A DNA stretch of 64,000 bases. Source: Trichoderma breve. Lineage: Eukaryota > Ascomycota > Sordariomycetes > Hypocreales > Hypocreaceae. A program made the position numbers and the translations under genes. Under the pieces are notes generated by a model. The model did not search any database, was not told where the DNA came from, and saw nothing but the letters and a program-made list of their open reading frames with translations. This document shows positions 1 through 64,000 of the stretch, one piece after another (within the stretch, counting starts at the first letter, position 1; each line of letters starts with the position of its first letter). The stretch lies in assembly GCF_028502605.1 (NCBI RefSeq), contig NC_079236.1, positions 2,728,001 through 2,792,000 of the forward strand. Reading direction: 5' to 3'.

Positions 1-142
1 AGTAAAGCTCTTACTAGAGAGCTCAAAGGAAGAAAGTCAGGGGTATCTATCACACAGGCTGACAAAGCGCTGTAATTAGGTAGGTAGACATATCCAACAT
101 GTCACGCAATCAATCGTCCCCTTGGCATTACTTGAGAAAGCT

Positions 143-1615
143 TCATTTCTTCACAGGGATGTACGCCTTGTTGCCCATGGCCTTGTCCCACATTGTTTCG
201 AGGATGCCACGCACAGGCCTTCGCTTGCCCGCACCGGTCTCCATGTCTGCCTTAAGCTTGTCGTAGACGGAAGGCAACGTCTCGGCCTTGTACTTCTTGC
301 GCATCTCGTCGTAGACATCTTTGCGGTAGATGAGCCAGAACTCGTCCTCGGTGTAGTAAGTTCGAGCGTACAGGAGCTTGGCACCCATGAGCTCGGCGCT
401 TCGCAGCTCGAGCTTGCGGTTAAGCTCGTAAAACGCCTTCGGGTCACGAGGTCCACGGCCGTAGACGCCAACGGCAAAGATGCGTTGGTCCGAAACTTCA
501 TCGACGCGGGCGTTGAAACGAGAGGTCAGGCCAATCTCCTTGGGGGCCTTGCAAGGAGCCAAAAAGATCATCAGCTCCGGCAGGGTATCGTTGACAAAGC
601 TGATGAATTCCTTGACCGTGCTCGCTGGAATGCCAAAATCCTGCACAACATACTCGTTGGCAAGACCGGACTTGTGCAGCGCATGGTAGCACGTGCGGCT
701 GTCGAGGAAGGGGTCGGCGAGGCGCTTGGTGAAGGCATTCTCGGGCACGTGAAAGTGCTTAAAGGCAAGTTTGCCACCCCAGAAAGCGCCATGGTCATAG
801 CGGAAGAGATAGTCGGGTGTGAACATGTAGATGTCTATGGGTTTCTCGGCCGTGGGCTTCTTCTTGAGAGCGTCCTCAATGGTGTCGGCAAACCAGTGAA
901 CTTCCATCTTCTTGAGAGCAGACCTGCCCTGGGGTAGGAGATTGACAAAACGGCCAAACATGACGGCAATTGTGCCCTTACGGAAGTAGACTCCATCAAT
1001 GAAGTGGATCGACTCGTCCTTGGTGGCCTCCTCAAACAAGTCGTGGGCCGTGGCAACGTCGTTGACCAGCTGGACGTCCAGCTTGACGTATGTAGTGGCC
1101 GGGATCAGCTCAATGGTGAGCAGGGTGACAATGCCAAATGTGCCCAAGCTGCCAGCAGCGTGCTCCAGCAGATCCGCATTGTGCTCGCGGTTGGCCGTTT
1201 CCAGCGTGCCGTCGCCGAGCACAATCTCAATCTCGGAGACGGTATTGTTGAAGAGGCCATAGCGGTACATGCTGCTCTCGCCGGAAAAGCCAGAGTAGCC
1301 ACCGCCAACAGTGATGCCCTTGAATTCCATGACAATCTTTGGAATGACACCGTGCTTGAGGGTGTGGGCAGCCAGGGCGTCCATGGGCACCTTGGGCTCG
1401 GCTTGCACGGTCATGGTCTCCAGATTGACCGGGAAGATGCGGTCCATGCTGCTGGTGTCAACAATGGCATCTGCCTTGAAGGACAGTGGACGCGTGGAGC
1501 TTGTCGAGCCATGGTAGACTCGGAACGGTTTCTTGTTATCGTAGAAGTGCTTGACCTGCTTCTGGATCTCGGCGACAGCAGCCTGGTGCTCCTCGAGAAG
1601 CTTATTGGGGTTCAT
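143..1615 (-). CDS. Delta(24)-sterol reductase-like FAD-dependent oxidoreductase
   Basis: A single-exon reading frame of 490 residues. The N-terminal third resembles the FAD-binding (PCMH type) fold of the DHCR24/DWARF1 family: after the YHGSTSSTR stretch near residues 34-42 comes GGGYSGFSGESS near residue 104, then LEHAAGSLGTFGIVT near 150, which is the usual flavin-contact region. The C-terminal part carries the YYTEDEFW and YDEMRKKY blocks seen in family members. Known enzymes reduce the side-chain double bond of sterols with NADPH. Fungi use a different enzyme for most of ergosterol synthesis, so the true substrate is uncertain. No N-terminal membrane helix is visible, unlike the animal protein, which suggests a soluble or peripheral enzyme. 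The start used is the only ATG near a normal family N-terminus. Family membership is fairly sure; the substrate is inference. Confidence 0.85.
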   Translation of the reverse strand: MNPNKLLEEHQAAVAEIQKQVKHFYDNKKPFRVYHGSTSSTRPLSFKADAIVDTSSMDRIFPVNLETMTVQAEPKVPMDALAAHTLKHGVIPKIVMEFKGITVGGGYSGFSGESSMYRYGLFNNTVSEIEIVLGDGTLETANREHNADLLEHAAGSLGTFGIVTLLTIELIPATTYVKLDVQLVNDVATAHDLFEEATKDESIHFIDGVYFRKGTIAVMFGRFVNLLPQGRSALKKMEVHWFADTIEDALKKKPTAEKPIDIYMFTPDYLFRYDHGAFWGGKLAFKHFHVPENAFTKRLADPFLDSRTCYHALHKSGLANEYVVQDFGIPASTVKEFISFVNDTLPELMIFLAPCKAPKEIGLTSRFNARVDEVSDQRIFAVGVYGRGPRDPKAFYELNRKLELRSAELMGAKLLYARTYYTEDEFWLIYRKDVYDEMRKKYKAETLPSVYDKLKADMETGAGKRRPVRGILETMWDKAMGNKAYIPVKK

Positions 1616-2943
1616 CTTGATTAGCGGCTGGGGGGTATCAGTCTATTAACGAGAAAGAAAACGGTATTAATTCAGTTGAGACAGAGAATCACAAACGTCG
1701 GGACGCCGAAACCACGCAATTGACAGCACCTCTCCGCCCAGATTCTGGTGGTGTCAGGAGGAGGAAAAAACAGGAAATGGACCACGATGGCCGGAGCTTT
1801 GCTGACCAGTGACGACGTGCTGTGACGCCAGCGGCAACCAGCTGCTGCATCGGCACCTGGGATTAGCGCTGTAGCTGTGACAAATTGGGGGGGCTGGGGC
1901 TGCTGACGTGCCTTGCTAAGCCCCCAAGTTGCCGCTGTAGCATTGGCTGGGGCCGTTTTAGCTTGATGAGCTCGAACCATGCGTTCCTCCACTTGGGCTC
2001 AGATGTTATCTCTGTTATTGTGAGCAGCAGATGTACAGTACCTAGACTTAGGGGCAGAACCAGATATTAATGGACTCTAGCTGATTGTATCGATATGAAA
2101 TACCTGCACATGCAATGCCTACAGTGCATAATTTGACCAACTCAACACCAGCTCCAGTCTTGAGCCTTGATACATAACATGTTACAAGTGATATCTGCAT
2201 GTATCGACACAACACCAGGCCATCGAGTGGCTCCTGTGGTTGGAGCTCCCACCAATCGGCTCCATTACCATGTCCGACTCCCCGTGCACGGCCTTGAACT
2301 AGCCCAGGCTTAGAGTGGAAGCTCTGCCTTCAGCTTACAAGACGTGCTGTCGCAGCTACATGGCGCTGGAATGCAATTCTTCTTGTTAGATGGTTCAAAA
2401 AGATGCAGATTTTTCAGATCGGGCATCAATTCTCTACCCAAAAAGATTCCAAGCAATGCAGCGCTGCCGCCGTATGGAGGGACGTCAATCATACATCCAA
2501 TCTATTAACAGTTACACGTAGCCATCGTAGTGCATTACTCTAACAGCAGTTTCTAAGCAGTTGTAATATGCTATTGATGCTTCGTACTACTTGCCATATT
2601 CAACTTTATAAGATTTGATTCGCATAAAAGATGATACCTACCGATCAGGAGCAAGCTGATAACTGTTAATTGACACAGCATAGCTACCTCGAAGTGGCAA
2701 AAGCACGTGGCAACTGGTAAACCGCATACATGTTGACTACAAGGCCGTTAGATCTTGGGTGGAGAGAGTTGCCGTTCAAGAAACCCAACAGCATGTCAAA
2801 CCTATGAGATACAGTAGGTGCTGCTGAAAATTTCTATTTTTCCCTCACATTGCATTCTTTGCAAATACCTTGATGGTCTATCAGTCGCCATGCGTTGTAG
2901 CAATTCTGAGAATCTCTTGCCCAGATTGCCCAGAGTATTTGCA
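1616..2943. other. intergenic, nothing supported
   Basis: Upstream flank of the minus-strand sterol-reductase-like gene and distal upstream flank of the microprotein gene. Only short open frames without family resemblance occur here. No repeat or RNA gene was recognised. Confidence 0.5.
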
Positions 2944-2950
2944 TATATAA
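2944..2950 (+). promoter_or_regulatory. TATA box of the microprotein gene
   Basis: TATATAA lies about 114 nt upstream of the ATG at 3064. It is followed by a pyrimidine- and A-rich leader ending in CGCCAAGATG, a favourable fungal start context. This arrangement supports real transcription of the small gene. Confidence 0.5.
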
Positions 2951-3063
2951 GGTCCATGTAGTACAGCTTTGCTTTGTAGAATCATCAACAGCCTTCAGCC
3001 AAACTTTGCCCACTATACTCCTTGATTCTTTTATACAACGCGAATATACTTAAAATCGCCAAG

Positions 3064-3324
3064 ATGCCGGGATACGGAGCGCCTAGAGAATCTTCTGCTA
3101 GCAAGAGAGAACAGGTATGATTTAGGCTGCACTTATATTGACCTTCATATTAATGACGATGCGTGTACTCGGGATATTAGGCCAAGTCGAGCGGAAGCAG
3201 TTCATCCAGGGGACATTCGCATACTCACTCACACGGAGGCCGTTCGCAGAGCAGCACTCATTCCTGCGGTGGCTGCTGCTCTCACGGGTCTGGATCTGGA
3301 CCGAGTTCTTCTAAAACGAAATAG
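3064..3324 (+). CDS. spliced His/Cys/Ser-rich microprotein (64 aa)
   Basis: Two exons, 3064-3114 and 3181-3324, are joined across a 66-nt intron that begins GTATGA, holds TTAATGAC as a branch-like site and ends ATATTAG. Without splicing the frame stops at once, in the intron's TGA. The joined product has 64 residues. It is rich in Ser and Gly, with a His cluster (HSHTHSHGG) and a Cys/His cluster (HSCGGCCSHG), and ends in a Lys-containing tail. There is no signal peptide or membrane segment. I do not recognise the family. The His and Cys clusters would suit binding of a soft metal ion, but that is inference. A TATA box and a good start context support a real gene. Too short for routine gene finders. 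Confidence 0.6.
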
Positions 3325-3870
3325 AATGCTGAAAGGTGGTGCGAAGTGACAGTACAGCATTGGCCGAAGGAGGATTGGGCGTTTATCCTCTGCGGAGACT
3401 TATTCTGTACCTAGTACTTTGCCTCGAAAATTTTAAAAATACAATTACAGTGATCTAAATACACATTGTTTGCTCAGTTTATATAGCCCAAAGTAGATTC
3501 TTCCCAAGCTCGTCTTCGCATCTAGTGATAGCTCTTGTGGAAGCATAACTTCGGTAGTATTTCTTCTCCGCTCAATATTAAAATAAGTTCTCGTATTGTA
3601 TATGAAATAGTAGCAGTACGATCAGCAGGTTTAAGAACTTTTGGATTTGAAAATCTGCTGTAGTCGCGGCCGTTGAGATTTTGAAGCCATCCAATTCTTT
3701 CTAGGGTAGCTTGGGGCCAGACGCTTGGTGTAAGTCACAAGCTGCAAGATGATGTCGAAGCTATCGATAACGGTGGGTCTGGCGCGATGCCTCAAAAGCT
3801 CAGCTCGCGTGGTTCAACCACCAGCTTTGCGACTCACTGCAACTCACGATTCCATGACGCACAGCCAGCC
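3325..3870. other. intergenic, nothing supported
   Basis: 3' flank of the microprotein gene and promoter/leader of CWC27. A short open frame with an ATG at 3749 overlaps the CWC27 start in another frame and is not supported. Confidence 0.5.
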
Positions 3871-5529
3871 ATGTCGGCGATTTACAACCTCGAGCCACAG
3901 CCGACGGGCTCGGCGATCCTGCACACGACACTGGGAGAGATTCACGTCGAGCTCTTTGCCAAGCAGACACCGCTAACGTGCCGCAACTTTCTGCAGCACT
4001 GCCTTGATGGCTACTACGACGGCACCATCTTCCACCGACTTGTTCCAAACTTTATCGTGCAGGGCGGTGATCCCACAGGGACCGGAAATGGTGGCGAGTC
4101 AATCTACGATGGGGGCGCCTTTGGCGGCGACCTGGATCCCTGGCCCATGGACCAGAGACAGGGACAGAACGCAGGCCCCAACGGCATCAACTTCAAGGAC
4201 GAATTCCATTCCCGGCTCAAGATCAATCGACGCGGCATCTTGGCAATGGCCAACGAGGGGAAGCCCGACACAAACGGCAGCCAATTCTTCTTTACGCTGG
4301 ACAAGGCAGAGGAGCTCAATGGCAGGAATACAATGTTTGGTCGAGTCGCTGGAGACACAATCTATAATTTGGCAAAGATTGGCGAATCCGAGGTTGATGA
4401 GGCGACCGAGCGACCCTTGTACCCAGTCAAGATTACAAGCGTAGAGATCTTGGTCAACCCGTTCGACGATATGACGAAGCGATCGAGAGTGGCACAAACA
4501 CAAGTGAAGCCAAAGGTGGACAAGGAGAAGAAGAAGAAAAGGAAGGGTGGAAAACAGCTGCTGAGCTTTGGAGATGAAGAGGGTGATGAAGAAGTGCCCG
4601 TGTTCAAGAAAGCCAAATTTGACACGAGACTCATCATGGAAGAGGAAAAGGAGACTCCGGCATCTCAAGACAAGAGCTCAAAGTCAAAGCCCTCCAAGTC
4701 CAAAGCCTCAGATAAACAAGCGAGTGAGACTCGAACGACTCATGATAAAGGAAAGGAGCCAGCTTCAGATATCATGGATAATGATGAAGAGGAGGAGGAG
4801 GAGAGACAACGAGTTATACCCACACCCAAGAAGCGCAAAGAGCCATCCCCTGAGCCATCACCCGAGCCGGAGCCAGTACAAGAAAAGAGCGCGCTGGAAA
4901 AGGCCAATGAAGAACTCGCCGCACTCAAGGCTTCAATGAGGAGGACAATTCATTCTGGGGAACCTGTCCAGGAGAAGAAAAAGACGGCATTAGAGTCAAT
5001 GATACCTGAGACGTCTATACGGGGAAGGAAAAGACGGCCTGGCGGCAACAACAGTTCGACAAATGAAGATCAAGCATCTCTTCGCATATTAAAAGCGTTC
5101 CAGGCGAAGCTCGACAAGGCTCCGCCATCCAAGGAGTTGCCCACCGAAACCCCTGTTGACAATGAGCAAGGCGAGGCAGAGAAACCCTCGCAAGATGACG
5201 AAGCCGAGCTGTGCGATTTGCATTTTATTGCAAACTGCCAAAGCTGCACGTCCTGGGATAAACAGGAAAAGGACGAGAGCGATGATGAAGGGTGGATGTC
5301 TCACGCACTTTCATTTGCGGCTGATAAGCTGGGTAAGGACCTGAGCAACCGAAGGAAAGCTGAGGAGGAGTTGGTCGTCATAGATCCACGGGAGAAGTCA
5401 CGGACACTGAAGGAGGAGAAACGGGCTGAACGAGAGGCTCGGGCTGGCGGGTCTGGGAGGGCATGGGATCAGGCACGAAACGCTCAAATGGCTAAGGCTG
5501 CTTCTTTGGCTGGTAGAGGAGCAAAATGA
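3871..5529 (+). CDS. CWC27: spliceosome-associated cyclophilin CWC27
   Basis: A single exon of 552 residues. The frame extends upstream to 3787, but family proteins begin MSAIYNLEPQPT, so the ATG at 3871 is preferred. Residues 10-180 form a cyclophilin domain with FHRLVPNFIVQGGDP at 54-68 and GSQFFFTL at 136-143. The position equivalent to the cyclosporin-binding Trp of cyclophilin A appears to be Glu (KAEELNG), as in other CWC27 proteins that lack strong prolyl isomerase activity. About 25 extra residues (from GGAFGGDLDPWP) sit between the GESIYDG and FKDEFHSR blocks. The C-terminal two thirds is charged and low in complexity, with KKKKRKGGK and EEEEE runs, ending in the conserved SFAADKLGKDLSNRRKAEEELVVIDPR block. 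CWC27 works in the nucleus in activated spliceosomes with CWC22. Confidence 0.95.
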   Translation: MSAIYNLEPQPTGSAILHTTLGEIHVELFAKQTPLTCRNFLQHCLDGYYDGTIFHRLVPNFIVQGGDPTGTGNGGESIYDGGAFGGDLDPWPMDQRQGQNAGPNGINFKDEFHSRLKINRRGILAMANEGKPDTNGSQFFFTLDKAEELNGRNTMFGRVAGDTIYNLAKIGESEVDEATERPLYPVKITSVEILVNPFDDMTKRSRVAQTQVKPKVDKEKKKKRKGGKQLLSFGDEEGDEEVPVFKKAKFDTRLIMEEEKETPASQDKSSKSKPSKSKASDKQASETRTTHDKGKEPASDIMDNDEEEEEERQRVIPTPKKRKEPSPEPSPEPEPVQEKSALEKANEELAALKASMRRTIHSGEPVQEKKKTALESMIPETSIRGRKRRPGGNNSSTNEDQASLRILKAFQAKLDKAPPSKELPTETPVDNEQGEAEKPSQDDEAELCDLHFIANCQSCTSWDKQEKDESDDEGWMSHALSFAADKLGKDLSNRRKAEEELVVIDPREKSRTLKEEKRAEREARAGGSGRAWDQARNAQMAKAASLAGRGAK

Positions 5530-5927
5530 AATGGCGGCACCCATTTACGTCTCTTTATATCGATATTTATTTGGCATTATGGCGTAGCGTATGGAGTACT
5601 GGAGATGGGCGGTAGCCAGTCTGTATTTTGTACAATTGGGTCATTATTTAATATCATGAATTTAGAAGCAACGCTTTTGAGGATATCAAATCGGATGAAG
5701 AATTTACAGCTAGTAATCTCTAATATTCTCGTGAACTAGTCAAACAACCGTTTAGTCTCGGATATGACGCTAGACAGAGGCTACCGCGACAACCTGATTT
5801 TCCTTTGTTCTACCCTTTACTACAAAGACCATTCACGATTGATTCAAGTTAAGTTGCGAATTGCTATCACAGTTGCCAAGCTGCCTTTCTAGTCTGTGTT
5901 ATCGACGCCATGGCTCTCAACAACCAA
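5530..5927. other. intergenic between CWC27 and tRNA-Met
   Basis: AT-rich 3' flank of CWC27 leading to the tRNA gene. No coding frame is supported. Confidence 0.5.
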
Positions 5928-6034
5928 GTCTTCGTGGCGCAGTTGGCTAGCGCGTCAGTCTCATATTAGACGATATGATCCAAACATCAGTTTGGGCCAT
6001 CTGAAGGTCGTGAGTTCGAGCCTCACCGAGGACA
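5928..6034 (+). tRNA. tRNA-Met(CAT), elongator type, with 33-nt intron
   Basis: A full cloverleaf can be drawn. The acceptor arm GTCTTCG pairs with CGAGGAC (one G-T pair), the D stem is GCGC/GCGC, and the T arm GTGAG-TTCGAGC-CTCAC spans 6010-6026. The anticodon loop CTCATAA is interrupted after position 37 by an intron at 5966-5998. After its removal the anticodon arm reads GTCAGTCTCATAATCTGA, identical in core to yeast elongator tRNA-Met. The discriminator base is A at 6034. Removal of the intron needs the Sen2/15/34/54 endonuclease; the Sen54 gene lies at 47 kb in this window. Confidence 0.95.
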
Positions 6035-7578
6035 ATGCTTTTTGCCCTCCACTCAAAGGTGGAGAGATTCATGTCATTTTTTTGTACTTTTGTCCTAGCA
6101 GTTGGAGGGGACAAAGAGCAAATGTCTTGCATGTTCATCGGAGATTTAAGGGACAGGTCCATTGTTTGCAGCATCTAATTTAGAACCATTGTTTCGTGAA
6201 TTTCCATTTGGATGAAAACGTAGAGAAGCTATTGTGACTCCTCATTTGGGCAAGGATCTCCGGTTCTTATGTGGACTCTGCTGCATGCATCATGTAAGTC
6301 TGCCTTTTTGACTAAGACCCTCTTACTGTGAGTGTCAGCCTCTGTGTTTAAGCGAGTCAGTAAGTCAAAGTAAAGCATCATCCATGCATGATAGCCAATT
6401 AATTGTATAGCTGTATTGTAAATTGCTATTCATGGGGTTCATCTTGAAAGTCCCCAGTACTCGTACTCATTGAAACCAAGGTCTAATAGAGCCAAGACAT
6501 ACCTACTAGGTAGTAAGCAACAAAGCTCATCATTGTTTCAGCGGCGACTTTTTTTGCTTTGTACATCTTATCATCACGTGCGGAGCAGCCTTGCCAAGTG
6601 GGGACCAGAAAAATCAGAGCAGCAAAATGAATAAGCACGTACCACATCCAAACATGGGCACCTAATACACCAACTAAATCCAACTTTTGTACGCGCATAC
6701 TCTTTGCATGTGAGCTCAAAATCTCACCATTCTCCATCTTTCTGTCCATCAACTGTCTGCTCATTCAATCTGAACGCTGATTGGTTCGAAGCGGATGACC
6801 GCATCCCAATACAGTGCTCTGACCGAAGCCCCGGACAAAGTACGATAACATTTTCGCAATCTTCAAACGACAGTCAAGTCAAACCGGGCTGCAAATCTGG
6901 GTCCAGCCCAGCAAACGAGCCTTTCCGCCATCATTGAGCACGAGAGAGCCCGTCAATACCGCGACCGGGATGAACAATCACTCTGGCTGAAGCACAAATT
7001 CCGCTCCGCTGCGCCAACACAGAGCACGAAATCCGCCCGAAACCCAACAAGTCGCGCCGCATAATCTCCAGAGCTCAGGTTGCCGCCTAGCCGTAGATCC
7101 TGCCGAAGGCATTGCTGCGCTACCGACCGAGTACTTTTCGCAGCGCGTTCGAAAGCACTTTTTGTTTTCTTGGAACATATTCTTTTTGCTGTTGGCGAAT
7201 TAGCTGCAGCTCATCCGGATCATCGACCTGCTTGTGCCGCCGTACCACTGCGAATCCCAGGCCTTTCAATCCCCATCTCAAAGCCATCTGCCAAGAGTCG
7301 ACGTGTTCTCTGGCCGAAACAGAGAGTTAGGCGCCAGCTCACCCGCGCGCCCATTTGCTACTTTCTGCCTGTCTGCTATCGCTGAAACCAGGACATAAGC
7401 CTGTGTCTCGAGACGACGCATATTGTTGCTATTGCCTTGGGCCGCGGCACTGCGCTAAGGCATCATACATCGCGACCGGAGCCTCATATAGTCCTTGACG
7501 GGCCTCGGTGCCTGCCGCGCGACTCCTTGCCCTACACTCCTCAGCGACCGGCCCGCACGCGGCCGTATCTTCTTCACC
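6035..7578. other. intergenic and long 5' region of HSF1
   Basis: About 1.5 kb without a supported gene. The part from roughly 6900 is GC-richer and leads into the HSF1 start, so it may be a long leader. A minus-strand open frame at 6483-6764 has a hydrophobic segment but no family resemblance. Degenerate GAA/TTC pairs near 7145-7195 recall heat-shock elements but do not keep the two-base spacing. Confidence 0.45.
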
Positions 7579-9855
7579 ATGTCTGCACCAAACTCCCGGA
7601 AACGAGCCGCCCCCGGTGCGTCGCCAATCGTACCGATCCAGCGGAATATGCAACAGCCATATGCCACCGATAGTATTGCTGGAGCAAACCCTGTGATGCA
7701 GTGGAACGGTACCGACGGCACAACCGATCCCACCGACTACTTCAGTGCTGCCGCTGCACACAGTGAGAATCCCTACGGACTCGCGCAAACACAGCCGACG
7801 TACCCCCAGGCCGTTGGCGCGCCGTCAAACTCACTCGCACGCCGACAAATGAATCGCGCCCTGGTTCCCACGAATCTTCGAGCAACTTATGAGCCTTCTT
7901 CGGATCGGTGGTCTGGCTTTGGGGAGGATAACCTTCTCGTCCCGCAAAACGCCACGGAAGGCGGGGTTGGGCAGGATAACGTAGAAGTTTTGGAAGAAAT
8001 GGCCCAAAAGGCCAAGAGAGAGGCACAGGCCAAAAGAAAGCAGATTCCACCGTTTGTGCAGAAGCTGAGCAGGTAAGCATCTTCCTCAAATCTCACGTCC
8101 AGGAATCACGAACCTAACTGTTACACTAGCTTCCTCGAGGAACGAAAGAATGAAGACTTGATTCGGTGGTCTGAAAAGGGCGACTCTTTCATCGTGCTTG
8201 ATGAGGACGAGTTTGCAAAGACGTTGATTCCAGAGCTATTTAAACACAACAACTACGCGTCCTTTGTCCGACAGCTGAACATGTACGGCTTCCACAAGTG
8301 TGTGGGACTCTCTGACAACTCGATGCGTGCTAGTGAGCGCAAAAATAAGAGTCCAAGCGAGTACTCCAACCCATACTTTCGTCGAGGGCACCCGAATCTT
8401 CTATGGCTGATTAATAAGCCCAAGAGTGGTGGCAAGTCTAAAAAGGGGAACAAGGGCCAGGATGGCGATGGCGACAGCGAAGAGGACGGCGGCCATGAAG
8501 AGACACCAAGCCACCAGGGTGTTCCGGTCCCCAACACCGCGGGCCGCTCCCTGCCCGCTGCCCCTGGGGCGGAATCACAGCCTCTGCCCAAAAAGGAGAT
8601 GGCACTGATCAAGGAAGAGCTGCAAAAAGTGAGAGAGCAGCAAAAGCTGATTCTCGGCGCCATCAACCGCTTGCAGCGAAATAACAATGACCTCTACAAC
8701 CAAGCAATCATGTTCCAGACCCAACATGACCGACACCAAAACTCAATCAACGCGATTCTCAATTTCCTGGCCAACGTCTTCAGAAAAACGTTGGAGGATC
8801 AAGGAACTTCGCAGAACGTCGGCGACATCATCTCAAGCTTGATGGCGAACCAGGGCCAGCAACCGTCTCACCAAGGCAGTGTTGTGGACTTGGGTGATTA
8901 CTTTCAAGCTCAAGCAAACGCAGCCAACTCACTTGCTGTTCCCACTCCGAGAAAGTCTCAAAAACTACTTCCACCGATCCCGCAAGTCGCCCAGGCAAGT
9001 CGGTCGTCATCGACGAGCAGCACGCCGTATCATCCCCTCGGTGTTCACCCAGAGATGGGCCACGTTACGGAGCTTCTTGATACATCACCGTCAGATTCGA
9101 CGCCTAGCTTGAGACAGGAACTCGAGACAAACCCGCACGAACGGATGATGAAAATTATAAACGATCACAATGCAAGCAACTCGGCAGGTCTTGATCTGCC
9201 GGAAGCAACTGAGCTTGTCAACAACGCCCCGAATACCCTGAGCAGCGACCAAAGAAGCAAGCTAGTCAACCTCATGGCAGCGCAGTCATCTGCATCCGCG
9301 ATGCCAAACATACCTGCCGTGTCTGATCCTCTGGGAAAAATGTCTTCCCCAGGTGTCACATCAGCCGGTCCATCTCCAGCACAAGAAAGCACTACGGCAG
9401 CACCCTCCCTTTCACCCATTTTGCGGTCACCAACCATGCCTGCTCCCTCTCTGCAGCATATTAGCACGAACCAAAACGATCTAGAGCAGCTCAAGCGTCT
9501 ACAGAGCGAACAGGACGCAAAAATTCACGAACTGAGCGACATCCTGGGACCGTTGAGCCCGAACGGACACATTCCCGGCCTGGAAGATGGAACCGAAGCA
9601 TACTTTGATCCTCCCAACGTGGACTTAGACCAGTTCTTTGATAGCAACGCTTTTCTGAATGACGCCACTCACTACGGAGACGGGACTGACTTCAACTTTA
9701 ATCTGGACGCAGACGGGCTCGGCCAAGGGCTCAACCCAGGACTTAATCATAAATTTGACACTCCGAGTCCTACGGGGACTGAAGAGATTCAACGGGATGA
9801 TTTTGGGATCAAAGAGAGCCCCGGTCACGAGAATAAGAGACGGCGCATGGGCTAG
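7579..9855 (+). CDS. HSF1: heat shock transcription factor Hsf1
   Basis: Two exons, 7579-8072 and 8130-9855, joined over a 57-nt intron (AG|GTAAGC to CACTAG|C), give 739 residues. The intron falls inside the DNA-binding domain, between the two halves of KLSSF. That HSF-type winged-helix domain runs from about residue 158 to 265, with the recognition-helix region NNYASFVRQLNMYGFHK. A coiled-coil trimerisation region follows at about 322-388 (MALIKEELQKVREQQ onward). The rest is Ser/Pro/Gln-rich, with acidic aromatic patches near the end (DPPNVDLDQFFDSNAFL and DGTDFNFNLDADG) that look like activation segments. The protein ends in a basic KRRRMG tail. It is expected to bind heat-shock elements in the nucleus and to be essential. 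The start was chosen at CACCATG after a leader rich in C and T. Confidence 0.95.
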
Positions 9856-11014
9856 TGTCCCAGTCTCTTGCAGATGATTCATCAAGACGTGAAAAAGTTG
9901 ACCGACCATCTTGGACTCTAATATTTGCTTTTTTACGTACGATATAAAGACTGTCGTGATCCATCAGACGACGCCTATGAAAATTGCTTTGGCTTATTTT
10001 TCTATCCTTTTTCGGTACATCAATTACAAAGAGGCTGTTTCGGTATTTCTTTCGAATCGAATCGCTTGAATCCCTGAACAAGAACAGAAAAAGACGAGGC
10101 CTTTGTCACGAGAACATAGGAGCGTGTCAAATGAACACCGTCATGAAACTGATAAGGGCGACTACATGATGCCGAAGTTGCAGCGATTGAAGAAGATTTT
10201 ATCCACGGATAAGCTCGGGCAATACAGCAACATTTTCTTAACACAAAATATATAATCAAACTACATTTACACTTCACATTGCTCAAACACAAAGGGGTCT
10301 CAATAGCTCTCCCATTCTTAGGAGATGAATTCAGAGAAGGCGGCAAATTGGTACAAAGGAGTTTCTATCGTGGACTTTGGCTTGGGGGATTCATACGGCC
10401 GGCATTTGTGATGACACCTTGGTACATAGCGTACACTTATTTTTTTTTTTTTTGTATTACATAGACATTTCTACGGAGTTGGAAGTATAACACTTGGAGG
10501 AAAGTCGCGGGGGGATCCCTCTTTTTTTTTTCTCATCTCTAAAGCGGTAGCCATAGTTGAAATGGGATTGCGCTGTTGAATGAACGACTTGTTGAACGTG
10601 TGAGTACGTGAATGGGTGAATGAATGTAGGTATGCATGCATGCGTAGACAAATAAGTTTGATGAACGCAGTTGTTCACAGCAACAGCCATGCATTATACA
10701 AAAGTGCCATGATCACATTCAACAAAAGAGTTGCTTGGCTATTCTGTTTCTGTGCCAACTCTCTGAATGCTCGGACATTCATACAAAGATAATTTTGAGA
10801 GGAGCGCAGTTGTTCACAGCAACAGCTATACATTTTAAATGAGTGTTTTGAACACATTCGAAAAAAGAGCTGCTTGGTTATTCTGTTCTTGTATTGTGTG
10901 CCAGTTCTTTCACCAACATCTTCATAAAATGCTGCTCTCAAGAAGCTCATCGTCAAGAAAATGCTCATTCCCGTTACTACCCAAGACATCCAAAGCATTC
11001 TCACAGTTCTCAGA
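9856..11014. other. intergenic, 3' flank of HSF1 and leader of the next gene
   Basis: Contains a T-run at 10440-10453, a short ATGCATGCATGCG stretch near 10632 and the duplicated segment listed separately. A longer minus-strand frame across 10675-11364 lies opposite the next gene and shows no family features. Confidence 0.5.
10663..10888. repeat. imperfect tandem duplication (about 87 bp, offset 139 bp)
   Basis: The stretch from 10663 (GCAGTTGTTCACAGCAACAG start) is repeated from 10802 with about 80% identity. It ends in the shared GCTTGG(C/T)TATTCTGTT. The copies lie just upstream of the gene at 11 kb, in its presumed promoter or leader. Confidence 0.8.
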
Positions 11015-12097
11015 ATGCCTCTAATAAGCATTACCAACATGCTACCCTTCTGGTCGACCGCTCCTCCGGCAGCCCCAAAGCCCCCTCCTGTTGCTGTTGC
11101 TCCCAAGGAACAGCCAATGCTTAGAATATGCTTCCCGCTGAAAATCCAAAGAGGAGGGAATTCCTGGTGGGAATACGAAGAGTATCGGGTTCTGTTCCGG
11201 GATAGAATGATGTGGCGACAGGCGTTTGGCCTTGATATTGAATATTCTCCTGAAATGAGTTTCAACGACGGTGACCCTGCTTTCAAAAGCCGTTGGTCAA
11301 GTTCAACGTCGGCAGCATCATCGGATATTGACAGTTGTCTTTCCGGCGGGAGCATGTCCTCCAAAACATCATCTCAGCGACTAAAGCATCTCATGACCCG
11401 TATGCTATCAGCGACTTCTTCTCGGTCGGGTAAAAGCAGAGAAACATCGCAGACTTTCACGTCTTCTTCTTCCTCATCAAAACGCTCTACCAAACAGCGT
11501 CAGAAACTCCGACCTGAGCCCCTCAAGTTACTGTCGAAAAAGATGCAGTCCCCTGACAGTGAAGTGGACGAGACGCAACGTCACCGCAACGATGCGCTTC
11601 GCTCACTTGAAGGCAAATCTCAAGCCAAGAATAACATGTCCTTTTCGGCATTTAAGAACATGTTTAATGCACGAGAAATGCAGAAAGAAGACGTACTATC
11701 ACCGGTTCAACGCACTTTTCCTTCTCTACAACCGAAAGCTACACCGCAAGACCAGAGAGTCATCAACCTCTCGTCCGAAGAATGGGCCGATCTCAAAGAT
11801 GATATTCTCAAAGGACTAAAGAGTGATATAGGTGGGATATTTCCCCCTTATACAGAGGGCCAAAAGGTCATGGCCATGCCCGTGCAACATGTAGAGAGCT
11901 TATTGTTCAGAAGGCAGACAGTTCTACCTGGAGAGGGCATGCAAAGGGTTGGTCTGAAAGCAGCATTAGAGAGTATTGAAGCAAATCATTGGGAAGACAT
12001 TATTTTCATCTCGTACAAGGATACGCCGGAGGTGATGAAGTGGTGGCAGACGACAAGGCAGCCGCGAGTGCTTCGATGGGGGAGGAATATGCTTTGA
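11015..12097 (+). CDS. uncharacterised fungal protein
   Basis: An open frame reaches from 10961 to 12097. The ATGs at 10961, 11015 and 11039 are all possible; 11015 gives 360 residues (MPLISITNMLPFW). After a Pro-rich stretch (PPAAPKPPPVAVAPKE) comes a compact block with GNSWWEYEEYRVLFRDRMMW, which looks like a folded domain. A Ser/Lys-rich region follows. The C-terminal 110 residues are hydrophilic with regular helices (LSSEEWADLKDDILKGL; LKAALESIEANHWEDIIFISY). I do not recognise the family and no catalytic motif is visible. Codon use is normal and the frame is long and unbroken, so it is probably a real gene, perhaps restricted to related fungi. Confidence 0.6.
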   Translation: MPLISITNMLPFWSTAPPAAPKPPPVAVAPKEQPMLRICFPLKIQRGGNSWWEYEEYRVLFRDRMMWRQAFGLDIEYSPEMSFNDGDPAFKSRWSSSTSAASSDIDSCLSGGSMSSKTSSQRLKHLMTRMLSATSSRSGKSRETSQTFTSSSSSSKRSTKQRQKLRPEPLKLLSKKMQSPDSEVDETQRHRNDALRSLEGKSQAKNNMSFSAFKNMFNAREMQKEDVLSPVQRTFPSLQPKATPQDQRVINLSSEEWADLKDDILKGLKSDIGGIFPPYTEGQKVMAMPVQHVESLLFRRQTVLPGEGMQRVGLKAALESIEANHWEDIIFISYKDTPEVMKWWQTTRQPRVLRWGRNML

Positions 12098-12469
12098 GGA
12101 AGGGAGTTGTTTGTGAAAGACGAGTTTGAGACGGAGAGGGAAGGCAAAGGATTTGTCCAGTTCGGAGTTGAGTTGTTCCTGGTTTTTTGTACTGTTTGTT
12201 TGCTTACTTGTTTGTTTGTTCTTTATTTTGTGTACTGTCAAGCAACGATATTTACAGTTATCAGGGGAATTTGTTAATGGATATTATTAATTTTCTAAGG
12301 AGTAGCTGTTCAACACCCCAGCGAGTGTGTGAAGTTGAAACATTGTAACCAGAAAGCCGTTTATTTCAGTATTACTGATAAGACATTCCTTTAAGGAGTA
12401 AATATCCAGTTGAGTTCTTCAACCATCTGCTGCGGATCAAAAAAATTATACCTTCTGAGACTGACACAA

Positions 12470-12740
12470 TCCCACGGACGTTAAAGTACCTAGGTAAGCG
12501 ACTACGGCTGCGTATGGGCCGGCTGCAATTGAGTTTTGGAGATGGTATATCGTTTCCCTCAGCTGGCCCTTTCGAGATTTGAACTCTTCTTCTTCAAGGA
12601 CTCTCCATTCATGCTCGTGACAGTTCTCTGCCTCATTTTCTGCCTCGTTTTTTACGACTCTGCCCTCTTTTACTGCTAATTTTTTTAGACAGACTATAAA
12701 GTCTGTCCTGTGTCCCCGTGCAGTTCTCATCGTCGTTTTC
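12470..12740 (-). repeat. left arm of inverted duplication
   Basis: Read on the minus strand, this segment matches 13465-13690 on the plus strand at roughly 80% over about 190 nt. The core shared run encodes AEN-C-EHEWRVL in one frame of each copy. The two arms face each other across about 0.7 kb. Neither arm is an intact gene. This is probably a fossil of an unrecognised mobile or duplicated gene. Confidence 0.7.
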
Positions 12741-13204
12741 CCGCGTCAGATTGCTCTGTTGTCTTCGCAAGAGACTGATGTTTCCCGTTATTTAATAATT
12801 TACAAGTTCCTCTTTTGGGGAGCTTGTTCTGTTTATCTAGCGGAGTTTCTATTTGCCCAGTTGGGCGGGCATAGAAAGAGTTAGCAATCTGTGGTTGAAA
12901 AAGTGATCTCTTCTTGAACCAGCGCTCCTGGGAGACTGGTACGTACTATTTCCGGGCAACCGTTAATCCTGAAGAGTAATCCAACTCTTCTGCAGTGAAC
13001 TTTCTCCACCATCAATCGCAAGTACATCATCAAGATGTCCGAGTCAACGATGGATAAGGCTGTTAACATTGAAAGTGGTGCGGCTGGTGAGAGTTCGGCG
13101 GCCAAGGCAATCAAAGTCAAACTGAAGCAGTTGATGTGGCCATGATATATGTTCAATCCTCCTTGTGAGCCTGTTTTCTAAGTACTTGTAAAAAAAATAG
13201 CTAT

Positions 13205-13390
13205 TATACTAGATACTGGGGTGATATAGCCATAGTAGTAAATACTAGAGAAATATAGTTATAGTAGCAAATACTAGATAGATATAGCTATAGTAGTAAC
13301 TACTAGATAGATATAGCTAGACTAGTAACTAATAGAAGAATATAGCTAGAGTAGCAAATACTAGAGAAACATAGTCATACTGGCAGAATG
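13205..13390. repeat. 29-bp minisatellite, about 6 units
   Basis: Units resemble ACTAGATAGATATAGCTATA followed by GTAGTAACT. Successive copies are 29-30 nt long and differ at a few positions. It sits between the two arms of the inverted duplication. Confidence 0.85.
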
Positions 13391-13464
13391 TAGCATTAGC
13401 AGCAGATATATAGAGAACCCAACTAGATATTTGTTTGTTATGACAACAGCAACCCGAAACGGGC

Positions 13465-13690
13465 ATACGACGCGGGGAACCTGACACAGAGTAAACGACA
13501 GACCTTAGAGTCTGTTAAAGAAGAGATGGCAGCAAAAGGGGGGCTGAATCGTAAAAACAAGGCAGAGAACTGTCGCGAGCATGAATGGAGAGTCCTTGCA
13601 GAAGAAGAGGTCAAATCTCTCCAAAAAAAAAAAAAAAAGCCCCAGCTGGAGGAGACGAGATATCTCCAAAGTCAATTACAGAGACGGAAT
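13465..13690 (+). repeat. right arm of inverted duplication
   Basis: Partner of 12470-12740. A run of 16 A's at 13623-13638 interrupts the shared sequence just after the EHEWRVL-coding part, where the other arm has CGAAAGGG. This suggests slippage after the duplication. Confidence 0.7.
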
Positions 13691-13773
13691 ATTGAGTAGA
13701 ATCCTCTAGGGGGCGTGTCCATGGCGCATAGATCATGTTGGTTTGGTTGAGCAAGACCTCTTGGAGCCCCTGT

Positions 13774-14645
13774 TCAAAAGCATCGTTGTTGCAGTAGTTC
13801 GAGAGGCTTCCGAATCATGAAGCGGGTCAAAGCCGTGACTTTATTCCAGTCCCATCCATTTTGTAGAGCTTGAGGCCGAGAGAGAACGTGGAAAGGGTAA
13901 AAGACTCTATCCCAACTGCGCGGGGGTGGGATTGTCAGGTAGTACTCGAACTCGTACTGCGTGAGACCGTACTTGGATCCAATCTGGACAAGAGTGGGAT
14001 ATATAGCCCTGCCAGCCTCAATTGCAGAAGCCCGAGCGTCGCAGGGCTTGTCTTCGCTGACACAAAAAAGGTTCCGCGAATTGAGCCCGGAAAGCAAACG
14101 GTCGACTATAGGGAGCCTGGCCCCTGTTTTGAGTACTTCTAACGCCTCTTTGTGCTCTTCTAGAGTCCACCGCTGCCATGCCTTGATTTGGTCCACATGT
14201 AGAATCTCCAAATGGAAAATGTGAGACGTGGTGGCGACATTCGACAGCGCGTTGTATATCCATGCCCATTGACTTTTGCGCTTGTCGAAAGACATGTTCT
14301 CATCATCATGGCAATTGAACCATGAGGCAACCAAAGGCGGATGGAGGGGCGGGTTTCTCTTCTTGGAGAAGTTGACAGCTGTCGCAATGAAGCATACGTT
14401 GGGATTGGCGTGGTATGCAATGCGGTTGTTCTCCTTGATGGCGAATGGGTATATGGCCTCAAAAGAGATGGCGCGGGGACCTGGGCGTCCATGACAAGGG
14501 AGTTCCAGTATAGTCGCAGACTCTCGTTACCATTTCGCCGTTGTGAGGCTGTAGAGAGTCGATCAAGCCTGTGAACATTGGTCCAAAGCCCGTATCCAAT
14601 GTTTCCGGGGTTGCAAGAGGTGATTTCTATTATAGGAGTGTCCAT
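13774..14645 (-). pseudogene. frameshifted unknown gene
   Basis: On the minus strand a frame opens at the ATG at 14645 (MDTPIIEITSCNPGN) and runs in register to about 14530. The reading then continues naturally only in another frame, just after a TAA: ESATILELPCHGRPGPRA, and so on to a stop at 13774, about 250 codons with protein-like composition. One small indel near 14525-14540 would explain the break. The downstream frame has no early ATG, so it is unlikely to be a gene on its own. Notable blocks are IKENNRIAYHANPNVCFIAT, WAWIYNALSNVATTSHIFHL and YYLTIPPPRSWDRVFYPFHV. I do not recognise the family. It lies between minisatellites in a relic-rich region. Confidence 0.6.
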
Positions 14646-14680
14646 TTATTTAGCCTCCCAAGTTGGCTATTCAACTATTG

Positions 14681-14925
14681 CTACTTTCATCTACTATCTG
14701 CCAACTTCTTCCAGTATTATATAATCTCTTCCATTAACCGGTAGTTCTTCTAGTATCATTTACTCTCTTCTAGTATCCACTACTCTCTTCTAATATCTGC
14801 TACTCTCTTTTAATATCTACTTCTCTCTTCTAGTATCGATACTTTAGTTTACTATCCGCTACTTTCTTCTACTACTTGCTACTCTCTTCTGCTGTCGTTA
14901 CTTTCTTCTACTATCTGGTAACAAC
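14681..14925. repeat. 20-bp minisatellite, about 12 units
   Basis: The unit is close to TACTCTCTTCTAGTATCCAC. Three exact-length copies fill 14761-14820, and diverged copies extend on both sides with a steady period of 19-20. The plus strand is pyrimidine-rich. Confidence 0.9.
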
Positions 14926-15535
14926 TATAGTTACAATTCGTTCATGCTTTGAAAGAGATCCCAATATTCCCGCTTTACACTTGTCCTTGATCTCCTTTCT
15001 TCCCTCGTCGTCCGTCTATCTGCTCTGCCTGCCTGCCTGTGTTTACGCTGCGACTTTTGCCGTTTTTGATCTACTGTGTAGATCAGTCCCCTATCTTCCT
15101 TCGTCGTTCGCGTTTTTGCCCGCGGTAGCAGCGCCTTTAGTTCTTCCTCTTGTTGGACCAGTTCCCTCCTTTTTCTTGCACTTTTTGTTTGGCGTCAAAG
15201 CAAGGGGTTCCAAAGGCTGCTGTCTACGTGTTTACGCCTACGTTTGCAGCCGGCATCATGTCTCCCAGCAACAAGTTCCTTCCCAATTGCTTTATATTTA
15301 TCTGCCAACCGTATATTGTATATCTCTCCCAGACAAGCAGCTCAGCAGAAGAGAAGTGCATCTCTAACTGTACTTCCGGCATAACAATCACACAAGCGCC
15401 ATCGTCAGACGGACGCTTCTACTTCCCCCTCACCTCTCTCTCACCTCCCCCTCAATCGTCTTCCCGTCGGACATTCCGTGGGCGGAACATTGTACAAGAT
15501 GACGACGAGGAGGATGGCGTCTCCGTGATCTACCT

Positions 15536-16555
15536 AGCCTATATATCGCCTCACAACCTAGCTACACATGGGTAGTAATCGTTGCAGTGGATGAAGCGGC
15601 CAACATGAACCGGGCGGACCTCTACTGCGTCTGGGGCAACACTCTCTCCCCTTGCTTCCTTTTTGGCGACCCTAAGCAGCTACCTCCGACCGTTTTGACA
15701 ACCAACGATGAAGATGATGGCGACAACTTTCTCAACCGCTTCGCAAAATCTGGCGACATATCCCCCCTCCTTTTTTTCTAGGCCAGTGGCATCCCCGTCT
15801 ATCGTCTTACAACGCAGTTGCGGATGGGTAACGGGCTTTTCGATATGGTCTCTCGCATCATCTACCAAGGGGTGCCCCATGTATATGCCACTATCTGCAA
15901 CGTTGCGACAGCCTCTTTTGACTCTGGTAGGCCCCTGGAGAACTACATACAAGAAAAGTACCCGATTGTCACCCCTTCCCCCGAGGGCAAGCTCCTACCG
16001 GTCTTTATACACACTCCAAGCGCCCGAGTGCATACCAATGATACTACAGGCTCCAAGAAGAGCGTTGACCAGGTCACCATTGCCCTGGATTTCATGGTCG
16101 ATCTAGTCAAATCCAAAAACATTGACCTCTCTAAGATCGGCATCATCTCGCCATATGCGGCCAATGTGGAGCTCCTCGACCGCATGATACGCAAAAACGC
16201 CGCATACGAGGCGCTCAAGGGCACCCCTCCGGCGTCGACAGTTGATTCGTTCCAAGGTCAAGAAAACGATATCATCTTTGTCGTAATGGGCACCGCCTAC
16301 CCCAGACCTAGGCCTAGGTTCACAGCCCAGGAGCAGCGTCTTAATGTGATGCTTATATAGCGTTGTAGTAGATGTAGTAGATGTAGTAGATGTAGTAGCT
16401 ATAACATAGTGATCGGGGATATTTATGTCACTGAAGAATTGGTGGATGACGAGGGCAATGGCTTGATCAAGTCAAGATATAATGGCAGTAAATTGCTGGT
16501 AGAGTATCTTAAACGTCAAGGTTATTTCGTCAAGGCCTCACTCAATCCCTCGTAA
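15536..16555 (+). pseudogene. decayed SF1 (UPF1/DNA2-like) helicase, C-terminal half
   Basis: In successive segments of one reading sense the translation shows superfamily-1 helicase motifs in the right order: the Walker B-like VDEAANMNRADLY, motif III GDPKQLPPTV, GIPVYRLTTQLRMGNGLFD, ISPYAANVELLDRMI, STVDSFQGQENDIIFV (motif V) and RLNVML (start of motif VI), then IGDIYVTEELVDD. A stop at 15779 separates the second and third blocks. Motif VI is destroyed: after RLNVML come a stop and a 9-bp repeat expansion. The short piece at 15540-15580 matches the DNA that encodes the RLTTQL motif, so the 5' part is also rearranged. The ATP-binding N-terminal half is missing. Not functional. Confidence 0.85.
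16364..16401. repeat. 9-bp tandem repeat inside helicase motif VI
   Basis: TGTAGTAGA is repeated about 3.5 times, in frame, exactly where the conserved Thr-Arg-Ala-Arg-type helicase motif VI should be. Confidence 0.8.
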
Positions 16556-17511
16556 GATCTAGAAATCGTTTCACAGAGCTGGCCGGCTCATCACCATCCC
16601 GGTTACCAAAGAATCAGATTGCGAGGATCAGGCCCGTTTCTTCTCCATCATTTTACCTTTAAAGTACAACAATCGAATTCAACAATGATGATAAGCTATC
16701 GAAAATAGCCTGAAACTTTATGAAACGCCAACTTAGTTATGCAGCATCTCAGCGCAGAGCACGATTTGCTGGGCGTGATCAGGGCCATTGAAGGGCTGCA
16801 ATTTCCCTCCCAGCTTCAAAAAACGGTACCAAGGTTCTTCGCTAGTCCATGATCTGATGTCTTGCATCGACGTTCAAGATTTGTTCACATCTGAAGGGAG
16901 TTATCAAGGTGCTTCGCTAGATCGTCGTTGTCTTCCCGATATCTCATTGTCGTCAGTTGACCGAACTGTTGTATGGTTGAGTGGGTAGTGTCTCTGTCAA
17001 AACGATCCTGTAAGGGAATCTGGGCCTGGTGTGACGATGAAGCTGCCGTCACCAACACCACAAGGCCGGTGTGTACGGCCGACATAACCATCACCAACGC
17101 TTTGTTGTCGTCCCTTGACCACTGGGCAACTCGTGGCGTCTCATATTCTCTCCGTCTTCTTCTGTCCGTAGTATTTTCCTAGCCATGCTGGCTTCCAGCC
17201 ACTTACTTTTCTGCCCTTCAACTATACCTGTTGTTCTATAGCTGAGTATTTTCTAATCATCAATAACGCTTCCTCGGCGGGTTTCTATACAGATGGGCCA
17301 CCAAGTAAGAACCCTTTGGTATTTTCACTGAGATACACTGCCAGATGTCTCAATATCGTGTTTGCATATTGCCGTAGACAAGTGAATAAGGTATTTACTG
17401 TGAATTCTCTGGGAGGCTTGAGCAACCAATTTGATGAAGGAGTGCATTCTCCGACACATTCATTACATGCTTAGACAAAGAATGCATTGTGAAAAAAAGA
17501 AAAAGGAGAAG
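16556..17511. other. relic-rich intergenic stretch
   Basis: No intact gene. The stretch 17317-17440 resembles the flanks that accompany the Pol III-like repeats at 20.3-20.5 kb (shared TACACTG-CAGAT-TCTCA and TGAATAAGGTATTTA). Confidence 0.5.
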
Positions 17512-17697
17512 AAAAAAAGACTCTCCGTTGGAAATTCGAACTTGAGACTTCGTCAACAAAAAAGAATAAGGTGCAGTTGCCTAGGGACGCCAATTTTTAG
17601 GTCGGAATCGCGCCAGTCCTCGAAAGGAGCTGGCCCATAGGCAACTACACCACTCCCGAGGGAGCGATAGGTGTAACGTTTTTTACTCTTATATATG
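17512..17697 (-). repeat. Pol III-like structured repeat, copy A
   Basis: Read on the minus strand: a TATA-like ATATATAAGAG at 17697-17687, then a hairpin-forming CTCCCTCGGGAG, an A-box-like TGGTGTAGTTGCCTA, a second hairpin around CCAGCTCC, the complementary stem TAGGCAACTGCACC, a B-box-like AGTTCGAATTTCC near 17540, and a run of seven T's (17518-17512) as a possible Pol III stop. Copies B and C share the same order. It could be a tRNA-derived SINE or a family of small RNA genes. Confidence 0.6.
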
Positions 17698-19710
17698 ATC
17701 CTCCAGAGGACCCTTTTCCATGTAGCATTCGAGTTCACCAGTTCAAGCATAAATGCCAAGTCCTATCTGCAAATTACGGACTCACCTTTGGGGAAGAGAG
17801 CGGCAGTATCTGATTCTCGGGGGCTTTGGTATAAACAAGTAATATTGCCGAATTCTTACGTTCCCTTTGATGCAAATCAACGAGGTCCATCTTTATCAGG
17901 TAGTACAAAGAGACAACCTTGAACCTATGACCGAGATAGTGCGTATTATAGAAGGTCTCCCTGATATTCGGGAGAGATTCACAGAAATAGATAAGATCAT
18001 GTACGTGCAGACAACATGTATTTACCAGCGACTTCAACAATAATTGCAGGTCAAAAGGACTGGCAAGACCCAAGCTAGAAAATGAGTAAGTAAAGGGATT
18101 CATGCCGCTGTGCCCCCCTTATGATATTGAGGTCTAACGCTGGGCTTGTTCACTCTTGGACCCTGACGAGATAGAAGGACCCCCCCCCCCTCGGCCCTAT
18201 GAGGTAAACTGATTACTACTATAGGTATTAGGTATGGTGTGGGTGTTGTTTCCTAAAAATATGGCGCTCCTTCACGATCTTTACTTCGTTCGCTGTCCTT
18301 GGAAAGAGTTCGATTTCGGAGCCCTTCAAAAGCTGGCAGCCTGTCCATTTCTCTATCATTTGCTAGGTTTCTGTATCTCTTGCTTTTTGCCTCCGCGTCT
18401 TGTATCATCATGGTATCAAAGTGCTCTGCGTGGTTTCGAGTGGTTTCTAGCGCTCGATTTGCAGGGGCGTTGCCATTCTGAACGAGCGATGAGGTCGAGA
18501 CTGCATCATGATGAGAGTGTGCCATTTGCGTCTCTCCCCTGACTGTTGCAGCTAGGAGTTCTTCGTTTCTATGATGCCTGTTAGTCATCTGGAGAGTTGC
18601 TGACCTACTTATCACCTCCTGTGTCGGTTCTGTGCTGTTCGAGGTAGCCTCCCCAGCCAGGTCGATAATCTCTCGTGAAGGTCGGCAGACCATCCTCCAT
18701 TACTCGGAACTTCATCCCACTAAAGCTGTTCGTCAAGGATGGCAGGTTTTCTGAGCTCTTCAAAGACGGGAACTTTACCTTGGAGGGGATCTGTCAAAAG
18801 TCTGTCGAGACGCTGAAGGCCCTTGACCGAGTGCCTCATACAAGCCCCATAAACAAGTATGTGTCCCCTGACAGACGCCCAAACCAGATATGCAGCAACC
18901 CACTATGGGGGGACGTTGTATGTAATGGTTTGATCCTTCGAAGGAAGGCCTACGGGATCTGCGACTTCCGTCTTCAGATACCCTACCTGAAAGCGCTTAA
19001 CGTACCGTCGGGATCCTCAAAGAGCGGAGAAAGGTCGCCATGAAATTCCCAAACGACTTGCTCACTGAAGAGGACCTCCTGGGTTCTCGTTTCGCTTCTT
19101 GGAGGAATGAAACTGTGTCTGTGATTCTCGTGGTGTTAGTTAGTGAGCTCATTGTTCTAATTGATCATCTTCAGAGTCAGATATTCGGTCAACGTATTGC
19201 GTCGAGGTGTTGGGATGCCTTCCTCAGCACCCGGCTCAGCTTCAGCCGGCTCATCCATTACGAGTGGGCTGTCTTTTGTTTCCAGGATGAGCATCTCTGT
19301 TCCGCTAAATCAAGAACTCTCTTTATATTGTGCGGGTAGGACCTTTGTCAAAAGGGATTCGGCCGTTGGAGGTGGATAAATTCATGGCAGTCGAGTTCGA
19401 TTGATCACGTTCAGAGGTGCGTATGGAGGAGCAAAATAGCGAAGACGAGGCGAGAGAACAAAGAGAATGTTGCAGAAGAAAGCAGAAGGGTGCCTACTTT
19501 CTCTCATGAATGCGTTTCAGCTGCCAGGTAGTGCCAGCTGCACCTGTGGCTACCTGATTTCTCTCAGGGTTTAGCAGCAGGCAGAGGTACCAGTCTGAGT
19601 TACTTCTCCCCCTTTACGCTTAATCTCTTCTGGCTATTTCAGAATCGTCAATCAATTTCTTTTGGATCATAATAGCCCCCCCAAGGGAGTTTGATCTGCC
19701 CGTCTATGCG
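17698..19710. other. accessory stretch with unrecognised open frames
   Basis: Contains a C-run near 18181 and several open frames of 100-146 codons (for example 18253-18693 minus and 18675-19043 plus) that overlap on opposite strands. On the minus strand from 19300 to 18600 short protein-like pieces recur in different frames, such as VLFSEQVVWEFHGDLSP and KFRVMEDGLPTFTRDY, so one broken gene in that direction is likely. No family was recognised. Confidence 0.35.
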
Positions 19711-19772
19711 CTCTCTCGTATGAGTTAAATGGAAGACTCTTCTCGTGACATTACATTCGCAAATATATTAGG

Positions 19773-19955
19773 GAAAAAAAAGAAATCCTGTTCAAAATTC
19801 GAACCCACGACCAAAAAAGAATAAGGTGCTTGCTATCATCGTAAGGCTCAATGTGAACTGAACGTACCAGCCCCCTAAGGGGTCTGGTTTACCTCCCTAG
19901 GCAACTGCACCACCCCGAGGGGCGACAGGAACTGCATTATTTACTCCTATATACC
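19773..19955 (-). repeat. Pol III-like structured repeat, copy B
   Basis: On the minus strand: GGTATATAGGAG (19955-19944) as a TATA-like site, TCCTGTC at the 5' end, hairpin CCCCTCGGGG, A-box-like TGGTGCAGTTGCC (about 19913-19899), hairpin CCAGACCCC/GGGGGCTGG, B-box-like GGGTTCGAATTTT (19806-19795), ACAGGA that can pair with the 5' TCCTGT, then eight T's. The overall plan is that of a tRNA-like gene with a large insert between the boxes. This copy has lost the stem complement next to GCACCTTATTC. Confidence 0.7.
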
Positions 19956-20127
19956 TTAGGATCTACCTATAGCTAGTTTCTTCATTGTTATCAATACCGT
20001 GATATATAATACTGCCATGCATCTCAATACTATGCATGTACGCATCTTGTATAATTATTTGTGAGCTCTCTGACGGCCAGTCTGAAGGCGTACGTTTTCC
20101 CGGACATTATACTTGCAAACAGAGTAG

Positions 20128-20303
20128 AAAAAAAGAGGCCTGTTTTAAATTCGAACTCACGACCAAAAATGAAGAATAAGGTGCAGTGGCCTACCTCAAG
20201 ACGAGTCCGGATACGTACCAGTCCCCTAGAGGCTCTGGTCCGGTAGGCCACTGCACCACCCCCGAGAGGGCGACAGGAACTATGTTATTTACCCTTATAT
20301 ACC
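20128..20303 (-). repeat. Pol III-like structured repeat, copy C
   Basis: On the minus strand: GGTATATAAGGG (20303-20292), start near GTTCCTGTC at 20280, hairpin around CCCTCTCGGGGG, A-box-like TGGTGCAGTGGCCTACC, a perfectly complementary GGTAGGCCACTGCACC at 20195-20180, B-box-like GAGTTCGAATTT near 20150, ACAGG able to pair with the 5' CCTGT, and seven T's at 20134-20128. It is offset by 355 bp from copy B, and the flanks on both sides also match, so B and C are a tandem duplication of a larger unit. Confidence 0.7.
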
Positions 20304-21251
20304 TTAGTACTGACCTGTGAAGAGAGAGAACATTGGTTATCATCTTTCACGGGCTTCTGTATCATTATCATGATATACACTGTCAGATATCTCACTTCTG
20401 TGCATATGGCATACATGAATAAGGTATTTATTACTGCTCTTTGGTGAGATTGATATCCCCCCTTCTCCTCCACCAACCAGTTTGACAAAAAACGTACAGC
20501 ACACCTAAAAACCAGTCTCCTCCAAGAAATATATATACTACAGTACATGTATTAAGTAAGAGTCCAGTATCTCATCAGCCTCGTCATCGTTGAATACATG
20601 AAAAGAAGAAAGCCAGCTTCAGGAATTTTTTTATATAACAGAAGCCGCGCACTCCGGAATCCATCCCAGCACATATCCAGCGCATTCAATGTGCCAAAAC
20701 CGTGTATTGTCCCAGCCAGCTTGCGAGCGTCTCCAAAATAAAAGCCCTCCTCCCAAATAACCCCCCCTTCCCTCCCAGACCTCAAGCGGTCCGAGGTGGC
20801 CTAGAAACGCCATGCACTATGCCTTGAGTCAAAATATAGAGAAGCTGCTCCCACTTCCCACCTCAGTGGACCAAACAAGAAAAAACAAAATAAAAACGCC
20901 TTTTTCAAATGGGTATATGGTGTACCGTTTGTTGATAGCCAATCGTCTTCTTTTTCAAAACTCTCTGGCCAGTGGGTGCTGCTCGGACGTCTCGCTGTAT
21001 CGCACTCGGCTTGATCTCGCCGACGGGTCAGATTGATAATCTATCGCTCCTTGTGCTTGATTTAAGCATGCTCCCAGGTGTTCGAACGCCTGCGGCAAGG
21101 GCATACTTTGTATGCGTTGCTCTTTGCGACGCAGCTGTAGTCGAAGAGATAATCGCTTCTTGGCGCACATCTTTTCTGACTCTTTTTAAATTCTCATTTC
21201 TCCATGCCGGTCGGGCATGCTGAGTTTGGCTCTGTTGTAAAATCCACCAAA
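20304..21251. other. repeat flank and 3' region of the arrestin gene
   Basis: 20340-20470 is the right flank of the repeat unit (compare 17317-17440 and 19956-20050). The remainder is the 3' side of the minus-strand arrestin-fold gene. No coding frame is supported. Confidence 0.5.
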
Positions 21252-22658
21252 TCACTCGATAAACGGCTTCTTCTGGCCACCAACCATACACAGGCCCAGG
21301 GCTCGTAGCGAGTCTCGATCGTTGGCTAGGACGATTGAGTGGGCTGGAAGCATGGGGTTGTTCGGGTCGACATGCGAGGCCTCTCTGGCGGCGATTTCGA
21401 TGGCGTCCATTTCCTCCTTGCAGCCTTGCTGATCCAGCGGGCAGATCACGATGGGTTGTCGTATTTGGAGGTCCCTGGCCCCACTCAGTTGTACCTACGC
21501 GGAGCTATGTAAGTGATGGTTCTCTGTGACGAAAGGCAGAGGCAAACGTAGAACAAAAAAGGGCCATACCTTGATGTTGAGATAAAACTCAATCTTGTAA
21601 AGTGTTGATGAGGTGGTAAATGAGACAACTTCGTACTGGGGAAAAGCCGGCTTGCCCCTCCTGATGATGCCGTCGGGGTCTCTCAGATCTTTTGAGGGGA
21701 AAACTAGGCCAATATTGGTTGCGTATCCGGCCTCTGGTAACTTTGTCTTGACAACCTGGACTTGCTTCGCTAGCTTATTGACCTTTTTGGTCGGTTCGTC
21801 GCCCTCCGGGTTGAAAGTAATTTCCTCCTCTATGCCCAGCGTGATCTTGTCTATCGTGACCTTCTGGGCCTTTTTCCACCAGTCGGGGTTGGGAGATATC
21901 TTGATGTATACGGTAATGGGATCGTTGGGGCCGTAGCTCCAGCGCGGTAGGTTGATGCCGAGGTTGACGAGGTTGTCGCTCGCAATCATCTTCGTTTCAG
22001 GCTTGTTGTACATGCCAAAGGTGGACAGGGTGTCGTATCGGAGGAGAGGGAGCGGAAAGCTGTATCTGTATTGGTTGCTGTGGCCTTGCTGGACTGTCAC
22101 CACAAGCTCGTAGTACGTCTCAGCGATCCTACTAGGGAGCTGCAGGGACGCGGGCGGTATTCTTCGGTTGGTCTCTTCTCCGCCCCGGCCGAAGGGGATG
22201 AAGATGACAAAGGGTAGGTCCATGGAGATGACGTTCTCGGCGTCCTTGCCCGATGAGCATCTAAATAGCAGCACCTCCTTGCCGACGACATCCGTCGTCT
22301 CTTTTCGGGGGGCGCCGAGATGTCGCTTGGTGAGGCTATCGGCGTCGGGGTGGATGGTCTCGCGCTTCTGTAGGCTTATCCGTACTAAAGACACGGGCAC
22401 GGGCATGGAGTAGCCATGGCCCGGTCGAATCTCAACCTTGCCCTCTATCCGTGGCTATAGAATGGTTAGCTGTCAGCACAAGCTTGTCTTGACGCCGAGT
22501 CTCTTGGTCGCATCCCCCGGACCAGAGACGGAGCTGGCGAGGGGAGGTATGGCAGGCTACAGCCAACGTACCAGAGTCGCAGAGATGCCCGGATATCCCA
22601 CGAGAAAGCTCCTGTTTGGAGGGCCCGAAACCCGGACACTGGCTGGCGTGGTCGCCAT
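21252..22658 (-). CDS. arrestin-fold protein (Ldb19/ART1-like N-terminal type)
   Basis: Three exons on the minus strand, 22658-22572, 22454-21570 and 21494-21252, give 404 residues. The introns are 117 nt (GTACGT to GCTAAC...CTATAG) and 75 nt (GTATGG to GCGTAG); both keep the frame. The N-terminus reads MATTPASVRVSGPPNRSFL then LVGYPGISATLPRIEGKVEI, the first beta strands of an arrestin N-domain. The body has FPLPLLRYDTLSTFGMYNKPE and GPNDPITVYIKISPNPDWW, typical of fungal alpha-arrestin-like proteins. Such proteins link membrane transporters to Rsp5-type ubiquitin ligases. No PPxY motif is visible in this short protein, so it may need a partner or have another role. The protein ends soon after a conserved-looking SIVLANDRDSLRALGLCM segment. 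The exact subfamily is inference. Confidence 0.8.
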
Positions 22659-25436
22659 GCTATCGCGGTAACTCGTGGTCGTCGCAGTTGTCGCAGGATT
22701 ACGAATGCGCGGAGGGTGGCGGAGACGTCAGCGGCAGAGCTGGAGATCGGTGCTTGGATGTCAGGAGAGCGTCGAGGCAGCGGTCGTGGAGTCGCGGGCT
22801 CGGAGCCGTGGGAGTTTGTTGTGTTTGGATCCCCCAAGCCTGGGCCGACAGCAGATGACCAGCAGGCATAGGCCTCTTCGGTGAGCAGCCGTCACGATAC
22901 CAGACCGCACAAGAACAGAGACGCAGGCACAGACGCAGACACAGGAAGAAGAAGAACAGGCGGGTCGATGCCAAGGTGGGGTTGGCACGCTGCGGATGGG
23001 TGGGTTTCTGGTTCACAGGGCTCGTGCCAGCGGGATCGGATCGCCTAGACCGGGTCGCATTCGCTTTCAGCAGGGCTCAGCAATCGAGAGCAGCGTCAGC
23101 ATCAGCCTCGGCGCGCTGGCGCTGCAGGTGTCGAGATTGTCGCAAAGGGACGGTTGGAAGGCGAGTTTGACAGGAGGAGAGGCAGCAGCAGCGGCGCCTT
23201 TTGGGGGGTGGTTTAGGTAAGGCGGCTCGAGCAATGGCGACCCTCGTCGACAGCTGAAATCGGGGACTGGCCGCAAGATGCATTAGCTTCTGTGGAGCTG
23301 CAGCGGCTCTGCTGGTGCTGGGAGGACGAGACGAGACAAGGCGCCGGGTCGCTAAGCTGAGAGGGACGGGATGGGATGGGATGGGAGCACCTACAGGATA
23401 GTATAGTACCAGGTACTTGGGAGGATTCGGGGATGCGATAGGATAGATTGGACAGCAGAAATTGGATTGTGCGCCGGTTTGAGGCAGGTTGGTGAGATTG
23501 CTCGAGAACAGCAGCGGGGGGGCTTGTGGCGCCGGACCCGGTTGAGATGACGCCTGCGCCTCTGAGGACAGGAAGCTTGAGCTTACTGATGGAGCTAATT
23601 ATGTCCAGGAGGAGCAGCAGCAGTAGCTTGTCAAGGCGGAAACGGGGGCCAGAAAAATAGAGCGAGTGAGTTAATGAGTGAGCGTGAGAGGTAATAGAAG
23701 GGAAAAGAAGTAAAATGAGCTGAGCTGAGCAAAGCTGAGCAAGCAAAGCAAAGCAGAAAACGAGCGACACGGCACAGAACAAGGCCGGTAAAGCACATGC
23801 ACACAGGGCGAGCTCGTTATAATAATAAGCTTCAAAGCGTGATCTCTGTCTGTCTCTCTGTCTCACCTCCTTTCCCGCCGCTGTCGCCGAGGAAAAATCC
23901 GAGATGCTCGCTGGTTTCAGCTCCGAGGCAAGGAAACAAAATAGGATTGCGATTTGGGTGTGCGGCCCGGCAAGGCGTGGGTGTCGACAATCTACGTTCA
24001 TATGTAGGCCGTTCCATTAATATCTTACTTACTTAGCCCACAGCCCTGTTGCGTTGCTGGCGCTATGGCTGAGGCTCCATCTGGCCCATTTCATGGATAC
24101 GGCAAAGTACCCCGCGATTAACTCCGTCCAAGTCTGGATTCAGCCTGTTCCTGTTGCCGTAGGGCAGAGGCACGCTGTGTGTGTGGTTCGAGAAATCATG
24201 ATGTGGTCCATGACATGCACGGTACGTGTATTCTGCACGCAGGTGAGGTGAGGCGACGTAAGGTGAGATGGCCGCGACCCTTTCAGCCGCATGCACGTGC
24301 TTGACTACAACTCCTGACACTCTTATATTTATAAGAAATGTAATAATCAGATTAAAAATTGCAAGAATAAGCAGATTAACCTTTGCGAGCAAATTGAACG
24401 AGTACCTAACACATTCTAATCGCGTGCTGTTTCTAGCCGCCCTCGTACCGGTGTCGTATGCGATTTAGCTCGTAACTGTGCCTGTACCTCGTACATGTCC
24501 GGCTTATTTGCAGCGCCAGGTCTCTCTACCATTCCCCGTACGGAGTAAAATGGACCTGTAATAATATCATCACCGTGCCTGTCGTTCGTTGGCCCATTCG
24601 ACTGCGTCACCGTCCGGGCATCTTTGTCCCCTTGCCAGTTCTTACCGCGGCGACAGGGGGAGCGGCAAGGCTTTTTTGGCGAGCTCCATAATGGGAGCAG
24701 GAGGAGAGATTCCAGGGTCTGCATTTGCATTTGGATTGGGAGCGCTTTGATTCCTCATAAAACCGGTAATGTCTTGTATGTCACATTGCACGTGTATGCA
24801 TATATGCGCATACTGTATCCGGAAATGGACTCGATGGACGAGATAGGCAAAGGATAGTCTGGATGATCGCTGTGGCTTTGACGTCGATTGAGTTAAAGAT
24901 AGGTACCCAAGCTTAGTTGGTGTTTGTTTGGTTCCCGGTAAGGGTCCCTAGCAGCGCAAAGTACTCCATCGGGCTCACTCAGACGTTCTGTATTACAGCC
25001 GCAGTCAGCCTCGTCCGATCCAACAATATCCAGGAACAGCAACAAGATGCTCAACACCCGGTCACCGCTGATTACTCAACCGTCATCAGCATTCCTCACT
25101 ATTCGTCCACTATTCGTCACGTTTTCTGCCCCTTTTTCTTTTCTTCGAGAATCCCAACAGGCGAGATTCGGGCCACATCTCACATGCTGCAGTACTATTC
25201 CGGCAATGTAACCCCCTCCACCCGAATTCTGTGGTGGAGTGACTTTCATTGTCTTAGCAGTACCGCAAAGAGATAGCGTCCACCCTGGTCCCGATGCGGT
25301 TTAGACTGGGCTGAGCTTCAACAGCCGCCTTGAAGCTCTGGCCATCCATAGCAAATCGACTTTTTGTTTCAGCCCGAACAAACATTCACACTCTGGATAT
25401 TACAGTTGGACACAAATTCTTCAGTCCAGCGACACG
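22659..25436. other. intergenic, 2.8 kb, divergent promoters
   Basis: Lies between the starts of the arrestin-fold gene (-) and the cyclophilin (+), so it holds both promoters. It contains GGGAT repeats near 23365-23387, several GCTGAGCAAAGC-like short repeats near 23720-23755 and GGTGAGGTGA near 24241. The open frames here are compositional and show no family features. Confidence 0.5.
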
Positions 25437-25997
25437 ATGTCTGTCACGCTTCACACGTCGCTGGGCGACATCAAGATTGAGGTCTTTTGCGAGAGCGTCC
25501 CCAAGACAGCCGAGGCATGTTTCCCTCCTCCAAACTTTTCAGATTCCAGGACCGCTGCTAACGAACCGCAATAGAACTTTCTCGCCCTCTGCGCCTCCGG
25601 CTACTACGACCAGTCGCCCTTCCACCGTCTAATTCCAAAGTTCATGGTGCAAACAGGAGCTCCCGCCAATCCGACCGCCGAGAACCCGAAGGGCGGACAG
25701 TCCATATGGGGCGCCCCTTTCGAAGACGAGATACGACCCGCCCTGAGACACAGCGGCAGGGGCTTCGTTTCCATGGCCAACAAAGGTCCTGGCACAAACG
25801 GTTCACAGTTCTTCATCACCTTTGACAAAGCGCCCCATCTGGACGGCTTGAACACCGTGTTTGGCAAAGTTATCGGTGACGAGGGCCTCGTGACACTGGC
25901 CAAGATGGAGGCTGTCGAGGTGGACAAGAAGAGTCGTCCAAAGGAGCCGTTTCGCATAGAGAAAGTAACCATACACGCGAACCCGCTGGCTGAATAA
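25437..25997 (+). CDS. cyp10: cyclophilin, PPIL3/Cyp10 type peptidyl-prolyl isomerase
   Basis: Two exons, 25437-25514 and 25575-25997, give 166 residues, the normal length for PPIL3/Cyp10. Exon 1 encodes MSVTLHTSLGDIKIEVFCES, ending PKTAE, and exon 2 begins NFLALCASGYYD, an exact fit to the family. The intron starts GCATGT rather than GT, holds GCTAACG as branch site and ends AATAG, so it is a GC-AG intron. The active-site block FHRLIPKFMVQTG and GTNGSQFFITF are present; His replaces the Trp of cyclophilin A in the KAPHLDG loop. PPIL3 proteins are found with spliceosomes. It is the second spliceosome-linked cyclophilin in this window, after CWC27. Confidence 0.95.
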
Positions 25998-28080
25998 GGA
26001 TGTGAAGAACCCGAGTCTCACAAAAACAATCGAAAAGTAAATCATGTCAAGTGTTGCACAAACACATCTGCGACAAGGATGCTGCCCCTAACGAGCCCCC
26101 CTCTTCCGAACCAGACGTATGCCAGCTATACGCTGTTCAGCGCTATTGGATTCTGACCGTTCTTTGACGGCTATAACTCGATTAGCGACTACAGGCTTGT
26201 GAAAAGGAGTCACGGTTTGATGCCGTCAACTATCAAATCTCGAGGGTGGAAAGGAGAAAGTCTACAGCATACAGATGGAAGAGGCGGCATGCACAGTGTT
26301 TGACCATTCTCAGGCTCAAGGATTGCTTGATCCAGTCCTTGCCTTGATTTTGCGCTTGGATCGGGTACTATTGGCCTCAGCAAGCCGATTCTAAACCCAC
26401 AGTTGATCGCAAAATGGCATCAACAAAGTTTGGGGGCCGGATGCGGCCTGCGTAGGATGGAGAATGCTCGGCGTTTACCCTCTGAGATGCAAAGCGATTC
26501 GTTGCGCATATAGACCAGCAGCGTCTCTGCTCGACGATCCTTACGATCTTGCATTCAATTCGCCGTCATGTAGAATGAGACGATACAGCTTAGACAACTA
26601 ACGTCGAACCAAACAATTTCGAATATACGCCATAAAGGCTCCCAACAATTCACATGCTCTGACTTTGACCATTGACTGCTTTACCCCTCTTTCTCACCGG
26701 TATTCCGGGTTACCTTGCGCGGCTACTCGCTTGCTGATGAGTACGTGATGATGACCTTGATGGCCAAGTTACTGATGTTGTTAGTTCATGACATGTGATA
26801 CACCAGTCTAAAGGCTAAATTAAGTCACGGTCTTTCGCATCTCTAGAGCTTCATATGCCTTTTACGAAGCATTATCTAATGTCATCTTACTGAGTTGATC
26901 GGCCAGGAGGCTTTGAATCGTCTTCCACTCTCTTGCTCTCGTGAAAAATCTGCGCGGATAACAACTTCTCTATCCGTTGCTACTCATACGTGGTCTGTTT
27001 CACCAAATCGATGAGAATCAAGTTATTCAGTTGTAGAAGCATATTCACTCTTGCCTGTCATGTCGTGGCCCGGCAAAGATGACGTCGACTCTCTTTTCTA
27101 TCTCCTGCACGATGCGTTCAAGTAGTATAGTAGTAATTATATAAAGATCTCTTGTTCCCCCTTCTTCTCAAGTTTCCATCCTTCTTATTCTCTCTCTTCT
27201 TCTATACCCAGGAGATAGCTTACAGTCCAATGTGCCGCCCACTTACAGAGGCGGCTCTACCTGTGCGAGGTTTACTACTAGCAGTGGCCTCAACTACTTT
27301 TTAGATTATCCTTCGTTTTACCTACACGTTGTGAGTGAGCTCAATGTACATTTGGCTGGCTATTGGCTCTTGACTACTGACCTCTTTGGAGCAGATGGAC
27401 AACTACAGCAAACTCTGACACTTTTTCTCTCGTAAATCATACATGACGAATCGTTCCATCTCGGAATACCCCCTTACAGTACGGGAATGTTTCATACACA
27501 TCTTATTACTTTCGTTTTCTCCCCACAATATCCCATCTTGACCCCTCATTACAATCACCAACTGTCACTGTCAGTATGACCAATACACTTCACAGGGTGC
27601 TAGAAGAATCACACTGCTAAGGTTGTCATTCCAGTCGGCTCTGGAACGTTCTCCCAGGTCGGTGCAGCCACATACTTCCTTTCGCATTCGTCTCCTCCAT
27701 CTTTCACTCACCGCAACGATCTTACTGCACAAACAAGGCGATCCCTCTTATCCACTGTTTACGAAGGTGGGGTGGAAAGGGACGAGACAGTCATCCAACT
27801 TTGTCTCTCTGTGTAAGAACACGGAGCTGTATTACAGCACTCTAACGAAATTCAGTGGAAGAGGCGAGTGCTTAAAAGGATCATTTGAGAAGCACACTAT
27901 TCTTCAATACTCTGCTTCCATCGGCACTACAATAAATGAGACCAGAAAGAGATCAAACAAGCTTTACTATGCCGTGAGTTATCTCTAGCCATTGAATCCA
28001 TTGGGGCATTTCACCTTCAACGATCGTGGCGTCAGAACTTCTGTAGCTATAATGGCAATGACTGACCACGTTTAGAATGA
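25998..28080. other. gene-free stretch
   Basis: About 2 kb without a supported gene. A TATATAAAG at 27139 followed by a pyrimidine-rich leader looks like a promoter, but the first ATG after it (27230) opens only a 24-codon frame. This may be a relic or a non-coding transcript. Confidence 0.4.
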
Positions 28081-28900
28081 ATCAAAACCGCTCATGTCAT
28101 CCTTCGTTGTAGTAGACGAAGCTGGAAGGTTTACCGAGCCGGCGACGTTGAGTCTTGCAAGTCTGACGCTCGCCGCACACCTACTCAAGTCAACATCGAC
28201 CAGCAGCAATAATAACTCAGTGCAGCACAATATCCTCTGCCCTTCCGGCCGCGCTGTCACTTCTTTCAGTACCGCATTTGTCGCGCCGTTGCAACATCCA
28301 AATATCCCAACAATTCTCATTGGAGACACGAAACAATTCGATTCAATGACGATAGGGCTGCCAGACGCTTGCCCGTCGATGATATAGTATATATTAAGGG
28401 CACAAGACCTATCATTGCATGTCCAAGATGCACAAGCACTCTCACAGCAACCCGCCCACCTTGAGGAACAGGAACGCCCTTCCTAGGCGAAATCGAAAAG
28501 GCAGTGACAGATGGCAATCTCATAGAATACCATCTGATTTGCCCCGGTAGGGGCAAAATTAGATGTTGACTGCTGACAGCCGACGAAGCTCGCATTTAAT
28601 GCTGCAAAGCCCTGAAGCTACATCTTTACCCGTGGCATCCCCGTATATCGTCTCACAACCTAGCTGCGAATGGGCAACAAACTATCCAATATAGTCTCCA
28701 GCATCATCTACAAAGAAGTATCTAATGCCTATGCCGGCCTTTGCAACATCACCGCCCCATTTGACTCTGGCAGGGCCCTAGAAGCTTTCATACAAGAAGA
28801 ATACCCGACTATTATCACCCAAGCAATATCCACTTTGTCTACACAAGGCCATTACCATCGACCAACGATTCTCGATAACCGATACAGTAGTCGTCCATGA
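28081..28900 (+). pseudogene. second decayed SF1 helicase fragment
   Basis: The translation shows SFVVVDEAGRFTEPATLSLA (Walker B region) and TILIGDTKQFDSM (motif III, normally GDPKQ), then after a disrupted part RGIPVYRLTT, a stop, and LRMGNKLSNIVSSIIYKEVS. The last block matches GIPVYRLTTQLRMGNGLFDM in the fossil at 15.8 kb, with CAG changed to TAG. Downstream FDSGRALEAFIQEEYPTI matches FDSGRPLENYIQEKYPIV there. The two fossils therefore belong to one family. Not functional. Confidence 0.8.
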
Positions 28901-29828
28901 AGTAAAAGGTCAATCTCCCTCCTACGCATACACAACTACCTGGAATATAGGCGATACTTCGACTGAATCGCACGAAGATCAAGAACTCAACCTCTCAAGC
29001 ATTGGGTATTAATCATGCTTTGCGTCTAATAAAGATGCTTACTATCTACGTTGACAGTCACTCTTCCCCAGAACCTAGAATGGAGAGGATACATGATGGC
29101 AAAGAAGAAATTTACGAGTCAGGATTTCAGTCTGTATTCCAAAAATCGCCGTCACCCGAGATTCTGATTCTAGTGAAATTGCCGGATTCTTTGGAATTCG
29201 CACTTCGCATTGCAGCAATCTCTGGTGCGGTCGAATATGTCGACCTATCGATTGTGGAGAGTGAATTGGCTCATCGCTTTAAAAGCCACCATCCACAACC
29301 GATCACCGCGAGAATGCAGAAACAACCAACTCAGCATTACCACACCAAAACGCCCTCTATTAGTCTACCATCTGAGTAGCTATGACTTTGAATTAAACAC
29401 TACCGAACGGCATACCGATTGTCCTTATGTCCACAGTCATTTAGCAGTATACCTTTTCGCAAAAACACCAACTAATGGTGAAGCTACTCAACTTAATAGC
29501 ATCGCTTGGAAGTGAATCCCAATCAGCAATCACCCACTACTTGTTGAACTTTGGCATCAATTCCAAAGTCAGCTCTTGGCAGATGGTGTTCTCCTTCACC
29601 GCATCTTAGCAACGGCATATTTCATGTCAGCTCGATATAGTACCGCATCGGGAAGCCTCTCTTGAAAGGTTAGTATCCATTATCCCCCCCTTAATGGAGC
29701 TATTATCCAGCCAGCGATCGAACACAAGCAAAAAATAAACAACGGAAGATTGTCACTTTCTTTCTGTCCTACGAAGCTAACGAGAGTGAATATAGTAACA
29801 CTCGAATGGAGATAGGGGAGTAGCCAGT
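28901..29828. other. relic stretch upstream of the ankyrin fragment
   Basis: Short open frames with protein-like pieces (for example KLPDSLEFALRIAAISGAVE and NLIASLGSESQSAITHYLL) in changing frames. They may be the decayed upstream part of the ankyrin gene that follows. Confidence 0.35.
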
Positions 29829-30190
29829 ATGTTTCTTGAAGATGGTCGAGCTGATCCCAATGAGCAATACGACTGGGATGAAACGCCCTTGGGATTGGCT
29901 GTGCAGCGCTGCAGGCAGGAAGTCGTTCGTCTCGTTCTTAACTGTGACCGAGTTGACCCAAATGGAAAACACATCAACGGCATGACTCCATTATTGGTGG
30001 CCGGCCCTTCAGGCGAGCTACAAAGCGTACACGTCATTAATATGCTATTAGAGAACTCAAGTTTCGATGGCCATGCATGAGATAATGACGGATGTAATGC
30101 TTGCATGCTGGCTGCGAAACATGTTCAGGGGAAGATTATAGCCGGCCTTCTTCCCACACTACACGATGCTGGCGATGGCGACCAAAGACC
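29829..30190 (+). pseudogene. ankyrin-repeat gene fragment
   Basis: One frame encodes LEDGRADPNEQYDWDETPLG then LAVQRCRQEVVRLVLNCDRV, DPNGKHINGMTPLLVAGPSG and HVINMLLENSSFD. These are three successive ankyrin-type units with the TPL and hydrophobic helix signatures. A TGA stops the frame at 30078, but the same frame continues DNDGCNACMLAAKH--GKIIAGLL, another ankyrin unit, so the stop is a mutation (CGA to TGA would fit). The gene is truncated on both sides. Confidence 0.75.
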
Positions 30191-30390
30191 AACCCTTGAA
30201 AAGATGTATATACCTCGGTGGAAGACACGATGGCTTATCTCAAATGGCTTCCAACGATCGTCAAGAGGGATAACGCCCCATCGGTGTTTCCTTACCCTGT
30301 CATCATGACCACTGGCAAGGAGAAATCGAAGTGGATGAGCGAGTTAAAGGAGGAATTGGTGCCGGATAGCCATAGTGATGGGAAATACAT

Positions 30391-31339
30391 ATGCACAAAA
30401 TACGTTGGTGTTTGATCACATGCATCGGCGAGATGCCCAATCGGAAGGCATCGGGCAGAGGCTGCCGCAGTCCATACCGAAGAAATCAGCAAAAGGTATC
30501 GATGACGGCAAACAAGATTGATGAGTTGATACCATTTGAAGCATACAAGGAAGTGTTTGAGAAGAACTCCATCGAAGACTTCCCGGCACTAAGCAATCTC
30601 TACCCGAGCAATTCTACACCAAAACTCATAGACCAGGAACTTGTGGAAGACTTACAACATGGCAGTATAAAACAGCCACGGTGTTTCGCAAAGTTTTGCT
30701 CCTTCAAAGGAAGAGATATGGACCCATAGGTTGGCTTCATATTAGGTCTCCCCCTTGGCAAAGAGCAGATTGGCAATGAGCAACAAGACTTTGAAGTTGG
30801 TCACCAGGGTGGGTTAATCTTCCTTGATCTTAACAAATGGCATAATCTAACCTTAGATATTTGCAGTTGATGAAAGTCTTGGCGGCGGTGCGGTACTACC
30901 ATCAGATCAAGCCGAGATCTATATCAAGTTCCCTCGCGAAGGATGCAGCTATACCTTTGAAGAGGCCTCAAAAGCCGTCCTTGATCGGTTTTCCAACGCC
31001 AAGGGACGTGAGAGGGGCGTTACAGTCATTCGTGTTAGCCTCGCAGATGAAGTCTGCGTCACAGTCAGTGGTTTCCGCATGCCCTTTGCCAACGCAGATG
31101 ATGCTCAAGTAGAAGGCTGGGTTAATCAAAACGAGCCAATCATCAACAACCTGATCCTCCTGGATGTCATTACGCGGAAAACATTCTACGTCGTCGTCAG
31201 TTTGCCCGTAGAAGTTGCCAGAAACAAATTTGCTGTGGACAAGATCCCACCACCTTTCAAAACCCATACGGCACGGTCCAAGTCCAAGGACCTGATCAAG
31301 GCCAATAAAGGCTACCAGTTTGAAACAGCGTTCAGGTAA
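30391..31339 (+). pseudogene. broken unknown gene with recognisable intron
   Basis: A frame from about 30480 reads QQKVSMTANKIDELIPFEAY ... FCSFKGRDMDP, then TAG at 30727. It continues in the same frame VGFILGLPLGKEQIGNEQQD to a good 5' splice site (CAGG|GTGGGTTAA, about 30810). After a branch-like CTAAC and TTTGCAG the frame resumes DESLGGGAVLPSDQAEIYIK, then FPREGCSYTFEEASKAVLDR and on to QFETAFR at 31339, ending beside another possible 5' splice site (TTCAG|GTAAGG). CAG to TAG would explain the one internal stop. The family is not recognised. The ankyrin fragment just upstream may be part of the same gene. Confidence 0.5.
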
Positions 31340-31593
31340 GGCTTCTTAGTACTCCCTTTGTTTTGATGGACCTAGGCTAATGGCTTCAAAGCCACCCTGA
31401 CGATAATCATCACATGACTGCCGTATGGTATGGTATGGTATAGTATATTTTAAAGAGTTGAAGCTGTTGCCCTCTTCCATCCACTTGCAGAGCCATCCAG
31501 TCCCTTCCGATGGGGGTTGCCAAGTCCAGACGCGCGAGCAGACAAGCGGACCTCCGTTAACCGGAGAGCACAAGATAGACCACCTCAGCCAAG

Positions 31594-32109
31594 GTGAAGG
31601 ATAATATGGAGCTGCACCGAGCTCTTGTCCGTGGGGACGGCTTCTACGACTGGATGGTCAAAAAGCCACTGGACTCTATTGTCGACGCCATGTCATCTTT
31701 ATCAGTGGCTAATACCGCTGCCACTTGCCGCCCACTGCCCGTTGTCAACTTCCTGGACTGGAATCGATATTCACATGGAAGATCGTTGACCTGTGTCCAA
31801 TTCGCGACCATCTTCAAGCGCAACAAAGTAAAGAAGGGAAAAGAGCCAAACCATGTCACGTCGACACTGGCAAGATACCTGAAGAGCACATACCTGGAAC
31901 AAGCAAGAGTGTGGAAATCAGACAGGCGACGAGAATTTCACAAAGTAGCAAAAACGATGACATACGCCATAGGCCCCTCGGCGTACACTTTCGGGTCGAA
32001 CAGGATCGCCAAGAACGCTGCAAAGAAGGGCGTAAACTGGGTTGACCTCCGGTTCTTACGCATCATGTTCGGACCAAAGATATGCAGCAGGCGGAGCTGT
32101 CCGAAGTAA
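31594..32109 (+). CDS. unrecognised open frame, possibly part of the broken gene upstream
   Basis: An open frame of 171 codons with ATG. The first half (ALVRGDGFYDWMVKKPLDSI) has normal codon use. For the second half an overlapping frame (31725-32045) is equally open, so a frameshift is possible. A third frame from 32081 gives MQQAELSEVINPALEAHKTE with a Lys-rich tail ending at 32258. It may be a 3' exon set of the pseudogene at 30.4-31.3 kb. Product unknown. Confidence 0.3.
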   Translation: MKDNMELHRALVRGDGFYDWMVKKPLDSIVDAMSSLSVANTAATCRPLPVVNFLDWNRYSHGRSLTCVQFATIFKRNKVKKGKEPNHVTSTLARYLKSTYLEQARVWKSDRRREFHKVAKTMTYAIGPSAYTFGSNRIAKNAAKKGVNWVDLRFLRIMFGPKICSRRSCPK

Positions 32110-32469
32110 TAAACCCTGCTTTAGAAGCTCATAAGACCGAAGATCATGAAAAAGGTCAAGACGGCAAAAAGAAGAAAGACAACACATCATCTTTCTTTAT
32201 AGAGCGATTAGGGAAACTACCATCGGTATTTTCATCTCTTGGGCATGCTCCGGAGTGAATACCATATGTTGCTTGGTGGTTTCCACAGCACCACCTATCG
32301 CAAATTCTAACCCTCAATCCGAGCCTCCACCCAAATCCAATACCAAGGATCCAAGTTCAATCCCAAGTTCAATCCCAAGTTTAGCCCCAAGTTATCATCC
32401 GAATCATCTCTCGAATCTGAGTTGTAGTTCGCGATGAACTCAATGAATTAGGAATACTCATCAACATCT

Positions 32470-32940
32470 TCAGCAAGCCACCTTGAATTGCCATGACGGT
32501 AGAGGGCAGCTGCTTATACCAAACAGAAAGCAACGCGAGAGAGCAATGCCGCAAATACAGTAAAAGTCTGCTCGGTCCACTGCACTACCATCGGACCAAG
32601 TTTTCCATTCTTTATACTCTGGCACATTCTCGGTTGCTGCGGGCTTTGCGCAGAGCTTGTCGGCGTATGGCAAGAGGCAAATGGCAAGAGGCAAATGGCT
32701 AAAGGCTTATGATTGGAAAGACTTATGATTGGAAAGGCTTATGATCGAAAGGCTTATGATCGAAAGGCTTATGATCGAAAGGCTTTCGATTGGTCCTGGA
32801 GCACACATTCTGCCTTAGCACGACTGGCAAAGTTCCTGACGGCGTGATCCGAGTTCTCTCTTGAATATTTATGCGTTCGACACACTGGGAGGACCAGCGG
32901 GCGGTGGCATTCCGGTATACCGCCTGACAACCCACGAGAC
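32470..32940. pseudogene. third SF1 helicase fossil, rearranged
   Basis: On the minus strand, 32694-32470 encodes AVDRADFYCICGIALSRCFL, FG, close to NMNRADLYCVWGNTLSPCFLFG of the fossil at 15.6 kb; the following GDPKQLPP motif is degraded to GISSCPLPS. On the plus strand, about 32890-32930 encodes GGGIPVYRLTT, the next helicase block. The two blocks now point in opposite directions, so an inversion has occurred between them. Confidence 0.7.
32669..32788. repeat. two short tandem repeats (13 bp and 15-16 bp units)
   Basis: GGCAAGAGGCAAAT-type units occur at 32669-32702, followed by about five units of GGCTTATGATCGAAA / GGCTTATGATTGGAAA up to 32788. They lie inside the third helicase fossil and separate its two blocks. 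Confidence 0.85.
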
Positions 32941-32987
32941 ATTATTGTAAAAAGTACAAATATCTGTAACCCCGTCCTACTGGGTCC

Positions 32988-33143
32988 ACAGAGACAACTA
33001 TTGCTTTAGCTTAGAGCTACAGAGACAACTATTGTTTTACTTCAGAATCACAGAGACAACTATTGTTTTAGTTTAGAACTTAGAGACAACTATTGCCTTA
33101 GCTTAGAATCACAGAGACAGCTATTGTTTTAGTTTAGAACTCG
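32988..33143. repeat. about 32-bp minisatellite, 5 units
   Basis: The unit is close to ACAGAGACAACTATTGTTTT plus AGTTTAGAATC. Five imperfect copies run from 32988 to 33143. Confidence 0.85.
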
Positions 33144-33899
33144 ACGTATCAATTACTGCCTAGGAGCATTTTCAACAACTACCCCATGAGATAATAAGAA
33201 GCATGCCCATCTAGTAGCTATTGAGAGCCCTCAAGATGAAAAGAAAAAAAGCAAAAACCATCCCGACCCGGAATTTATTACGTCGCACAACCACATAGCT
33301 TTAGAAACAGGGTATTCAGGACCAAAAAGGAAAAAAAGGAAAGAAATCGGATCGACATGACAGAGAACGGTGAGCAAAGAAAAAGGAGAACCTGACAAAG
33401 AAAGACGCAGCCCGTTGAATAGAAGAAGAGACAGAACAAGAGAAAATGAAAACCGTCGTGCAACGAAAAACAAAACGAAAAAAAGACCTCGATTCACGTT
33501 GGTCGTGCCACCGTCTCCCAAACGAAAAAGAAAGAACGCCGCTGTGCATGTCGCATTATTCCTCCCTGGTGCGCCGCAGTACGTGTATATCCGTCTAGGC
33601 AGCAATGTATGTAATCGAACCCCTCAATAGACTTGAAAAAAGAAATTAGAGGCGAAGAATGAAGAAAAGAAAGGAAATCAAGTCAGTGGGGAATCCATCG
33701 TCTCCCCGTCCATTTCCGTCTTTGTTGCTGCCTTTCAGCACTCTAAGCTGAACAGTCTTGGATCATCCTGATAAAGCAGTTTTCCATCCATGACCACGTT
33801 GTGTTGAGTGATGTTGTAACGGTGACAACTCTCCGCGCGTTCTTGGCTGTACAATGAGCCCAAGTTAAACCATAAGCATGGTAGGGTAAAAAGACGCGG
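33144..33899. other. 3' flank of the duplicated-domain gene
   Basis: Purine-rich on the plus strand between 33290 and 33500, which gives spurious Lys/Arg-rich frames. No gene supported. Confidence 0.5.
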
Positions 33900-35966
33900 T
33901 TAAAAGAAAGAGGGCTTTGTAAGGACGCGATATTCAACATAGTCTTCCCCATCAATGTTGATTATGGTTCCTTGTGACACGAGTTTGCCCATAAACGGCC
34001 CATTCGTCTTGCGCTCATACTTGACACCGTCGTACACCTTGGCGTCTTCGGCGCCAGCCTTAAGGCGCAGAGTCTCCTGGCGGGCCCAGACCTTATTCAG
34101 GCGCTGCATATCTTCCGACTCATGGAAACGAGGAGTTCTGCCGTTGGTGGTGGCGGCGGCTTGGGACGGGACCGTGGCAACAACGGCGGCAGCAGCCGCA
34201 GCCGCAGCGTCAGCGACAAGAGCAGCGGCTCGTTCTCGGTGCATGGCGTGGCGGTCGGCGCGGCCCTGCGCAGCTTCGACGCGCGCAATCTCCCTGCGAG
34301 CGAGCGCGTTGGTTCGCTCCATCCCGTCTGAGTTCATTCCGCGGTTCGTGGCTCGGGAGTCTGGACGCTGAGGTTCCTGTTCGGCATAAGCTCGTGGCTG
34401 ACGGAGGTCGTTTTCGTTGAAAGACTGTCGAGGAGCAGCCCGAGATTCCCCGCGGCGCGACTGCCGGAGTTCGTGCTGAGCTCCACCAACGTCTGACCGG
34501 CCATTTGCCAAGTCTGAGTCGTCAGCAGCGATAGGGTGGTATGGAGCAATAGGCTGGTGAATGTGTCTATAGCCGGAGCCCGCACGAGCCTGGGCTTCAT
34601 GTACGGCCCTGATTTCGTTGCCAATGCGGTCTTCGGGTACTTCGCCTTGATCCAGTTGATACTGGCGGACTCGGCAATATTCTTTAATTTCCGACCTCTG
34701 AAGCGGCTTCAAGTGCGGTTCAAATTCCACCTCCTCATATTGAATCCAGAGCGCGCCAGCACCCGAGGGAAAGTTGCCATCGACAAATCGGCCATCACGG
34801 GTTTCACGAACTACTTTTACTCTGAACATGTCATTCTGTCCCAGGATGCCGTACACGGCGTGACGATCCCTAGGGTCTTCCTCGCTAGAGCCCTTCCAAT
34901 AACCCAGCAAGATGCGCGTGGGCCGGGTACCTGGAAGAGGTCCATGCAGCTTCGGAACATGGGGCGGACGAGGTTGCAGAGCAGGCTGAGATGGCAGCAA
35001 AGGCGAACGCTCCGGTGGGCTATTGCTACCACCGGGGTTGATGGCGGCAAAGCCACCGCTCACGCGTCTTCTCTTGGCATCTGGGCGGCCGGGGCTAAAG
35101 GCCGAGTCAGGCAATTCAGGACCGTGGGCTATGGCAGGCTGAGTAGCTGGGTTATCAAAGGCAGGGTTCTCTTTGACTCTGCGGATGGCCTCCTTGACTG
35201 CTGCTCTCTCCGCAGTCTTGCGTTCTTCCTCGTTCTCTTCCTGAATGTCAGTTCGCAACCTCACATACTCTTTGACCTGAAAGTGATCAAGGCCAACCAA
35301 ATGCTTGGAAAAGACGACCCGTTCGAAAGTAACCCAGCTGCCGCCAGGACCCGGGGGCATGGGGTACTCATTGCTGATTGGCTCGTTGGCAACGGTATAA
35401 GGCTGGATTCGAGTACGTAATCGGTCACGAACGTCAATGAAGCCTATCACTGCATGGCGACCTTCGGGATCAGGAATTGGCGAGTCTCTCCAGTGGCCCA
35501 ACAAGACGCCCCGGACGGTTCCCAGACTCTGTCGCGATGGCTTGGACTTGAGGCCCGGTGCGAGAGGAGGACTCTTTGTTCCGTCATTAGAGATTTCCAT
35601 CTTGCTCTCACTGAGGTCGGTAAAGACCGAGTTTCGCTTGCGCTTAGGGTAGTGAGAAACTGCGGCTTCATTTTGGGTATCTGTCATAATCTCGTCGTCG
35701 TTTTCAGAAGTGACGCGAAGAGGAGAAGACTTTAGATCACCGTTAGTACTGGCATGAACGATAATAGAGCCGGCTTGATCATTCAGACCCACCCCTGATG
35801 GTGAATGAACGTTGCTATCGGGCTCACTAAGCTCGCTTTCTGCTTCGTTGTCGTCAAAAGGTTTGCTGTGTCCGTTGAGCGGTCTGGGATTCATGTCAGC
35901 TGGTGTCGATGGAGCGGTTGAAAGCCCGTCACTAAGAGGCGAAGAGACGGAGGAGCAATGGTCCAT
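33900..35966 (-). CDS. uncharacterised protein with a tandemly duplicated domain
   Basis: A single-exon frame of 688 residues with a good start context (TCAAAATGG). Residues 1-145 are Ser/Pro/Asp-rich and include a basic KRKR patch. Two related segments of about 90 residues follow, at 149-238 (LLGHWRDSPIPDPEGRHAV ... VKEYVRLR) and 347-434 (LLGYWKGSSEEDPRDRHAV ... IKEYCRVR). They share LLG-W--S---DP--RHAV-G, a W-----E-V-F--HL motif and a KEY-R-R end. A KRRRV patch at 299-303 could be a nuclear signal. Then come an Arg/Ala-rich region with a long Ala run near 605-615 and a compact C-terminus (DGEDYVEYRVLTKPSFF). I do not recognise the family. A nuclear, protein- or DNA-contacting role is only a guess. 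Confidence 0.85.
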   Translation of the reverse strand: MDHCSSVSSPLSDGLSTAPSTPADMNPRPLNGHSKPFDDNEAESELSEPDSNVHSPSGVGLNDQAGSIIVHASTNGDLKSSPLRVTSENDDEIMTDTQNEAAVSHYPKRKRNSVFTDLSESKMEISNDGTKSPPLAPGLKSKPSRQSLGTVRGVLLGHWRDSPIPDPEGRHAVIGFIDVRDRLRTRIQPYTVANEPISNEYPMPPGPGGSWVTFERVVFSKHLVGLDHFQVKEYVRLRTDIQEENEEERKTAERAAVKEAIRRVKENPAFDNPATQPAIAHGPELPDSAFSPGRPDAKRRRVSGGFAAINPGGSNSPPERSPLLPSQPALQPRPPHVPKLHGPLPGTRPTRILLGYWKGSSEEDPRDRHAVYGILGQNDMFRVKVVRETRDGRFVDGNFPSGAGALWIQYEEVEFEPHLKPLQRSEIKEYCRVRQYQLDQGEVPEDRIGNEIRAVHEAQARAGSGYRHIHQPIAPYHPIAADDSDLANGRSDVGGAQHELRQSRRGESRAAPRQSFNENDLRQPRAYAEQEPQRPDSRATNRGMNSDGMERTNALARREIARVEAAQGRADRHAMHRERAAALVADAAAAAAAAVVATVPSQAAATTNGRTPRFHESEDMQRLNKVWARQETLRLKAGAEDAKVYDGVKYERKTNGPFMGKLVSQGTIINIDGEDYVEYRVLTKPSFF

Positions 35967-37377
35967 TTTGACTCAAAATGGTTTGTAAAACAGAAAATAG
36001 TCTTTTAAAAATCGAATGATGAAAAGAAGAAATGCTGAATCAAGAAGACAGGGAAACTCGAGAAGAGTAAAAATTATAATCAGATAGCAAAGAGAGATGG
36101 GTTGTCTTTGGGCCTAAATGAAACTAATGGCCCAGGCAGCAAGATGGAATATTGCACAAAACTAGCGCCGCAATTTCCTTTTCCTGTCCTCTTGTTTCTC
36201 TTGACAACTGCTCTCAAGAAAGCAGGCGCCTAGCCGATGTGCAAGCGTTGGGGAGAAATGGTGCACGGAACTCCGGTGCTGCAGATGCAAGATGGCATCA
36301 GAGCCTATCTTGAGCTCTTGAAGAGATTGACAGCAACTCGCTGTCTAGAGCTGCAGCATGAAACATGTCATAAGCGGCATGTGATTGATGGAGGGCAACG
36401 GTAATGGGGCAGAGATCAGGGGGTCAGGTTGAGATGCAAGATCGGGAATCAGGCCACTGCCGCGCACAACTCATCGATATAAGACGTCCATTCCTACGGG
36501 AACACGTTGCACTGACTGCCAATAAGTGCCTCTGTCTAAGCCACTAGGCTTGAGGCAAAGTTTGTGAGCGGCACACCTCGATCGGCAAGGACAGGCTGCA
36601 GAGTATTGGACCAATCAAGTTGCCTAGCAAACTCAGCTCACCTTTGACGAAGACTGCAAGGAGATGTGAAGGATGGGATGCCCATGGAAATGGCGTGTCG
36701 AAGCCGAAAACGAAGGTAATAACAATCCTGATAACGGAGAAGGATCAAGTTGGCAGAAAGATGAGGTTGATGCTGTTTTGTGCATTCGAGATGTAAATGG
36801 CACGACTATTCCATTCCAGCTGCTTGGTTTGCCGATATCGCGATTGCGTCTTTGCGGGTGGGATTTTGGATTTTGGATTTTGCAGTGAAGAAGGGAAAGA
36901 AGGGAAGAAGCAGTCGAGGCGAAGAAGTTTGCTAAGACAATTGCAAGGCAGTTGGTCCCGGGCGAGACAGAACTAACGAACGGGCAATCACAAGGAGATG
37001 CTCGGGCAGTGGCAGGCGGAAAGAGCCCCACAGCGATGGAAGACGGCCGGTGAATCGCAGCAAAAAAAAAAAAGTCTTGGTTTTGGTGCCCTTTTTTTGC
37101 TTTGTTGCCGTGAAACAGGAGGCCAAGGAAAAGGGCGCAAAAAAGGGGGCGAGACCAGAAACTCGAGTTGCACACGGAATTGAGTTCGGTTCGAGCTGCA
37201 GTGGCGCGGATTGCCGCAAGGGCGAACGAGAGAGAGCGAGATAGGCTTCATACTTTGCTGCTGCTTGCCGCGGACACTTTTCCGTGACGAACAATGCATG
37301 TGTATTTGAAGACGAGAAAAAGAGACTGAATAGAAGAGATAGAAGAGAATAGAATAAAAAAAAAATAGTAAACTCAC
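35967..37377. other. gene-poor stretch, probable 5' region or intron
   Basis: Upstream of the 688-residue gene. On the minus strand near 36660-36640 there is TTGCAG|TCTTCGTCAAAG|GTGAGC, which could be a tiny leader exon. An A-run at 37062-37073 and T-run at 37088-37095 occur. No coding exon that would follow the one at 37378-37772 could be identified with confidence. Confidence 0.35.
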
Positions 37378-37772
37378 TTTGGCATGTCGTTGATGATGGG
37401 TCCGTTGGTGGACTCTCGCGGAGGCGTCGTCGATGCTGAAGGTCCCTTATCGACTGGCGAGCGTGACAGCGAGTGCGAGTGTGAGTTTGAATAAGATTGA
37501 TACGAATGAGGCTGAGGCTGAGACGGAGGTTGAGACTGAATCTGCGGCAGCGTGTTTGGATGCAGCGGCTTAGGCTCTTCAACAATCGGCGGCGGCGTCT
37601 TCTCGATGATAGGATTCAACAGGGCCGCCGTGCTCAGCATTGGGTGGTGAGGCAGCTCTCTCTTTTCTGACGGCTCCCGGGGCTGTGGAGGTGGAAGAGT
37701 CGCCATGTTGGTCTCTGTTGATGGGATCGGCGGTGTCCGCGAATAATGTTCAACAGCTACGCCGTCCATCAT
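37378..37772 (-). CDS. first coding exon of a proline-rich protein (partial gene model)
   Basis: On the minus strand MMDGVAVEHYSRTPPIPSTE starts at 37772. A Pro/Gln/Ser-rich sequence follows (ELPHHPMLSTAALLNP; then QSQPPSQPQPHSYQSYSN) up to NDMPK. There the reading reaches AAA|GTGAGT, a strong 5' splice site at 37377; unspliced, it stops one codon later. A TATA box lies about 70 nt upstream of the start. The composition resembles the disordered N-termini of fungal transcription regulators, but no DNA-binding domain is in this exon. I could not place the next exon. The gene is likely real; its product is unknown. Confidence 0.5.
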
Positions 37773-37838
37773 GTGAGATTTCTCGAGTTGCGTTGTGTTG
37801 TGGAATTAATAACGCGCGGCGAAGGGCTGGGGTCGTGA

Positions 37839-37847
37839 TTATATAAA
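37839..37847 (-). promoter_or_regulatory. TATA box for the 37.4-37.8 kb gene
   Basis: On the minus strand CTTTATATAAT lies about 70 nt before the ATG at 37772, followed by a short leader with ACAACACAACGC. It supports transcription from here. Confidence 0.45.
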
Positions 37848-40800
37848 GAAACGATGCTATCAAAGCACTATTACCGGGTCAAGGCTGACCGGCCGGTAGT
37901 ATTTTTGTCTTGTCAGCCGGCGAGAAGCTCGGCTGGGTCCGATGGACGTAAACACCGAATACCACAATACAGATTTAGCCGACGGAGAGTGAGACTGAGA
38001 CTTGAAGTGTGGAAAGCACAGAGGGCATCAAGATAAGAAACAGGGGCGTTGTCGAGGCGGGAGATACACGTGATGGCGACGAAGTTTGGTGATGACAAAC
38101 TGTGCCTACGAATTTATGGCTTAGGGAAAAAAGGAAAAGGAAAAAAAGAAAGAGAAGAAGAAAAAGAAGAGGAGGAGAATATTTCGAAACGATATTATGA
38201 GGATCCCGCAAGTAGCCTCTGTCCGGACCTGGGCTGAAGAGAGATTGTCGGGTCCCGGAAACCAACAGACCTGATCGGCTGCGAGTCTGAGTCTAATCGG
38301 TGACAAGGGGGGGGTGTGCGATGCAAAAGACGAACATGGAGCTAAATAACGAGAGCAGGTGGGAATCCAAGAGGGAAAAAAAAAATGGAAAAAAAGCAAG
38401 GGCGTAACGAGTGAATAATCAGGTCGCCACCCCCGAAAGATACTAGCACAATATACGAGCTGGTGCTAATTGATTAATACAGCTTTTTTTACGAGTACTG
38501 TACTTGGCCGGACAAATTCGCCGTATTCTGAAATGACTCGAAAACGATGGGCGATGAGAGAGGAAGAGGGGAAGAGGGCAGAAGTTAAAAAAAAAAAAAA
38601 GTTACAAAAAAAAAAAGAAGAAGAGCGGAAAGGAAAGAAAAGGACAGAAATCGAACAGAAACAGCCAAGATGAATGCTATACTTGTCCCCTTGTTCAATC
38701 AACTGTTCAATATACTCGTACTATCTCTGATTGACTTTTCGCCACACACAGAAGGCACTGAGAGAGAAATGGAGCAGCAGAAAGGGAGGAAATTAGCTGT
38801 TCTAGCGGAAAGGAAGGGTTAATATGGGACTCTGTAGACTACATGACTACCTACGACTACCTCTACAGCCCCGATCCGTCTAGACGCTGCGCTGAACGAC
38901 AACGAAAGAAAAGAAAAAGCCCAGCGAGAGGGAGGGGGCGTGTGATTGTGATGGACGACCAAAGTTGCGACAAGTTGAGCTACTTTGGACGGGTCCCCTA
39001 GAACGCAGAGTGGAGGCGGGTGCAGGGGTGCGAAAGTTGTCGTAACGGGTAATGAATAAATGAGACAAGAGACACAGTCGTGTCTTGGTTCCTTCTCAAG
39101 GGATGGCGCATGATATATTGGATTGGCTTGACTCGGTGCGAGCGAGAGGCTGGCGAGACAAGGCCAAGCAGGACTCATCAGAGACAAGCAAAGCAACACA
39201 TAAGTATACCGACTCGGACAGCCATTCATTTATCCATTCCTGTGCCTGTGCTTGCTTCCGTGATCCTATCCGGTAGCACATCAATACTGTATGATAGCTG
39301 AGGTACCTACTTCTACTACGAGTACTATTGATTGCCAAGTGCTACAAGGACCATTGGATGTATCCGCTCCCCTCCTTCGTAGGTAATGATGCATTACAGT
39401 ATGGCAACTAGTATATGCACGAGCTAGGCACAACGGCATCCTATAGCATGCGCCCAAGGCACCAATCACCGTCGAACGAGCATCTCGAGCTATGACAGAT
39501 ACGAAGCGCCGAGAGAAGGCCATGAATAACTTGACATAATATTGCCGCACCCTCGCTGCTGCGGTGAATCGAGATCCTGCTTGGGGGGCTGATTGGCTGT
39601 TGCCTCGATACTACTGCGAGTAGTAACTAGGGGACCAGACGCCAGCCTCGTCACATGTTCCCGCAAATGGACACAACGACAAAAGTAATCGTTTGTAATC
39701 GTCAGAGGCAAGGCGGACTATTGACGTGCATTTCCCGTTTGTTGTGCTGAATACGCACGCATTATATTTGGCGCTCCTTACAAGCACCCAAGCCCGGCTC
39801 AAGCCACCAAAGCTGTAATACGCCGCAGGCTAGGAGATAACAGTGGTTCAGAAGGATCGAGTCCATAAATGCGAAATACGATCAAACCCGCTCAGAGGTT
39901 TTAGGCGGGAACTTTTTGGGGCTGTACTTTGTGAATTGATACTGGAGCAGCTGCTTGGCATTAACAAAGCAGATGCATTTTCGGCGCAGGGCCAAGGCGG
40001 CGAGACTTGGGAAATGAGATGGATAAAAAAAAGTTCTCAGCGTCGTATTATTAGCTTCTGGTTGTGTCTCTCTCCCTTCAACCAACCTTGCGTGGTAGTA
40101 CTACTGTAGGAAGAGCTTGTTGGTGAGCACGCAAGTCTTTCTCCTTTGGGAAGCGCAGATTAATATACAAACCAGCATAAATTCCGAGGCACGGAGCAAA
40201 AAAATAATGACAAAACGAATTGCCTGAAGCCCCAAAATAAAAACAAACCATAACAGGAAAAAAATGAAAATAAAAAAAAGTCCGCGCCCAGTCAAAATGG
40301 CGGTGCACCCGGCACGGCGCAACTGTCATTCTGGCGGAGAAAATACGCACATGGGCTCAGTTCACATGTTGGCCTTTGGGGCCGAGTCTCCGTTGCCCAA
40401 AGAGCGCACGGGCGCAGGGCCGTCGTTCGATTTTCAGTTGCGCCAAGTTTAGTTTTGGAATCTATTCTTCCGCATTACTCCATACGAATATACGACGGAT
40501 CACCATAGCCCATAGCCCATAGCCCATAGCCCATAGCCCATAGGTACCTTGGGTTACTAAAACCGAAACAGGGACTTACTTTGCTGTGATAGGCAAGGAG
40601 TACGAGGCAGCCAGCAGAATGTCGGCAGATAGATAGATAGGGGGACCACCCAATCAACCAATTGTTCAATCAAGTAGTCCAATGCAATCAACAGATGGAT
40701 GATCAATTAAGTTGAAATAGTTCAAATTAAGATGGAAATGCAAAAAGTTATCGTGTCAGTTGCATAACTCGCCCGTTTCACCAGTGCTGCTAGTAGAGAA

Positions 40801-43800
40801 CCAGGCAGCAAGACAAATGAAACACAAAGCAACACGTCACAAAAATTATATACTTTGGCTCTCTTCTCTTAGTACCAGGACCTCCCTTTGTTGGAATGAG
40901 CACTCGGACCCCGGAAACGCGATCTCCACTAGGAAACTACAAGTACAGGTCCCTATAACGCGTGGAACTCCGAGAGCTGGAAGCAAGGGGGGGGGGCGTG
41001 TTGCAAAGTCTAGAACAGGCAATTCACGATGACGCTCTGCAGAGATGACGAAGGAGTTCTCCCGTTTCTCGAAAGAGCATTTTGGCAATGGGAAACTTTG
41101 TTGTCATTCAGTGCTTCTCATTGGAAGCGCTAATCGACAAGTCCCTTTCTTTTCACTCTTCCCCTCGGTCTTCTTTTTTTTCCCACCTCGGTAAGTGTGC
41201 CTAGTACAGGCAAGGGGAAGACCGGGAATCTCACACAAAAACTCACGCAGTCAGCAACCCAAAATCCATACTTGCCGGAGTCTAAATCAATACGACACAA
41301 AAAGATGAACTGGAAAATATGATTACCAGAGCAAAACACAACCGCAGCACGCACCTCGAGCACCTACACAATCACGCACAAACACAAAAAAGCCACCCCA
41401 TGTTTCTCCGCGCTCCTCAATTCTCCCCTAAACATGCCGTGTCAACTTAGCCGTTCCGATGCTGTTGTCTCTCATTGGTTACATCGGTTAATACAGGCCG
41501 AGTACATAGTGAACCCCCTACTTTTTGAGGCAAACGCTGCTAACGCAGACCAATAACCCAATACGTAAAATCACACAAAAAGAAAAAGAAACAAGTGAAA
41601 ACACAGTCTGGAAAAAAAGGAGAGACAGAGAGAGAAACCTGTTTTTTTCTCGGCAACTTTACGCCGCTTCGAGTTGACTGCTGTTGGTTGGGTCTTTTTT
41701 CCCGCTCTTTTTACTAGTTGCCCTTGGCTTCAGGATGGATGAAAAGGATTCGATCCTGCGTGCCCACTTGCTCGTCACCATCCATCATAATCGCTTAGAA
41801 TGAGCTGCATAACCCGAGAAGAGAGGGCATTGAAAACCTCGGCCCCGAAAAAAAAAAACACATGGTCGAGAACTTTGGGCCCTGCGAATGGCATCAAGTT
41901 CCATTTTCCCAAACGGGGGGAGGGCCTTTGCGTCCAATCCCGTGGCCGCAGACACATGCTGCTGCGCTGACGCGATAGGCCAACCCCCATACATACCATA
42001 CATAAACCCGAAATTTCATGTGTGTGTGAGTACCAGTAGTACTACTCATAGTGTGTGTGTGTGTGCGTTCTCTGTCGGCTGAAGGAATTACATATCCAAT
42101 TGCCTTGTTTAGCATGTCCCAGGTTTGACTCGCTACGAGCGGTCACAGCTGGCTACTAGCAAACGGGCTAACAGTAATTATTTGCCCATCCGCAAAAAGT
42201 TGATTTGTGATTAGTGATGGAGCCCTTTGGCGGTCTTAGGCAAACCTCGACAAAAAAGGGACAATCAACTATTGATGACAGGACTTTGCACCGAGTCGTA
42301 CTAGCTTGCCCAGCAGATCCCCTTCGACGTCAGCTTGGGGGAACGGAGGACCCCCCCAGCTCTTGGGGTATTTTCTGCCTTCCATGCATCAGCCCGTCAA
42401 TGCTTATTTTTACTTGCCCTGCTTGCTGTTCGTCCTCGAGACCAGGCCGTCCCAAAAAAAGCAAGCGATTTGACATGCTGAGTCAACTCGAAGCAGAATA
42501 CTACAGCAACTACTCAAAACGGTCAAAATGAGGCATTGGGCGCCCAAAGGGAAGAAATCCCGAGGAGCCTTGCGTCTTTGTCCTTCTCTTGTGTGTCATA
42601 TCATATCATACCACCTACATCCTCCGGCTTGCAGTAACTAGTTAGCACTGGGCACTATTTAGCATTGAATTGATTTGTTTTTCGCATGGAACGTGTTTTT
42701 TATGTACTTGTACATTGCTCCATAAAAGAACCCGCGAGACCCGTGTGCAAGTTACAGCTAAAAACTTTACCTCTGACCGTGCCGCCAACTAGCGCAACCT
42801 AATTACGGAGATGATTATCACAGGGCGAGAGACATTGTTTGGATTTCTTGGGCAGATACGCCTCTTTCTGATTGCGTGGCTGCGTTGGGCCGACACAAAA
42901 GGTTGATAGAGGGAGCCCATCAGGCCAGATTACATGCAACTTGTGCCGCCGACATGCCACTCAGGCTGGTGCCGCAAAAGGCCGCACTCTTTTGTGTTGT
43001 ACCTCTAGGGTAATGGGAGGATTTTGGGTTACGCCTCTTTTTTACTTGGTTCGGCAAACAGAGCAGCCGATAGTGTTACCTTGATAGGTAGTAGGTGGGT
43101 TTACTAATAGGGACAGGTGCATGTTCAAAGGCATTTGACATCACCGGGGCAAAGTCCCCTAGACTGATCGATTAGCCTATGCGCTCGATCCTGCCGGGAA
43201 TCTCTTGAGTCGAGGCGAGTCGAGACGAGAATCGTGTGATGCAAAAGTACAGCCAGCACATTATACTTTGCGAGATGCCCGTCGTTATGCCCAGTTGGGT
43301 AATTGCTGTAGTATATCGTCCAGCGGCATTAGCGCAAATTAGCTCATTGTTTCTGGGAACGGGCTGGAACAGCCAGGTCGTAAAATAGAGTAATTAATTT
43401 AAGCAAATAAAATTCCAAATGCAGCACTAGGCACAGCTAAACACATACGAGGCGCCGCAAAGAGGAGCCCCCGGTTAAGGTTGTGAGCATTTGCCTGTCT
43501 TGGATCAAAAACAACGTTCAAAACACAAAGAGTGGGAATTGCTCAAAAAGCAATAAGGGAAACACAAAAAAAAAGAGACGAATAAGAAAAAACACCGCTA
43601 GACCCACCGATAGTCTTCAGCTTTTTTTTGTTACTACTGTAGGCGGGGAAGGGGGAGGATTCCCGGATAGACATGCTTGAGTGTGGTTCGTACATATTTC
43701 CTCTTCGGAAGAACCAACAGAAGCTTCTTCCAGGGGGGGTGCAAAGTGTAGACCAAAATTCTTCCGGCGCCACCGAATGATTCCATCTTGCTTTTTTACT

Positions 43801-46800
43801 CATTGCTGGTCTACTGTATTCTTTCGATTAAGTCATCTTAAGTCATCATTACTTTTTTGCTTTTCTTTCTCCTTTATTCCCGCAATTGCCCATCAGGGTA
43901 ATTCGGCAAGCTCGCCTATCATTCACCTTCATGGATAGTCGTGCTGATGGTTTCGCTGTGTGTTAATGGACGGACGGACTTGTTCACTTTGCTCACTCGG
44001 ACCCCTACCAACATGTACTAACTCATACTAGCACTTGTAACAAAGGGCGTCTTTTTTTTGCTGCTGCCGGGGCACGGCATGGTAAAGTGACATCCATTGA
44101 CAAGATTGACCGGGTATCTGTAATGGCCGTTCCTTGTTGCTCTTGATACAGCGCGCTGCACTGCACTTTTGGTTCCGTACTCTGGGTTAGGTAGTACCTA
44201 GGGTAGTTCATTTTGCTCCGTAACTCTGCAGCCAGCTAGTAACATTGTCCATGGCGCTTCTCTAAGCTTCTTGGCATTTGATTCCAGATTGTCAACTTTT
44301 TGCGAGGAAGAAACAGCAAAAAGCGCCGATGCGGGTAAACCTACTCACACACACCGAAAAAAAGAAAACTAGTGAAAGAGACATGATGAGAGAGATACAG
44401 CGATTCGATAGAAGCAACGGCAACTCTCGTACAGTGCATATGTGTTATGTGCATGTGCGTTGCGCATGTGCGTGTGTGTCTCGTTCTCGTTTGGCCGCAG
44501 CCGATATTGAAAACCACAACCATTGGATCCTGGGCTCTGCTATATGCAGCCCACAGAGAGCAGTAGTCGGACAGCTGGTGTTGCGTGAATGGCTGGTCAA
44601 CGCCGCCGCGGCACAACAAGTCACACGGGACAAGATTAACATTAAACACGTAGACAGACACCAATTGAGACGAGCGTCGCATTGAGTGGTTGCGAGAGGA
44701 GTTGACGCACGCCGATTTGCAAACATTCGAAACCCCTCAAAGACACACAGTACGAATGGCTACAAAAGACCCTGTCTCTATGTTTCATAAAAAAAAGAGG
44801 GGGATGGTAGTACCTCTTCTCTTGGTGAGTTGCGAATGAGTTTCTCTTTGGTTTATGTCTGCTTGTTTTCCTGTGTAACGTGTTTTTTCTCCCACTTTCT
44901 CTAATCTCATCACTCGAAACGCAAGCTCCTATTGCTGGCATCCTTGTTTGGGAATTTTTCCCGATATAAACTCACACCTGGCATGTCAATGCGGCCGCTC
45001 GGCCAAGTTCGTGTCGTTTTAAAGCGGAGATATAATAACAAATAAAGACAAAATAATGCTCACTTTTATTGATTGGCATGGTTGACCATTGACCCGGCTA
45101 GCTCGCCAAGATATGTCACAAACTCAAAGGCCGTCAGAAAAATAAAATTGGGTTAAATAGTATGGTCTTCTTTTCTGATCCGTTGTGCCCTTGAAACGGC
45201 CGTTGGTCTCCCCCCCCAAAAGGCCGCCATAATCTTGCTTACGGGAGCAACGAGGTTGATGATATGAGATTTTGTTGACGGGATAGACATATTTCCGCAT
45301 AGCCCCGTTCCAATTCGTCGGCTTTTTTAATCCCTTCATCGCCTATCTTTTTCTCTTTTTGCTGTCTGACAGTATCTATCGGTCTTTTTGTTGTGGAATC
45401 AAGAATACAGTCTAACCACACAACCGGATCTCCTATTCCCGTTGCCTTTTGCGTCCATCATGGGAGTAGCGTGCGAGATAGTACTAGGCAGATGACAGTA
45501 ATATCACATCTCGGTTACTCCATTTTACTACCCATAAAGGTTCTCAGCAACTAATTCTCTCGCCATCTTGTCTAATACAATATTACCTATCCTCCGGCCT
45601 TTTCGGATTAATCATCGGCTTTCTCAATTGTCTCATGCTACGTATCACGGATCTGCGCATGTAACTTCGTAAAAAACCATAACCCCGAACATTTTGCGAA
45701 ACCATCAAAACCCGACCCCGTAAAACATCCTCCCCTTGAACAATCCAGAAAACGCCGTCCAATTAACCCCCCCGAGCCTTTTCAACAGCAACTAGTATCG
45801 CTTTTTGCTTTCAAGTGTCAGCGGTCCCCCAAATCAAGTAAGTGTTTCGCCTTTTCTAAAGCCGAGTCAATCAGTGCATGCAGGGCCGCCAATCTGACGT
45901 GTGGATCTCTCCGCCTTTTCAATGGGATTTTTTTTCTCGTTCGTCTCACGCCCTTTTGTTTCCAGAGGGGAGGGGGGTGTGTGTAATCTGTACTTTTTTT
46001 TGTCTACTCTATATTCACCTACGGGGCTTTTGATCTAATTACATCGCAATTCCAGCTACAATCTCCCCTTCCCCGTTTGGGTAATTGCAAGGGGCGTGTG
46101 TGCGTTGATTGTCTTGTATGTGTCATCTGGATGTAATCATTAGCAGCGCTAGATAGAAACAGAGCCGGTTGAAAGTGCTACAGTAGAGTTATCGTAACTC
46201 GTATCTCTCTCGCACTTACTTCCTCTTTTAATTCCGACTGATTTGCCCAGGTTAGGCTTTTGCAACTGTTTCGGCGATAAAGGTGGACGTGCAGAATCAG
46301 CCTTAGACCGAGGTTGCGGTAAGTGCCGTTGGCCTCTCCCCAGTTGTCTTGTCGTATGAGATAATACGATAATACGCAAACTCGTCGCCTTTTATTGCCC
46401 AGTTTGGCAAATGCGGGATCCCTCTTGTCCATCCTAGAGTGCAAACAAAGCGATTGCGCCATAATCAACACTGTGCCCGCTTCCTTCAAGCAAAAGAATT
46501 AGGCTACCTAATAATAATACAACGTAAGTAATACTATTTACCGGATCCGGAATACGACTCGAACTGCCCTTGACCGTTTCATTGCTCTGTAAATAGCCCA
46601 TGACTCGCACTTTGTGGAACGCCATTTCGCGGCACTGATAGACTCATCCATGCGCAAATAGAACGAACACCCCTGTAATATATCCTACAGATTGCTCTCT
46701 TTGAATCATGGCAACTCACAGACGTGTACCATCCCCAGTGGCCCAACTCTCTCAACCCTCCCCACCCATAGCTCCGTTGCTTGTAAACATAGATTCATAA

Positions 46801-47022
46801 CTCCCGTCGCTTTCGTAGGAATGCTGTTGCGTTCCAGCGTGCCGTATCAAGAAAGCCCGAACCTCGGGACCGAGAGTTGAGTTGTCGCGGGACACAAAAC
46901 AATCACCGTGTATCATAGGAAGCAAATGGTCTCTTTTCCTCCGAAAAAATCATGTCGAGATCCGTAGTTGTGAAACTCCCACAACTCCCAATGTTCCGCC
47001 AACCGGATAATTAACCGTTTCA
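37848..47022. other. gene desert of about 9.2 kb
   Basis: No frame longer than about 136 codons, no family resemblance and no tRNA was found. The DNA is rich in simple tracts: purine runs at 38120-38180 and 38570-38650, a CCATAGC repeat at 40502-40542, GATA units at 40624-40640, a run of G's at 40987-40996, GT runs near 42019-42029 and 42051-42065, and many A or T runs. A possible short intron on the plus strand (GTAAGT at 45838 to GCAG at 45883) follows a pyrimidine-rich leader and could mark a non-coding transcript. The stretch lies upstream of the 37.8-kb promoter and downstream of SEN54, so it could be a long regulatory region. Confidence 0.5.
40502..40542. repeat. 7-bp tandem repeat (CCATAGC)n
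   Basis: CCATAGC is repeated nearly six times without error, ending at the GGTACC that follows. Confidence 0.95.
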
Positions 47023-48414
47023 TCACCGCCCTCCTCTTCCTCGGCCTCTCCCTCTTCCGCGGCCGCGACCACCGCCGCGACCGCCTTTCTTACCACCTCT
47101 TCCGCTGTTTCTATTATCGAATCTTTCAAACAGTTGTTCCTCTCCAAATGCGCCCTCTCCAAATCTCATAAAGTTGACTAATCCTCTGTCCACCACAGCC
47201 ACAAGCACGTTCCTATGCCCGTGCTTTAATCGCTGATACAGCCTCCCGGGATTTCCTCGCCATGCTTCTGGCGCAGGATCATACGGTGTCGATTCTAGCA
47301 ATGTCTCAATCTGTTCCAGTGTTGGAAGACATGAGTCGGCTGTGTCGGCCACGGCAATTCGGAAATCTGGGGGCGGAGGATTCTTCTTGGAGAACCCGCC
47401 CGCGCCCGGCTTCCATACGTGGAAGTGCACTCGGAAGGGGTCCTCTGGCTTGGATGGGCTCGGTGGTACAGGGAGAGGCTTGTGTCGAGGCACAAGGGCC
47501 AGTTGCTGGTATATAGGTCGATAGGACCGGTACAGTCCCGGCGCGACAAGCGGGCCAAATGGCTGCTGTCGATGTTTCCCATCCTGTCCCGTTTCCCATT
47601 TGACAAAGGAAAAGAGCCATTGCCATAGCGTCTGCGAAGGTTCCGTTGGCTCTGGTCTCGGTTGTTCAGGCGGCGCGCGGAGGATGTTAAATCCCGCCCG
47701 CTTCAGATGGGCGTAGACCTGGTACTTGGGCAGCGTTGTCTTGCCCTGCTCATCCTCGTAGCCGATAAAAAGCGAATATGCAGCTTCCAGACTCAGCGGT
47801 AGTCCAACGTCGTAATCGTCCGGACCAAAGCCAGGCCGAGGCGGTCCGCTAGTAGCGCTTCCCTTGGGCACGAGGGTTTCAAAGTCGGTATATGGCCACC
47901 ATAGGTCAATAGTGCCTCTCTCGACAAGATAGATGGCTTCTTCAGGAAGCAGCCATAGCCTTCCCACGCCAAGCTGATCTTTGCTCCCAGAGGCCACTCT
48001 TCCAATGTCCTTCATCCAGCCTCCCTTCTCGTGCTCCATAACCACCACGCGGTCCTTTAGCCACATGCCCTCGTAATCGAGCGCAACGTTTGTCTCGTCC
48101 ATCCAAAAATCTGGAAAACACCAGCCTCTAGCCCACGCATCGCCTTTATGTATCCTTGTGTAGCTCAAAACATCCTCCAGCGCCCTGCGACTCGATTCTA
48201 GCGCTCCGTCCTGAGCTCTGGTCCCGTGCGTTTCAAAGTCTTTCTCGCCCTTCCGGATCGTCTGGCTGGAGACGCCCTTTTTCGAAAATGCGGATGCAAA
48301 CAGCTTGTAGTCGGGCATGTCGTCCTCCAGAGTTTCCTCCACAGTCGGGGCACCTTCACTATCCACAGGAGCTGGGCCCGCTGCCAGCGGGCTATCGTCG
48401 TCGTCAAACGCCAT
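47023..48414 (-). CDS. SEN54: tRNA-splicing endonuclease subunit Sen54
   Basis: A single exon of 463 residues from the ATG at 48414 (ACAAGATGGC, MAFDDDDSPLAAG). The frame extends upstream to 48555 with a basic, unlikely extension, so the inner ATG is preferred. The Sen54 N-terminal domain is clear at about 105-205: ARGWCFPDFWMDETNVALDY, GGWMKDIGRVA and LWLLPEEAIYLVERGTIDLW. A C-terminal domain with YQVYAHLKRAGFNILR at about 265 precedes a Pro-rich stretch, and DPFRVHFHVWKP lies near 360. The last 25 residues are an Arg-Gly repeat tail (GRGRGRGRGG), unusual in this family and likely to bind RNA. Sen54 is a structural subunit that helps position the pre-tRNA in the Sen2/15/34/54 complex. Two tRNA genes with introns are in the same window. 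Confidence 0.93.
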   Translation of the reverse strand: MAFDDDDSPLAAGPAPVDSEGAPTVEETLEDDMPDYKLFASAFSKKGVSSQTIRKGEKDFETHGTRAQDGALESSRRALEDVLSYTRIHKGDAWARGWCFPDFWMDETNVALDYEGMWLKDRVVVMEHEKGGWMKDIGRVASGSKDQLGVGRLWLLPEEAIYLVERGTIDLWWPYTDFETLVPKGSATSGPPRPGFGPDDYDVGLPLSLEAAYSLFIGYEDEQGKTTLPKYQVYAHLKRAGFNILRAPPEQPRPEPTEPSQTLWQWLFSFVKWETGQDGKHRQQPFGPLVAPGLYRSYRPIYQQLALVPRHKPLPVPPSPSKPEDPFRVHFHVWKPGAGGFSKKNPPPPDFRIAVADTADSCLPTLEQIETLLESTPYDPAPEAWRGNPGRLYQRLKHGHRNVLVAVVDRGLVNFMRFGEGAFGEEQLFERFDNRNSGRGGKKGGRGGGRGRGRGRGRGRGGR

Positions 48415-49016
48415 CTTGTCTGTATGGGATGCACTGTCCAAGGAAGAGAGAAAGTATAGTCTCAGGTGCCGCCAAGTAGTCCGATGGCAGGTTGAGGCGC
48501 GACGGCGCAAACGAAATTCTGCGCTCTTTGCTGCGTTATGCCTGAGGCGCCGCAAAAAGAATCATCTGCTTGCCAAAGCCCTGCATGCGTAAATCTTGCT
48601 GCCAGAAACTAAAGCAAAAATAATCATGCCATCGCACTCTCAGTAAATGAAATGAATATCGGGATCGCGAAGAAAAGAAAAAACTTCAAAGGTTGTACAG
48701 ATTGGCTGTATCGCGATGCTCGGGTGGGGTTGGGATTTTCCCATGGATTCTCACCACCAAAAGTTTGTGTGAAAAACGTACCGTACTTGGTATTCTCTAC
48801 GTCAGACACGTGAGAAATGCTGGTCGGGTACGTACCTAGACTAACGTCGGTATCTGGTAGTTGAGGAAGGTGCACCTTCCAAGAAGTGTGCTTCCGATAA
48901 CGATTGGCCCGAAACGGGAATTCAGGGTCTTCACATGTCACTTTCACAGGTCACTTACACGATGCCTTCAACTCCTTGATATAAGAGAATAACGCCAATC
49001 CCTTCAACAATCAATA
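48415..49016. other. intergenic between SEN54 and tRNA-Leu
   Basis: Upstream flank of SEN54 and 5' flank of the tRNA gene. Nothing else recognised. Confidence 0.5.
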
Positions 49017-49111
49017 GCGAGTTTGGCCGAGTGGTTAAGGCGCTGTGTTTAGGACGTAATAACCGATCCGCAGTGGGCATGCCCGCGCAGGTTCGAACCC
49101 TGCAGCTCGCA
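49017..49111 (+). tRNA. tRNA-Leu(TAG) with 14-nt intron
   Basis: The acceptor GCGAGTT pairs with AGCTCGC (one T-G pair), and the A at 49111 is the discriminator. The D arm has GGCCGAGTGGTTAAGGC, typical of tRNA-Leu. The anticodon stem CTGTG/CGCAG encloses TTTAGG, then an intron at 49054-49067, then the last loop base C. The anticodon TAG is at 49050-49052. A long variable arm GGGC-AT-GCCC marks a class II tRNA. The T arm is GCAGG-TTCGAAC-CCTGC. Confidence 0.95.
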
Positions 49112-51184
49112 TTCGATATCTTTTTGTTTTTTCCCCTTCCCGTTTGGCCCGGTTGGGCGTTCATCACAGAGTCAGACTTGCCCTCATATGTCTCAATTGA
49201 CATGGAGAGTACATTTTTGCTTATGGAGAACTCAGAATCAGCGAAACCTAGCAGGTGCTGCGTGGTGCTGATGGAAAAGATGGCCCTTCAATTTGCGGGT
49301 GGTTTGGCGAGCCAGCCTTGCTCCATGACATAGTATGTCACAGTATCACATTTGAGCGGCGACCACACAAACAGAAGGCAAACGTAATTCACATGTAAAG
49401 GAATAACCAGAGCGTAATTTTATGCGGAGTAAGCGAGCTTCAGGCGTAACATTTTGTGGTCCAAAATTTCCAACTCTCTGGTTCCGCTCCCACCGCTTGA
49501 CTTAGTTCTTTCAAGTGGGTTGTAGGCTGCATGACTTGCCTCGACCAAGCCATACACACTGTAACATGATGCCTTCGGCATCATTGTCACCGTGTATAAG
49601 GATGCTTTAGAGCAGATACAGGGAAGTTGCAAGACGGTGCCCCAAATTTGGAGGGAGGGTGTCTTGAGCCACTCTCATAGAAAATCTGGGCTTCCTCGAA
49701 GGACACTCTCTTGGATTACCTCAATTGAAGAAACAAGACAAAACTCCATACGAGCATCTAATGAGAGAGCTACTAAAAAATCGCTAGATATGGTGAGAGA
49801 CCCCCGTCTAACCACATCCTCCCATGCCCAGATGCCCAGTTGGGAACGCCCTTGCGATAACTCCCTGAGGGGGAAGTCCACAGTGCTAAGGGAGATGAGA
49901 GTCCCCAAGCAAACAATCAAGGAGAGATGGACCCTTACGGAAAGAAAAAGTAAATCAGAAGACATACGAACGCAATGTCCATGACTTGGTCACTCTTGGC
50001 CATGGTGAGCCACAGAAATTGGATGAGGACTTAGGTAGCCCAAGTGACTCTAACGTTGATGGCCGTAACTAGGTGGAAGGGAGTCTTGGTAGGTACGAAA
50101 ATTCACGGACCCTCGTTGAATTTACGTAGGTTGTAAAAGGCAAGAATAATAAATACTTGAGGGGTGACCAGGTGGTGGGTGGTCAATCTGACGGAGTCTT
50201 CATCTCTACCCCTAGAGACCCCACAACGCATCTCTCGTGAATGGATTCAAGGTCTCCCTACGCCACACCGTAAGGTTCCGGAGCGAGATTGGCGCTTTGA
50301 AGTTATTGCAAATTACTCCCCTGTTGCCCAACTTGACTATCTTCGACGCAGAGACGTGATCTTTCCTCCCGGATGGAGTCACAATAGGGACCAGAACTTC
50401 CCATATTTTTGGTCTCTTAGTATCCCATCACAAGCCCGCCACTTGGAACTCCTTAGGTACTCTCTTTAGAGCCCGGTGATACCAACAGGATCAGCCTCAA
50501 AGATCGAAGGCGAGGGCATCTCCCTTGAGGATACCCGTGTGGCCACCCTTGAGGCCTTTTAATAAAGAATCTCAACTGGATGGCCTTGGTCCAACCGGAT
50601 GACCTTGATCCAACTTATTAAACCCCTTTAAAGTATCTGAACAGGTTATTGAAGGACCGTACCGTTGGTTACAGTAATAACCTCCTAACCCCCCGCCGCA
50701 GTAGCTGGACGCTCTACATCAAGACGATCATCAACTCAGGCACCTAATCCTCCCCTGGCGGATCGTCGATAATGGGATGGATGGGGACTCCATCTTCTCA
50801 ACGCCAAGGAGTAAGCCGAGACCCTCAACGTCCGATGGATCGTCAACACGTACCCAGACCACTCAGGGAGGCACCTAGTCAATTCGCTGTGGTTCCGAGG
50901 AGCACCGAACACATGGTGATAGCCAGCCATCGAGCAGCTGAACCCTTCCACTTGGGGCAATTGAAGGTTACTGTAAGGTACCAGGTTCATTGAGTACATG
51001 TATTACCACTACATTTGTGCCACGGAATACTGGGTAATAGTACATCTAAAGTGTCGAATACATGTCGGTAACGATCCCTTGCCCAGTACTCATAGGAAGT
51101 TAATAGTGCCCAGTGGTAAGAAACGAAACTTCTTTCTAGGTACATATGCCTTATACTTCTGCGACCAAAGTTTATCCCAGGCAC
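49112..51184. other. accessory stretch without an intact gene
   Basis: About 2 kb. An open frame at 50164-50469 without an ATG contains protein-like text (KVPERDWRFEVIANYSPVAQ, FPPGWSHNRDQNFPYFWSLS) and may be a gene fragment. The frame at 49592-49984 also lacks an ATG. No family recognised. The short TTCAATAACC/GGTTATTG-like elements near 50640-50690 were not interpretable. Confidence 0.35.
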
Positions 51185-51193
51185 CTATATATT
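51185..51193 (+). promoter_or_regulatory. TATA box of the orphan helical protein gene
   Basis: CTATATATT lies about 95 nt before the ATG at 51288, followed by a C/T-rich leader (CCCTCCCCGTTCTCGG and so on) typical of expressed fungal genes. Confidence 0.5.
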
Positions 51194-51287
51194 CTCGTCC
51201 CTCCCCGTTCTCGGTTTCGCTCCATCCTTCCTTCGTTTCCACACCGTCGTTTAGAATCTCCGCCTACGCCTACTTCACCTTTTCACA

Positions 51288-51761
51288 ATGAAAGACGATA
51301 TCAAGTATCAGCTCTCACAAGAAGAGCTTGATATTCTTGCCCTCACCCATTATGCGTTCATATATCGAGAAATGGGCGTTGAGTGCCAAGAATTTCGTGA
51401 GTTTATCCAGGACTTCCGAAAGGACATGCGGAATTTCCCTGAGAGGGTTCGCAGTAAGCTCGAGATACTTCGTGATAGGATCAAGGAGTTCCGTCGGACG
51501 ATCGGGCCATTCGGGCCATACCGTATGGATCTCTACGATTGTGGCCAGGAAGTCGGTTGTGATCTCCAGCCATACCGTCCTGCGATCTTAAACGAGTGCA
51601 AGACAATCTTTGGGGATATACAGATGCTCCGTAAGGACTACCCCGAGGAGTGCCAGGAAATCCTTTGGAATTACCAGGGTTTATATGACGATATCAAGGC
51701 ATTACATAAGGATGTCCAGGCATTTCGCAACCCTGACCCTAAGAGAGAAAACCTTGAGTAA
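51288..51761 (+). CDS. small orphan all-helical protein (157 aa)
   Basis: A single exon with ATG in a good context (TTCACAATGAAA), a TATA box and a pyrimidine leader. The product is highly charged and predicted to be almost wholly helical. Two related segments can be seen: FIQDFRKDMRNFPERVRSKL and, about 75 residues later, DIQMLRKDYPEECQEILWNY, sharing IQ--RKD---(F/Y)PE, each followed by a second helix (LRDRIKEFRR; LYDDIKALHKDV). Four Cys residues are spaced through the protein. There is no signal peptide or membrane segment. I do not recognise the family. The surrounding 49-52.5 kb lacks other intact genes and has gene fragments, so this may be a lineage-specific or transferred gene. Confidence 0.6.
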   Translation: MKDDIKYQLSQEELDILALTHYAFIYREMGVECQEFREFIQDFRKDMRNFPERVRSKLEILRDRIKEFRRTIGPFGPYRMDLYDCGQEVGCDLQPYRPAILNECKTIFGDIQMLRKDYPEECQEILWNYQGLYDDIKALHKDVQAFRNPDPKRENLE

Positions 51762-52044
51762 AAAAGGCACATCTGGTTTGTCTCCAAACCCCCTTGACAA
51801 GCAGAGATAAGAGAAGCTGACTACCTAGGTATAGGATGGAAAACCAACGCCCCAAAGTTTACAACGCCACTCTGCTACCTTTTATGTCTCGAGCTAAAGA
51901 TTGGCAAACCTATTTCAGGATTTCCCAAGTCGATGCCGTCTGGTCGAATCTTTGATGCAAAAAATCCTATCTTGAGTCACCATGTGGCTTTCTTTGGTCG
52001 TGGTTAATTTGTGGTGGCTTGGTTGCGCTGGATGGACGGACTAT

Positions 52045-52137
52045 TTTGAGGATGTCTTGTTTTTTTTTTTTTTGAGGCTGTCTTGTTGTTTTGAGAATGT
52101 CTTGTTGTTTTGAGAATATTTTGTTTTTTTGAGAATA
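52045..52137. repeat. about 21-bp tandem repeat, 4 units
   Basis: Units like TTGAGAATGTCTTGTTGTTT recur with T-runs of changing length, including one of about 15 T's at 52060. Confidence 0.8.
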
Positions 52138-52151
52138 TCACGCTCGGCCAA

Positions 52152-52454
52152 GACTTGGTGATCATAGACTTCAACGATTCTCCCATCACGCTGAATGAAG
52201 AGCTCTGGAGCCTAATTGAGGTTCTCCCGCGAGGAAGAGACCTCTATGATCGGACTCGCTTCGGATAGAAGGCCCCAGACCGAAAAAAGAAAGGGAACCT
52301 CGCCCTACAACTGGGCCTCGATCACAAGTGGGAAATGCGCTCTGAGGAGGAATGGGATGATGGCCCGACATTTTGTTCTTTAGAGGATGTCTTGTTCGAA
52401 GTATTTTCTATATCAATACATGACGTTATCCAGATGGAATTGAACAGTACCTAG
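52152..52454 (+). pseudogene. short gene fragment with one internal stop
   Basis: A 101-codon frame reads LVIIDFNDSPITLNEELWSL then IEVLPRGRDLYDRTRFG, TAG, KAPDRKKKGNLALQLGLDHK, and ends QMELNST and a stop. Composition is protein-like and the single stop could be a point mutation. Family unknown; no promoter seen. It may be a relic in the same accessory patch as the orphan helical protein. Confidence 0.35.
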
Positions 52455-52801
52455 TAGCAGACATGGCGTGAAATGGAATCATCAATAAGATCTGATACCA
52501 GCGACAGGTGGGCCAACGAAAGGCGCAGATCGCGAAATTCTATTGTGCAATATAATGAAAACATGAACCGCATATCTGTTTATGGCTTGAGGGTATTTTG
52601 TCTCCTCTCAGTAGGGAGAAGGAAAAGATCAGGTTGCTGAGGCGCCTTATGGGGAGACGTTCACAACGACTTAGTAGTCGAGACTCATTGTTATTTTTTT
52701 ATTCGGGAAAATATTTTATTTTTCTAAGCCCATATCCTATGTCTTGAAATGCCCTTTTTTACTTTTACTTTATTTCTCATCATCATACGTTAAAAACATG
52801 T

Positions 52802-54281
52802 TCAGTTTGCCTCAGCCTCAGCCTTGGCCTCTTCCTTTTCAGGCTCCTCATATCCCTCGACCTTCATATCCGCCAGACCCAGTTCCTCCTCTTCCTCCTC
52901 TGTCCTCGTGTATCTCTCCTTCTTGATCTTGGGGTCTGGTGCCGGGGGGTCAACCAGCGACTGGACGTAGCTGCTGGCAAAGGGATCCGTCAAGATGACG
53001 GTAAAGGGCTTGGTGCCGGCAATGGCGTTATCCAAGTTGGCGAAGAACTTGTCCCATTGGGACTTCTCGTCGGAGCGAAGGGAGTCGCCACCCTCGCCGG
53101 CCTCAAAAATTTGGCTGTGGAGGTCGTTGCGGACCTGCGTGAGGAGACCCTCAACGGTGGTGAAGCGGCCGCCCAGGGTGCCGGGGTTGACGTGCAGCTC
53201 GAGTTCGGGGCACTCGAGGCCGCAGGTCTCGCTCTTGAGGATATCACGGGCGAGATCGACCTCGCCGTCGACCTCGAGGATGATCTTCTCGCCGTACTCG
53301 GGAATCTCGCCGCCGGTCTTGACGTCGTTGGAGCGGTAACCGCATGCGTCGCACACAGTCGACATGAGCACGACTTGCTTGAAGTGGGGGATGTCGACCA
53401 TCTTCATGTGTGTTGTGCAAGAGTGCATGCAGCCGGGGCATGTGGCGGGGAAACTGTAAACCTCATTGGGGATGATCTCGCCATCCTCGGTGAGGCCTGG
53501 GTTGTTGAGTGTGGGGTCGGCGTTTGCGTCGCTGTCCGTGAGACCGAGAGCCTGGTTCTGCTCAGGAGTACGGGCATATTCGTGCTTCTCCCATTTGCCA
53601 ACACCGTCCTTGAGGTCGGGCGCAATGAAGGAGTTGCCGGCAGGGTCGTCGACGTAGACGCGGAAGGGGAATGAGTCTCCCGCCAGCATGGCCCTGCTCT
53701 TCTTGATGATATCTGCAACCTTGTCAAAGATTTCAGGAGCCTGCTCCTTGCGCGCCTCCTGTCCCATCTCCAAGTCGTCAACGACGCCTGTTAGCAGGCC
53801 CTCTACATTTGTCAGCTGGCCGCGGCCAGCAGGGATTTCGAGGTCGATCTCGATGAACTTGACAGTCGCGGTGTCAGATTTCACGACCTGACGAGAGAAG
53901 TCGGCGAGGGTGGTTAATCGCAGCTCGTAGTGCGTGCCCTTGGGCTGAATGGTTCCGGCCGGCTGGATCTCATTGTTCTGAAAGTTGCAGTGGTCGCAGG
54001 AGAAAGACATGATGACGACCTCGCGGAAGTAGGGGATCTGGGTAAGGAGGAGCCTTGTCATGCCCTAAAATCTTGGTTAGTATATGATCATGGCGTCTCG
54101 GGAGGGCTTGAAGAATATGGCGACTGACATTTTCGTGGCAGTTCATGCACAGCGACTCAATCTCGTCCACGGGCTTGATATCGTCCTCCTCAGTGGCAGC
54201 GCCATCTGTGCCAGTTGCCAGGCCCTGCGCCTGGTTTCCGATGGGCTCGAAGAAATTCTGCTTTTCGCTTTCGGCGGCCAT
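52802..54281 (-). CDS. ZPR1: ZPR1 zinc-finger protein
   Basis: Two exons on the minus strand, 54281-54129 and 54064-52802, joined over a 64-nt intron (AAT|GTCAGT to TTTTAG|GGC), give 471 residues. The protein has the two ZPR1 modules of the family. The first zinc finger has Cys at 45, 48, 74 and 77 (CMNC ... CDHC) and the second at 260, 263, 289 and 292 (CPGC ... CDAC). Each is followed by its beta-rich A/B domain, with the conserved VEGLLT and DDPAGNSF / TDPFASSYVQ blocks. The intron splits the first finger. In yeast and animals ZPR1 binds and helps fold eEF1A and moves between cytoplasm and nucleus. The C-terminus is acidic (EEPEKEEAKAEAEAN). Confidence 0.96.
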
Positions 54282-54638
54282 TTTGATTTGGGTATTGCGA
54301 AAACACAAAAATGAAGAATGGGGAAAGAGTAGGAAAAAAAGACGACTTAAAAAAAAATTGAGGTTGTCGCAAAAATACACCCTGCAGTGTTTTGGCTCGA
54401 CGGCGGGGTCTTAAATTTTTTGGAGGGGCAATTTTAACGGTCGCGGTTATGTCATACGGGCTGGCCTGCACTAGAACGTTCCCGATGCATCTGCCTGGCG
54501 CTGGCGCATGAAAATCAGGTGGTTCGTTTTCCACTGCTCTTCAACATTCAGCTCTGCGGTTATTCGAGATGAGAATTTTGTTGTCATGGTCGCCGGATAA
54601 AGATAGCTGACAAGGTAATTGATCGTTGATACCCCAAT

Positions 54639-55187
54639 TCATTTCATCATAAAGTCTGCAAGTGATAGCGAGTTCGATTGGCGCTGCTGGCCAGAGAGCA
54701 AAGCCTGCAAGCCGGCCTTGCGATTCTTGGCGCGCTTCTTGCTGCTCGCGTTCGCAGTGGCTGGTTTTTGTACCTCGACGCTGCCCGAGGGCTTTTGCAT
54801 CTTTGCGTTGGAAGTTTTGTGACGCGTGATAGGTTCGGGGGCTGAGAGGGGGATTCTGGTGACTCTGGCGCAGAAGCCGCACGTCCAATCCTTGGAACGC
54901 TCTCGCGCAGAGCCAGGTTTTGTCGTTTTAGAAGACCGTGTCTTTCTCCTCGTGGCCCTCAATGTCTCCAGTTTCAGTAGAGTTCCTTTTCCGGGTATCA
55001 TGATGTGCCCGCAGGCAGCGCAGACATGCTGTCGTTCAAGGTCTGAGGGTGCCATGTCGTGAGAGTATAGAAGTCCTGCTCTCTGGCTCAGGAGATGCGC
55101 CGATGTCTCTGGAGCTGCATCTCGAAGCAAATGAGCAGCATCCGTGAGGAAGGTGACTGCCGGGGAGTTTGCGGTGACAGCCGCCAT
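54639..55187 (-). CDS. RNase P/MRP subunit of the Rpr2/Rpp21/Snm1 family
   Basis: A frame of 182 residues from the ATG at 55187 (GCCGCCATG on the minus strand: MAAVTANSPAVTFLTDAAHL). A longer open stretch upstream has no ATG. The family pattern is clear: helical N-terminus with HLLSQRAGLLYSHDM, then the zinc-binding pairs VCAACGHIMIPGKG at about 74-87 and WTCGFCARVTRIPL at about 124. The Lys-rich tail ends LADFMMK. Such proteins are subunits of RNase P (tRNA 5' end maturation) or RNase MRP (rRNA processing). Sequence alone does not tell which one. It lies between ZPR1 and the DUF866 gene, all on the minus strand. Confidence 0.85.
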   Translation of the reverse strand: MAAVTANSPAVTFLTDAAHLLRDAAPETSAHLLSQRAGLLYSHDMAPSDLERQHVCAACGHIMIPGKGTLLKLETLRATRRKTRSSKTTKPGSARERSKDWTCGFCARVTRIPLSAPEPITRHKTSNAKMQKPSGSVEVQKPATANASSKKRAKNRKAGLQALLSGQQRQSNSLSLADFMMK

Positions 55188-55408
55188 GTGGTGAGTTGCG
55201 CTGTTCTGTCCAGCTGCTGCAGTAAATAAAGGTCGGGACAAGTTTGAAGCTTTTCAAGTTCAGCACCGTGATGGACAGGTGTGGGGCAGGGGTGTCTACA
55301 TGATTTTGTGGGGAGTGCATTTAATTGGGCACTGAAGCACTTCTATCATGATATGCAGTTGGGCGAGCTTTTCGATCTATTTATTGAAATGGAATCAACA
55401 TTTGTACA

Positions 55409-56134
55409 TTACGCTCTCCTTATTTCCCAAACCAGCTCCTTGATGCTGACCTCCTCGCCCGCCTTTTCGTCATAGTCAAACCATTCTCCGTCTATCAGCT
55501 CGATTCCAGTAAACTTGGTACCGGAGTCAATTCCATCGGCCAGCCACTCGCCCTATTCAAGCGAGACATTATCAGCTACGAATCTCATATGATCAGCTGG
55601 GGATGAACCCTTGACATACCTCTGCCTTGAACTCTGTAAACTCCAAACCTCTGCAGTCAAACTCAAACACCTTTTGCGGCTTGGGTGGCTCTCCCTGCTC
55701 ATAGGCTGCCGGAGCCGCCTTGATTGTCGCTGATGACTCTCGCTATAAGGAAACAAGGTATGTTAGAACCTATTAAGCAGCATTTAGGGTGAATGCAGAT
55801 ATACCTTGCAGTTTTTGCATCTCCAAACAAAGTTGGCCTCGCCCCGACTGCCGCTCATTTCATTGGTTTCCTGCTCAAGAATGTGAGTTTCGCGGACAGT
55901 AATGGATATGAGATATTAACGCACGAAGCGGTTTACTCCAACATAGTTCTCATGAGTCTCTCTGCAAGATGTACACTGGACCTTGAACATGTACCAGAAC
56001 GGGTTGTCTTGCGTATCGTCGGGGCGCAAATTGGTCACACTGTTTTCATGTGAGTGACTACATTCTGTGAGATCGTGGGGCAAAAATCAAAGCACATACC
56101 CCGTCAGCTCTGCTGTCAGTACAAGGGCAAACAT
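55409..56134 (-). CDS. DUF866 (CXXC-type zinc-binding) protein, five exons
   Basis: Exons on the minus strand are 56134-56100, 56039-55925, 55870-55805, 55742-55620 and 55552-55409. They join in frame to 160 residues, the usual length of this family (human CZIB/C1orf123, yeast YCR090C). The start reads MFALVLTAELTGVTNLRPDD; CTSC near residue 38 and CKNC near 69 are the paired zinc ligands. EMSGSRGEANFVWRCKNCKR and the end EWFDYDEKAGEEVSIKEL are strongly conserved. Four introns of 53-67 nt all have GT...AG ends. The biochemical role of the family is poorly defined. A 305-bp divergent promoter separates it from the PPR gene. Confidence 0.93.
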
Positions 56135-56439
56135 TTTTGCCTATTCCCAAGCTGTAACGTATGAAAAGTGATCTTAGAAAGTAATCAAGGAAGAAAATAA
56201 ATAACGATTTCGTAATGTTTTCCACTTTGACTCCCATCAATTACGCAGATGGTGTAAGAGAGATCAATTTCATCGAGGTGGGGGAATTGGCGGATCACGT
56301 GATGCCGTAGAAACCTCTCTTGGAGCATCGTTCGATTTTCGTGGATTTACATTACACCTGGAGCTTCGACGTCAATTGACGGCCATAATTCGCGCCGCCT
56401 CTCTCGGAAACCTTATATGTCCCTGCAAATGCCTGGGTA

Positions 56440-58575
56440 ATGCAGACGATTCTATCAAGAGCCGGAAAGGCTCCTCGCAGTGGGTGCAAAGCCTGCACCA
56501 GCGCCATTGAGACCCTGGGCAAGAGACCGGTCTCTGCTCGCCGCAAGCCGACGTTCGCCGAGCTCTTCACAGCATGCTACAGCTCAGTATTCGCCACAGC
56601 AGCATTGGTAGATGCTGTCAGGAAGGATGACCGCAGGAAAGAGCTGGATCGTCAGCTAGACGAAGTTCGAAAGGAATTGGCCGACCTTCAGGATGGCCGG
56701 CAACGGCCCAGCTCGGACGACGACTCAACAGCTCCAGAACTTAGTCTTCGACAGATGGATACGCTATGGCAGAGCCTAAAGAAGATATACAACAGCCGTC
56801 CCTACATGAAGGAAATACACCAGCCAGCAACCATTAGCGCATCCGATCTTGTCGAAGCTCTAAAGCACGAACACTACGGCTGCTCAGACCATCCACTGCG
56901 GAACTCCAAGAGGCAGATGGATTACGATAGACTCGAAGGCGCAATAATGCAAGAAGAGAGTGCAAATGGGAGATACTACCGAGAACCCCGGAACCAGGCC
57001 CAGCTGCTTCGTGAATCCCTGAGTACAGAGACCCTTGTTCGGAAACTTTTGGACCGTACAAGATATCTCCCTGAAGACCAGTCCGGTCCATCGCTTCAAA
57101 AAGCCCGGAATTTACTGGAGAAAGGAGGCCAGGGGTTCACTTTCCGATCTATCGACTCAGATAGAGCTCGGGACAACACCATCCTGTTGAACAAGCGGCT
57201 GAGATCTTTGGCTGCTGCCTCGAATCTTAGTATGAAGGAGAAAGTTGGCAGGATTTGCTACAACCTGCTAGTTTCATCACACCCGCCAGATATACACACC
57301 TACAACACGCTCATTGTTGCGTTTAACAAATCAGGCCATCATTCATTTGCCGAGGCACTAGTTGCTTCGTTCTTCCAGTACCGACTTTTACAACCTACAC
57401 CATCCACATTCATCGCCATCTTAAATCACTACCAATGCACTAATAACCATGGAAGATTCTTACGAGCCCTCGCATGCATTACCGGACTGGACAACCGAAC
57501 TGGCGCAAAAGTTCGCCGGAGGCACGTATCGGACATTGAAGAAAACCCAAATCTCCTACCTTGGGCCCTGGACTCTAGACGCCGAACTCTCACTGGGGAC
57601 TATATCTGGGACCATCTACCACTCTCGCAACCTTTGGTAGAAGAAATCATCGGCGGTCTACTTCACTTCAAGCTCTTTGACCAGGCTGCGGCGTTTTTCA
57701 TTTCATGCGTGCAGTCTGGAGTCAACCTGAGCTTGAATTCAGTCAAATTCTTCCTTGATGAATGCATCAATGCTCTGGACTGGAAAGCTGCAGTTCGATT
57801 GACTTCCAGCTTCGCACGTTCCCAGCCAACTTTGCAGAGGCTGCTCAGAGTGGGAGGGGATAGCGAGAATGCCTCGTACATTGCCGACCGAATACGAGTA
57901 TTGCTAGACATCTGTGGTCTTGATGGTTCAGATAAGCCGTCAAAGTCGCTTCTAGTCAACTTGAAGATTTCGGGTCCCTCATTTACGAAGCTCCTCAACA
58001 CATTGACCCAGGAGGCCGGGCCCCCGAAAGAGAGGCTGACGTCCGGAGAAGAGATATACAGGAGTAAAAGCAGAGTGCTGCAACTGGAGAGTATATGGAA
58101 AGAGTATGAGTTTGTGAGAAAGACTACGATCTCCATCGAGAGCAAGCTCCTCTACCCCGACTTCTCACGGACCTTTCGAGCCTCAATGGCACTCCATATT
58201 GGCAAGACGGCCACGCAAAGAAGCGAGCAGTTGGATCAAGAGCTGACACAACTCATGGAGAGCACCTCTTTGATTGGATCGACATCGCAGCCACTTATAG
58301 AGAGTGAAGATGCTACGGAGCGCAACCGTCCTCCAGATACAATACCCCTTTCCGAAGAACCCGCGCACGCAGAGTCAGACATGTCTTTGCACAGATATGC
58401 GACAAGGTCTGAGAAGTTGGAATTTTTCGACCATGGGAATACAGTTGAGTCCAAGCTCACAAGACCGAGACCTGGGCAATTGCTCCCAGCTTGGCCGACT
58501 TGTCTACCAAGTGAAGACAGCGTTCTTCGGAGAATGGCTGTGACTAATGCGAGGATGATGAGAACTGAAGGATGA
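56440..58575 (+). CDS. mitochondrial pentatricopeptide-repeat protein
   Basis: A single exon of 711 residues. The N-terminus is basic and hydroxylated without acidic residues for the first 23 positions (MQTILSRAGKAPRSGCKAC), as expected of a mitochondrial presequence. A charged coiled stretch follows near 60-85 (RRKELDRQLDEVRKELADLQ). PPR-like helical pairs occur from about 275: PDIHTYNTLIVAFNKSGHHS, then LLQPTPSTFIAILNHYQC, and around 420 FDQAAAFFISCVQSGVNLSL. Fungal members of this type act in mitochondrial RNA stability or translation; the target cannot be read from the sequence. The C-terminal 100 residues look disordered. Confidence 0.85.
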   Translation: MQTILSRAGKAPRSGCKACTSAIETLGKRPVSARRKPTFAELFTACYSSVFATAALVDAVRKDDRRKELDRQLDEVRKELADLQDGRQRPSSDDDSTAPELSLRQMDTLWQSLKKIYNSRPYMKEIHQPATISASDLVEALKHEHYGCSDHPLRNSKRQMDYDRLEGAIMQEESANGRYYREPRNQAQLLRESLSTETLVRKLLDRTRYLPEDQSGPSLQKARNLLEKGGQGFTFRSIDSDRARDNTILLNKRLRSLAAASNLSMKEKVGRICYNLLVSSHPPDIHTYNTLIVAFNKSGHHSFAEALVASFFQYRLLQPTPSTFIAILNHYQCTNNHGRFLRALACITGLDNRTGAKVRRRHVSDIEENPNLLPWALDSRRRTLTGDYIWDHLPLSQPLVEEIIGGLLHFKLFDQAAAFFISCVQSGVNLSLNSVKFFLDECINALDWKAAVRLTSSFARSQPTLQRLLRVGGDSENASYIADRIRVLLDICGLDGSDKPSKSLLVNLKISGPSFTKLLNTLTQEAGPPKERLTSGEEIYRSKSRVLQLESIWKEYEFVRKTTISIESKLLYPDFSRTFRASMALHIGKTATQRSEQLDQELTQLMESTSLIGSTSQPLIESEDATERNRPPDTIPLSEEPAHAESDMSLHRYATRSEKLEFFDHGNTVESKLTRPRPGQLLPAWPTCLPSEDSVLRRMAVTNARMMRTEG

Positions 58576-60393
58576 GAGAAGGAAAAAAAGAAGAAGCCAG
58601 ACTTGAACAAACTTTCTACCATTATTTACGGAGAACTACTGATCGTATTGTATTACTGGTATCAAATATTTGTATATGGAACAGTTGGTGATGGACCAAC
58701 ATTTACTGGGGCGGCGCTTTCTGGTGGGAGGGGAACTGGAGAACTGGGGCTTAGAAGCCACCAATTACTGTACAGTACGAGCATGACGATGATGACCGCA
58801 TCAATTACCCAAATTCAATGCTACTGTGGCACGAGTTTTATAACGATCAATGTGTCCAACTTCCATTTTTAACTTGGTGATGCTCCAGCTGGCCCAGCCC
58901 GTGTTCAGATCTGGAGAAGTGGCGGTGGCTAGCGCAGAAAATATCGAGGCTTACAGTGCTGTTGGTACCGTGTCTGGTTTTCGAGACCCAGCGCCACAGC
59001 GATGTGCGGTCGTGCCTGGCAGCGCCTCAGCCCGCTAACTCTCAGCGGATCTCAGCGATCTCAGCGGACGGGGTCACAGTGAGACAAAGCGGCAAAGCGA
59101 ACTGGCCTGGCGGCAAGACCGGAATGGAAGAGCCGGCTCGGTCACGAGGCGCGGGCGTGTCCACTCAAGCATCGCATGTGGTCCATGTGCTCCAAAGGCT
59201 TCACGTCACTGCAAGGAATCTCTCAGGGGGGAGACTCCAGAAAGGCGAGAGACACGGTGCTCCACCGGGGCGAGTGGCGCGCAGCTTTTGATTCAGGGTC
59301 TGGTCCTTTTTGGCTTGGGGTAAGTTTCGTGTCGGGTTTTTTATCGCAGCGACTGAGTGAATTGGCTGGTGTTAGGTTTTGCGAGATGGAGGCTGCTGCT
59401 GTACTAAAAACCTCCAGTCTGTCTTGTCGCCTACTAACTGATGCTATGACCGCTAGTGACGCTGCCAAAAGTGGGTGGTGATGGGATGGGGTGGAGAGTC
59501 AAAACAGTCTGATTGATCTCTTCTTCCTCTTTCCTCTTTTTTCCCTTCTCCAAAGATCCATCTCCACCGGACGACGTTGAAAAAGGCGGCGTGGCCTCCG
59601 AACATCGCTTCTGCGGACCCTGTCCTGTCCTGTCCTGTCTGCCGCATGTCAGATGAGCCTTGCCAGCAAATAACTTATTCACCTCCGAGAGACAGTATCA
59701 GAACACGGACGTGTGACCGACGCCACTGGCTGCTCCCTGCGAGTCGTTGTTGGACATTGCGAGCAATCCGTCGCTGATCGAGAGAGGCCGAGTTGCTTAT
59801 CACACCTATGTGTCTGCGATAACACCCAACCCGTTCGTTTGTGCTTGTGCAAGTAAGTCCTCGGCTTCCCACTTCCGCTCCGTCATCATTCACTCCCCCC
59901 GTGAGTTTGTGAGCAATCTAGACTCAGCGCCGCCGGGCTATGGATTGTTTGGTGGCTACCCGCATTTGTTAGAGCTTGTTGAGGAACGTGGAGGCTGGTC
60001 ATCATCACGCGGTCTTCTCTGCTTTGCATTGCTCTGCATCTTTTGCCTTCTTCTACCGTCCCGGCAAATCTAGGCTTTCTGTCTCTTTCCGCGCTCTAAC
60101 TTTCTTTCTCCAGTTCTCACCGGTCCTTTCTTTGAATATTGGCGAGATTGGGCTTCTACTTTGTGAGTAGTAACATTCTTCTATCCTCCCGATAATACCA
60201 TACCGCCACAATTCGGATCGCCATTCATACGACGGTTTGATACAAACTGCCCCTCCATCAGAAGTCGGGAAAAACCCGTCTGACAGAAACCCCCACACAG
60301 AGCTCTGACCAATCAATCGGCATAAGCAGGCTGAAATTAAGAAGCATACCGAAAGAGGAAAGATAAGAAAACCAGGCGAGCTGGGAAGAAACC
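58576..60393. other. intergenic, 1.8 kb, promoter side of the GDE1-like gene
   Basis: Contains CCTGT repeats at 59625-59640 and long C/T-rich parts from 59500 on. No coding frame with family resemblance. The last 300 nt probably form the leader of the next gene. Confidence 0.5.
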
Positions 60394-63300
60394 ATGAAGT
60401 TTGGACGAAAGTGAGTTGCTCAAGATCAATTGGAGGAGGCATTCACTGAAACGGTCCTCTTCCAAAGCCTTCCGCGAAACCAAGTCCCTGAATGGGCCGG
60501 CGCCTATATCAACTACAAGGGCCTCAAGAAAATTGTCAAGGCCGCCGCCGAGAAAGCCCGGAATGGCGAAACCGTAGATCCAGCAGGTGGGCTGCCTTGA
60601 ACGCTACTCTCCCCTGTTGAGGCCGAGCCTCCTCCCTAACTCATTCCACGCAGAGCTTTCCTTTGCCCTCGACCGTAACCTTGAAGATGTCGACTCCTTT
60701 TATAACAAAAAGTACGCCGAGGCTTGCCGACGCGTCAACCTTTTGCAGAATCGCTATGGACGCGTGCCCGATGTCGTCGCGACTCTGGACCAGGACGAGA
60801 TCGAGGAGGTCATGGGCGCGCTCTTGGAACTGAGAAGTCAGTTGAGAAACCTGCAGTGGTTTGGTGAAATAAACCGCAAGGGTTTTGTCAAGATCACAAA
60901 AAAGGCCGACAAGAAGGTGCCCGGAATCGCCTCTCAGCACCAGTACATCTCAACAAAGGTTGATCCAAAGCCGTTTGCGCGGGATGGAAATGTCGTCAGA
61001 CTTCTCAGCGAGATCAATCGGTGGCTTTCGGTGCTGGGAGACGCGCAGAACGTAGATGATTCTACGTCAGAGCGGTCTACTCGTTCCTTCAGTAGATCCT
61101 CGGCGAGGGTGTTTCTTCATATGCCACAGGCCCAGCTCGATACGCTGGAGCAGGCTGTCCGCAGCAATGACGTCGAGGCTCTGAAATCTGGATTGGCTGA
61201 TGCTCATGTTGTCTCGTCAGAGACTTCATCACAGCCGTTGTTGCTCAATCTCTTGCAACGGTCAATTTCAGGAAGATCCCGGGCTTGTATTGCGTATCTT
61301 TTGCAAAACATCAAAGATCTCGACGAGCCAGAAGACATCAATGGACGGAATTGCATCCACCGCCTGGTCATTCACATTGGCCGCACCAAATCCGCGCCCA
61401 CAAACGAGGACGCTAACACTTACCCCGTTCCTGTTGGCACACATTTCAACAACAGGCATCTGCAGCCTGCAGTCTCCTCTGCCGTCCAAGTCAAGGAAAT
61501 AAACAAGCACGAATCTGCTCTGCTCGGAAAGGACGATGAAGCTGTGCAGATCCTTGAATATCTGTTTGATAATATGTCTGAAAACCAGCGAGGGGCTCTG
61601 AAGAGCCCCGACACGTTTGGCCGGCTACCGCTTCACTATGCTGCTCAGTTTGGGTTTGTTGTCGTGTGCCAAATCATCATGGCCAGGATGCAGCAATGGA
61701 ATCAGTTTGACGTCAAAGACGGAATTGATGCCCCTGAGTGGCAAGACAGTGATGGTTACGCGCCGCTCCATCTCAGCGTCATCGGCGGCCATCCTCTGAC
61801 CACCCAGGCTCTGCTCCAGGGCGAGAATTGGCAGGGCAGCAGTGAGGCCAAGACAGAAATCCGAAAGACAGTTGCCAAGTCTGGCGCCGTCCTTGCGCTT
61901 GCTACCAAATCCAACTACACTGTTATTGTCAAGATGCTTGTCGATGCGGGTGTTAATGTCAATTGGACCGACAAGACAGGCGAGACGGCTCTCCACGTTG
62001 CCGCCAGGTTTGGGCATGATGAGTGTGCTCGTGTCATCCTAGAGAGCAAGTTGCAGAAGGTTGATGTGGAAATCGCAGAAAAGTCTTATGCTTGGACTCC
62101 TTTGCACGTCGCTGCGGTTGACGGCTCCCTCTCTGTTGTCCAATTGCTCATCGATGCTGGGGCAGATGTCTCCAAGCCAGATGCATCTGGCTGGACAGCC
62201 ACTGAGCATGCCTCGTTGCGTGGTCATATGCAGATCGCGAGGCTTCTCGCGGCTCACACTGACGAGTCAGAGGCTGCTACCAGAGCCGTGACTGCATCTC
62301 CACCACTTAACCCTACAGAGGTCTCCTCCATTGACGGCCGCCGTTCGAATGGAGCTCCGCCGGCGCCGCGACCAGCTGAGCTTGTTAAGACGTTCGGACA
62401 TCGTTACTTGACCAATGAAAGCCTGGTCTTGGTTAGCCTTGGATCTATGGACATTCGAAAGAAGCTTGATGCGGTAACTCTTGACAGCGTTCCTCTCGCA
62501 GAGGCACACAACACGCAGCTCGATACAGCTCTGTCTGTCGTGGTAACCGCCAACGGGGCTCATGGAGAGTCAACTATCGTTGATCTCCCGGTGCACGAGC
62601 ATATTGCTACCGAGCCGATTGTCTTTACAACTCGAGACGCATCCAAAGTCAAGCTTCTCTTCGACATTGTCCCAACTTATTCTGGAAACAACAAGCACAA
62701 GATTGGCCGTGCCGTGGCCCTTATGTCGTCTGTCAAGCCATCACTTGGTACTGGCCGTATGAACTTGCAAGGCGATCTGTGCGTGCCTATTATGAACAGC
62801 AGCTTGGAGGTTATTGGAACAGTCAACTTCAACTTTTTGGTCATTACACCCTTCTATCACCCTAACATGGAGATTACCTCCAGACAGACGTACTGGAAAA
62901 AGCTCTCGTCCACTATGCTTATTGGCCATCGAGGTCTCGGAAAAAACATTACCTCAAACAAGTCTCTTCAGCTCGGCGAGAACACGCTGCCGTCTTTCAT
63001 TGCCGCGGCTAATCTTGGAGCTCAATATGTCGAGTTTGATGTGCAGCTCACCAAAGATCATGTCCCGGTCATCTACCACGACTTTCTTGTCAGCGAAACT
63101 GGCATCGATGCTCCTGTTCACACGCTCACTTTGGAGCAGTTCTTGCACATTAACCCGGATGGTAGGAGAAACAACAGCAACCGCAAGAATAGCCCAGCGC
63201 AGAGCGGAAAGTCGACTGTTGGCCGTACGCGCAGCAACAGCTTTACCCCACAGCGGTCACAGTCCATGGGCTACGCCGGTTCTGGTTTGCAACAGGAGAT

Positions 63301-64000
63301 GGAGGAGCGCATGAAACACACTAGAGACTTCAAAGAGAAGGGATACAAGGCCAACTCGCGAGGCAACTTCATTCAGGCGCCTTTTGCGACATTGGAAGAC
63401 TTGTTCCGAAAGCTACCGGAACATATCGGTTTCAACATTGAAATGAAGTATCCTATGCTCCACGAAAGCGAGGAACACGAGATGGATACGTATGCGGTGG
63501 AACTAAACTCCTTCTGCGACACCGTGCTGTCTAAAGTCTACGACCTGGCGGGGGAGCGCCACATCATCTTCAGCTCCTTCAACCCGGATATTTGTCTGTG
63601 TCTCAGCTTCAAGCAACCCTCCATTCCGATTCTGTTCCTGACAGATGCCGGCGTCTCCCCTGTCGGAGATGTCCGAGCCTCATCGCTGCAGGAGGCCATC
63701 CGCTTCGCTAGCCGCTGGAACCTTCTCGGCATTGTTTCCGCAGCGGAGCCCCTGATCAACAGCCCCCGCCTCGTGAGGGTTGTGAAGGAGAATGGGTTGG
63801 TGTGTGTCAGTTACGGCACGCTTAATAACGACCCGATGATGGTTCAGGTAAGTCTCCGGCCGTTGGCAAACGCCACATTATCTTAACAATATGTTTTCGT
63901 TGTCGTTTGAACTAACAATCATTGCAGCGTCAGGTCAAAGAAGGCATCGATGCCGTCATTGTAGACAGCGTTTTAGCTATCCGAAAGGGACTCACAAGCG
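60394..64000 (+). CDS. GDE1: SPX-ankyrin-GDPD glycerophosphodiesterase, GDE1-like (3' end outside window)
   Basis: Exons 60394-60410, 60468-60586, 60654-63847 and 63928 onward. The first coding exon is only 17 nt (MKFGR plus two bases); splicing gives MKFGRNLPRNQVPEWAGAYI, then NYKGLKKIVK, the classic SPX start with its Lys cluster for inositol polyphosphates. Ankyrin units lie at about 364-577 (GRLPLHYAAQFG, TALHVAARFGHDECARVIL, TPLHVAAVDGSLSVVQLL). The GDPD domain starts near 800: IGHRG with His804-Arg805, GENTLPS with Glu821, VEFDV with Glu839 and Asp841, and YHD with His854. The intact catalytic set favours an active Gde1-type glycerophosphocholine phosphodiesterase over the Pho81-type regulator. 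It continues past the window edge after an 80-nt intron; at least 1134 residues are present. Confidence 0.93.

Follow-up and report, generated by a model that had tools for sequence, protein, structure and literature searches.

The window analysed here, a 64,000-nucleotide stretch of Trichoderma breve DNA, contains on its minus strand three related copies, A, B and C, each with a TATATA box, an A box, a B-box-like site and a run of T's. Measured from the TATATA box to the T-run, copy A occupies positions 17512..17695, copy B 19774..19953 and copy C 20128..20301, and the RNAs predicted from them would run from about 17665 to 17515, from about 19923 to 19778 and from about 20271 to 20131, respectively (all features of the copies given below lie on the same strand). 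The TATATA boxes are found at 17690..17695 in A, 19948..19953 in B and 20296..20301 in C, the B-box-like sites, GTTCGAATTT in every case, at 17532..17541, 19795..19804 and 20147..20156, and the T-runs at 17512..17518 (T7), 19774..19781 (T8) and 20128..20134 (T7). The spacing of these elements varies little: from TATATA to the A box there are 43, 41 and 43 bp in A, B and C, from the A box to the B-box-like site 111, 108 and 102 bp, and from there to the T-run 14, 14 and 13 bp. The initial annotation, made from the letters of the sequence, had named these motifs, and all of them were found on the minus strand at the places it gave.

The A box of all three copies fits the pattern TRGYNNARNNG, and the B-box-like site of all three matches eight of the nine positions of GWTCRANNC, the exception being the final position, which is T where the consensus has C, so that a strict pattern misses the copies. 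Because this T is common to all three, the last B-box position was left free in a loose pattern of the four-element layout, which is therefore a pattern fitted to the data; its only matches in 144 kb are the three copies, and 20 dinucleotide shuffles yield none. A generic A-box/B-box/T pattern that demands the canonical C picks out the two known tRNA genes of the window and one further place, and A, B and C are not among its matches. A match to this generic pattern at 39844-39917 on the plus strand, where Rfam reports no tRNA, is probably due to chance.

Between copies, BLAST aligns B with C at 75% identity (E 2e-25) and A with C at 70% (E 1e-16); over the whole interval from TATA to T-run, identity is 64% for A and B, 72% for A and C, and 73% for B and C.

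Fold of the predicted RNAs

The core of the fold consists of a 5′ hairpin (P2), a 14-bp stem (P3) and an inner hairpin (P3a). The 5′ arm of P3, at 17638..17651 in A, 19898..19911 in B and 20244..20257 in C, overlaps the A box, and its 3′ arm lies at 17570..17583 in A and at 20180..20193 in C. The inner hairpin occupies 17612..17634 in A, 19866..19888 in B and 20217..20239 in C, with the loops UUCG, UUAG and, in the aligned structure, CUAG; it is built from CCAG, one bulged base, four pairs, a tetraloop, four pairs and CUGG, and copy C lacks the first of the four inner pairs. The loop of the 5′ hairpin reads CUCG by eye in all three copies, and the aligner misplaces it in B.

In a MAFFT alignment of the three copies, 28 core pairs in the three helices are formed in 89.3% of cells, and two-sided compensatory changes occur at five of these pairs, a number reached by 4 of 500 shuffles. 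When the 3′ partners were slid along the alignment as a control, zero to two two-sided pairs and 37–45% pairing remained. The covariation that had been suggested from the sequences is thus present in the aligned copies, and the inner hairpin does keep its pairing with different bases from copy to copy, with 96% of its cells paired, which makes it the better-kept helix. These counts come from three sequences, on which any judgement of a fold is a weak test, and the RNAalifold covariation term is just −0.1. Folding z-scores calculated from the predicted start are −4.4 for A, −2.4 for B and −2.6 for C.

The copies do not adhere to this fold equally. In A and C the long stem comprises 14–16 perfect or near-perfect base pairs, and the 16-nt arm of copy C with its exact complement, noticed at the outset, is indeed present; of the 14 aligned positions of the long arm in B, only 8 are paired. 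The best unconstrained fold of B is a different one, 3.1 kcal/mol better than the fold in which the inner hairpin is enforced and 4.8–5.9 kcal/mol better than folds to which stem pairs are added.

Long stems of this kind raise the question of whether the copies might be Pol III-transcribed precursors of microRNA-like small RNAs, with P3 cut by Dicer in the manner of the Neurospora milR genes. The milR genes are, by analogy, the nearest fungal precedent: they too belong to a filamentous ascomycete and yield short Pol III transcripts that end in T clusters (as reported for four milR genes) and are associated with TATA-like elements, the primary milR-1 RNA is about 170 nt long, and milR-4 derives from a tRNA-containing transcript (PMC3547838). 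The stems of A and C would suit such a role. The same report describes milR-1 without a predicted A or B box and demonstrates small RNAs (PMC3547838), which for A, B and C would be putative. The P3 stem is moreover short and opens into a branched inner part, and in B six of its 14 aligned pairs are broken while the inner hairpin is the helix that is better kept. In two Trichoderma milRNA papers, the main text contains no short words from the arms; in a third, a table of T. asperellum milRNAs includes one with the 7-mer GTGCAGT of the A-box region, followed by a different continuation (PMC8297844). A re-analysis of fungal hairpins describes one hairpin locus that occurs in 15 Sordariomycetes and has small RNAs in T. 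reesei (PMC9757828); this locus, compared by description alone, might be the family described here. Taken together, we regard the precursor reading as the foremost rival and as an unlikely one.

Predicted promoter elements and a probable tRNA link

A useful yardstick for the promoter is U6 of the same genome (locus L005), where TATATATT (TATATA) precedes the start of the gene by 28 bp and the intron contains a GTTCGAAT box. TATA-like boxes are seen by eye upstream of the U6, SRP and RNase P genes, and upstream of the MRP gene by eye there is an A-rich stretch only. Among 30 fetched tRNA loci, TATAWW occurs between −50 and −15 in six, compared to 2.4% of random stretches. The U6 gene, in the region C3:3415326-3415394, appears by eye to be interrupted by an intron with a B box of the tRNA type, GTTCGAATC.

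By analogy with the U6 spacing, the RNA of the family would start near the G that opens the 5′ hairpin. Applying this spacing to the copies bears on an acceptor-stem-like pairing between CCTGT and ACAGG that the initial annotation had pointed out: the pairing exists in B and C but is broken in A, and by the U6 spacing the CCTGT would lie at or just upstream of the predicted start. The family and U6 are alike in having TATATA 28 bp before the start (the family start being set by this very spacing, and that of U6 by eye), in having a GTTCGAAT box within the gene and in an RNA that opens (for the family, by prediction) with a small tetraloop hairpin. They differ in that the U6 box is intronic, and covariance searches give homology scores no higher than 9 bits.

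The boxes themselves look like those of tRNA genes. Ungapped matching of the A-box segments (19 nt) and B-box segments (22 nt) of the copies covered 65 sequences, 42 of them unique: the U6 intron and 64 tRNA genes, a set for which 63 of 1209 tRNA candidates had been scored and which left out three further tRNA-Met genes. The best of the sequences compared was the tRNA gene at 5928-6034 of the window, with 85 of 123 positions, followed by one read as tRNA-Asn with 76; the rest scored 59–73, and shuffled tRNAs reached at most 73. By eye this gene, on the plus strand, encodes an elongator tRNA-Met (CAT) with an intron; it was missed by ARAGORN, and Rfam gives it 50.3 bits, naming only tRNA. The genome has four tRNA-Met genes of this type, the one 12 kb from the family and three others that are 91–97% identical. 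The copies have tRNA-Met-like A- and B-box segments and no full tRNA domain, and neither ARAGORN nor Rfam reports a tRNA match at any of the three. It is probable from these matches that the promoter boxes were taken from a tRNA, the elongator-type tRNA-Met being the best match. The B-box segment of copy A is closer to the U6 intron (17/22) than to the tRNA-Met (13/22), and shared promoter constraint is therefore a live alternative to descent.

Probable local duplication and the search for further copies

Outside the copies, similarity soon fades. Comparisons of the flanks give 39–59% identity, where random 150-mers average 42% and do not exceed 52% (30 pairs), such that most flanks are near background, and the higher values are largely due to a spacer element. 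This element occurs, on the minus strand, upstream of C (20359..20443), upstream of B and downstream of C (19988..20072), and downstream of A (17320..17397). The spacer upstream of C is related to both of the others, each comparison exceeding all 300 shuffles; the spacer upstream of B compared with that downstream of A is matched by 28 of 300 shuffles and shows no clear excess. A and B are separated by a 2-kb stretch free of spacer elements. This pattern fits a history in which a unit of about 350 bp was duplicated in tandem, with loss later on.

Duplication of this sort could have left decaying or neutral duplicates of one RNA gene, of which at most one works. The departure of copy B from the shared fold and the persistence of spacer elements without a gene downstream of A would fit such a history, as would a possible relic, E, found outside the window and described below. 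What argues against it is that the TATA box, the A box, the B-box-like site and the T-run have kept a near-constant spacing in all three copies while the flanks drifted to near background, and that pairs have been kept by changes on both sides. We therefore consider mere decay to be quite improbable as an account of the copies.

The genome searched amounts to 38.5 Mb in 9 contigs, with the window on a 4.2-Mb contig, and all counts of DNA matches are lower bounds. Copy C as a query finds at least three places, and all matches listed are A, B and C; copy A with its 3′ flank finds the same copies among the matches listed. A pattern for the 3′ half of the family has at least three matches genome-wide and its reversed control none, and a pattern for the 5′ half has at least five, all of those listed falling within A, B and C (the three 5′ arms and, on the opposite strand, two 3′ arms). 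Searching the genome for all copies, as first proposed, thus returned A, B and C, with no further intact copies among the matches listed. One family pattern has no match in viral or prokaryote contigs, and a chance reading frame over copy C, used as a protein query, had no match.

A covariance model of the family was run on 12 kb around the cluster (filters off), on the window together with 34 loci (default filters) and on 80 kb flanks (filters off), and in none of these runs did anything other than A, B and C exceed 20 bits. The next scores were those of a place called D (19.2 bits, E value 0.019, in the window plus 34 loci) and of the opposite strand of C (18.4 bits, in the 12 kb), the latter because of the stem of copy C. 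The inner-hairpin pattern ACCAGN{9,16}CTGGTACGT has at least four matches in the genome, against about 2.3 expected by base composition and two for the reversed control. All four matches listed fall within 24 kb on the contig of the window: B, C, D, which starts at window position 12918, and E, at C5:2724375. On the 5′ side of E, the match to the family is equalled by only 0.65% of 2000 random places when the best score is taken and by 3% with the summed score; the 3′ side of E and both sides of D match the family no better than random places do, and E is absent from the results of the covariance search of the 80 kb flanks. It is plausible that E is a relic of the family, and uncertain whether D, at 12918..12944 on the plus strand, where the hairpin stands alone between unrelated flanks, is another.

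A tRNA-derived SINE, the other reading first put forward, would account for the A and B boxes, the tRNA-like segments and the T-run, but is highly improbable, given that among the genome matches listed the copies lie only within 2.8 kb, that an exact-word test for target-site duplication found no common word of 6–12 nt between the 5′ and 3′ flanks of the three copies, and that a TATA box upstream of the transcribed part and the spacer elements were duplicated too, as in a duplicated gene. Fungal SINEs such as AfuSINE2 also contain tRNA-related sequence but are described as carrying target-site duplications of 4–14 bp (PMC5063351); for A, B and C the exact-word test found none, and among the matches listed they sit in one stretch.

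A candidate family of Pol III RNA genes

Overall, we think it probable that A, B and C are three small non-coding RNA genes that form one family, duplicated locally, with Pol III most likely transcribing them. The layout, the covariation and the tRNA-type boxes all support what had been suggested from the outset, a family of small structured RNAs with the build of a Pol III gene. In the mechanism that we propose, TFIIIC would be drawn to the A and B boxes of tRNA type, and TFIIIB/TBP would be positioned by the TATATA box about 28–30 bp before the start. The resulting RNA, of a predicted 140–150 nt, would consist of the P2 hairpin with its CUCG loop at the 5′ end, the long P3 stem enclosing P3a, and a U-rich tail extending to the T7–T8 run. 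The fold may serve to stabilise the RNA, which could then act as a structured regulatory or scaffold RNA.

In architecture, the closest described counterpart is, by analogy, the set of rodent 4.5SI RNA genes, three genes of tRNA origin that lie in a cluster, 4–40 kb apart, with A and B boxes, a TATA-like box at −31/−24, a T6-7 terminator and a 16-bp stem that stabilises the RNA (PMC10137851). The likeness is one of architecture only, with no descent claimed: a cluster of three genes, a TATA-like box combined with A and B boxes, a T-run and a long stem. The 4.5SI RNA differs in being 98 nt long, against about 140–150 nt here, in the spacing of its A and B boxes (32 bp, against 102–111 bp) and in that its long stem is terminal, whereas that of A, B and C is internal (PMC10137851).

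No Rfam 15 covariance model matched between 17300 and 20600 up to an E value of 5, and the family was not recognised under any description in the literature, as judged from titles and the openings of abstracts, mostly outside the subscription journals. H/ACA, Sm-site and ribozyme readings were considered by eye and set aside, as no such feature seemed common to the three copies. A more far-reaching and distinctly tentative possibility is that the family represents an undescribed class of fungal Pol III RNA, one that may have originated from a tRNA promoter near a tRNA-Met gene, expanded locally, and yielded an RNA with a 5′ tetraloop hairpin like that of U6, a conserved branched core and a regulatory role specific to its lineage, like that of 4.5S-type or vault RNAs. 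To our knowledge, few-copy, lineage-specific Pol III RNAs are mostly represented by animal examples. In a genetically tractable mould, a cluster of three genes whose tRNA-type promoter can be read would offer a route to testing how a tRNA promoter gives rise to a new structured RNA gene, and would also allow one to ask whether such RNAs enter the fungal small-RNA pathway.

Elsewhere in the window, a Pfam scan of ten long reading frames found ordinary domains in seven. The window also encodes a ZPR1 protein that matches one of Trichoderma harzianum at 100% identity along all 419 residues of the query, in keeping with a T. harzianum-like source. At 47023-48555 on the minus strand lies a Sen54-type subunit of the tRNA-splicing endonuclease (Pfam PF12928); that two intron-bearing tRNA genes share the window with it is likely a coincidence. 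At 14682-14922 there is an imperfect tandem repeat, its unit of about 20 bp being AGAAGAGAGTAG-like when read on the minus strand, and an open frame at 15782-16360 on the plus strand resembles, from its translation by eye, the end of a superfamily-1 RNA/DNA helicase.
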